Positions 1 to 64,000 of a DNA stretch of 64,000 nucleotides are shown here, piece by piece; the first letter of the stretch is position 1, and each line of letters opens with the position of its first letter. The notes under the pieces were generated by a model, which saw nothing but the letters and a program-made list of their open reading frames with translations, did no database searches and was not told the DNA's origin. The stretch covers positions 94,501-158,500 of the forward strand of contig JAHBMJ010002421.1 of NCBI GenBank assembly GCA_018398765.1, read 5' to 3'. A program made the translations under genes and the position numbers. Origin of the DNA: Chromera velia. Taxonomy: Eukaryota; Sar; Chromeraceae.

Positions 1-541
1 GTGAAATCAGAAAAGGAGACGGAGAGCACTGGCTCACGGTCAGTCGGCTCCTTCACCTGCTGCTGCTGGAGAGGAAGCCCTTGAGCGATCCCCCCCCCCC
101 GAGGACCTCCGGGAACGGGGGTCACAGCTGTCGCGTCTTGGGAAGAGGAGGTGTTGACACAAGGGGCGGGAGAAAGAGACAAACTCGAAAAAGACGCAAC
201 GGAGGTCGCGCCTGCCGAAGTTTCTCTCCCCACCACACTGCGCCCCCCCCCACCCGTCCCCGTCGACCCCGACGCCACGGAGACGGGCATCACGGACGAA
301 GGGGCGAGGTGACGTGCGGCCCCTGAAATATTCCCGTGTGCAGTCGCGATCAGCAACTGGGCTTTCGGGATCAGGTCATAGAGGGACCGCGTCTCGTTGC
401 AGACCAGAGAGGCAACAGCGGTGATCGTCGCAGCGTGACCGTCTGCACGCACGCAGGCAGGCAGGCAGGCAGGGAGGCAGGCAGGCAGAAAAAGAGACAA
501 ACGTTATCGATGTTCATTCACATGCCATTTCGGATCTGTAC
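1..541. other. 3' flank of the CHAT receptor gene, no gene seen
   Basis: Downstream flank of the minus-strand receptor gene. Short open frames here are low-complexity and lack splice or domain support. It contains poly-C runs near 91-100 and 245-250 and an AGGC tetranucleotide run. It probably holds the 3' untranslated region, but I could not place a polyadenylation site. Confidence 0.5.
453..488. repeat. (AGGC)n tetranucleotide repeat
   Basis: A short run of AGGC units, slightly interrupted, in the 3' flank of the receptor gene. Similar tetranucleotide runs recur throughout the window. Confidence 0.8.
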
Positions 542-3500
542 TTATGGGACACGAAAAGAATTCTGCCCCCATACAAAAGGCTGACGCGACAGCTTTGCCC
601 GTATTTCGCATCTTTTGGCTCTTCCTCTCAACAACCTCTCTACGACCTCTGCAAGCATACACCAATAATGAACTGACAGACCTCCTGACCCATAGATGCT
701 AAAAGAGAGCAGGGACTTACCAAAAAAACCAAAAAAGATTTCATCCTTAATTGTGTGCACTGACTGACTGACCAATGACTCCCATCAGGGGGTGAATCGC
801 CAAGAGCCCCTCAAGCTTTGCCCTCGCGGCCGCCGCATGATGCTGCAGGGGGTGCGATCCTTGTACGCCTCCTGCCGTCTCCATCTGCTGTTGCTGCGGG
901 GTCCCTGCGGGGGCCGCTGCTGGCTTTTCTGTCTGTGCCGCTGCTCCCTTGAGCATCTCCGAAAGTCTCTGGGCCCTCTCGATGAGAGACCGGTCCTCTG
1001 GGGACTCACTGGCAGATGCCGCCGACGCGGAGGCAGCAGATGAGGATGCAGAGATCTGGACGAGACGATCGTAGTCGTCTGTGTGCAGAAAGTCTGCCAG
1101 GTGGAGGGGACGGCGGCATCTCGAGAGGAACAGACGGGCAGCGAAGAGGGGGTCCAGCTGGGCAAGTCGGCACACGTGGAGCTGCACAGAACAGAAGAAT
1201 GCACACAGAACATAAATGAAGGGAGGAAGGAATAGAGGGAACGCGTACGGAAACCTGACCAAGCAGGGAGAAACAACAACCAACGAAGAAAAACAAAACC
1301 AAACACCCCCCCCGACGGACCGACCTGTTGATGCCCCAGATCGACATGTCTCAACACCCGGGCAGCCATGAGGATGTGCAGGCCATCGACATCCCGAAGC
1401 AGATGCCCAAGAACGCGCCTCCCGTTTTCCTGCACAGACACACCCACTCAAACAGCCGCGCTTCTACATCTTTTCCTCCCGTCAATTGCCACAGACAGAC
1501 ACGGAGACGAATACCCAAACACAAACAAATACTGCGAAAGGTGTTTTTTGGGAGGTTCCTTCACAGGAAGATGGACGAGGGAGAAAACGTCGAAGGAAGA
1601 ACGCAACCAAGCAAGAAAGCAGAAAAGCATCCTCACTGCGTCACCCCTTCCTTGTCTCTTGAAAAAAGAAAAAAAGAAAAGGGAGAACATCAGAGAACAA
1701 CGATTGCAGACAAGGAAGCGAGACTCTACGCCAAGCATTCAAGAACGCAACAACCGAGTGAGTGAACTAAATTACTAAAAAATGGAGATAGACCCGACTG
1801 ACGGACTGACTGACTGACCGATGCAAGAATACGGTCCGCGGAGTCAATCACGAGAAGCCGTCTCGCACCCCGACCGCGTTCCACGAGTTCATGCACCACA
1901 GAGTCGATGTTCCGAGACCATCCCCGAAGAGAAAGTTTCGGGTCTCGACGGAGGCTTCTCATCAACAGACCAAGGAGAAGGTCGGGTTCAGAGATCCCAC
2001 ACCCGCCCTGCTGCTGGGCGTTCTCAAGGTCAAGGAACAACACACCCGCGGGGAACCAGTCACGGACTGCACAGAATCGAGAAGTGAACTGCAGCAGCGC
2101 AGACTTGCCAGACCCCCTGGGTTTGCTTCTGTCACCGTCACACACCAGTACTGCACGGCGCCCCCACTCAACTAGTTGCCTTACAAGGGAATTGACTTCC
2201 AGTTTGCGGCCGAAAGGCTCAGGGGGTGCGGGGAGACGGTGAAGCCACGGTTGCTCGAAGGGCGTCTCTGTCTTCACACGCCGCACACCCCCGACTGGTA
2301 ACAGAGGTCCGGCTGGGACGCCTGTGTTGGTCACGTCCTTTGCATTCAGCGTGACTGCAGGAGAGGGGAGACTCTCGATGCGGGGGGGGAGGGCGAAAGT
2401 GGGGCTGGAGGGGGGGCGTCTGCCAGGCGTGTTGACTGACGCTGCGGAGTGGGTCGGTGAAGGCGTTTTGTTGGAATCGGAAGAGTCGTCTTCCTCTGAG
2501 CAAGAAGGGGAGGTGTGGGACAGGGGAAGGGCGAGAGGCTGCGGCTGGACGCTTTGCTGTGTTGTGAGCAGTTCGGGGGAGGACGGCAGTGACAACAGGA
2601 GTGGTTGGTTGGTGGCAGCGGAATGGGAGTTTGGGGGTTTCTCAAAATCCTCTGAGAGGACAGAAAGAGAGAGGGAGACGTTAGAGGGTCTGCCGTCCTC
2701 CTCATCGACTTCTTCCTCTGTTGCGCTTGGGCTGCCAACAATATCCACTGCAATCAGGGGACGTCTGACGTGTGAAAGGGGGGGAGAGAGACTCTCGTCT
2801 TCTTCGATCTCCTTCTTCTTTCCGGATGAGGCTGTGAGGGGAATGCTTATCTCCCTTTCACTTTCCCTCTCCCCCGCCTTCCCGAAAACAGCGGGATGAC
2901 CGTCAGTGACACTTCTCTTCGCAGTCAAGCTTTCTGCTTCTCTTCTGCTCTGGCCAATGCAAGAGAAGATCTTGGTGGAACTTCGACCCCCCCTATGACG
3001 ATGTTGGTTGAAGACACCAACTGCCGATCCCCCTCCATGCATATGTCCGGGGCGTCTCTGACAGGAAGACGAGGAAGAAAGCGTACCTCCATAAGCGTCG
3101 AGAGACACACCTCGGAGCGACTCTCTTCTGCGGCAATTACGTTTTCCTGCCCCTCCTGCTTCTGCAACCTCACTGCCGTGGCTACTGCCAGTGGTGCACT
3201 TTGTGCTTTTCCTGCTCTCTCTTTCCCTGTCTCTTCGACTCCTGCCTCCAAACACTGCAACTGAACCGACGTGGCGACCCTCGCCTCTTCCCCTTCCTCC
3301 GGCTCTATCCCTGTCCCCGCGTTCCCCCCGAGACGACGACGTCACCCCATCCCTCTCTCCCATAGGCTTGCTCATGGCGCTTCCGGTCTCTGCCTCCTTC
3401 TGCTGCTCCTTCTCTTTGTCTTTCTGGGAGGACAGAGGAACAAGAGGAAAGAACACTGCGGAGTGATCTCCCTTTCCGGCCGGAGAGTGAGGTGAGGGGA

Positions 3501-6500
3501 GAAGCGCGTAGTTAGCAGCTTCCCTCCGCACCGCCTGCACGCAAAACAAACAGTCGCACACAAGTCAAGAGAATCAGTAGAGGAGGTGGACGTGAGCAAA
3601 GTTGGAGGCGATCCACCCAAAAGAACAAAAAGAAGGTAGCCGTGACAGCAGCAGCCGAGGGCCAGAGGCACAGAAAGAAAAAACAAAACATCAGGAGAAA
3701 AGCAGAGAACACTCCTCGCACCCATCCACCTAACCGACTCACCCTCTCTGGAGAAGCACGAAGCGAATGAACAGCCAGCTCAAACGCGTCCCCCACAGAT
3801 TTGCCACCGAACAGGCCTCCGTAGAACGCACGGGTGAACTGTGCAGAGGCCTTATCTCCAACCTTACATCGAGTACAGACAACATGTCTCACCCCCACTT
3901 CCACAAGTGCATCTCCCAACTCAACAGAATCACAAGAATTCAGAAAAGCAAACTGCACGTGGGCACCAAATTTCGCAATCAAAGCCTTCAAATCTGAAAC
4001 CGCCATCCGCTGTCCGTTGCCAAACCCATCTTCTAAAATCAGTGCGTCTCTTTCACCATGAGCAGCCAAATGGAGCAATCGAGACCTCTCGGGGTGTTGC
4101 CCGAAGAGGGCGATCAATTCCTTCTCGGTTGCGACTCTGTATTCAACTGCAACCCCCTTGCCCCTCTGAGCTGCAGCCTCCCGCAGGCATGCATACTCTC
4201 TCTGAGTGTCTAAAGTTTCCAGAGGGTAAAACTGATCGTTCACACCTACAGAGGCCCCCCTATGAGGGTGGGCCCCGGCAGATGCTTCACACGATAGGGG
4301 GGAAGACCAAAGGAATTGGACAGTCGGTACAGGCTGACGGGATCCTCTACCGCTTCCTCTTCGTCCCTCTTTGCGAGAGCTGGAAGGAACGCAAGGAGCT
4401 GAGGTAGCTTCAGACGGCAGAGGCGGCTTCGCGGGAGCTGCCACCACCCCGTCATCTGCTTGCACCTCTGCCTTGAAAGGAGGAGGAACGGCGGAACCCA
4501 CCTTCTCTTCCTCAACGAGAGCGGAGGGCCGGAGCCCCATCTCAATGGATGAAGGGGGTCTCAGGGGGGAAACGGTCAAGTTCAGAGCTCCTGCGGCATT
4601 CGGCAATTCGTGTGCGTCCGGATGCTCTCTTCTTGACGACGATGTTGAAGGTGCTCCACCCCCGCAGACGGAGGATAGGTGGTAGAGATTGGACAGTGGA
4701 TTGCTAAAACGACGAGCGGAAGATGCAGAAGGATTGTGGCACGACACATGCCGATTGCCGTCCCAATCTGATCCCATAGGTCCTCCCGCTTCCTGTTCGT
4801 GAATGTCATACAACTCTCTGTTCAACGCTTCTCTTGACCTATCGGGCGTTGCGAGCCCATGGCCGTCAAGTCCCCTTCCTTTATTTCTGATCAAAAAGGG
4901 CCACCTACTTCTCACCAACTTGGCGCTCGTCCCCACTAACTTGGCGAAAACGGCCAAAAGAGCGGTTGAGCACTGGCTCCAAACGATCACCACAAGGCAG
5001 AACAACATGAGAGCAAGACATGTTGTCTCCAAGATCGGACGGGAGACAGGGATCAGCCAGGTCTCCTCAGCCGGACCTCCCATCTGACCCCCTTCCAACG
5101 CCGGCAGTCGGTGGGTGAGACCACCGGACGGATAGGGATCTGGAGTAATTGGGACCATCTGGTGTTTAACGGAGGACGACGAAGAAGAAGAAGTCACATT
5201 GTTTGCATCTGACTTCACAACCAAGCTCAAGGACGAGAGGTCCTCTTCCGAGGCATCAGAGGCCAAAACCTCAACCCCAGATTCGGCCTCTTCAAGAGGC
5301 CCCAGAGCCTCTTTACGTGAAAAGTAAATCGCACTCCCAATATCGTCAGTGTCGGGTCTGTTCAATTCCAACCCCACAACTTGTTCTTTTCCCTTGGCCT
5401 CTCTCTTCAACAACATGTACTTAGGTGAAGGAACAGCGTTGGGCTTTGCAAGAACTCCACCAGCGCCCTCTGCAAACTCCCCCCCCTGTACCGCCGCTCC
5501 TGCACTCTCAAGACGTCTCGCGTCTATCGTTGGAGCCTCGTGCGGTTCTGCGAAAACCTTCAGTTCGGAAAGCGTGATGCGGTCGGTGTCAGAGCCTGCC
5601 TCAAGTCGAACATACCGACCGACACCGTTCACGGTGACCTCGTGCATTCGTCCGTTCTGCAACAAAGGAGAGCGACATACAGGCAGAGAGGGATCTTCAT
5701 TCGAAAAACTCATTCAAATGCTGACAATCCCACCCAGTCTCGCCAATTGAGGAAACGAAAAAAAGCTAAAGCAACTCCTTCTTCATACGCCCCAGATGAA
5801 AAGGATCGCGGCTTCAGACGACTGCAGACAAAAAACAGACGAAAAGCATCGCCACTTCAGACGACTGGAGACCTTTCCCGCCCCTTGACTGACATGAGGT
5901 TCGACCACGTGCACTCTAGGGACTTGAGACTTGACAAGTTCCTGGTGCGTCTGGAAGTTCAGCGGTTCTGGCGAATGGAACAGATTGATGTCCACGTTCT
6001 TCCCCAAAGTTTCCATCTCAGGAAAGTAGAGGGCCACACGGTCGATATGGAAAAGACCTTCCAAGTCAAGAGCCACCCAGGAGGCATCTCTTTGCTTGAA
6101 GTAAGCAATGCTCTCTCTATGGGCTCTCAGTTCAATCTTATCGGATGTGTCCCCATTGTTCAGTTTCAGACAGGAACTCTGACGTGCTGAGTCTGAGTAA
6201 CAGGGTCTGTTCTCTGCAATGTTCACTAGAGCTGCAGGAGAAGAAAGCAGAAGCGAGAGGATTACGAAAAAGCGGATAAAGGCAGACACCACCCCATGCA
6301 CAAGCGCAAGAGGAAAGGAAGTTACGTTTCCGCACAGGTAGAAAGCTCCAACAATCTTGAGCGAAGCGAGATCAGAACAGCAGATCAGAGCGGCAGAAGG
6401 GCGACGGAGAGAGGAGGCAAAGAGAAAGCGGTTCAGAGAAGCAATCGAAAAGCTCATGAAGGAAGGAGAAAGGGAGACGGTCACGCAAACTTACAGAGAT

Positions 6501-6633
6501 CGGTCTCTCGGTTCACGACTGCAAGATTGTCCGCACTGCTGGTAGCCAGGCTGAAGACTGCCAACAGTAGGAGAGAATACACTGAAAAGCGAAGGACCAC
6601 AGGCCCAACGACGTAAAGGAGAGAACCAAGCAT
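542..6633 (-). CDS. Discoidin-TM-CHAT protease-STAND NTPase receptor, 7 exons
   Basis: Predicted type I membrane receptor of about 1575 residues. Exons (minus): 6633-6495, 6231-5894, 5656-3743, 3534-1819, 1429-1325, 1181-773, 648-542; phases join and the sum is 4728 nt. Residues 1-35 are a hydrophobic signal peptide. About 45-196 form an F5/8C (fucolectin-like) domain, ending GRYVRL and LSELKVF, split by two introns. One membrane span lies near 365-396. A CHAT domain (about 635-797) has LHLAAHGE (His692) and FLNSCDS (Cys734), the expected dyad. A Ser/Arg/Pro-rich linker of about 440 residues follows. The NTPase has KPRGSGKS (1268-1275), LLVIDSAD (1357-1364), a sensor-like MAAR and an ARC-like start. 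No C-terminal LRR, TPR or WD repeats were found. CHAT enzymes are cysteine proteases and STAND modules are ATP-driven switches; an immune or cell-death receptor role is inference. Terminal exon and exon 2 donor (5893, or 5872) are the least certain. An in-frame Met at 6687 is an alternative start. Confidence 0.82.
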
Positions 6634-7953
6634 TGACCTTCTTCCTATAAGAGCAAAGAAAGTCTGCCTGTTTGGTGAGTAAGTCAATCAGTCAGTCGAC
6701 TGCAGTAAGACGAATCTGAAACCAGGAAAGTTGATGCACAGCCTCTCTCTAAGTGTGACCTGACGAAGCAGCAGCAGTACACGCACGCCGGCCAGCAAAG
6801 CCGGTGCTATTGTGATGCTTCCTTACTGTCCATCTTCGTTGGCAAGATTTTCGTGTCTCAAAGAACCAGCTCTCTCGGTCCTCTTCCTCCTCCTCTGAAC
6901 GCTGTCAATGACAGGCTCTCACTGAGTTCTTCTTGGGCCCCCAGAGAGAGCAGCAAATGGTGTGAATGGCACCAAGGGGAGGTGGCTCGGGTCTAGCTCA
7001 CACAATAAGAAGTGCTTCTTACAGAGTCTTTTTCTTTTGAATATGTCGGTTTGAGTCGGGGGCCACGGCAGGCTGAAATGAGCCTGGAACGTACGGCAGC
7101 TTGGCGGGCCGAATGAGTGCGTGCCGCGGATGACACTTCGATTGATTTGGACTCAAAAATTTTGGAGAACCGAAAAATTAATTAATCCGATTAATATTGG
7201 CGATTGATTGTGTAATGCTGAAATTCAAAATGTCGGAGCTGGGGCCTTTGGTGGGTGAGTGCCCTGAGTGTCGAAAAAATGTCGAAAAAGATACATACTG
7301 TTGAAGGGCATGCCGTGGCCCGAAAACTGCCGCATGAGACCGGCATGCCCGGCATATCCCGCGGCATCACAACTTTTAATTGGGAACGCCGGGGTCCACG
7401 GGCCCATGCTGCGTCGTTCGCAGACTGAGCTACGCGCTCAGTTCGATCACCTCAACTTGAAAGGCCAGAATTTGGAGATCTCGGCTTCCACAACGCCTGA
7501 CGACTTTCTTCGGAGCGACCGTAGCAATCCGAAGATTGGAAACTCGTCCGTGTGAATCCTCTCTTTGCCTGATTGTGACCGTTCTTTGTCATCTGTGGGG
7601 CAAGTCGAGCAGCAGTCGGTTGCTTTGCCGATCACTGTGCGTCTTTTTCCGTCGTTCTGACGATACACTGTTTGTTTGGCTTGTGTGTATGATCAGAGAA
7701 CCATTTTTTCTTGCTCATAAGGGAGATTCCACTGAAGTAGCAGTGCAGACCTCGTCAGAGACTGGCCTGGTGTGACTGTCTGCTCGTTTGCTCCCTTCTT
7801 TGCTTTGGGGGTGCAAAGTGGATTGATTCTTGTTGTAAGCTGGTTTTGAAGAAGTGAATTTCTGCTGTGTTTGTTTTTAAGACAATCAATCTAAAGCGTT
7901 GAGTCTGTCTGCGCCTCTTCCGAAGCTCTTTGAGGTGCAAGCACGGCAACAGG
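6634..7953. promoter_or_regulatory. Divergent intergenic region between the receptor and PUF genes
   Basis: This 1.3-kb stretch separates two genes transcribed away from each other, so it should hold both promoters and both 5' untranslated regions. It includes an AT-rich segment near 7140-7220 and a 10-bp inverted repeat. No coding sequence is supported. No TATA box could be assigned with confidence. Confidence 0.5.
7306..7350. repeat. Perfect 10-bp inverted repeat
   Basis: GGGCATGCCG at 7306-7315 is matched by its exact reverse complement CGGCATGCCC at 7341-7350, with a 25-nt loop. A second small hairpin (ACTGAGC / GCTCAGT) lies near 7425-7443. Both sit in the divergent intergenic region, upstream of the PUF start. 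Confidence 0.75.
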
Positions 7954-17283
<9,330 letters not shown>

Positions 17284-19157
17284 GCGGGCAGGTAGAGAGG
17301 AATGGAAAGGTGGTCTTGTGCTTGTTTTTGCACTCACTGTTCGTGTTTGTCTGGATTGTGGGGGGAAGGGTGTGATTGCTGCTAGTGAGGGAAGGGGTTT
17401 GTCGGGGTGGAGGGTGGATGGAGCAGGGAAGCGAGGGAGTGGTGAAATGTTTTGTCTGTCTGTCTGTGAGTCCGGCAGGTGTGTGGAGGGTGCTTCAGGC
17501 GTCTGTGTGTTGCTGTGGTAGACAGGGTGCAGAGAAACGAGAAGGAAGAAGAAAATTGCCTGCATGGAATTACTTGCACGCACAGAAAGGTTTCGGTGCT
17601 GTGTGAGCAATATGTTTCGGGAAACTTTCTTTCTTTCCTCCTTTCTCTGTGTCATGCCACTGCAAACAGGCGTCGATTCGTTCGTTCACTGATTCCTTCA
17701 ACCTCGTTCGTTCGTTCGTTGGTTCTTCGATCGATCCGTCGAGGGTCTTTTGGGTCGATTGGAATGATTGATTCATCAATCGTGCTCTGCCCCCTTGTGT
17801 GTTTGTGTGACTTCCGTCTGATGTTGTGGGTTTCTCCACATTGCATGCATGGATTTCGTCATTTTGACCTTCATATGGGAGTGCATGCGTGCTTGGCTTT
17901 CAGTGTCTGTTTTTCCCGTTCTCGTCTGCCTGTGTGCGAGAAAGAACAGAGATGTCGTCTCTTCTCCAGAAGCATGTGCAGTCTCTTTTCTCCTCGCGCA
18001 CGTTTACAGAAACGCAGCCAGCCAGACGTACCTTCGTCCGAAGTCTATATCGTCCCTCTGTCCCTCTTGTCTTCCTCACTGTGCACAAAGAGACAGAGAA
18101 AGTCAGACTAGTTGAGAAGAAAGAAAGAACGGAGAGAAGACACAGTCGGAATCTGCTCCTTCACACTCTAGTTCATTCTCTCTCCTTACTTGTCTGCTTT
18201 CGTGTTTGTGTTGTCTCTGTGTTGTTCGGAGAGACGGGAGAAGAGGTAAGCAAGGGAAAACGAAAGGAGACGAGGACGGTACGCATTTCTTGTGCAGATC
18301 GTACAGGTAGATTAAAGAGGAAACTCTTTCTTTCTTGTGTAGAAGAGAATCTGCCCTCCTCGATGTGGATGGAAGATTCTCATCATCGTACAGATACATC
18401 AGGTAAGGGTGGTTTGAGAGGAGGGAGGAGGAAAGAGAGAAATAAACACAGAAGGAATCAAGGAAAAGATGGTAAATAGGCACACACAAATCGGGCACAC
18501 ACATGTTGGTTGCCCTTCCGTCCGCCTCCAGTCATGAATGTCTGGTTCGCCTACCTCTTCAAGCTTGCTGCGGTCTTGCGCGGTTTCGCTGTGAGACCAG
18601 AAAAGAAAGGAGTTGTATAGAGGAGAATTCCGAAAGCACGATAGTCATAGGCGACCAGACAAAGATATCGCACACTTTCTCTGGGGAAGGCAAGGGAAGT
18701 TTCGCTTCCCACAAAAACAATTTCGTCCGTAAATTCCCTTTTGTCACTTTGCTTCCCGATCGGCAAATGCGAACAACTTGAACGGATACGCGACATGAAG
18801 ATACGTGTACGGAAAGCCCTTGCATACGTTTGCCGGTTCCTCACGTACATGCACAGAAATGAGGAGCAAAAAGGAGATGAAAGAAAAATGCAGGGAAGAA
18901 AAGAAAGAGAAGAGACAGGAGACACATGGGAGAAACTGAAAAGGAGACTGAATGGTCGGTTGTGTGCGTTTGAAAGGAAGATGCTGGTTGGTTGCTGTGT
19001 CAGATGGTTCGTTGGTGTTTTCACTTTTTTTGTTCCTTCGTTCCGTCTTGACCATTCAACCAGCAAGTGGACTTCCACTCTTCTACCTCCCCCACCTCTC
19101 TCCTCCCCCTCTATCGCAAGAATGGCCGCAACTCTTCTCATCCCCCCTCACTCCTCC

Positions 19158-19195
<38 letters not shown>

Positions 19196-22100
19196 CTCTG
19201 TTTGACAGAGAGAGAGAGAGAGAGAGAGAGAATGTACATTACCGGATTGATACGTAAGAGACCGACTTTGTGTAAGGGAATATCGGAAAGCGTTAAGTTT
19301 CAATCTTCTTTGCTGTCCGACAAAAGGGAAAGACTGGGAATGAATGAATGAATGAATGATTGCCATCTCTGTCTATGTGGGAGAGGGCAAAGAAATCTGT
19401 CGAGGCCCCATGCATGCAGGGACCTGTCTCTTCTTTGACTCTTCTTTCTTCTCTGTCCTTACCTCTGTTCTCCGTTCTCTTTGGATCGGAACGGCTCTTC
19501 TCTTCTTCTCCCCTGGGTGCGTTTAATTCCTGCCAGGGCTGAAAGGACGAATCAGTTCCCTTCCTTTCTTCTCCCTTCCCTCTCCTCTTTCCCTCTGTAC
19601 TTCTGTATCTGTCTGTATGGCTGCCCGACAGAGGCCTCGTGACGAAGAAAATCAATCCGGCACTTGAAGCTGGAGAGCTCGAAAGGTGTAGTGGAAACAG
19701 CTCGCGGCAGCACCGTGCACGTCGACCGGCCTGGTAGAAAGACCACAGCTTTTGTTCCTCAAAAAGCAGAGCAAGAAGGTAGGTGACAAAACAGAATCGT
19801 CCGGGGGGGAGGAAACAATGAAGGATATAAAGAGCCGGTAGGCAGGCAGGCAGGTGGGCAGGCGAGCATCAAAGTTGCATGGCTCCCTTCCTTCCTTCCC
19901 TGGTTTCCTCCCTCCCTTCTTCTCGTTGTCGACAGACAAACACTCGCCCCCTTCCCAGTTTCTGTCTTCATATTGCGAGACGTCGGTTCCCTTCAAGTGT
20001 GGATGGAGCGGGGAGGAGAACGGAAGAAAAGGAAAGAGGGGAAGCCTTTCTTTTCTAGCGCCCTCACTTGTCAGCTTGATTGGTGGGACGGTTGGATGGT
20101 AGGTTGTTTTGACTGGTTGGAGTAGAAAAAAAAATGAAAGAAAAATGGTAACATGAACGGGCGAAAGCTTGAGTGAAGAGACAGGGGACTTTATGCAGGT
20201 ACTGACCGACCTTGGTCTTCGTCGGTGTTTCGAGGATTGCTTAGACAGAAGCATAAAGAAAAAAGAAACGAAAATCTGGTAGACATACTGACTGGCCGAA
20301 AAGGGGAATGGTTTAACAAGAGTTGAAGTTCTTTTCGGAATAATGCGTGTGCTGGAACATATCAGAAGAAAATCGAGAATGAAAGAAGAAAAAACAAATG
20401 GAAAGTCTGAACTGACAAATGGTATCTCATCACGCGACACAGGAAAGGGGAGGGTCAGAGAGGAGAGGCTCTTTCTTCCTCCTAAATTTATTTGGAGTCA
20501 GAAAGGAGGGCTCCTCGTTGAAGAGAAGAGAAACAAATTCAGATAAAGAGAAGAGCACCGTTGGTCTCTCCCCGTCTTCTTTTTTTATCTTGATTGAATG
20601 TTTGTTTGTAAACACACGATTCGGACACTGCGACGTTGAGATCGGTCCCTTTCCCTTTGTTGATCTAATTTGTCGTCATTCTATTTCAGGCAGATAAGAG
20701 GGTAGACATATGGCCCGAAAGGGACCTGTGCTCCTTCCTTCCTTCCTTCCTTCCTTCCTTCGTTCCTGCATTTTTTCTTCTCGCTCGCTTCTGCCTTGCT
20801 CCCTGTTCAAACACGTTCTGCTTACCTCTTCTGTTCCCCTCCTTATCATTTGTCTCTCTCTCATCCCCCTCATTGAACAGAACATACGCAGGCAGGAGAA
20901 GTGATGCGAAGGAACGCGCTTGGGGTTCTGCTTTGGCCTGTATGCTTGCTCCACTGATTGAGTCCATGGGGTGGAGAGGTTTCTTTTCTTTCTTCTCCTG
21001 ATCCTGAAGGCAGAACGAATTGAATCAGCTTGACTGTCTGTTCGTTCGTCTTCACTCACTGCGTGACTGCTGTCCAGCTTCTTTTGTTTGCCTTCCTCCC
21101 TTTTCAACCTCAATTCTCTTCCCCCTCCCCCTCCCACCACTCTCTTCAACTTTCTGCCCTTGCTCCCCGAAAAGGAGCATGCGTGGGATGGAACGAAAAA
21201 GAAGGCAGAAGAAATGAGAAGGCCCTCTCTAGTGGAAAGAAAGTAGAAGAGACTGAGAAAGGGTCTGCGTGCACCAGAAGAGGTCGGAGAAACGCAGAGA
21301 GACAGCAGCCAAGAAAGGGATTGTCAATTGAGCACTTGTGAAACAAAGAGGAACGAGGAATGGAGCACAGAAAGGCATGCAGGATTGAAAGATAGAATGG
21401 GAGACTGCATTGGACGGAGGGAGGGAAGCAGGGAGAGAGAAAAAGAGGGTTGAGCGTTTGTCGTCCCTGTGTCGGCCTGGTTGGTACATGTGAACAGAAT
21501 TCGTGTTTTGTTTTTACACTTTCTCTATCTTATGTAGTCGGTGCTGCTGTGCTGGCGTTGGTTGTGAAAGATCTTGTCGTCTCTTCCCCCTCCCCGTTTG
21601 TCCTTTTTTCTCTTTTTTTTTGTCTCCCCTCTTCTCTTTTGTTCCAATGTCTTTCTTTTGTCGGTCTGCTTCTTCTCCTCCCCATATATCTGTGTCTTCT
21701 CCTTTCCCCGTCCTCTCTCCACGTCAAGTGAGTCTTCACGAAGCTGCCCTTTCTAGGCGCGCGCTCTCTCTTTCTGCGCCTGCAAGCTCGCATTTCCCCC
21801 GTTCTTTCTGTCTTTCACTGTCTCCCTTTCGCCTTCATCCTTTCTTCTGCTGCGGAGCTCTCTCTTTCCTCCCCCCTATGCACCCTTGGGTTGTTTCTGT
21901 CGAAAGGTGAGGGGGGGGCAGGCGGGCAGGCAGGGCGAGGCGAGGAAGGCTGACGGACTGTCGCCCTTGTGCTCGTCTGCCCGCCCATCCATTCCACCTC
22001 CCGATTTGCTTTGAGAGGCTTTCCCACGGCAGAGGCCTGCCTGGCTGTGCCTCTACGTCTGTGCGTCTTTAAAGGCAGGTGCAACATGCATCGGTGTGCA

Positions 22101-23799
22101 GAGACAGAGAATGCTGCAGTTCTTTCCGGTTCACTGCCCCTCCCTGAGATCAGAAGAGAGGAAAAGAAAGAAAGCAAGCCTCAGTCAGATCAACGCGTGC
22201 GTACACACCAGGAGAAAGGACAAGAAGAGGAATTGCGGAAACAAACAAGGGTCTATCCGTTCGCGAAATGTGTCGTATCGACAAGCATTGAAGGATAGCG
22301 TTGCCCGGTTCCCTTCTTTTCTCCTCGTCTAATAATCGGTTTCAGCTGACCGCGGGACGGATCAATGCGCATTAGAGGCATGAGAACACTGGCCTTCCAG
22401 CATAGTCGAGAAGGAGGGCGTGAAGGAACGAAGAGACAGGGCTCCGTCAGTCAGTATGTCCTTTGATAGTCGGAAGGACATCTAGGCCTTCCTTTCTTCT
22501 TCTTCTTCTTTCTTGCTTTCTCTTCCTCTTCCTCTTGGTGAAGACCGCCCCCCATTCATTCTCTTTCCATTTCTCTTGTCCTCTGTTTCTTTTGTTGTGT
22601 CCGCTTCCGACCCTTTCTTGTTCCTTCCATTCAAAGGATCTAGAGAGAGAACAACAAGGTTCATTGACTGAAAAGCGGGAAGGTGGAGGTGGATGCGGTG
22701 TCGTTGCGCTTTTCTGTCCCGTCCTTCCTTGATTTTGTTTCCAGAGCAGAACGTTCATTCACCCTCCCTCTGTCTGTCACCTCTGGTGCCCGGCTGTTTC
22801 TGTCTGTCTGGGCTGTAGAAGAGAGGAGGGGAGAGAAGTGACAAGGTCATTCATTGATTCGCTGCGGCTGAATTTTTTCCTCTTTCTTCATCTAAGCTGA
22901 AGTGTTGGAAGTGATCACCACGCACACACCACAGAGACAAAGAAAGAAAGACAAAAGAAAAGCAAGCTCAGCAATGAAAGGAAGCAAGGAAGGGGCAGCT
23001 GGCTTCTTCCTTTCTTTGCAAGGTCTTTCATTTTGTTTTTTCTTTGTTGTTCCTTTACGCAGGCTCTGACCGAGCTGTCTATCTCCCGAAGACAGATAGA
23101 GGGTGTTGTCGTGGACTGACAGAAAGAGCGGGAACTACCCTTGCCATTCCATTTGTCTCCCTCCTCTCCTCTCCTCTCCTTTGTGTGTCCGTCTGCCTCC
23201 CTCCTTTCTTCCCTCTCTCCTTTCCTCTGCACAGAGACTGCCTCTCTTCTCTGTCCAGACTGCTCCTTCTCGCTGTCGCTCCCTCCCTCGATCTTTCTCT
23301 CTGTGTGTGGTAGCAAATCTTTTCTTTTCCTGAATGCGCCACCAAAAGGAGGGATGTGCGTCTTGTCTTCTGTTTGTCTCTTTGTCTGTCAGGTCCGCGA
23401 CGCGTTCCAGGACCGCAGTGCAGTCGTTGAAGGTCCAATGACAGCCTAATTAAAGAACAAGTGATGAAGGCACAAACAAATACATATAATTGAACAAGCA
23501 TGGAGGGACGGAAAAACTCCGGGGGGGATGCAGCGGGCCTTCAGGCAGGCAGCTGCAACATTCAACTTTTTCCCATCGTTTCATGCCTGCCCAGATTCAA
23601 TGAATTTAATTGAGGGAGGGGGGGAGTGGTCTAGGGAGTGGTCGCGAATTCATTTAAATAATTTCCTTCCAGCTTCTAACTTGATGTGGAGCGCTCGAGG
23701 GACTCTTGGTCGCCGTCGCAAGATGGACGGTTCACAGGACCATCAATTTTCCGTTCGCTTTCATGCCATCATTTTCCGGCTTTGAATGTGCTCCTAGAT
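17284..23799. other. PUF 3' flank and intergenic region, no supported gene
   Basis: 6.5 kb of pyrimidine- or purine-rich sequence. The longest open frames (for example 19652-20440 minus) are low in complexity, rich in Ser, Phe and Pro, and have no recognisable domain. Candidate splice sites occur but do not join open exons in phase. It contains GAAT repeats near 19338-19360, a TTCC run near 20735-20762 and a CT/AG hairpin. An unrecognised gene or long noncoding transcript cannot be excluded. Confidence 0.5.
19159..19231. repeat. (CT)n / (AG)n perfect inverted hairpin
   Basis: About 32 bp of CT repeat is followed after a 15-nt loop by about 25 bp of AG repeat. On either strand a transcript would fold into an almost perfect 24-bp stem. 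Confidence 0.8.
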
Positions 23800-24925
23800 G
23801 TGCTCTATGACTGGGTTCTCCAATTAATACCAATTAATACACACAAAAAAAATGTGTAATGAAGTTTCAAGTTATTATTTCAAAATGCTAGTAAAAGTTA
23901 TCCAGAAAGTAGATACATACATATGATATATATAGTAGTAAGATTTTCTATAAATCTTATATTGATTAAAAATTTTCCATCGATGTCCATAATTTTTTGT
24001 AGGTAAAACTAGAGGTATAAAAAAAATGAGAAACAAAAACTAGAAAAAAAAAATATTTAAAAAGGGAGAAAAATGAAAAAAAGAAAAGAAAAAAGAATAA
24101 ACCTTTTGAGCAGCCTTGTATGCAGTGACTCAGAAACAGATCGAACAGCTCTACTATATCACTCTCTCACTAGAAGAAGGAACAAAGAATAAGAAAAAGA
24201 AGTAGAAGCCTACTAAAAGGTGGAAAAAGAGAAAGTGAAAGCCTCTAAAAGAGGGCTCTACATTTTTTAAAAGAGAAAATTAGAAATCTATTTAGAATTT
24301 TAATTTTATAATTGTGTTTTTAGCCGTGTCTTTAACTACTCAAAATATTAGGTGGGACCATTAATTTGAAAACATGAGGATATAGTAGTATTTTTATATA
24401 AATTTAATGGGCCTAGCTTAATTCACCAGGTCTAGCACCAGGTATGCCAAGTGATCAGGTCATTATCAAAAAAATTTAGAACAAAATATAGAATCATATT
24501 ATAGATTATGTAGAAACATGCGTATATATGTATTAAATATTGTACACCGGTTTATTCTAGCCAGTACTGGCTCAAGATACCGGACCGGAGTAATACTAAA
24601 GAGGAAGACTCGCCGCCGACTGACAGTCAGCCATCAGACTGTATATCTTATGTACGCACATGAATTTGTGTATAGAACAGATTAAAAATACAGCTGGAGC
24701 CTAGGCTGGAGCTTGTTGAGGGCTACTCGCCGCTTAACTTATACCTAGAGGTAGCTAGAGGCGCTAGAAGACGCCCAGTACTGGCTAAAGATTTAAGGTC
24801 AGACAGCGCTCCGCGATTGGGAGGTGTTGGTCTGATGATTCGGCAGTGGAGTCACAGAAGTCTGAAAACAGGTTGCGCTTCGCATTACTTAATCCGGTAT
24901 CTTACTACAGGTTTCGCAATAGTGG

Positions 24926-24990
24926 GAGAGGTTGAGTTTGAACTTGGGACTTTTTGTATGTTAGTCTTTTGGTTTGCCTTTTACGATAAA
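24926..24990 (-). repeat. Degenerate tRNA-like (SINE-type) copy 1
   Basis: Read on the minus strand, the segment contains AAGACTAACAT followed by AAAGTCCCAAGTTCAAACTC. This follows the layout of a tRNA anticodon arm plus T arm (B-box GGTTCGANNCC class). It is more decayed than copy 2. A tRNA-derived SINE is the simplest reading, but it is short and degenerate. Confidence 0.35.
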
Positions 24991-24999
24991 AATGAAAGA

Positions 25000-25053
25000 G
25001 GTGGGGGTTAAACTTGGGACCTTTAGCATGTTAGTCCGTTTCTTGCTCTATGT
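25000..25053 (-). repeat. Degenerate tRNA-like (SINE-type) copy 2
   Basis: On the minus strand, TAGAGC, CGGACTAACATGCTAAAGGTC and CAAGTTTAACCCCCAC line up with the D arm, anticodon arm and T arm of a lysine-type tRNA body. It shares the ACTAACAT core with copy 1 about 75 bp away in the same orientation. Acceptor-stem pairing is not evident, so it is not a functional tRNA. Confidence 0.4.
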
Positions 25054-25439
25054 CATGTTTTAATATTCAGAACCAGGGCCTCGGCATAGGCCCACTACTG
25101 GAATCTTTCTTATGGTATGCCTGAGCCCTTTCAACTTTTTTCTTTTGATAGCTCCTCTAGATCGATCCGTAAGACAAAACTTTTTCTTAGCAGTTTCGAG
25201 ATAGGCCAGGCTAAGTTGATTGATGTTTGTTTCACTTTTTGGTCTGTTATGGTTCTTGAGATCATGACTTTCTGCTCAGCGTCGGGGAAGTATATTTGAT
25301 CACAGAAATTCCAATTTCTTATTTTTTTTTCTATTTATTTCTATGTTTTCTTTAACTTTCAATAGTTGTCTTTTAAGGTTTTTCTTAGGGTATATAGAGA
25401 CTATAGTAGAGACTAGCAGAGTAGCTCATAACACACGCC

Positions 25440-28400
25440 CTTTCTCCAAAATTAGAACGACCTCATAGAAAGTTAACACGCACCCCCATCCATTCAGCAC
25501 AAGGTCCAAAATCAGAACAACCTCATGCAAAGTCAACACCCGCCTGCAGTCACTCAGTAGAGGGTCCAAAATCAGAACGACCTCATGGAAAGTCATTACG
25601 TGCCCCCATCCACTCAGTAGAGGGTCCAAAATCAGAACGACCTCATGGGAAGTCAACACGCACCCCCATCCATTCAGCAGAGGGTCTAAAATCAGAACGA
25701 CCTTATGGGAAGCCAACACCCTCCTGCAGTCACTCAGCACGTGGTTTAAAATTAGAACGACCTCATGCAAAGTCAACACGCACCCCCATTCATTTAGCAA
25801 AGCTTCCAAAATCAGAACAGCCTTATGGGAAGTCAACACGCACCCCTATCCATTCAGCATAGGGTCCAAAATCAGAACGACCTTATGGGAAGTCACCACG
25901 CGCCCCATCTACTCACCAGAGGGTCCAAAATTAGAACGACCTCATGCGAAGTCAACACGCGCCCCCATCCATTCAGCATAAGGTCGAAAATCACAACGAC
26001 CTTATGGGAAGCCAACACCCTCCTGCAGTCACTCAGCACAGGGTCCAAAATCAGAACGACTTCATGCAAAGTCAACATGCGCCCCCATCCATTCAACACA
26101 GGGTCCAAAATCACAACGACCTCATGAGAAATTAACACCCATCTACTCAGCACAGGGTCCAAAATCAGAACGACCTCAAGGAAAGTCAACACGCACCCCC
26201 ATCAAATCAGCACAGGGTCCAAAATCAGAACGATCTCATGGGAAATCCACACGCGCCCCCATCCATTCAGCAGAGGGTCCAAAATCAGTACAACCTCAAG
26301 GGAAGTCAACACGCGCCCCCATCCATTCAGCATAGGGTCCAAAATCAGAACGACCTCATACAAAGTCAATACGCACCTGCAGTCACTCACTGACAGCACA
26401 GGGTCTAAAATCAGAACGACCCCATGGGAAGTTAACACGCACCCCCATCCACTCAGCACAGGGTCCAAAATCAGACCGACCTCATGGGAAGTCAACACGC
26501 GCCCCCATCTATTCAGCACAGGGTCCAAAATCACAACGACCTCAAAAAAGTTAACATGCGCCCCCATTCACTCAGCAAAGGATCCAAAATCACAACAACC
26601 TGATGGGAAGTCAATATGCACCCCTATCCACTTACCACAGGGTCCCAAATCAGAATGATATCATGGGAAGTCAACACGCGCCCCCATCCACTCAGCACAG
26701 GGTCCAAAATTAGAATGGCCTCATGGAAAGTCAACGCGCACCCCCATCTACTCACCACAGGGTCCAAAATCAGAACGACCTCGTGTAAAGTCAACACGCG
26801 CCCGCATCCATTTAGCACAGGGTCCAAAATCAGAATGACCTCATGCAAAGTCAACACACACACCCATCCACTCAGCATAAGGTCCAAAATCAGAACGACC
26901 TCATGGGAACTTCAAGTTAAGACGTACCCCCATTCATTTAGCAAAGCTTTTAAAATCAGAACAACCTCATGCAAAGTCAACACGCACCCTCATCCACTCA
27001 GCACAGGGTTCAAAATCAGAACCACCTCATGCAAAGTTAATACGCACACCCATCCACTCAGCACAGGGTCCAAAATCAGAACGACCTCATGGGAAGTCAA
27101 CATGCACCCCCATCCACTCACCACAGGGTCCAAAATCAGAACGACCTCGTGTAAAGTCAACACGTGCCCCCATCCATTTAGCAGAGGGTCCAAAATCAGA
27201 ACGACCTCATGCAAAGTTAACACACACCCCCATCCACTCAGTACAGGGTCCAAAATCAGAACGACCTCATGCAAAGTCAACACGTGCTCCCATCCACTCA
27301 ACACAGGGTCCAAAATCACAACGACCTCAAGGGAAGTCAACACGCACCCCCATCAAATCAGCACAGGGTCCAAAATTACAACGACCTCATGGGAAATCAA
27401 TATGCACCCCTTTCCACTCAGCAGACGGTCCAAAATCAGAACGACCTCATGGAAAGTCAACACGCACCCCCATCTACTCAGCACAGGGTCCAAAATCAGA
27501 ACAGCTTCATGGGAAGTCAACGCGCACCCCCATCCACTTAGCACAAAGTCTAAAATCAGAACGACCTCATGGGAAGTTAACTTCAAGTCAACATGCACCC
27601 CCATTTATTCAGCAAAGCTTCGAAAATCAGAACGACGTCAAGGGAAGTCAACATATGTCCCCATCCACTCAGCATAGGGTCTAAAATCAGAACGACCTCA
27701 TGCAAAGTCAACACGCACCTGCAATCACTCAGCACAGGGTCCAAAATCAGAACGACCTCATGGGAAGTCAACACGCACCCCCATTCACTCAGCACAGGGT
27801 CCAAAATCAGAGCGACCTCATGTAAAGTCAACATGCGCCCCCATCAATTCAGTACAGGGTCCAAAATCAGAACAACCTCATGCAAAATTAACATGTGTTC
27901 CCATCCACTCAGCAGAGGGTCCAAAATTACAACGACCTCATGGGAAATCAACATGCACCCCTTTTCACTCAGCAGATGGTCCAAAATCAGAACGACCTCA
28001 TAAGAAGTCAACATGCACCCCCATCCACTCAGCACAGGGTCCAAAATCAGAACGACCTCATGGGAAGTCAACGTGCACCCCCATCCACTCAGCACAGGGT
28101 CCAAAATCAGAATGACTTCATGGAAACTTCAAGTCAACACGCACCCCCACTCATTCCGCAAAGCTTCCAAAATCAGAACGATCTTATACAAAGTTAACAC
28201 ACACCCCCATCCACTCAGCACATTGTCAGGGTTCAAAATCAGAACCACCTCACACAAAGTCAATACGCATACCCATCTACTCAACACAAGGTCTAAAATC
28301 AGAACGACCCCATGGGAAGTCAACACACACCCCCATCCACTCAGCACAGGGTCCAAAATCAGAGCGACCTTATGGGAAGTCAACACGCGCCCCCATCCAT

Positions 28401-30342
28401 TCAGCACAGGGTCTAAAATCACAACGACCTCAAGAAAGTTAACATGCGCCCCCATCTACTCAGCAAAGGGTCCAAAATCACAACAACCTCATAGGAAGTC
28501 AATATGCACCCCTATCTACTTACCACAGGGTCCCAAATCAGAACGATATCATGGGAAGTCAACACGCGCCCCCATCCACTCAGCACAGGGTCCAAAATTA
28601 GAATGGCCTCATGGGAAGTCAACGCGCACCCCCATCCACTCAGCATAAGGTCCAAAATCAGAACGACCTCATGGGAACTTCAAGTTAAGACGTACCCCCA
28701 TTCATTCAGCAAAGCTTCCAAAATTAGAACAACCTCATGCAAAGTCAACACGCGCCCCCATCCACTCAGCACAGGGTCCAAAATCAGAACCACCTCATGC
28801 AAAGTTAATACGCACACCCATCCATTCAGCACAGGGTCCAAAATCACAACGACCTCATGGGAAGTCAACACGTACCCCCATCCACTCACCACAGGGTCCA
28901 AAATCAGAACGACCTCGTGTAAAGTCAACACGCACCCCCATCCATTTAGCAGAGGGTCCAAAATCAGAACGACCTCATGCAAAGTCAACACACACCCCCA
29001 TCCATTTAGCAGAGGATCCAAAATCAGAACGACCTCATGCAAAGTTAACACACACCCCCATCCACTCAGCACAGGGTCCAAAATCAGAACGACCTCATGC
29101 AAAGTCAACACGTGCCCCCATCCACTCAGCACAGGGTCCAAAATCACAACGACCTCATAGGAAATTAATACCTATCCCCATCCACTCAGCACAGGGTCCA
29201 AAATCAGACCGACCTCAAGGGAAGTCAACACGCACCCCCATCAAATCAGCACAGGGTCCAAAATCACAACGACCTCATGGGAAATCAATATGCACCCTTT
29301 TTCACTCAGCAGACGGTCCAAAATCAGAACGACCTCATGGAAAGTCAACACGCACCCCCATTCACTTAGCACAGGGTCCAAAATCAGAACAGCCTCATGG
29401 GAAGTCAACGCGCACCCCCATCCACTCAGCATAAGGTCCAAAATCAGAACGACTTCATGGGAACTTCAAGTCAACACGCACCCCCACTCATTCAGCAAAG
29501 CTTCCAAAATCAGAACGACCTCATGCAAAGACTTAGTCAACACGCACCCCCATCCACTCAGCACAGGGTTCAAAATCAGAACCACCTCATACAAAGTCAA
29601 CATGCACACCCATCCATTCAGCACAGAGTCTAAAATCAGAACGACCTCATGGAAAGTCAACACGCACCCCCATCCACTCACCACAGGGTCCAAAATCAGA
29701 ACGACCTCGTGCAAAGTCAACACGCACCCCCATCCATTTAGCAGAGGGTTCAAAATCAGAACGACCTCATGCAAAGTCAACACGCACCCCCATCTACTCA
29801 GTACAGGGTCCAAAATCAGAACGACCTCATGCAAAGTCAATACGCGCCCCCATCCATTCAGCACAGGGTCCAAAATCACAACGACCTCATGGGAAATTAA
29901 CACCTACCTCCATCCACTCAGCACAGGGTTTAAAATCAGAACGACCTCAAGGGAAGTCAACACACATCTCCATCAAATCAGCAGAGGGTCTAAAATCAGA
30001 ACGATCTCATGGGAAATCCACACGCGCCCCCATCCATTCAGCACAGGGTCCAAAATCAGAACGACCTCAGGGGAAGTCAACATACGCCCCCATTCACTTA
30101 GCACAGGGTCTAAAATCAGAACGACCTCATGCAAAGTCAACACGTACCTGCAGTCACTCAGCACAGGGTCCAAAATCAGAACAACCTCATGGAAAGTCAA
30201 CACGCACCCCCATCTACTCAGCACAGGGTCCAAAATCAGAGCGACCTCATGCAAAGTCAACACGCGCCCCCATCCCTTCAGCACAGGGTCCAAAATCATA
30301 ACGACTTCATGCAAAATTAACATGTGCCCCCATCTACTCAGC
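25440..30342. repeat. 60-bp minisatellite array, main block (about 82 units)
   Basis: Tandem units of about 60 bp with core GGGTCCAAAATCAGAACGAC, then a variable CTCATGGGAAGTCAACACG part and a CACCCCCATCCACTCAGCA part. Units run continuously head-to-tail without spacers. Subtypes recur: one with AAAGCTTCC in place of AGGGTCC, and one with CCTGCAGTCACTCAG. Because 60 is divisible by three, several frames stay open for hundreds of bases on both strands. I regard these as by-products, not genes. The left edge is within a few bases. Confidence 0.95.
30335..30342. repeat. Left 8-bp target duplication of the MITE
   Basis: TACTCAGC, part of a minisatellite unit, is repeated exactly at 30948-30955 on the far side of the inserted element. 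Confidence 0.85.
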
Positions 30343-30947
30343 CTAGGGGGGGGCACTTTAGCCAGTTACACCATGGTTAGTGACCCTACACCCCCCCCCT
30401 ACAACATATGACATGTAACCATCAGTCAAAAATAGTGCTAAATTGAATCGATTAGTTACGTTTAGTTACTTGCAAAACTGGCTTCAAGATTGTTAAAAAA
30501 TTTAGGTTATGGTCAAAAATGATGAAAAATGATGTGTCACACTCATTTTGCCCCTGAACCCCCCGTAACCGGGTAACCCGTAACCTTTTTTTACCCCCCT
30601 CAAAAATGAAGTAACCTCCCTTAAGAAGCATTTAAATATGTTCTAAACATCATTTTAAATGTTTTTAAAAGTTGAAAATTTGGTTGGTTACTGAGGTAAA
30701 AATCGGTCAAAATGCTCATAACCGGGTAACCTGTAACCTCTTTATATGACAAAGATAAAAAGGTGGTAACATGCGGTAACCCAAAGTAACCAGGTAGCCT
30801 ATACTTCAAAAACATCAGATTTTGGTGTAACTAGACCAGGCGGAGCTCCAGGTTGCCGGACTGGCTCGCAAAATTCTGTTTTTATTCATATTTTATGTTA
30901 TTTTGGGCTTAAAATCTACCATAACCTTCCAGAGTGCCCCCCCCTAG
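30343..30947. mobile_element. 605-bp non-autonomous hAT-like MITE
   Basis: The element starts CTAGGGGGGGGCACTTT and ends AGAGTGCCCCCCCCTAG, giving terminal inverted repeats of about 17 bp with one mismatch. It is flanked by a perfect 8-bp direct repeat, TACTCAGC, made from a minisatellite unit. An 8-bp duplication with CTAGGGG/TAGGGG-like ends is typical of the hAT superfamily. There is no transposase frame. The interior holds many copies of GTAACC / GGTAAC in both orientations, possibly subterminal transposase-binding motifs. The well-kept ends suggest a fairly recent insertion. Confidence 0.8.
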
Positions 30948-31322
30948 TACTCAGCAGAGGGTCCAAAATCACAACGACCTCATGGGAAATCAATATGTAC
31001 CCCTTTCCACTCAGCAGACGGTCCAAAATCAGAACGACCTCATGGGAAGTCAACACGCACCCCCATCCACTCAGCACAGGGTCCAAAATCAGAACAGCCT
31101 CATGGGAAGTCAACGCGCACCCCCATCTACTTAGCACAAAGTCTAAAATCAGAACGACCTCATGGGAAGTTAACTTCAAGTCAACATGCACCCCCATTTA
31201 TTCAGCAAAGCTTCGAAAATCAGAACGACCTCAAGGGAAGTCAACATGTGTCCCCATCCACTCAGCATAGGGTCTAAAATCAGAACGACCTCATGCAAAG
31301 TCAACTCGCGTCCCCATTGACT
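30948..31322. repeat. 60-bp minisatellite array, right block (about 6 units)
   Basis: The array resumes directly after the MITE with the duplicated TACTCAGC and continues for about six units, ending where copia-like sequence begins. It includes one AAGCTT-type variant unit near 31205. Confidence 0.95.
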
Positions 31323-32950
31323 TGGGGTCTCACAAGCTCGCTGCCTTAAAGGAGTGGTTGGTGAACATTATAGGAAATCGGCCGGCGCTCGGTAGGAGAG
31401 TCAAAAGGGATAAGGTTCGGGTAGTCGTCGGCATGGGCTGGTGATGCACATGGAAAGAGATAGACGATAGAGGCCGGAAGCCTAAGCCGAGGTTTTTTGC
31501 AAAGGGTTTCCTGGACGGCCGACTCGTTGACACCTACGTCGGAACGCCTTCCGTCGCGGGAATCAACACTGTCTGCCTTTTTATTGTGTCCACAGGAATA
31601 GAGATGGGAGCGGAGGATGTGACCGCTGCCTTCTTGACCTCCAAGGACCATAATGCCGAACGGATCGGCACAACACTGCCCTTAGAGTCTGTGCTGCCTC
31701 GAGTTCCTGATGAGAACCCCTTTAAGGATATCCCTAACGACAAGTACGAGGAGCTGAAGAGGATGGCGGCCAAGTACGAGCCCGGGGGCAGTATTTGGTA
31801 GAGATAGGCCTCTACGGGTTGCCCTGTGCAGCCCAGCTTTTCGACCACAAGTTGGAGGGTGTGTGCAAGGAGTTGCGGTTCAAGCGCGTAGACATGGCCA
31901 TCGCAGTCAAGGCTTCTCCTGAGGGAGGGAGAGCCCAAGCTATCGTCATGAATTGGATAGACAATTTGCTGACTGGAGCCCCTCCGAAGGAGCAAAAAGT
32001 CCTTCAGGAGACCCTCAACAAGAGGTTGGGTTTTGGTTCCGTGTGTGTGATTGGGGAGGGATCAGAGAGGAAGTTTTGAAAAATTTTGGAGTGGACATCT
32101 CCAGAGTCTCCATGGAGGAGATACACCTCTCCCAGGTCTCGTACCTCGAGAACACAGACACCGCTCCCCTATGGAAAATTTTGAAGGAGAAGCGTCCGAA
32201 CAAGCCCTGGAAGGGTTTGGACGGCAAGAGTGCTGAGCCCTCTACCGAAGAGGAGGTCGACAACCAGTATGACAAGCCGATCCGTGCTGGAGTCGGGACT
32301 CTGCAATGGGGGGTGAGAATGAATCCGCTCCGTACGGTGTAGGGCCACACGGTAGCGTAGTCGATTTTGAAACCCTCCAGACGCATCTTTAAGATGGTCG
32401 TGTGTATCATCAAGATGCTGAAGGGGCACCCTGACAAGCGGGTATTTACGAGCATGGGGCTTGTGCCCGTCGTATATGCGTACTTCGATGCAGCGTTCAA
32501 GTTCACGACCTACGCTGCACGGTTGGGGTATGTTGTCAAGATCCTGCACTCAATTGAGCTGCGAGGAGACCTGCGGTCCCTCCTGGAGAACTGAATCACG
32601 TGGGCCACCAAAAGGGCGGGAAGGAAGGTTGGGTCTTCCACCGCCGGGGAGGTGCTCGCCTTTGAGTTTCTTCTCAAGAAGCTCTTTGGCATCGTTGCCC
32701 TTGTTAAGGCAATGTGGGGCCTCAAAAAGGTCCGTGTGATCGTCTACACAGACTCCGGCCCCCTCCATGACCAGTTCCAGTCTGGCAAGGCCCAGACTGA
32801 TGTGATCATGCAGAGCGTTTTGAAGTGGTACATTCAGGAGATGCGTGTCCTTAGGGCAGATCTCCAGTGGATTGCATGAGCGAGGAACGTGGCGAACGTG
32901 ATGACCAAGTGTGCCCTCCCCGGTGGGGAGATGGCGTGAATCCAGCGGCG
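31323..32950 (+). mobile_element. Fossil Ty1/copia pol fragment (RT and RNase H)
   Basis: Plus-strand conceptual translation shows the Ty1/copia reverse transcriptase order: KPRFFAKGF, EDVTAAFLTS, GLYGLPCAAQLFDHKL and NWIDNLLTG. These are followed by a copia-type RNase H region with YAYFDAAF and SSTAGEVLAFEF. No gag, protease or integrase and no LTR were found. The left end abuts the minisatellite. It is clearly broken, with roughly five interruptions plus loss of both ends, and looks old. Confidence 0.75.
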
Positions 32951-35900
32951 TGGAACTTCTGGAGGGGAAGGGTGCGGGGCCTTCTCTTTTTCTCTTTTGT
33001 GTCCTGTTTCTGTTGTCTGCTCTTTCCCTTCTGTCGTCCCTTTGCAGGTAGGCATGTACAAGGTTTTGTTTTTCGCTCAGGGTGGGGACGACTGGGGTTT
33101 GGGTATGGGTATGAAAGGAGTTAGATAGGCCAGAGGTACTGTTTGTCCCTTTTATCCGTTTCTCTCTCTCGTTAAGCTGTTTTCCCAGATAGGCGACTAG
33201 ATGGGGAGGTAATAAGAAAAAAAGGCAGGAGACAAGGGGTTTCCTGCTGGGTGGGCGTGGGCTCAGCCAGGCAGGAGAACAAGAAAAGTTAGGCAAGAAA
33301 GCAAGAAAGTCAGAGGAGCGGGTCCTCTCCTACTACACCACCCTTCTGTGAACCTCCGTATCCATACATGTTCGGTAGTTGTCTTGTTCTGTCTCGTCCT
33401 GTTTGTGTTCGTGTTTGTGTGTTTGTTTTCACCGCTCTGGCATAGATAGCGCACGTGCCTCTGCGTCACAGGCAAAGTATCCAATGCTCGGGCAATATAT
33501 GAGGTCACACAAGAAGCGGGCCCAAATTTCATATAAACCGAGTATCAATTTTTTGGGGGGCAGCTCGGGTGGAACGGACAAGCATGGACCGTTTAAGGTC
33601 AATTACGTGGGGCATATGGGCGGGTGGATTCGACATTCATGAGGAGACATTACTCTGTCTGCTCGTATCCATGGTCCTGCACTCCGTGTCCGGTATTCGT
33701 CTGTATAAGCTTTTCACTTGCACAGGAAACAGATGGGCTGTTTTCGCAGCGAAGGTGAGTGCCCGAAGCACTCAAATAGTCCGATCCCTGTACGCTTTCC
33801 TTTCCTCCGTTTTGAGCAGAATAGGCCTGGCCAGACCAGTTAGGCAGCCTAAAAGAACGCTGTCAGCTGGTATGAGGGGCCGCGTGAATGAGTTTGTGTC
33901 CGTTTATAACCTGGCTGCCTGTCTGCGATCCGTTGCGGTGATGGAGTTTGCATGCTGCCTGACCGGCGCTTTGATCTGTACTTTCGTCTCACTCCCTATC
34001 AGGGATTTGCATCACCCCCGAGTGAATCTACAGGAGAATGTAGAGTGCTCACAGGGAACATCACGTCTGGTAGATGGCAGCTTAGGCAGGGGGAAAGAAC
34101 GCTGTACACACACCGAAACTTTTTATCTCTTTATCACTTCTTTCTCTTTGCACAGCGCTTTAGTAGGATCGCAAGGGCGTCCTGCGTTCATGAATGAACT
34201 GTCCCGTTTGGATATGTAAGTGCTAGTGTAAGTGCCGTGAAAAGAGAGACCCGATCCAAGTGCAGGGGGCAATGCCATTTGGGTGAGTATGAGAGCTCAA
34301 GTGTGTTGTGAGCGTTTCTTTCCTCTGCCGGCATCTCATCTTGCTAAAAGTCTGTCCTCCACTGTGGGAGATCAGGTTAGGGGTGAGTGTAAGTCCGGGT
34401 GTGTTCGGTTTTGTTGGTTTGTATTTATAAAATCCTTTCTCTAGAAGGTCAGAAGAGTGCGTGGTGGCTCTCCTGTTGTTTTAATTATTTCTGCAAGGCA
34501 TGCGTGAAGGGGTAGGGGGTGCCTCGGGGGCACCTTCTTTGAAGTGCAGTTCGTTTATGTATGTTTGTTTTCTCTCTCCCGTTCTTCTTTATTTGGATTT
34601 CCGCACGGCCCGGGGAAGCTCATCGCATCATAGGGGCATGCATGGCCGGTAGGCGCTATCCGGGTGTGGGCATCTTCGGGTTTTTCGTTTTAAATTCATT
34701 CTCACAGATGGAAAGGAGCTGGGAGGGAAGGCCTTCCCGTCCTATCTATGTAGGCAGAGACCTTTTGCAGTCGTGTTTCCTTTGAGCTGCTGGTTGGCAT
34801 TAGGGGGGCTTGCGATGCTAATGCCCTAACGCATGGCCAATGCGAACTAGAGTAGGATGGGTAAGGCAAGCAAAACATTTTCCCTTCCCTTTGTGGTGGT
34901 CGCGGGGGCCATCCATATATACCGTGTGTACGAGTGCATGAAAGAAGGAAAAGAAGTATTGGGGGAGAAGGTGGTAAGGATTTTGCTTTTGACAAGCCTA
35001 TTATGTAAGATTGGGTCTCTTTGCCAAGGGGGCAGGGCTTGCCAAGGCTGTCAAAGGCTCTTGGTTTCAAATGAACTGCATTATGGTCTATATGAGGAAT
35101 GCTTATATTTTGTTTGCCTTTCTGTCTTTTATTGCTTTCGTACGTTCAGAGCAGGGTCCGTCCGGCGAAGGAAGCATTGCAGGTAGCGCGGGCTCCTGCA
35201 TGCTAGATATCATCGGTTTTCTGCGTGTGGGGCGGGGCTCCATCTGAAGGCAGATGGGCTCTGTGTCCCATGTGTTCGTGAGCATAGACGGCATGGCTGT
35301 TCCTTTGCTCTTCTGTGCTTTTCTGTGCTGTTCCTTTCGCTTTTCCTGGTGTGGTTTCATTTTGTCTCTTTCCTCTAGCCTGGTCGGCTAGTTTTCATTT
35401 CCCTGTTTGCCCTGCACACATGTGAGCCCGGTATGCTCTCAGTTGTTGAAGGATAATAAATGACGTCTGTAGAGGACGATGCGTCAGAGCACAAGAAAAA
35501 GGAATGAAAAGAGATGAGGTAAATGATCCATGAGTAGTTCTTTTGTGTTTGTGCTGTGTTGGTTAGGAGGAAAAGCAGTCTCCGTTTCGGATGTGGAGAA
35601 AGGGGAGGACCTGTGGCAATCCTTTCCCTGCATATCTTCTGACGTGTGGGCGTTTCGAGCTGGGTGTGTTCGGGGCACGTCCCGGCGTGGCTGCGTCCAA
35701 CTAATGAGCGCACGTTCTGGGCTGCTGGCCATAGTGGCGGGGCAGCGTTTGGACAGTTCGGGGGACGCCGTATTTTTGTAACTTGCTTGGATGGGGAGCG
35801 TTGCTTCTCGCTGCAGGGCCTTTGAATCTGTGCTAGATACAGGAGCCTCCTACAGTAATTGCCTGTTTGCATATGTGGATTACCCTGCCTGCATATAGTG

Positions 35901-36354
35901 GTCCTTTAGTCAAAAGAAGGACGCTCCCATTAGGTTGCCAGTTGCGGTGACTGGCAGGCAATGGTCAAGCGTCAGGAAAAGAGCAAAAGGAAAATTGGGG
36001 GGCTGGGTAATTAAAGAAAGGTCTTTTCTCATGCTTCTCGATCATTCCCCCTTGTCAGAGGGGGGTATGTTGTGCTGCGTGCTCTATAGTCTTTCCTCGG
36101 GGGCTCGGGAGGGGGTGTGTGAAAGAAAACAACGGTCCCATTCCTGGTCAGATTCACGGAGGGTGAATTCCGGTCCCGGCCTTTCCATTCGTCCCTTTGC
36201 CCCAAGCCAGAGAAAGGAGCGACACGCACGCGGCGGCCCGTCCACACAGGGTGGTGGGGCACCTGCGATAGAGGTGTGCATGTTGTGAGTTCCATGGTAT
36301 GGCCTGCATGCACTTTGGCATAAGAAATACACCCGAAGCACTCACCGTGGTGGT
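32951..36354. other. No supported gene
   Basis: 3.4 kb of mixed composition following the copia fragment. It has several short plus-strand open frames (the longest 33569-34219) with no recognised domain, no repeat support and no in-phase splice partners. It may include the 3' part of the copia element or other decayed transposon sequence. I see nothing firm. Confidence 0.4.
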
Positions 36355-36582
36355 GTGTGCTCCGAGCCTTCATATGGGATTTTATTAGGACGATGGTGCG
36401 GTTATGCCATCAGAGGCACCAGAATTAATTCCGGTCGAATTAATTTCCAGACAGTCAGACAGATGTACACGGCAGTTACCGTCTGTCTAAGCAAGAGACT
36501 TGACCTACTAGGGATTGACAGAGCTTTATATGTAGGAACTATACTGTGCCCTATGTATCTCTATGGTTCTCTTGTGCTCTGA
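36355..36582 (+). mobile_element. Possible LINE reverse-transcriptase scrap
   Basis: The open frame contains FQTVRQMYTAVTVCLSKRLD followed by ALYVGTILCPMYLYGSL. This resembles the region just after the RT core of non-LTR elements, where a conserved leu-rich helix is followed by an x-P-x-(L/M)-x-YG motif. It is short, with no endonuclease or palm motifs nearby. Low confidence. Confidence 0.3.
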
Positions 36583-37460
36583 GTATTGCACGAGGCCACT
36601 AGCAAGAGCTTTTTATGGACTGTGCAGGTTCATAGATTTTCTGTCTGGTGAAAAGACTGATCAGATATTTATTTCTGTCCATCTGTATCGGTCTAGACGA
36701 GTACGTTAGGTCAACGTATTCGCTGTGGTCCTCTAATAGCAGAGGGCCAGGAATTCAGGAGTATAGCAGTTTGAGGAGTCCTCTAAACAGGCTAAACGAT
36801 CGACACGGGAGGGCCCACAGGTTTCTACTAGAGGAATCTCGAGAGAGGTGAGACTCTACTTTTCACTTCGTCAATATCGATCGGCATTCATTTATTGAAT
36901 ACAGTTATAAAAAGCTTTTATAATTAAGCTGTTTAAGAAAATTTAGGAAAATTTATAGAAAGAGCTAGACACTGCTTGTCTAGGGGCGCCTTTGCCCTCG
37001 AGTGCACACAGCACTTATAGGTGTTCGTTTTCAGAAGGTGTATGAAGCAAGGCTACTTCACTTTCAACCATCAATCAAGTCTCTGAGTTATCTGACTGCA
37101 TCATTCTGTATCGCCGAATTACTGTTTATATGCATTTACGTACATGCAATTAATTCTGCATGCATTGACCTGTAAGATGTGTATATGCTCGGTTATGGCT
37201 CTCTGGAGGCGCGACTAGTTGGCCAGTGCCGGCCCGCTTGCACGTTCTGCTTTTATACCAGATTAAAAAACTTTTTTAACTGACTATTGATCGATTGATG
37301 AGTTCTATAGTTGGTACATAAAGCATTTATCGAAAAGTATCCTCTAAGAAAGGTTACAGAATGTGTTTAGCCGTACGTTTGACGAATTTTAGAACATTTT
37401 GTGACACAGCTCTTATTTAATTGACTAGTTGATTGATTGAATGCATAATTTTTTAAAGTT
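36583..37460. other. AT-rich left flank of the chromovirus, no gene
   Basis: AT-rich sequence with GATT-type repeats, ending in ATAA directly before the left LTR. No coding or RNA gene is supported. Confidence 0.5.
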
Positions 37461-37464
37461 ATAA

Positions 37465-38335
37465 TGTTACGTCTTACTGGTGGGATTCACCAGAGACGCA
37501 AGAGGGAGAAGAAGGGTTGAAGGTGCCATGGAAAGGTTACAGGTAATTAGATGATAGAAGTGATGGTTAGCCTAGAAGAGTGAGGGAATACCCTAGAAAG
37601 ATGATCGTAGCTAGTAATAAGTGAACAAAGATGAATGAAAAGTTTCAAAAAAGTTGAAAACATAAGTTGAGTACAATGTCGAACAAGGCTCTCCACTTTT
37701 CTTCACGTTTTTTTCTTCACAAGTTGAAGCTCGATTCGATTTGGTGCGCACATTCGATTTTTGTGACAGTCGAATTTAGACCGCACTATTCAGATAAAAT
37801 TCGATTATCGGTTTTGATATGCAGGTATCAATTAATAACCGCGCATTATTCGGATCACTCATGTGCGGCGGCGCCAGTGGGTTCTGACTCTAATATCAGG
37901 CATCGCTATGCACACAATGGGCGTCGATCGCATGCACTGTCACTGCTCATGAATCTTTGATGTCTTATCTCGATTTTCTTGACTTTTCCTTGAGACCAAG
38001 AATTAAAAGTTATAGTTTGCTTAATCGCTTGTGATGTCATGCCGATACCTTCCCCTCAAGAGGTGTTTTTCCCGTTATCGCACACTGGGGCCGTGCGTAG
38101 GAAGGCATGCATTTAGTAAAGCACCCTAAGGTTCTTTTTTTCTTTGGGGTCGTATTAAGCTAACGATTATATCCTTCCTTCTTTTTTTTTTTTTGGACTT
38201 ACTTTCGTAAATTTAAAGGAAAATCAAGATCTCGAGTCGTAGAATTAACAATTAGACCGATTTTCCTTTTTAACAAGATTTTATTTCAATTTTACTAGTT
38301 TTTTAAACTAGTTATTTAATTAATAAAACATTACA
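37465..38335 (-). repeat. 3' LTR of the chromovirus (left end)
   Basis: 871-bp repeat matching 54333-55199 at about 97 percent, in the same orientation. TGT...ACA ends are present. Differences from the partner LTR are nearly all transitions, plus a poly-T length change. Confidence 0.92.
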
Positions 38336-41183
38336 CATCCCTCTCACTCATATGAGAGCGAAGCATTGCGAAGCTCTTTTATGCATCCTCATGCACATAA
38401 CTTTAATGTGCTTCAACTTGAGATTGTTAATTCATAGGAAATTTATAGAGAGGTTTGTTTATTTGACTCATACTTATGCATTTGGTTCCTATGAAGTTTG
38501 ATGTAAAGTTCACATTACACATCCCTCTCACTTATAATAGTAAGAGGGCTACTCAAAACTTCATACCACAATCCTTAACAGCATTCTTCAACCAAGTTTA
38601 GAGTATGCAAACGCGACAACAATGGGACAACTCGAACAATTAATGAAACACTACAAAACAATGTAAGGCGTTCGATTGGCACATCCGATAGTGTCGATCG
38701 CGAATGTCATCCAGAGGCAACACTTTTCGTTTTCTCTCTGCCTGCTGCATACTAAGTCTTTATGAATGCATTGATTGGCAACCTTGAGAGCACCACGATC
38801 ATAAAGCAACTGCAACCATCTTCATATAAGGCTGTCATGCATGATCAGCAACAGACTTGTACTCTATTGCGTGATCAATATACTGATACTTCTTCTTTTT
38901 CTCCTTTTGAGAGAGAGTGTGCACAATTAACAACAGCTACTCCATCTCTAAGCCATTCATCAGTTGAGGAAGGAATGAAACAAACAGTCATGCAAAGCCA
39001 GCAACAATATAAAAACCTAGAACAGGAAGATCAGAGAGAAAAGAGGACAAAACACACACATATTTTAGTGCAGTTCTCTGGTTGTGTAGGCTCTGGAACC
39101 CCAGCGACAACGTTGTGATTGTCACATGTTGTTTTTCATAAAAACGGAGAGTAAGAAAGTAAATTCAAAGAAAAGAAGAAGAAACTCTTTGGTCAGTCAA
39201 ATGGCCATGAAAAGAGACTTTGATACATAAAAAAAAAGGAAGAATACAGATAGGCATAACGCAACCTCAAGAAGAATTATTCATAAAGATGAAAGAGAAG
39301 CTTCGATGCTCACAAAGATATATGCTTAGGCGGCGCCAACGTTCTTCCTGGGACCTCAGAGAAAGACAAAATTAGTTTGAGAGAGAAAATAGGCAAAACA
39401 CTAAGCAAAGACGTGTAAAAGAGAATAGAAGAGATGATAGAGTGCAGCACCAGCGGGATTTTATTACAAGATAAAAGGAAAGAAAATGAAATATCATTCA
39501 TTTCTATCATACAAAGGGAGGGAGTCAAGAAATCAGAACGAGGTAAAGCAGTTATTCAAAAAGATCTGTTGCCCAAATTTTGACCAACTGTATAGTGCAT
39601 TTGCATTCAAACGTCTTTCCCAAAATAAAACCAAAGGGAGTAAGTTGTGATGAATTGATCAAAATTTGGCAATGAGGGTCTCATAGAAGAGTGATGAAGA
39701 ATGAAAAAGGAAAGAAAAGTGTAAAGAAAAGTGTTACCAGGCCGCGATGACAAAACTGGAACAAGTGTATTGCAAGAGAATTAAGAGCGAGAAGAGGAAT
39801 ATTTGAAGAAAAGAGAAGAGAAAAAAAAAACCACCATGGATCAAAACGAGAGCAAAACTTAGCAAAGGCAGTTGCAGATCGATGACAAAAGCGAAGAGTA
39901 AAACCGAAGCTTCTGGAAAGAGATGACAAATAAAAAAAAAGAGAGAGAGAAAAAAAAACCAGGTGATCCCTTCTTTCCTTCATCTACTCTTTTGATCCAC
40001 TGGCCGTTGCCAAACGGACAAAGGGCCCGTTAGTCCCGCGATTACCTCTCTGGATGTCCATTTTGGGCGGAGTCGGGCCTCTCGAGGGAACAAAAGGGAG
40101 ATTATACCAATTTCCCTGATCCTCTGCATCCCCTCCCGGGCCGCCGCGACGGTTGGTTCCGAATCCTCCCTGCGAGGCCCTTTGGTCGCCATGCCATGCC
40201 AGGATGGCGTCTTGATCCGGGGGGCCTGTATGGTGCTGCCCCAGCATAGGAAGCGCAAGTCCCATCAGGTCCTCTCCATCCTGCAGCCCTCTCTCTTTCT
40301 GCAAAAGAAAAAGAGTTAAGGTGTGTGCGCTCAGGCATAGGAGGAGTAGGGAGGATTTATGTGGGTGTGGATGAGTGACAAAACATATTCATAGGTGCAA
40401 CGAACACTTGGTGTTGCACCAAAAACATGTTTTGGGGGGGAATCATCGAGAATTCTATCTGAGAAGGGGGTGGAGAATTTGGGGGAGGAGGGGGGTTCGA
40501 ATTCGGAGGGGGATTGGGGAAGCCCATTCCTGCATTGGGGGGAAAGCGGGTAGTCGTCTGGTCATCAGGTTCCGTAGTACCTAGATTCTAGGTAGTAGTG
40601 GCATAGAAGGTGAATTGGGCACCGGAGGTGCTTCCTTCAGTGTTTGTCCCCAGAAATCCTGGTGGGGGAGTGATGGTAGGGGGGGCAATCCCATCTTGAG
40701 GGGGCATTGAGGACCTGAAATGCCGCAGGCCACCTCTAGAGTGCTGGTGCTGTTCCTGAGGGTGAAGTTGTTGGGCTGGAGGGAGACCGAACCAAGTAAC
40801 TCGGTGGCTCGGCATCCTAGGAGAGAAGGGGTAGTTAGGGTTTGTCGCAGGACCGAGTTTGGGTGCCTTGGGGACAGGTCCTGGGGTCCCATTTCCTTGG
40901 AAGAAACTGGCTGTGACCCTTGCCATGTATTCTACATCTGATTCCTCCTGCTATCCGGCAACCCTAGTCACCGTCTGAAGGTTCTCTCCATCCTCCTCCA
41001 GAACCCCAAACATCATGACTTCGGAGTTATTACCAGTGGTCATGGTTCTGTTAAGTGCTTCTTCCGGAAGGCGAATCCCCTCTGCAGGAGCTGTATTATC
41101 TTTCTCTGCCTCGTCTGTAGTAGAAGGAGTGGTCCTTTCTTTTTCTTCGGTGGTTGGGGGGGATGGGTGGTGGTTTTCAGTCT
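38336..41183. other. Extra interior sequence of the chromovirus, left part
   Basis: Sequence between the 3' LTR and the nested element. A second copy of the LTR-end plus purine-tract motif (CATTACACATCCCTCTCACT) occurs at 38512-38531, about 180 bp inside the first. Near 38560-38660 a plus-strand frame reads ILNSILQPSLEYANATTMGQ, faintly like a LINE RT tail. At 39980-41187 the minus strand has Pro- and Gln-rich open frames without a known domain. An origin as part of this element or as older insertions cannot be decided. Confidence 0.45.
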
Positions 41184-41188
41184 GCATC

Positions 41189-41414
41189 CGTCGGGTAGCG
41201 TACGGGGCTCATAAGATTAAAGTTCTGTCATACAAAGTCACTACTGCAATCTCTTGGGTTCAAGCTAAACAACAGATGACTTGCTATTGACTGCATGCGA
41301 GCACCATTAATTCTGCATGCATGCTGTATGGTGCGCTCAATGCCGCGCCCACCGTAGACGCAGTCCTGACACGAATGCTTGTCATAGTCACACTCTAACC
41401 TCCACAATGCTACG
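41189..41414 (-). repeat. 3' LTR of the nested element
   Basis: 226-bp direct repeat. On the minus strand it encodes an open stretch containing LECDYDKHSCQDCVYGG that is also present in the partner LTR. This is probably fortuitous. Confidence 0.82.
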
Positions 41415-44369
41415 TGCCTTCTCCCTCCAGAGTGGCGTCCCTGCCACTTAAATCGCATGGGGCAGTCATGTCATATACAGTGCTAAGCAGAACAGAGTCA
41501 AAGGATCGCGTTGGCTATTGATTAAGCTCACAACCGTTAACTCAAGGCGGGGTCTCTTCTGTCACTTAAAGGGCAGAGTTGAGAATTGCTCAGAGGACGC
41601 GAGCCTGTAGTTCAGCAGTGTAGGAGATATGCGGATTATATGATTGGTTTGTCTACAACCAACCCAGTCATCTCTGCCTAACTTCAACTCTCGTTTTCTC
41701 TCTTCTCCGATCGATCTGAGTGTCAGCCTTCTTCTCGCAATCACACTGCGCTGACAGCAAAGAGTTGTCTGTCTTTCTCTTTTCTTTGTTCTTTTCCTGT
41801 GGCATCGAGGTCAGTCTTTCTTCTCGAAGACAAAGATCGTGAATTCGATGATCGATGTGAATGATTGTTCTGATAGCTAGCCCAGCGTAAAACACACACA
41901 TGGTTGACACAACCATCCAAATTCTCTCATCGCTCCTTTGTAGTCTCGCCTTTCTTTGCAGTTTGTTTCTTTTTGTTACTACGACGGCTTCTCGTGTTGA
42001 TTCCCTTTCATCTTTCTTTCCATCCACATGTCTCTTTCTCCTCTTGCCACATGTTCCTTCTCTCTCTGAGAACCACTCACACCTATATGAACCCACGTGG
42101 CCCCTCCCTCCTAACCTCGCCGTCCCTGCGGTCTAAGCACACAAAAGACTTAGTGCCAAGACGCGCATGACGGGTAAAAAACAATCTGGGCAAACAATGT
42201 GAGATCAGATGCCGACAGAATCTGACAGACACACTGATAGATTGATCACCAAACGATCAAGCGGATATCATTGACGGAAACAGAAATGAACTGCAAGCCA
42301 AACACGAGTGTGAGGTCTCCCTTTCCATTAATGCTCTTTTAATAGAAACCGATGACTCAACTCAAAAAGACAACAGGTAATGTTCCTTGCACTGGTAAGA
42401 GCAGACAACCTTTAAGAAAACGAACCAGATACGTCACAACGAGGCGAAGTGAAATGTAGACGGACAAACCAAAGCAAAGGAGCACACGACAAAGCCAGGG
42501 CTCAAACAATCATGAAGCCTTAATTCTCTATTTCTGCAGGCTTCACTGGTACTGGGAGGCCTTGAATCATTTCTGGAATACCCGTTCGTGCCAGTCGACC
42601 AACCTCTTTCCAATACTCCCTCTTCTTCTCTTTGTAGAGCAGTACTGCTTTGCTGTCTCCCTCCTGAGGCAGCAGCGTGAACACCTGCCGGGAAGAATGC
42701 GTTGGCATCATCTCACGCTTTCGTCTGAGACTCTCGGCCTCGAGTTTCTCTACACGAGCCTTCTCCTTCTCCTGTTTCATTTTTTGTTTCTTCGTTGGGC
42801 CAGGCTTGGGCCTAAGTTCCCACCTTTTGCCTCCATCACCTTTGACTGCCACCGATTCCTTCACTTTCTGTTCTTTCACTTCTTTCCTTCCATAGCCTCC
42901 GCCCACCTCCTGTGACTGAACGTCAATGGAGTTGACTGGTAACTCGGCAGGCTTCGACATTCCACCTTTCCTCTCTACTCCTCCTTCTCCTACCCCAATC
43001 TCTTTCACAACGTTCCTCTCTTCCTCACTTCCTTGCACCATCTCCAGCCTGGGGCAACAGAGATTGTCATCGTCGAACTATACTTGACTCAGGGTGGATT
43101 CAGTTAACAACATCCCACTCCTCTCTCTAAGACTTCCCATTACGTCGCTGTCTCATTGCGTAGAGAGACAGGCTGATGACGCAGGACCTGATGTTTCACT
43201 TTCGATCGCGCGATCCTCTCCCACCTACACCTGTTTGGGACTGAAGTTGGCAGGCGCATCGCGGAGCTACTCAGTGATACCTGCCCCCTCGACGACTCTT
43301 CTTACTGCTCTCCACTCTACACCCCTCTTTCTTTCCTTTCGTGCTTCTTTCCTCCTTTTCCTCCCTTCGAGGACTGCTGTTCTCTCTGGGTCTTCCCCAC
43401 CTCGAGGAGCGATATGCTGATCGGATTGCCGAACAGAGCGGAACTGGAATGGGTCCACTCTCGGCATGACTTGGTTGCCGAAACCCCTCGTCTCCTCGCA
43501 CAGCCACCCTGGGTGCTCAAACAAAATCCCCGACCGAATACGCTCCTGTCTGATCGAATGGAGCTCGGCCTGGTATCTCTTCTCACTCTTTGTTTTCCTT
43601 TTCCTTCTCCTCTTCTCCCTCATCCTCTCTGTTTTTCCTTTTCTCTTCTGCTGGATGTGTCCAATCATCATGGGATATGGATCATCTGCTGCTGTTGTTG
43701 TGATTTGTCTATCCCCTCCGGCCAAAGCCATCATCGGGGAGCCGGAACTGAAGTCAAACGACGTCCTTGGCTCCACCTCTGGAAATGCACCCGTAGGCAG
43801 ACCTGCAGGCAGAACAGGCTGCGACTCTTTCTCTTCTCTTCCCCTCTCCTCAAAGACTTTTTCAGAACTGTCATCGAGCTGGGCAGCGGCGGGATGCTGT
43901 AACTATTGCTTTACGGAGAATTGGGGGGCTCTTCTTGCTTTTCTTTTCTTTTTCCCCTTCGCTTCTGCCTCTTTCGGCTCTCTCTCTCTCTTCTCAGGCT
44001 TCTCTCCCTCTGTGCAAGGTATCGCAACAGAGAGCAGCCAGGGTCTCAACTCTTCTGCAAGCTCTGAGAGATCCACATCAACAGCGTCGCCCTTCTCTTT
44101 GACCGCACCGGCCGAGACGTTGCGAAGTTTATCGGCAATGTCGATCACAGAGGCAACTGCCGCCAATCTTTCGGCCCCTTTCCCTTTCTGTCCTACCATT
44201 TTTCTGAAGCATAAGAACTTCCAAGGCTCACAATCTACGCACACAAAAGAATTCTCTTTGGTGCAGAAGACAGGCTGACAACTGTTGTTCGATCGATACA
44301 GAGAGTCGTCTCGTATCAAAATTCAACAGAAGAGCAGCAGTCCGTGGTCGAACTCTGCTCTGCTAACCA

Positions 44370-44595
44370 CGTCGGGTAGCGTACAGGGCTCATAAGATTA
44401 AAGTTCTGTCATATAAAGTCACTACTGCAATCTCTTGGGTTCAAGCTAAACAACAGATGACTTGCTATTGACTGTATGCGAGCACCATTAATTCTACATG
44501 CATGCTGCATGGTGCGCTCGACGCCGCGCCCACCGTAGACGCTGTCCTGACACGAATGCTTGTCATAGTCACACTCTAACCTCCACAATGCTACG
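44370..44595 (-). repeat. 5' LTR of the nested element
   Basis: 226-bp partner of 41189-41414, with about eight differences, nearly all transitions. It is followed directly by the GCATC target duplication. Confidence 0.82.
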
Positions 44596-44600
44596 GCATC

Positions 44601-47247
44601 TGTCCAAGAGCTGAACATTCCTCCCCAGTTGAAGTGGTCAGCTCGGAGAGATGACTACCGGATTCCTCTTTGATTATAGGAAGGGCAGTTGACTGGGGAA
44701 GAAGGGAGGTAGGGGTGGTAAATCTCAAATCAAAACTGCCAGTGCCCAACATTTTGTTTGGGTTGTACAAAACAAGGACACAAAGCGAACGAGAGAAAGG
44801 TCTGATTTAATGATTGAAAAGAAGAATGCAGTCAATCACAAGAACACAAGAAGGTAGCGGTGTGCGTTGCTTTAAGAAGGAGCGGTGCTGATAACTGACA
44901 CGATTTGTCAATTCAGGACCTTCTTTTTACAACGCCGAGACCTCCCCGTGTTCCTGCACACAGACAAGAGTGGCAAAAATGTGAACGCAAGGCTTGAAAA
45001 ATCGGGTTCAATTCATAGCTCGGACCCCGCGCAGAAATCAAATCGGTTCTGATGGCTCGGTGCTCTGGTGGCTCGGTATTTAGCTCGGTCAGAAAAAGAG
45101 AAAGAGCAGTACTTCCCTTTGGTTGCTCGGGCTTCTTGGTCGTATCAAGGTCAGTCACCGTAGACGGCGCAAAACAAACTATTCGAAAAAAAAAAATCGA
45201 CCGCGCTCTTCGGAATCAATTTCACCAAAGTTCTCTTTGCTCTTCTTCTTTAGATTCTCTTGCTGCCTTGGCTGGTTTATCAACTATGCCATATATATGA
45301 CTGTTCTCCCTGTGCTTGTGTTGTTCTTCCTGATGGTGCCTTGCATGTGTTATGGGAGCCGAATCTGCAGCCGAGTTAACAGAAAAGTTGGATTTCAATT
45401 TGGTGGTCGGTCCCGTGTCCGGCATGCAGAAAGGCTTTCCGGGCCACCTCGGCGCTAGCTCGTATATGAGTGCCTTGAGCGTCCCTATATAGCTCGGAAA
45501 ATGTCTTTTCCGGTCGCAATCAAAGTTCTCCAAGGCGTCCCTCAGACAATTCATTGATTGCAACGCTCAGGTCACCCAGTGAGTGCTTTCAAGGTGATTT
45601 CATTGTTAGAGACGTTGGTTCGACCATCGCGTTTAGAAACCCATCTTCCTGTCTCGTTTTTCCGTTGAGCTTTCCTCAAAATTTGAGGTGTATGTCGCAC
45701 GTTTCGGCACATTGGATAGTCCTGGACAACAATCGTTATCCATCTTCTTGACTCAATTGGTCAGTCGGCCGTCTTGGCCTGCCGGGTTTTTCCCTGTCTG
45801 TTCTTTTTGTTTCAGAGTTCACAGGTGGCCAACCTGGTCCCTCTGATTCAATTGTTGAGTGCACTCAGTCGGGTGACTTCCGACCATTTGACTGACCTTT
45901 TCCGGTTTTGAACGAAGCATGATGATAAATGTTTTCCTTATCATGCCGTTCAGGGCGGTCCGACCGGCGCTGCCCCAAGAACCTTTCGTCGACGAAGGTC
46001 CTCTTTATTCTGCTATGTCCAGACAGGTGAGTTCCCCCTTCAGCAGCTTCCATGAGCCTAGCTATTCAAGCAACTGGGAAAAGAGTGCGTCGCTCTCGGA
46101 ACTCCCGGCAATGACCTGTACCCTTTCGTGCGTTTTGATCTCTTCCTTTTTTTTTTTCATCTCCTCATGCCTGCATGTCTATTTCCTTCTCGTCTCTCCC
46201 TCTTTTTTCCTGTTCGTACATTTCCTTGTTGACTGTCCGTCCCCCCCATATCTCTTACTCGGCTGTCCGTCTCCCTCTCAACTGCATCTACTTGGCAATG
46301 CCCATCTCCTTTTTGCCTGTCCTGCTCAGTCTTGCTTTCTTCTTATTGATTCTTAAACTGAAATCTCTCCCGGGAGACGCTCACTGCGTGGAGCTCTCCA
46401 ATGTCTGGTTGTTTGTACTATGTGCAGCACGAGTTCAGCTCCAGGCGTCGTGCGGCCTCAGGTATGGAGGTCTGTCTTTACTGTTTTGTTCTTTTCCCTT
46501 TGATCGATGTCCTCCATTTATTCCTTTTACTCCTTATAGCTTTTCTTTCTCTTTGCCTCTGTTGGTTGTGAACGTTTCCATTTCTTCCCGATAAGCTTGA
46601 TTTAATCGTTCAAAGGTGAGCGAGAAATCTGATCTGGTTCGTCTCAGTGTTCAGTCTGAATGTCTGACCTTTCCACCGTCTCCACTGTCCTTCTTCTTTC
46701 TACTCTCTTCATACCTTACCCTTATCTGCTTCTCACGCTTTGAGTGCACCATCTCTTCTCTCTTGCTTCTTGCAGGGTTGTGCAAACACAGCATGAGACG
46801 TCCAACGGGCGAAAAGAGAAGGAGACGGCACCGATTGTCATGAAGGTCAGTCATTTGTAGATGCCGTCACTATCTCTGCCTCCCTCTCTTCTCCCATCTT
46901 CTGACTTACTTTATCTGTTTTCATCCGTTCTTACTGCTCTCAAGCATCGGCTTTTTCTCACAGATCGCTTAGTTTGTCTCCTATTGCTTTCCAGTGTCTT
47001 GAGGAAATGAAAGCAGCTGGGTTCTTTTATGAAGGTCAGTCAATCGACGGTTCTTTCCATCATCTCCCCCTTTTCCTTTCCTTCATTTCCTTTCTTTTTC
47101 TCCTGATCTCCTCCATACAATCCGATGAGAAGACTGTCTTTCTTTTCTTTGCAGGATGCTTTTGATCGTCCATTTCTTTCTGTTTGTTCGGACCGATGGG
47201 AGTTCATCTTGCTGAAGGTCAGTCACCTGGGCGCGTTCTCCTGACCT
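44601..47247. other. Extra interior sequence of the chromovirus, right part, with exon-like blocks
   Basis: Lies between the nested element and the chromodomain. Minus-strand open frames at 44913-45158 and 45222-45563 have no known domain. On the plus strand, antisense to the element, five blocks look like host exons: 45954-46026, 46428-46461, 46776-46845, 46995-47034 and 47155-47217. Each follows a pyrimidine tract and AG. Three end in AAG before GTCAGTC and one in GAAG, the donor style of the host genes. The blocks do not all join in one frame, so a working gene is not supported. A captured or overlapped host gene fragment is possible. Confidence 0.35.
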
Positions 47248-50200
47248 TTACTTTCCTTCGTCTCGACTTTTTCCTGCTTTCCTTCTCTTCCGTTGGTTGA
47301 GTGCTGTTGCTTCAAATTCTGCGATAAGTTGAGGGCAGTCAAGATAAGCTTCTTTCGTCCACTCTGGCTCATCGTATCCGACATAACGAATCAGGTATTC
47401 CGTGATTCCTTTCCGCTCGCGCTTCCCGATAACTTCCTCTACTTCGAAGTCTTCCATCTCTTTGTCCTCTTCTTCGTCTTCTGGTCTCTCTTCTGAAAGA
47501 TCGATGTCCTGTTTTTCTTCATCGTCAACCTTTGGGGCGTATTTCTGAATGATGAAATCTGTTTCTTCAATGCTTCTGCTGAGAAAAGGCTTGATTCTGC
47601 TCCTGTTGACTTTCTGCAGTGTCTGACATCCAGGGCGCTTCACCACCACTGTTCGATTCGGTCGAAGGTCAGTGATGAAGAAAGGTCCTTCCCAAGCGGG
47701 TGCCAAAGCCTTGTTGACTCCCCTCGTTCGAGCTTCCTTCGAGACCCAGACGTAATCACCTCTCCTGTACTTGATGGGATTAGTTGTCTCCTGCACTCTT
47801 CTCCTCATTCTCTGTTCTGCGGCCTGTTCAAATAGTGCAGATCTGTCTGCATCCTCTCTTCTGAAGTGCGCGAGCAATTTAACATAGTCTTTTGGAATGA
47901 TGGGATCGCAGGTTTCTGGTTCAAGAGAAGCAAGGAAGCGAAGAGGATGGTTTGGCTCACGCCCATATACAAGACGAAAGGGAGACAAACCTAGAGAAGA
48001 ATGCGTGGTTGTGTTTATGACAAATTCTGCAAAACAAACATAAAGGTTCCAATCGCGCTGATTGGCATGAATGTAGGCAGAAAGAATACGTTTGAGATCT
48101 CGATGCATCCTTTCAATCCTGCCATTTGCCTTTGGATTGTATGCTGTCGTGCAGACTCGCTGGGTTCCAAGGAGGTCATGAATTGCTTGAACGGTTGGTT
48201 CCAAAAAAGACGAGCCTAAGTCACTTATCAGTTTGACTGGTCTTCCCCATTTGCAGATGACTGATTCTATCAAGACTCGTCCGATGGTCTGCGCTTTTTG
48301 ATTTTTGAGTGGAATCAACTGCGTGTATCTTGTCTTCATACACATGATGGATAAGATGTATCTGTATCCATCCTGGCTGAGGGGGAGGGGTCCCACAACA
48401 TCAATCACAAAGCATGTCAGTGGCTCTGCATCTTGAAAACTCTGCACAACGAAGTCTTCTTTCCGAATTCGTGCTTTCTTCTCCTGACACTTCCTGCAGG
48501 TGCGCACGTGTTGACAGAGATCTTCGGTCAGTGACGGCCACCAAAATCGGTCAGACACAGTTTGTATGAATTTCTTCATTCCTGTGTGACCTGCCAAGAC
48601 GTGTTCATGTGAGTCAGTCATGACCTGAAATCGCATTTCTTTGGGGGTTGCGAGGAGAAATCTGGTGCCTTTCATGTGTCTGTTTGCTGGGGGAAGGAGG
48701 CGTAGAAGGATGCCGTCGTGAAGTGTAAAGAGAGGTGCCTGTGCAAGGGTTTCTGCTCGTTCTTTCTGTGTGGTGTCCGCGTCAAACTCGCCAGTCTTCA
48801 GATACTCGATCATGAGCTTCAATTGAGGGTCTCGTTCCTGTGCTTTTCGGATGTTTTTGGGGTCGTAGGGATTGCAAAAGAATTCTGCTGGGGGTGCGGC
48901 TGTTTCCTTCTCATGTCCGTTCCCTATTTTTCTCGTGACTCCAACCGAGGATGTAGATAGTCTGATTTGACTGTATTTTTCCTTGTTTGCAATGGATGCG
49001 ACAACAACTTCTTCGTCATCAGCGTCGAGATCCGAAGAGCTCGTTGCTGGGGCTCCTGGTGGATGCCGGTCAGTCACAAAGGGTGGGCGAGTGAGAGAGT
49101 CAACATCCTGGTGTTTTGAGCCCGGAACATAATGGACATCGTAGTTGAAGGCAGCAAGTCGAAGGCTCTATCTGTAGAGTCTCGGGTTTGAGTTTCGTTG
49201 TTCTTTCAAGTAGACTAGCGCCTTGTGATCTGTAAGTACAGTGAATTCTCTCCCGTATAAGAAAGGGCGGAAATGTTCAATCGTAGCAAGGATCGCTAAG
49301 CATTCCTTCTCAGTAATGCACCACTTTCTTTCCGCGTCAGTCAATCGCCTGCTGAAGTATGCAATCACTCAGTTTTCATTGTTATCGTCCCGTTGCAGAA
49401 GGATCCCTCCTAGAGCAGACTCACTGGCGTCAGTCTTGATGATGAATGGTCGGTCGAAATTCGGGTGTGCCAAGACAGGTTCGGACGACAGCATCTCTTT
49501 CATTCTCTGAAAGGCAATTCGTTGTGGTTCTTCCCAGATCCATGGAGTGTCCTTTTTGAGCAAATCGAGAAGTGGTCCTGCTTTAGTAGAAAATTGATGA
49601 AGAAATTTTCTGTAGTAAGAGCAGGCCCCGAGTAGTCTTTTCAGCTCTTTCTTGTTTTTGGGTGGTTCCGCCTCTGTGATACTCTTCACCTTTTCTTCTG
49701 ACGGCCTAATTCCATCTGGTGAGATTTTATGCGATAGGTAAATCAATTCTCTCTTTCCCCAACTGCACTTCGCGAATTGAATGCGTACCCCAAACTTTTT
49801 GAGTCTCTGCAGAACCGTCTCTACTTCCGTCAAGTGCTCCGACCACGTAGACGAACTAATGATCACATCGTCGAGGTAAGTGCTAATGGAAATGCCATTC
49901 AACCCACTCAGCATCACGTCCATTGCCCTCTGGAAGATTGCCGGGCTGTTTGTATAACCTTGCAGCATCTTGCGGTATCGGTACTGGCCCGAATCAACGT
50001 GAACGAAGCTGAGCTGATTTCGGTCGCATTCTCGTACAGAGATCTGGAAAAACCCGGAAGCTAAATCAAGACTTGTATGAATGCATTTCCCTTGAAACCT
50101 TCGAAGAAGTTCATCGATGCGAGGAAGGGGGTAGTGGTCTCTTTTGACAGTCTCGTTTAGTTTCCTCAGGTCTGTGCAAATCCTTAACTTCCCGTTCTTT

Positions 50201-53200
50201 TTCCTTACTATCACGAGGGGTGCTCCCCATGGAGAAGCACATGGCTCAATTATCCCTACCTGCAGGAGGTCGTGGATAGCCTCGTTCACTTCAGAGACTT
50301 TCTTGAGTGCGTGCGGGATGGGTCGAGGTCGAATGAAGATCGGTTCCGCTCCTTGCGTATCTACAGTGGCTTCGACTCCTTTGAAGGTTCCTGGGTCAGT
50401 TTTGGTGGGAAAAAGAGACACGTATTTGAGCAGCAGGTTCCGCAGTTCGTCTTGTTGCTTTGCATCGAGATGGCTGCTCTCCCTTATTGTGGTCTCGATT
50501 TCATCCTTGGCTTTGATTTCAGCCTCTAATTGCTCGGTTTGGCTGCTCGTGTAGCATGCTTCTCCGTCTACCCCGTCAAGACTTCCTTCTACTGCTGGGT
50601 CCATTTCTGTCTCGGATCTCTCTTGCAGAATAGATGAAATCACCACTGAGGCTTGGTTCTCCCTCCCTTCCGCTTGAGTGCAGAGAGAGACAGTTGCCAC
50701 AGGTAGGTCACGATTGACTTTGCAGACCCGAGATGTCAGGTTGTCAAAGAAGAGAGAGACTGTCTGGTCAGAAATTTCACATACAGAATTTCCCACCATA
50801 ATTCCTGCTGGTAAAGAGTCTCTGAATGGTTCTATGAGGACCGTAGACCCATTTGGGAATGCCGAATTTGGAGGGAGAGGCAGAAACAATTTTGTGCGTT
50901 CTCTTGGGGGTAACAGGGAAGCTGAGGCTGTAAGAAGTCGAATCGGCAATATTCTCCTCAGTTTTTCTAGTTCTGTCATTGAGGTCAACTCGATCTGTGG
51001 AGGTACTTTCTGTCTGCTGAACTGAGGTTTCATGTGCAGAATGTCTGGCTGAAATGACAGATAGGTAGTGTGAAGTTTCAAAAAGTCAGCTCCCAGAATA
51101 ACTTCATGCTGAAGCTTTTCTGCTATATAAAACTATTGTTTCCTTTTTCCGCCTATTTCGATTTGCAGATTGACCGTCCCTTCCTGATGGACCTGGCCTC
51201 CTTCACCTTGTATCTCAACTGGGGATTTGGCGGCCTTCAGGTGGGGATTTTCCCTTTGTATTACCTCCTAAACTTTCCGATCAGCAAGACTTAAATCGCT
51301 TCCCGTATCAACCAAGGCAGCAGCGGCTATATTTTTTTCCAACTTGATCAGTACCCCAACCCTCTCGTTCTTTGGTTGAAGTTTTACGTGGGAAATTTTT
51401 ACGGATTTGAACCTTTTGATAGGTCCATTGTTTTCTTCTCTTCCTCGTTTCAGCCCATCACTCATGGGAAGGTCTGCCGTGGCTGCCTCAAGAGAACTCA
51501 GTTTCTGCGGGGTCCGTAGGAGAGGCGTTCCCTGATCCTGTCTGCCTATCTGATTTGGTCGATCAGGTGGTGGTCGGGGCCCTATTGGTAATTGATTTGA
51601 TCCTGTCGCGGGGTTCCATCTTGGTCGTTCATGTCCATTTGTTCGGAATCCTGCAGGTTGTATCCATCCTGACTGCGGGGAGCTTCGCCAAGGTCTGGGC
51701 TGACTTATGTTCTGTCGAGGATCCCCGGAGCCATGCGGATAGGGTCTCCGAGAAGTATCTTCCCATTCTCGTTTCTGCTGATCCCTTCCCGGTCCTGTAG
51801 AGGTGGGTGGTCTGATTCTAGAATTCTGGATGAGGTTTGGGTTGGCTGCACCGTTTATTCTGTCTCGTTTCAACCTGCGACACGCTGCCTTGATATGACC
51901 CTTCGTTTTACAATAAAAACATTCGACAGAAGGAGGAAGAGTACACCCATTCTGATCGTGAGGCATTGTGCCTGCGCACTTTTGGCATGTCGATTGTTGG
52001 GCTAAAACGCTGGTCACGTTATTCATAGCAGAGAGCTGTAGTTCCTCTTTAGGTATGGTATACCCACACTCAATCGTTTTGACGCCCAAGCCTGTTTCCA
52101 AGTCTGTTTCATTTTCAGCAAATCTGTCGAATTTCCGTTTGTTTTGTTCTCTTCCGCGCTCTTCTTCTTGTTCAGGAGAGCTTACTGCTGCAAGGCTGGC
52201 AGAAGGGAGACCAGGTTCGTAGGCAGCGAGTTTGATTGCCGCTTGCAGTAACGATCGAAATGATGCATAATTTTCCTTTTCCGAGTTCAATTTGAACTTC
52301 ACCTGTGGGTATCGATCTGACAGTCCTTTGATGAATACTTTGAGAACAGACGGCTTGTCAATTTTCTTCCCTCCTTCTCTGCAGAGTTTCCGGAATCTTG
52401 CTCCATAGTCCTGAAGGCGTTCATCTCGGCGTTGACGGATGGAATAGAGAAGTTCTTTAGCGGTCTCTTGATCCGTTTCGGTGAGCCCAAACTCCTGTAG
52501 GAAAAGCTTGCAAAGAGCATCTGTGCTGTCAACTAAAAGAATCTCCACTGAAGGGAGTTGTGCGAACGAATCCTTGGCTTCTCCTTGTAGTGTGGAAGGA
52601 CAGTACATGTCTCTGAAGTCGGTAAATGACCATCCTAAGCGATCCTTGAATCGTAGCAAATTATCCCAAAACTGTTGTGCTTGCGTCCGTTCTCCTGTGA
52701 AGGAAAGCAGCTCCATTTTGACTTTTGGCATAGGCGTTGGTTGGGCTGGGAAGACACCTGACTTCCGAGAATCATTATCTTGATTGCTCCCCTTTCCTTC
52801 TTCGATTGCCTTTCCTGCAGGGTGAGGGTGGTTCCCCTGTCGGTCGTGTGACTCTACTTGTTCAGCCTCTAGTCCATCAGAAGGAACTCCCGGAACCTGA
52901 TCAGCTTCCTATCCTTTGGCGAGGTTGATTTTTTGACGCTTTTGTGGATTGCCAATGGGTTCAACAGTTGAGTCACTTGGATAGAGGTTTTCTATCTGCG
53001 CAAGAAGAGAGGTCAGTGAATCTGATTCGCTTGCTGCTCGTATATTCTTCTGTGGAGTCTGTTGTTCCTTTAGTCTGTCGGGGGCATCCTTCGCTGCCCG
53101 TCCTTTTGTCAATACGCTGATCGTTTCTTTCTTTATTCCTTTTCCCGCTAGACTCTTGGTCTCTGCCTTCTCGGTATGAGATCGTTGAGCCCTTGCTTTT

Positions 53201-53439
53201 TTCAATTGCGAGGGATTGCTCTTTGCCATGGTCTTCTTGGCTGTTGGCTTTTGAGCTCCCTTCTTGGTCTGTTTTGTGCTTTTCTTCGTCTTTGCCTCCT
53301 CCGCAATCAGTTTGGCTTGGCTTCTGGTCGAAGTCACCATAATCGTAAACCTTCCACTTCTCCTTTTGTTCTGAATCTCCGTACGTTTCCGGTACACAGG
53401 CCCAGACAGGAAGTAAATGTAGATGGTGTTGTGAGACAC
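47248..53439 (-). mobile_element. Coding part of the chromovirus: gag to chromodomain integrase
   Basis: On the minus strand, going left: a Lys-rich N-terminal gag frame, then gag with a CCHC knuckle (CFYCKTKGHIKAAC), then protease (ALVDTGSD). Next comes RT with the catalytic YLDDV and the flanking GYTNSPAIFQRAMD, then RNase H (IKTDASESALGG, TDHKALVYL). The integrase follows, with the zinc-binding HxGxxK/CxxC part (HTGMKKF, CRKCQEKKAR) and the core FVIDVVGPLPLS ... NPKANGRIERMHRDL. The C-terminal chromodomain reads FEVEEVIGKRERKG ... YLIRYVGYDEPEWT. This order and the chromodomain define the chromovirus clade of Ty3/gypsy (Metaviridae). About three interruptions overall. Confidence 0.9.
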
Positions 53440-53653
53440 TTACTTGTACAACGGTTTCGAGGCTCAGTGCTCTAATTCTCCTATGAGAGAAGAAGGGGCT
53501 GTGAGCAAGTGCGTGAGCCCAGAACTGGTCTAATACGAATGAAGGACGCCCGTCAAGACTGAACCAGAGATTTGTTCTTTCTTCTATCTCCGTTTGCAAA
53601 TCTCCAATTTGCTTTTCAAATCTCTTCCTTACTTTCACTTCTCCTTTTCTCAC

Positions 53654-54332
53654 AACTTCCCCGATCTCTGCTATTGACTGTATCGTTGCAGATGGTTCGT
53701 CTGAAGAGTCGGGAAAACAGAGATTTGGGCAGCACTTCGTGGTAAGCTCCTTTTAAAGAATGAAAATTTCGTAAAGACACGGAGAAAAAAAAAGGAACAC
53801 AAAATTTGAAAGCAGAGACAAGAAAAATTGACAGCACTTCGTGGTATGGTCTGTCTTCTCGATCTCCGTTTTCTTCAAGTCCCCACAGAAGCGTATCTGC
53901 TTAATGACGGAATCGACGTAATTGATGCTGTGAAAGAAACGTGCCTGAGAGGGCGGCGTTGACGATACACACGATTGAGGCGGTCCAGAATCGAAGCCCT
54001 TTGAACTGTTCGCTGTGTGACTCGATTGGTCCCACAGAAATTCCAAACACTTCAGATGCCTCCTTGTCGGTACACGTTATCTGCAGGAGAGCTGCTGATG
54101 CTCTGGTCACAGACAACAGGTTAATTTTGGTTGCTTGACCTACAGTCAAGGGGGGGAGATCTACGTTGCCACGTCTCTTCCCAGGCTCACTCTTCCAGGA
54201 CCGGAGCTGGATCCACCACCTGTCCTTCTTGGCTCAGGTCGTGAAGGGAACGTTTACAAGCGCGTCTGACTCCAGGTCAGAAGGTTGGTCGCAGTTTCGT
54301 CCCTGCTCTTCTTGAGCAGTGGCGTCACCACG
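53654..54332. other. Leader between the 5' LTR and gag of the chromovirus
   Basis: About 0.7 kb of noncoding leader next to the right LTR. It contains a short direct repeat, AGCACTTCGTGGTA, near 53732 and 53834. The primer-binding-site-like motif lies at its LTR end. No other gene is supported. Confidence 0.5.
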
Positions 54333-55199
54333 TGTTACGCCTTACTGGTGGGATTCACCAGAGACGCAAGAGGGAGAAGAAGGGTTGAAGGTGCCGTGGA
54401 AAGGTTACAGGTAATTAGACGATAGAAGTGATGGTTAGCCTAGAAGAGTGAGGGAATACCCTAGAAAGATGATCGTAGCTAGTAATAAGTGAACGAAGAT
54501 GAATGAAAAGTTTCAAAAAAGTTGAAGACACAAGTTGAGTACAATGTCGATCAAGGCTCTCCACTTTTCCTCACGTTTTTTTCTTCACAAGTTGAAGCTC
54601 GATTCGATTTGGTGCGCACATTCGATTTTTGTGACAGTCGAATTCAGACCGCACTATTCGGATAAAATTCGATTATCGGTTTTGATATGCAGGCATCGAT
54701 TAATAACCGCGCATTATTCGGATCACTCATGTGCGGCGGCGCCAGTGGGTTCTGACTCTAATATCAGGCGTCGCTATGCACACAATGGGCGTCGATCGCA
54801 TGCACTGTCACTGCCCATGAATCTTTGATGTCTTATCTCGATTTTCTTGACTTTTCCTTGAGACCAAGAATTAAAGGTTATAGTCTGCTTAATCGCTTGT
54901 GATGTCATGCCGACACCTTCCCCTCAAGAGGTGTTTTTCCCGTTATCGCACACTGGGGCCGTGCGTAGGAAGGCATGCATTTAGTAAAGCACCCTAAGGT
55001 TCTTTTTTTCTTTAGGGTCATATTAAGCTAATGATTATATCCTTCCTTTTTTTTTTTTGGACTTACTTTCGTAAGTTTAAAGGAAAATCAAGATCTTGAG
55101 TTGTAGAATTAACAATTAGACCGATTCTCCTTTTTAACAAGATTTTATTTCAATTTTACTAGTTTTTTAAACTAGTTATTTAATTAATAAAACATTACA
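54333..55199 (-). repeat. 5' LTR of the chromovirus (right end)
   Basis: 867-bp partner of 37465-38335, same orientation, followed directly by ATAA. The similarity stops exactly at TTACA, which sets the element boundary. Confidence 0.92.
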
Positions 55200-55254
55200 A
55201 TAATGATATTAAATGCATTCGGTTCAGTGAATGTGTAATTAATATATTTGGATA

Positions 55255-55650
55255 CCAGTAGTAGCTCAGGAAAAGATTTAGTAATCAGACCATAATACTG
55301 TATGCTTATGTTTTTTAACGTTTTCCTTTAGCCCGTACGTCATAATTAACATACTCACAAGAGTCGGGTAACAAGACCTTAGTCACTTCTGCACGCAAAG
55401 CACGCGCCCTCACTTGTATATATATTAAAGACCAATAGTAGCTCAGGAAAAGATTTAGTAATCATGCTTATGTTTTTTAACGTTTTCCTTTAGCCCGTAC
55501 GTCATAATTAACACACTCATCCGCCTCTCATATATGGGGACGCGGCATGCATGAAAAAACCCTCAATCATTAACACACTCAGAAGAGTCGGGTAACAAGA
55601 CCTTAGTCACTTCCGCGCGCAAAGCGCGCGCACTCACTTGTATATTAATA
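55255..55650. repeat. Tandem duplication of about 175 bp
   Basis: Copy 1 (55255-55428) and copy 2 (55432-55650) share the stretches TAGCTCAGGAAAAGATTTAG, GTTTTCCTTTAGCCCGTACG, GTCGGGTAACAAGACCTTAG and CTCACTTGTATAT. Copy 2 carries about 64 bp of additional sequence. They lie between the chromovirus and the coiled-coil gene, with no coding sequence. Confidence 0.8.
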
Positions 55651-55933
55651 GGTACGTCGATCCCCACCTCATCCACGATCACGATCTCAGGTAATGCAGA
55701 CCCAGCTCCCTCGTGACGTACCTCAATCGTACACTGCCCCTGCTGATCGATCCCCTTTCAAAACCCACACGCGAAAGCCATTTGATCAACAGAAGCAGAT
55801 CGAGCACGCAGAAAGGGAGTGATGTGTCCATATATATGCTCCCGACGTGTGCGCGTGTTCACGACGCATTCACGAAAGCAGATGACCTTGAAACGGACTT
55901 AGCTTTTAATATTTCTTCCTTTGGCTGATAGCC

Positions 55934-58900
55934 ATGTCGGGTGGAGCTTACTCAGTCCTCCAGGAGGCCGCAAAGGAGACCTCTCTGTCGTCCAAATTCA
56001 AGGGGATGCGCAACTGGTCCCTTCCAGAGCTTCATGGCGCAAAGCAGCAACCGCAAGTAAGTGAGAGAATCCGTGGGGCAGATTGCATCGGTGTGATGAC
56101 CATAGACCCGTGAAATACTCTTCTGTGAATCTGTTTGAGGTTTCCCACTGATGCGTTTGTTACCGGACACATGCATGCATTTTTCTGGCATGCACATTTT
56201 CTTGCCCACATGCACCTGTTTGTCTGCCCGCCGGTAGTCCCATGCACGCCTTCGCGTGCTGACCATACTTTTCAGTGTCGAGATGTCACTGTGCGTGTCT
56301 TCACTCTGATTGTTGTCCCTGAAGTTCTCGCATGACCCCACCGTCTGCATGACAGACTGACTGACTAACTGAGTGACTGCCTCATGAATTGACTGACTGA
56401 GAGAGTGAGTGAGGAAGTGAGTGTCTGATTGAGGAAGCCAGTGAGTAGGTGAGTGATCGCCTGTGCTCCTCTGTTTCTTCGCCGGCTGGCTGCCTCGTTT
56501 CCTCACATGTATATGAATACTGCGCTCAGGTGGGACGTGCATGAGTTGGATCGCAGGCTAAGAAATTAATGGGAGGGGAGGGGTTATGAATGATGGCCCC
56601 GATTTGTAATCCTGCAGGTAAGTGAGAATCATACGGGTTCGTTTTGTAATCGATCGATTGATGGATCGTGCAGGCAAATTCTTCCGCCCATGCCAGAGGG
56701 CCCTCTTCCCATGTGCGGTCCTCTCTGCCAACTGCCCAGCCGTTCATGACGAACATGAGTAGGGGACAGGGAAGGACAGGAGGGAGTCCCGGGAGAGAAG
56801 GGGGGCAGGAAAAGGAGAAAGGCATTCCACTGCTAGTGGACGCTCTTCGCGATGTGCCAGACCCTAGGGAAATGGCAGCACATGACAGACTGAGATCGAC
56901 TTGGGGAGGAGGGGGAGGATTCTGGGTCAGTCGTTTGTGTTCAGTTTGTGATCGGTATCCTCTTTGTGGGTGTCAATTGCAATAGATGGTTTGTGGCTCC
57001 ATTGCTCTTTCTCAGCTAGTACAATTTCTAGCGCTTGTCTGTGTGCCCAATGCAATGTGCTTTGAGGTTAGCTCCAGTTTTGCTCTGCTTTCTTTGTCTG
57101 CCTTGAGCACCAAAAGCTCGCGTAGAAGAAGCCTCAAAACCCTTCCCTCAGTAGAGTTTCCGTGGTCCATTGGTTTATTTTGTCCTTTTGTCGGGTGGCA
57201 TTGTGTGGGAGTGGGCCAAAATTCGTGCCCTATTTTGTGCCTGAGGGTCTGTACTTGAATATTTCCCATACAGATGTGCGTCTTCCTGCATACGTGGGGG
57301 AAGAGCATGTCTACTTTCGTAAGGACGATGGTTGTTTTGATGCAGAAGAGCAGGGATGCGTGAAGCTGACAAGTATCCGCTCCTCATACTCCGTTGCACT
57401 CTCCCCCCCTTGCAGAAAGGCCACGGGGACGAACGAAACATGAGGGAGCCTGTGAGTATGCGTGTGCGAGCTTTAGAGGAAAACAAGAGTGACGGATCTG
57501 CGAGAGGAGCGAGACAGGCCGAGGTGGCCAAGTGGTTGAACCAAGGGGACAACGTGTACAGACCCAATGATTACGCACTCCACTCACGAAAGAGGGAGAA
57601 TCACTCCAACGCAACTGCCCAATACAGCGCAAGACTTCACCACCCTGCGTCCTCAGGAAGTCCTCTGAAGTCTCCCGGACGGCCGAGAAAGCAGAGGAGC
57701 GCCCCGAACGGAAATACCCCGAAATGGGAGAGGACGGGGGGGGGCTACAAAGGACCTGTGTACTCAAGCAACGAAGACGACAAAGAGGACCTGAAAGCTG
57801 CACTAGACGCTTCGAGGAAAGAGGTGCATACGGTGATGAGGATATTGGAACAGGAACGACGGGTGCGTGAGAACAGAAGTTCATGTCAAATGGCATCGTT
57901 TCCACTTCTTTTATTTATTTATGTCTTCCTTTCTTTCCTTCTTTCTGTCTTTTTCTTTTTTTTAATGGTCTCACCCCGTGCGTGTGTGAGAGAGAAAGTT
58001 TGCGGATGCGTGCTCTTGTTTAGCGAGATTGGGGCGGGGGNNNNNNNNNNNNNNNNNNNNNNNNNNNNNNNNNNNNNNNNNNNNNNNNNNNNNNNNNNNN
58101 NNNNNNNNNNNNNNNNNNNNNNNNNNNNNNNNNNNNNNNNNNNNNNNNGGGGGGGGGGGGGGGGTCACGACACAGAATGAAAAAAGTCTGGGAGAACAAA
58201 AGTGCGTGAGGTCCTTCCTTCATCTGTCAAAGCCCCCTGATGCTGAACTTTTCTTTTGATTTCTCTCTGCCGTGTGAGTGCCTGCAGATGCGGCCCACCG
58301 GGACCCCTCCTGTCGATGCGGTGGTGGCTGAGCTCTCTTCTGACGTGGAGAGGTGGAAAGAGGAGGCGCGAGCAATCAAGTCGGAATTGGACACAGTGAA
58401 GGTGGAGTTGTTGAAGACACAGCAGCAGAGCTCAAAAGGGAAATTCTCCACCCGTTCCATTCAGTCTCTGTCATCTTTTTTCTCGCTTTCTCCTGTTTTG
58501 TTTTTGTCTGCATGTGTCTGCATGCCCTCCCTCATGCAGCTTGAACAAGTGAGGGAGCAACTGTTGCGAGACAACGAAAAGGTCTGCCTGATGCCCTCCC
58601 TGTTTTCACGTTTTTTCTGTTACTCTACTTCAGCGTTCAAAAAGAAACAGTCTGACTTTCTATAAACATTCTCTTGCTTTTCGGATGACTTCACACGGTC
58701 TCCTGGTGATCGTGAAGGCGGGCGGAAAAGTGGGCTGTCGTTCGAGCAGTGTGCAGAATCAGAGCTTCTTGTATTTCTTCTGTAAATTCATCCTGATCGC
58801 AGTCCATTGAAACTGTTTCTTGTTTGTGCCCCCTTTCTCAATGCACACAGCTGCGAGAGGCCCTCGGTGAGTCTGCCGACAGCCTCGGGTTTGAGGTACT

Positions 58901-61434
58901 TCAGGGTGCTGCTGCTGCAGAGACACAGGCACGGAAGAGGGCAGAAGACGCGGAGGATCGACTGATGAGGGTGCAGCTGGACACAGAGAGGCAGATCCAA
59001 CATCTCGAGACTCGAGTTCGATCTCTGGAAGACAGGGAGGCAAAGCTCAAACGGAGAGAGCAGATGATGGAGGAGAGAGAACACAACCATCAAATGGCTG
59101 AACAGAAAAGAGCAGAGGAAGAAGAAGAAGAAGAAAGAGCCAAAAGCACTGTGTTTGGAGGCGTCATCCCGCCCCCAGAGGAGCAACTGCACGCTCAGGC
59201 ACAGCCGGGAGAGACTGTCAGTCATTTCTCGTAGGCGAAGAAATTTCTCCCTTCTCTTTTTTGTTCCTATCGATTCCTCTCCCTCTGTTCATCTTCGCGT
59301 CATGCATTCTGGATCGCTATTCCTCCACGCAGCCGGATCCTTTTTTCACCGCTTCGTTTACGCAACGCAACCTTGCATGTCTTCTCGTAGCAGGCAGGCA
59401 GTGGTTTCTCCCCTGTATTCTCGTTTTGTTTATCTCATCGCGCATTGCCTCGTTCGCCGCGTATATGCCCGAATGTATGTGCATGCATATGAATAAGTAT
59501 GTAGGTCATTTAGTGCATGTGTGCATCTGAGAACTCGTGGTCTGCTGCGCTCTCCATGTCTGTGTGTCGGTCTGTCTGTGTCTCCCCTTTCGTGAGTGTT
59601 CCTCCAGTCCAATGTGGAGAAGGAGGCGATGGTAGCTCTGCTCGCGGACCTGGAGAAGGAAAAAGACAAAAACCTGCGTCTGCAGAACGACATTGAGAGC
59701 TTGAAATTTGAAAAGGAGAAGCTGCAGAAGGAGAAAAAGAATCTGAACCAAAAGGTAAAAACTTTGCAGTCAGAAAACGAGGGACTGAAAAAGTCGCTTG
59801 ACAGTTTACAGAAAGAAAAAGAGTCGGCACAGGCAGACAAAGACGCGATTCAGAAGGAGAACGAGGAGCTCAAAGCCAAGGCTGACGACTCACCGAAGCC
59901 CCCCCTTCTGATCCCTTCTCTCTCACGAGAGCACAACAACGCGGCCGACTCGGCGGAGAAAGACTTGGAGATGGAAGAGATGAAGAGGAAGATCGCGAGT
60001 CTCGAGGTATGTTGGCTGCGTAGTCTAAGTATAGAAATCGAGGAGGGGAGCTTGTTTTTCTTTGCAAATCAAATTCTAGTGTGCATGAAGCACGGTCCCA
60101 CATGTCTGTCACACAGAGTGAGAGAGGCGCGAAGAAAGAAAGCGCGCTTGAGGGAATAAACATCAACTTCTCTTCTCATTTTTGTGTTTTGCGCTCACGT
60201 CTGTTTCTTGCAGGAGGAAAACAAGGCGCTAGTGGAAAAGAACAAAAAATGGGCAGGCGAATTCAAGAAGGTCTGTGCGTTTTTCTACCGCCTGTGCGTT
60301 CGTCTCGGCTTATTTTGGAATTCGATTTCCGCTTTTTGACAGCGACCCTGACAGTCTTCGCGGTGGTTCGCTAACAACATCGTTTACATCCTGATAGAAA
60401 ATGTGTTCGGCAGCATGCGCATTTTTCTATTTCTGTTACTCCCTTCCGTCTCTTCATGTTTCTGCTTGTCTGAATGTGAGTCCGTCCGTCTTTTCTGTCT
60501 GTCTGCTTCTGTGTCTTCCTGTCCCCACGTCTGCCTATCTATCTGTCTGTCTGTTTGTCTCAGAAACCGATTTGTAAGTCGCAGGAAGTGGGTCGACTCT
60601 GAAACAAGTCCACTCTCATGGAAACAAAAGCACAGAATCACAAAATCCAGAAATCCTGCGTGATGGATGGATGGATGGATGGATGGATAGAGGAACGAAG
60701 GGGTGGATAGGGCATCAAGAAAAGCTCATTGATGATTCAGAGTGAGACAGGCGGTCTTTTTAGGAGTCTCTGATCGTTTCTGCTCCAGATTTACGAGCTT
60801 CTGTTGGACCAGGCATTAATCTTCACTGCTTACGTCTTTGTTCATGTTTTCCTGTCGTTGCTTGCAGCTTTCCGGGACCACCTCTAAAATGCTCAGCATG
60901 GTCAGGGGAGGAGGCATGCCAATGGCCGCAGGGGCGGGGGCAGTCGCTGCCTCTGCTCCCCTGGGGAACAACGGGCCTCCTCCGGACAGTAACGCCAACG
61001 GAGGAGAGGACGCTCCTTCCCCTTCCCCCGTAGCGGCAGAGGCAGCGTCTCCGTCTCGACGCCAGAGGACACCGCCTACAAAGCCGAATGACCAGAGCAC
61101 AACAGGACCCAATGACAGTAGCGCCAGCGCTGCTGCTCCTGCATCGCCCGCGAGGCTTCCCAAATCTGCGAGCCGCCTCGATGAGACTCCTTCCGCTTCA
61201 AAGAAAGGTAGAAAAAAGGACGACAAGCCCCCTTCGTCAGAGCGTGCGAAGGATTCGAGAGAGAAAGCATCAAAAGAGACAGATGACTCTCCCAAGAAAG
61301 AGACGCCTCCTGCACCATCACCAGCAGCAGTAGGAGGGGGAGGTGACAGGTCTGCAAGATCGAAGCCTAGAAAGGCGACGAGGCAGGCAAAGTCAAGAGA
61401 GGCTTTGCAAAGCTTTCTTCAAGAGGACAGGTGA
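55934..61434 (+). CDS. Coiled-coil protein of unknown function, 9 exons, all introns phase 0
   Basis: About 788 residues; I do not recognise the family. Exons: 55934-56056, 56674-56925, 57416-57862, 58288-58401, 58540-58581, 58851-59216, 59608-60006, 60214-60270, 60868-61434. Every exon is a multiple of three. The start MSGGAYSVLQEAAKE follows in-frame stops. Residues about 42-274 are Gly/Ser/Arg-rich. Residues about 245-600 are strongly heptad-like, Glu/Lys/Gln-rich coiled coil. A short conserved block spans EENKALVEKNKKWAGEFKK and LSGTTSKMLSMV, repeated in the inverted neighbour. The tail is Ala/Pro/Ser/Lys-rich. A structural or scaffold role is inferred only from the coiled coil. The stop codon lies in a donor-like AGGTGAGC, so a further exon is possible. 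A 45-nt in-frame block at 57274-57318 could be an optional exon. The assembly gap lies in intron 3 and could hide another. Confidence 0.8.
58041..58148. other. Assembly gap (108 N)
   Basis: Unknown bases flanked on both sides by G runs, inside intron 3 of the coiled-coil gene. A poly-G stretch probably stopped sequencing. A single N also occurs at 14115 in a G run within a PUF intron. Confidence 0.98.
60661..60688. repeat. (GGAT)n repeat
   Basis: Tandem GATG/GGAT tetranucleotides in the last intron of the coiled-coil gene. A similar run occurs at about 63483-63530 in an intron of the paralogue. Confidence 0.85.
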
Positions 61435-62708
61435 GCTTTCGAAGCTCATGTTGATTGCGTCAATGAACTCCGGTCTTAGAAGACTAGCATTTAAAATTTG
61501 AATTTGGAACATGTGCACAGGACTCTAGGATCGATTTCAAGGACGGCCCGGTCCGCTTGGTTTGCTTCGAGTTAATACCCCTCAGAACCGTGTAGTGGTA
61601 CTTCTCTGCGTTGCATAGTGGAGATCGCGCTCATGGTCCCCTATTTAGAATAAACGTAGTACGTCCCTACAGGCACGTCTGCATAATTGTTTTATTTGTA
61701 ATTCGTATCTATGTATATCATTTGTATGCTTGGAAAGCGAGTATTAAAGCTGAATCGTGAAAGCTTAAGTTACTGTATTAATTTTACTATTAAATCAAAT
61801 ATTATATCATAGTATGACAGTATCATCTTAATTATATTTCTCAATTAGTTTAAAACCATCGGTTTGAAATTATAATGATAAATCAATTGTAATGGTTCAA
61901 TTCTATTTTTATTTTACTGTTAATTTTGTTTCGTATTCTAGCTCTAGTTCTAGCTTAGACTAGCTAACATTTTGTATCATTTATATGTAAATTAATAATG
62001 TAATCCCTAAGTCCAGTCCTTACACTCTAAGTAGATGTATACGTTTCTAGCCTAGTTTCTAGCTGATTGTCTAAAATAAAGCACACGGGCAAACTAAAAA
62101 AAGAAAAACAGGCATAAAACTATTTTTTTAAAAAAATGAACAGTTTTTTCACGCACTTTGCAAAATAAGAAATGCTATAATTAAACAGTACAAAGAGAAA
62201 CTCAAAATTTTGCAGTGGCAATGAGAATTAATCAATCAAGCCTGGACTGTGGAATTCATTATTAATTCAAAAGCGACCAAGTAGTGCATGCTTGTCATTT
62301 GCATGTTGATTGTTTTCAAATGACAATGGAATTGTTGTTTGCACTGCCATTCGTACATGAGGCGGCACAAGGACTAGGAGAATTAAAAAAATAAAAGACA
62401 CGGAACGGGTGGTCGCAGCTTCAAGGCTAGATGCCAGGGTGTACGCGATGCGATTTCTCATTTTCAACAATGAACAATCCCCAGGAAGCGGTGGTGTAGC
62501 TCAAATTATCCCGCTTCAGTACGATTTTCTTCCGTTGATCGATCTATACAAAGTGGACTTGACGGTTAAAATTCCCCTACACCTGCATGGACCGAGAGAG
62601 GCAGAGACCCTGATTCAGCGCGCCCGCTTCCTTTTGATCCACCCGGCCTCTGCTCCTCCTCCCCCCTGAATCCCCTGCCCAGTCGCCCACTCGGCGACAC
62701 CCTTAGGA
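61435..62708. other. AT-rich spacer between the convergent coiled-coil genes
   Basis: 1.27 kb between two 3' ends. Positions about 61680-62400 are much more AT-rich than the flanks. No coding or RNA gene is supported. It should include both 3' untranslated regions. The composition shift suggests inserted or decayed repeat sequence. Confidence 0.5.
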
Positions 62709-63813
62709 TCAGTCCCCCCCTCCCCCTTCTGCCATCGCTGCAGCTGCCGCTGATGCTTCCGGATTTCCCTGTCCCATCATCGCGAGCATTTTTTGGGTCG
62801 TCCCGGCAAGCTGCACACACGGGCAGGCAGGGCGTGGAGACGGGGAGAGAGTCATGCTATTCATAAAGAGACTGAAAGGACACTGCTGGTCGGAGAAAGG
62901 AATGCAGACCAGAGAGGGTGTCGCACAAGATGAAAAAAAAGCCGGGAAGGAAAAAACGTGTCTTCAAAAAGAAAACACTCGACACATCGGCGAGGAAATC
63001 GATCAATCGATAGCCAAGTCTGTCTGGCAAGGGAGATGGGCAGCGACCGAAACTCCATTGTGACTCTCTGACGAACCTTTTTGAACTCTGCTTGAAGTTT
63101 CTTCTTTTTCTCCTTCAACTTATCCCGCTCTTCCTGCAGAAAGAGCGTAGCGTGCAGCATGAAGGAAGGGCGCACCACTTATTCACTCATGAATCTGTGT
63201 GGACCCCACAGAGAGGGGACGGACAGGAACTGCCAAATCAGTAATTAACGTGGCAGTCTGCCAAAAAGCAAAACAAGAGCACGAGGGGGAGTGAGTACGC
63301 AGGGGAGTCCTGTGTAGTATGACCGAATAAAAAGAAAAGCGGCACACACAAATACTTTTACTGATATGTGCGCTGCTGTTTTTCATCTGCCTGGACTTAG
63401 TCGGTTTCCTTTTCTCAAAATAGACTCATCAAGTTTTGATGTTTCCTGACGGTTCCTTTGGGGCTCTTCGGGGCATGCATGAATGAATGGATGGATGGAT
63501 TGATAGATGGATGGTTGGATGGATGGACTGAGTGTGAGTCGAGGATGTTGAATCGCCCGGAGGATCGAAAAGGAAGAAAGAAATTCGACGTACTGACAAT
63601 CAATTTTGCCTTCTCATCCTTGAGAGTGTTTGCTTGCTGCTCGAGTGCCGCCTTGTCCTTCTCCAACTGCTGCTTCTCTGCCTCCGCGGTTTCTGCTTTC
63701 TTCTCGGCAGCCTCGACCGCCGCGGCAGTCTGACCGGTGTCCGACGCCTTCTTCTCTGCGTCAGCTGCCTTCTTCTCTGCGGCCTTCAACTTCTCTTGCA
63801 ACGTCGCTACCTC
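62709..63813 (-). CDS. Coiled-coil protein, 3' part; inverted paralogue of the upstream gene
   Basis: Three exons on the minus strand: 63813-63598 (72 codons, Ala/Lys/Glu-rich coiled coil starting EVATLQEKLKAAEKK), 63133-63077 (19 codons, EERDKLKEKKKKLQAEFKK) and 62810-62709 (LAGTTQKMLAMM ... GGGGD, stop). All junctions are phase 0. The last two exons match the neighbour's EENKALVEKNKKWAGEFKK and LSGTTSKMLSMV, with the same 57-nt exon and the same junction, so the two genes are paralogues. This one lacks the long basic tail and ends 33 residues into the last exon. The gene continues beyond the right edge of the window. The donor GTTCGT after 63077 is unusual. Function unknown. Confidence 0.75.
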
Positions 63814-64000
63814 CTGCAGGAGAGAGGTTCATCCAAAGTGACTATTGCAAATTCTGAGAAATGCTAAAGAAAAGGGAATTGGATGCAGATGGAAGCGAGT
63901 TACTGAATCAATGGTGATTTTGTCAAAGGGTTCAGGTTTCCCCCCGTTTCTCCTTATTTCCTAACGGCGAGAATTTCCCCTTTCTCAAAAGGTGTGCGAG
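63814..64000. other. Upstream intron of the paralogue, window edge
   Basis: The sequence before the first visible exon has a pyrimidine-rich tract ending TGCAG on the minus strand. No further exon is visible before the window ends. Confidence 0.5.

What the first reader, a model, noticed from the sequence alone, without database searches (positions are those of the whole stretch)
542..6633. Single-chain receptor joining a discoidin ectodomain, CHAT protease and STAND NTPase
The sequence shows a signal peptide, an F5/8C lectin-like domain, one membrane span, a CHAT domain with His692 and Cys734, and a P-loop NTPase with Walker B and sensor-like motifs, with exon phases that all join. CHAT proteases and STAND switches are known from prokaryotic conflict systems and from eukaryotic NLR-like proteins, where sensors are usually cytosolic. 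Here ligand binding would be outside the cell and the protease plus switch inside. This is my best candidate for an undescribed system: a surface glycan or lipid sensor that directly gates a caspase-like protease.
Basis: partly seen in the sequence, partly recalled or inferred. Interest (0 to 1): 0.88.

Follow-up and report, generated by a model that had tools for sequence, protein, structure and literature searches.

The report
Surface-anchored caspase-like receptor in Chromera alga
A single gene of the coral-associated alga Chromera velia encodes a protein that appears to sit in a membrane with a possible sugar- or lipid-binding domain outside and, inside, a caspase-like protease joined to an apoptosome-type ATPase switch, a combination not found elsewhere in the searches made.

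The parts
6495..6633 (-). Exon 1: start codon and signal-peptide-like stretch (residues 1 to about 35)
   Evidence: hydrophobic stretch 12-30, KD 2.14; no signal-peptide program was available
5894..6231 (-). Exon 2: most of the discoidin-like ectodomain (residues 47-159)
   Evidence: PF22633 E=0.0061, sub-cut-off, over exons 2 and 3
3743..5656 (-). Exon 3 (638 codons, no stop): end of the ectodomain, stalk, membrane span, cytosolic linker, most of CHAT
4979..5035 (-). Membrane span, residues 367-385; basic C-terminal flank (4 K/R, 0 D/E in 30 residues)
3743..4267 (-). CHAT domain, Pfam match residues 623-798 (by alignment the fold starts near 585 and ends in exon 4 near 830)
4058..4060 (-). 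Predicted catalytic His692
3932..3934 (-). Predicted catalytic Cys734
1819..3534 (-). Exon 4: end of CHAT, long low-complexity linker, start of the STAND-type ATPase
2101..2115 (-). GSGKS, residues 1271-1275, end of a variant P-loop (KPRGSGKS)
1834..1857 (-). Walker B LLVIDSAD, residues 1357-1364
1325..1429 (-). Exon 5: ATPase (HILMAAR, sensor-like strand)
773..1181 (-). Exon 6: ATPase (LFAARLFLSR) and low-complexity insert
1..442 (-). Exon 7 of the database model, runs out of the window to the stop at window -591 to -589; GHAATI (440-423) at the place of the STAND GxP motif. The start at 442 is inferred from the split codon and the cag acceptor

Best explanation
It is a type I membrane receptor of Chromera velia. 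The ectodomain (discoidin-like, tentative, plus stalk) probably binds a glycan, lipid or matrix ligand outside the cell or in an endomembrane lumen; one helix crosses the membrane; inside, a CHAT cysteine protease and a CED-4/Apaf-1-like STAND ATPase lie in the same chain, joined by a long low-complexity linker. Shown by sequence: order of parts, intact His-Cys dyad, Walker B, a variant P-loop, conserved STAND positions, span and CHAT in one exon. Inferred: ligand binding or clustering shifts the ATPase into an oligomer, which brings CHAT domains together and switches on cleavage of a substrate near the membrane, or of the receptor's own linker so that CHAT-STAND is set free. The outcome is probably regulated cell death or a defence/recognition response.
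Confidence: 0.5

Rival explanations
1. A membrane-tethered CHAT-STAND protein whose N-terminal region is only a targeting and anchoring device; the ATPase part senses something in the cytosol, as in soluble relatives, or the protein works in growth or division like HetF.
For: The ectodomain found no relative and only a sub-cut-off domain match. HetF, a CHAT protein with one span, is a divisome part (PMC8406250, passages). The other two C. velia CHAT loci show no ectodomain in the parts seen (sequence upstream of the SAM frame of C3719 was not examined).
Against: About 330 residues lie between the N-terminal hydrophobic stretch and the span, more than an anchor needs. Pfam finds no TPR, LRR, WD40 or ankyrin repeats in P0001 that would sense in the cytosol.
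Confidence: 0.3
2. The database and reader models fuse two genes: a discoidin-TM gene and a CHAT-STAND gene.
For: No RNA evidence was available, and how P0001 was predicted is not shown.
Against: The ectodomain's last part, the span and CHAT lie in one 638-codon open exon; an ATPase follows CHAT in the relatives compared, too.
Confidence: 0.08
3. A pseudoenzyme: CHAT, or the ATPase with its variant P-loop, is inactive and the protein signals by assembly alone.
For: 4 of 16 aligned CHAT domains have lost one or both dyad residues, and this CHAT sits on the longest branch (3.18). The P-loop lacks its first glycine.
Against: His692 and Cys734 are both kept in their motifs, here and in the other two C. 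velia CHAT domains; Walker B and GKS are kept.
Confidence: 0.12

Closest known systems
CHAT-carrying NLRs of fungi (gasdermin-activating CHAT proteases)
   Same: [quoted passage not shown] PMC12881547, passages)
   Different: Those passages describe NLR-type receptors with repeats next to gasdermin genes; here a signal-peptide-like start, ectodomain and span precede CHAT, Pfam finds no repeats, and no PF04598 gasdermin match was found in the genome
CHAT-STAND proteins P0002-P0015 from public genomes and metagenomes (taxa not identified except P0004, C. velia)
   Same: CHAT followed by a STAND-type ATPase in those aligned
   Different: Other domains are LRR, ARM or TPR where scanned; no discoidin match; no membrane span by hydropathy in 14 of 14
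HetF of Anabaena
   Same: CHAT domain and one membrane span in one chain (PMC8406250, passages)
   Different: CHAT-TM-TPR in the published scheme, without a STAND ATPase; acts in division
Metacaspase-CHASE2 protein of Trichodesmium erythraeum
   Same: Predicted extracellular receptor domain and intracellular caspase homologue in one membrane protein (PMC3501461, passage)
   Different: Other protease family, other sensor, four spans; no STAND ATPase in the described order
Putative membrane-bound NLRs of sponges
   Same: NLR architectures with predicted membrane spans (PMC12909245, passage)
   Different: CHAT and an ectodomain are not mentioned in the passages seen
Discoidin domain receptors (DDR1/2; recalled)
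   Same: Discoidin ectodomain, single span, enzyme inside
   Different: Enzyme is a tyrosine kinase; no STAND switch; here the discoidin label is only tentative
CED-4/CED-3 and Apaf-1/caspase-9 apoptosomes
   Same: ATPase model of the same fold type, paired with a caspase-fold protease
   Different: Separate soluble proteins instead of one membrane chain; CHAT is not a caspase proper

Membership tests
CHAT proteases (PF12770) | Profile match above the curated cut-off | tested here: met
   55.4 bits against 24, E=8.5e-15
CHAT proteases (PF12770) | His-Cys catalytic dyad | tested here: met
   His692 in LHLAAHG, Cys734 in FLNSCDS
CHAT proteases (PF12770) | Proteolytic activity | not testable with these tools
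   needs expressed protein
STAND NTPases | Walker A pattern GxxxxGK[ST] | tested here: not met
   KPRGSGKS: first glycine is Lys1268, loop five residues longer; GKS kept
STAND NTPases | Walker B hhhhD | tested here: met
   LLVIDSAD 1357-1364
STAND NTPases | FxGR-type motif before the P-loop | tested here: inconclusive
   F, G and R kept, but the residue between F and G is missing (PFGRK)
STAND NTPases | GxP motif after the ATPase core | tested here: inconclusive
   glycine kept in 9 of 9 rows, proline in 8 of 9, lost here (GHAATI)
STAND NTPases | Homology to CHAT-linked STAND domains, of which P0002, P0005, P0006 and P0013 pass an nSTAND1 or NB-ARC cut-off | tested here: met
   24.8 bits, E=1.3e-5; shuffles at most 3.1; relatives
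STAND NTPases | Fold of the CED-4/Apaf-1 type | tested here: met
   [not shown]
NACHT (PF05729) in the strict sense | Pfam gathering score | tested here: not met
NLR receptors | C-terminal LRR, TPR, WD40 or ankyrin repeats | tested here: not met
   Pfam lists only CHAT and a weak NACHT for P0001
F5/8 type C (discoidin) domains | Pfam gathering score of PF22633 or PF00754 | tested here: not met
   PF22633 17.6 bits against 27.8, E=0.0061, profile 3-91 of 91; PF00754 not listed; 0 of 8 shuffles matched it
F5/8 type C (discoidin) domains | Beta-sandwich fold | tested here: inconclusive
   single-sequence model pLDDT 33
Single-pass membrane receptors | Signal peptide, ectodomain, one span, cytosolic enzyme | tested here: inconclusive
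   hydropathy and flank charges fit; localisation and prediction programs not available
HetF family | CHAT, span and TPR repeats | tested here: not met
   no TPR match in P0001

The most novel reading that the evidence does not exclude
An outside-in apoptosome in one molecule: a cell-surface lectin-like receptor in which ligand binding directly licenses a CED-4-like ATPase to cluster and switch on a caspase-like protease in the same chain, built in a coral-associated alga as a recognition-to-death (or recognition-to-remodelling) switch without any adaptor or separate caspase.
Probability: 0.27. Interest if true: 0.82.

Novelty: new variant of a known kind. Interest (0 to 1): 0.55.

Why it matters
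STAND ATPases that control caspase-like proteases are usually drawn as cytosolic sensors. A chain with a secretory ectodomain, a span, CHAT and a STAND-type ATPase would show that an NLR-like core can be wired to the outside of a cell without adaptors, in a free-living relative of apicomplexan parasites that associates with corals. It gives a direct, one-gene test of whether surface recognition and caspase-like proteolysis are coupled in algae.

Tried and rejected
In one search I entered exon 7 one base too early (443), so the coding length there is off by one base. My first exon 2 donor was replaced by the one in P0001.

Discoidin support: single-sequence AlphaFold, phmmer against PDB up to E 10, PHROGs and NCBIfam, hhalign against three C. 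velia F5/8C domains (one search had two loci on the wrong strand; L011 left out as partial; four loci were at hand of 11 PF00754 matches), genome search with the ectodomain (only itself) and protein search (only itself): none supports it beyond Pfam's 0.0061.

Gasdermin PF04598: no match at E 1 in the own genome. Tree of 16 CHAT domains: the C. velia rows are on long branches and their joins are unsafe, so no origin is claimed. A scan of bacterial and archaeal genomes with P0006 gave no relative; the taxa of P0002, P0003 and P0005-P0015 were not identified. NCBIfam and PADLOC: no match to P0001. STAND profile: 12 of 13 relatives used, P0011 left out because it lacks the P-loop pattern; P0004 kept out as a test (45.3 bits). 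The DNA downstream of the stop was looked at only as ORF lists. SSU rRNA for naming the organism was not obtained.

Changed after re-checking: the P-loop turned out to be a variant, so I lowered the best explanation from 0.55 to 0.5 and the novel case from 0.3 to 0.27, and raised the anchor-only and pseudoenzyme rivals by 0.03 and 0.02.

Full report
What the window holds. The window is C2406:94501-158500 of a 178-Mb eukaryotic assembly. A protein from another contig of the same assembly, 100 percent identical over the 231 residues searched, is named in UniRef as a CHAT domain-containing protein of Chromera velia CCMP2878 (P0004), so the organism is Chromera velia or its near copy, a photosynthetic relative of apicomplexans.

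Gene model. On the minus strand, six exons (6633-6495, 6231-5894, 5656-3743, 3534-1819, 1429-1325, 1181-773) join in phase between GT and AG. A protein search returned P0001, 1884 aa, 100 percent identical over the CHAT part searched; the tool's mark '-' means that the window itself encodes it. It maps to the same six exons and to a seventh that starts at 442 (inferred from the split codon) and runs out of the window, ending with a stop at contig 93909-93911. How P0001 was predicted is not shown, so it is a second model, not proof of a transcript. In the nine-row STAND alignment the 442 exon supplies the glycine at the GxP site that all nine rows share.

Why the fusion is believable. Exon 3 is one 638-codon open stretch that carries the last part of the ectodomain (GRYVRLEAGSDTDRITLSELKVFA), a span at residues 367-385 (KD 2.44), a basic flank (4 K/R and 0 D/E in 30 residues), and CHAT with His692 and Cys734. 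Of P0001 to P0015, P0001 alone has a 19-residue window above KD 1.9; the other 14 peak at 1.07 to 1.75. The raw C1625 reading frame (P0016) has one window at 2.02, in a part that the P0004 model mostly leaves out.

CHAT. P0001 scores 55.4 bits (cut-off 24, E=8.5e-15). The only PDB sequence match below 1e-3 is a CHAT domain-containing protein, 8tl0 (E=9.3e-5). Of 16 aligned CHAT domains, 12 keep both dyad residues, this one included; P0003 keeps only Cys, and P0002, P0012 and P0015 have lost both.

Ectodomain. Pfam's only hit for the 154-residue ectodomain (from residue 48) is F5_F8_type_C_2 (PF22633), E=0.0061, 17.6 bits against 27.8, over the whole profile; 0 of 8 shuffles hit it. In the longer fragment it falls to E=0.29, and for whole P0001 it is not listed. 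Other tests were negative or uninformative. I call it discoidin-like, tentatively. C. velia has other F5/8C domains above cut-off (9 of 11 PF00754 matches), and LAP proteins of apicomplexans and chromerids include types with F58C domains (PMC11285972, passages), so such a domain would be at home in this lineage.

Relatives. The genome gave three CHAT matches (the tool scores only its best candidates, so this is a lower bound). C1625 encodes P0004, CHAT then a long linker and a STAND-like ATPase (45.3 bits in the same profile), without an ectodomain in its model; part of the sequence upstream reads N, so its 5' end is not certain. C3719 has, in three neighbouring open frames, SAM, CHAT with a sub-cut-off NACHT-like P-loop, and TPRs (not spliced). 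Outside Chromera the CHAT searches gave P0002, P0003 and P0005-P0015. I scanned seven of these 13 with Pfam (P0002, P0003, P0005, P0006, P0007, P0011, P0013): six of seven have CHAT above cut-off (P0003 not; it has CHAT in the precomputed list and in PADLOC); all seven have a STAND-type match at some level, above cut-off in four; LRR in three, TPR in three, discoidin in none. No other protein with this ectodomain was found (461 candidates that share words).

How it may work. Shown: parts, order, dyad, variant P-loop. Inferred: extracellular or lumenal ligand binding; nucleotide-driven clustering as in CED-4 and Apaf-1 (established for those); activation of CHAT by proximity; a cleaved substrate. 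In fungi and bacteria CHAT proteases are tied to gasdermins (PMC12881547 and PMC10197012, passages), but no PF04598 match was found in this genome, so the substrate is open. A self-cleavage model, releasing CHAT-STAND from its span through the linker 386-580, is possible and untested.

Prior art. CHAT inside an NLR (PMC10197012), CHAT with a span (HetF, PMC8406250), an extracellular receptor domain with a caspase homologue (PMC3501461) and putative membrane-bound NLRs (PMC12909245) are each in print (passages). Passages of PMC8195603, PMC7159879, PMC6321704 and PMC8260672 were looked at too; the first notes bacterial proteins that join a discoidin-fold carbohydrate-binding module to a death-like domain, and membrane-bound oyster proteins with an extracellular domain and intracellular apoptotic domains. 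The whole combination, or CHAT in chromerids, did not turn up in the listings of nine searches of open-licence full texts; subscription papers were not covered and most listed papers were not opened. Coral larvae exposed to Chromera lower the expression of immune and apoptosis genes (PMC5864212, passages), which makes surface recognition in this alga worth study but says nothing of this gene.

Verdict. A real gene model with a secure CHAT, a supported but variant STAND-type ATPase, a secure fusion to a membrane span and a tentative discoidin-like sensor. New variant of a known kind.

Noticed in passing
window 47251-52908, minus strand: Three long open frames (639, 587 and 546 aa) that look by eye like a retrotransposon polyprotein; not searched by profile.
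   Followed up: no
window 26604-30408, plus strand: Long open frames made of a repeated unit of about 20 residues (GSKIRTTSWEVNTHPHPLST-like), perhaps a DNA tandem repeat rather than a gene.
   Followed up: no
G000:C3719 about 48919-55750, minus strand (L024): A C. velia CHAT locus with SAM, CHAT, NACHT-like P-loop and TPR in neighbouring open frames.
   Followed up: partly
G000:C1625:75291-80360, plus strand (L023): A C. velia CHAT locus; CHAT and a STAND-like ATPase in one 1690-codon open frame with about 1000 residues of low complexity between them.
   Followed up: partly
P0002, P0012, P0015 (protein ids): CHAT-STAND relatives whose CHAT has lost both catalytic residues; P0002 also has a weak, sub-cut-off Macro-domain match at its C-terminus (E=0.0031), which hints at a pseudoprotease branch.
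   Followed up: no
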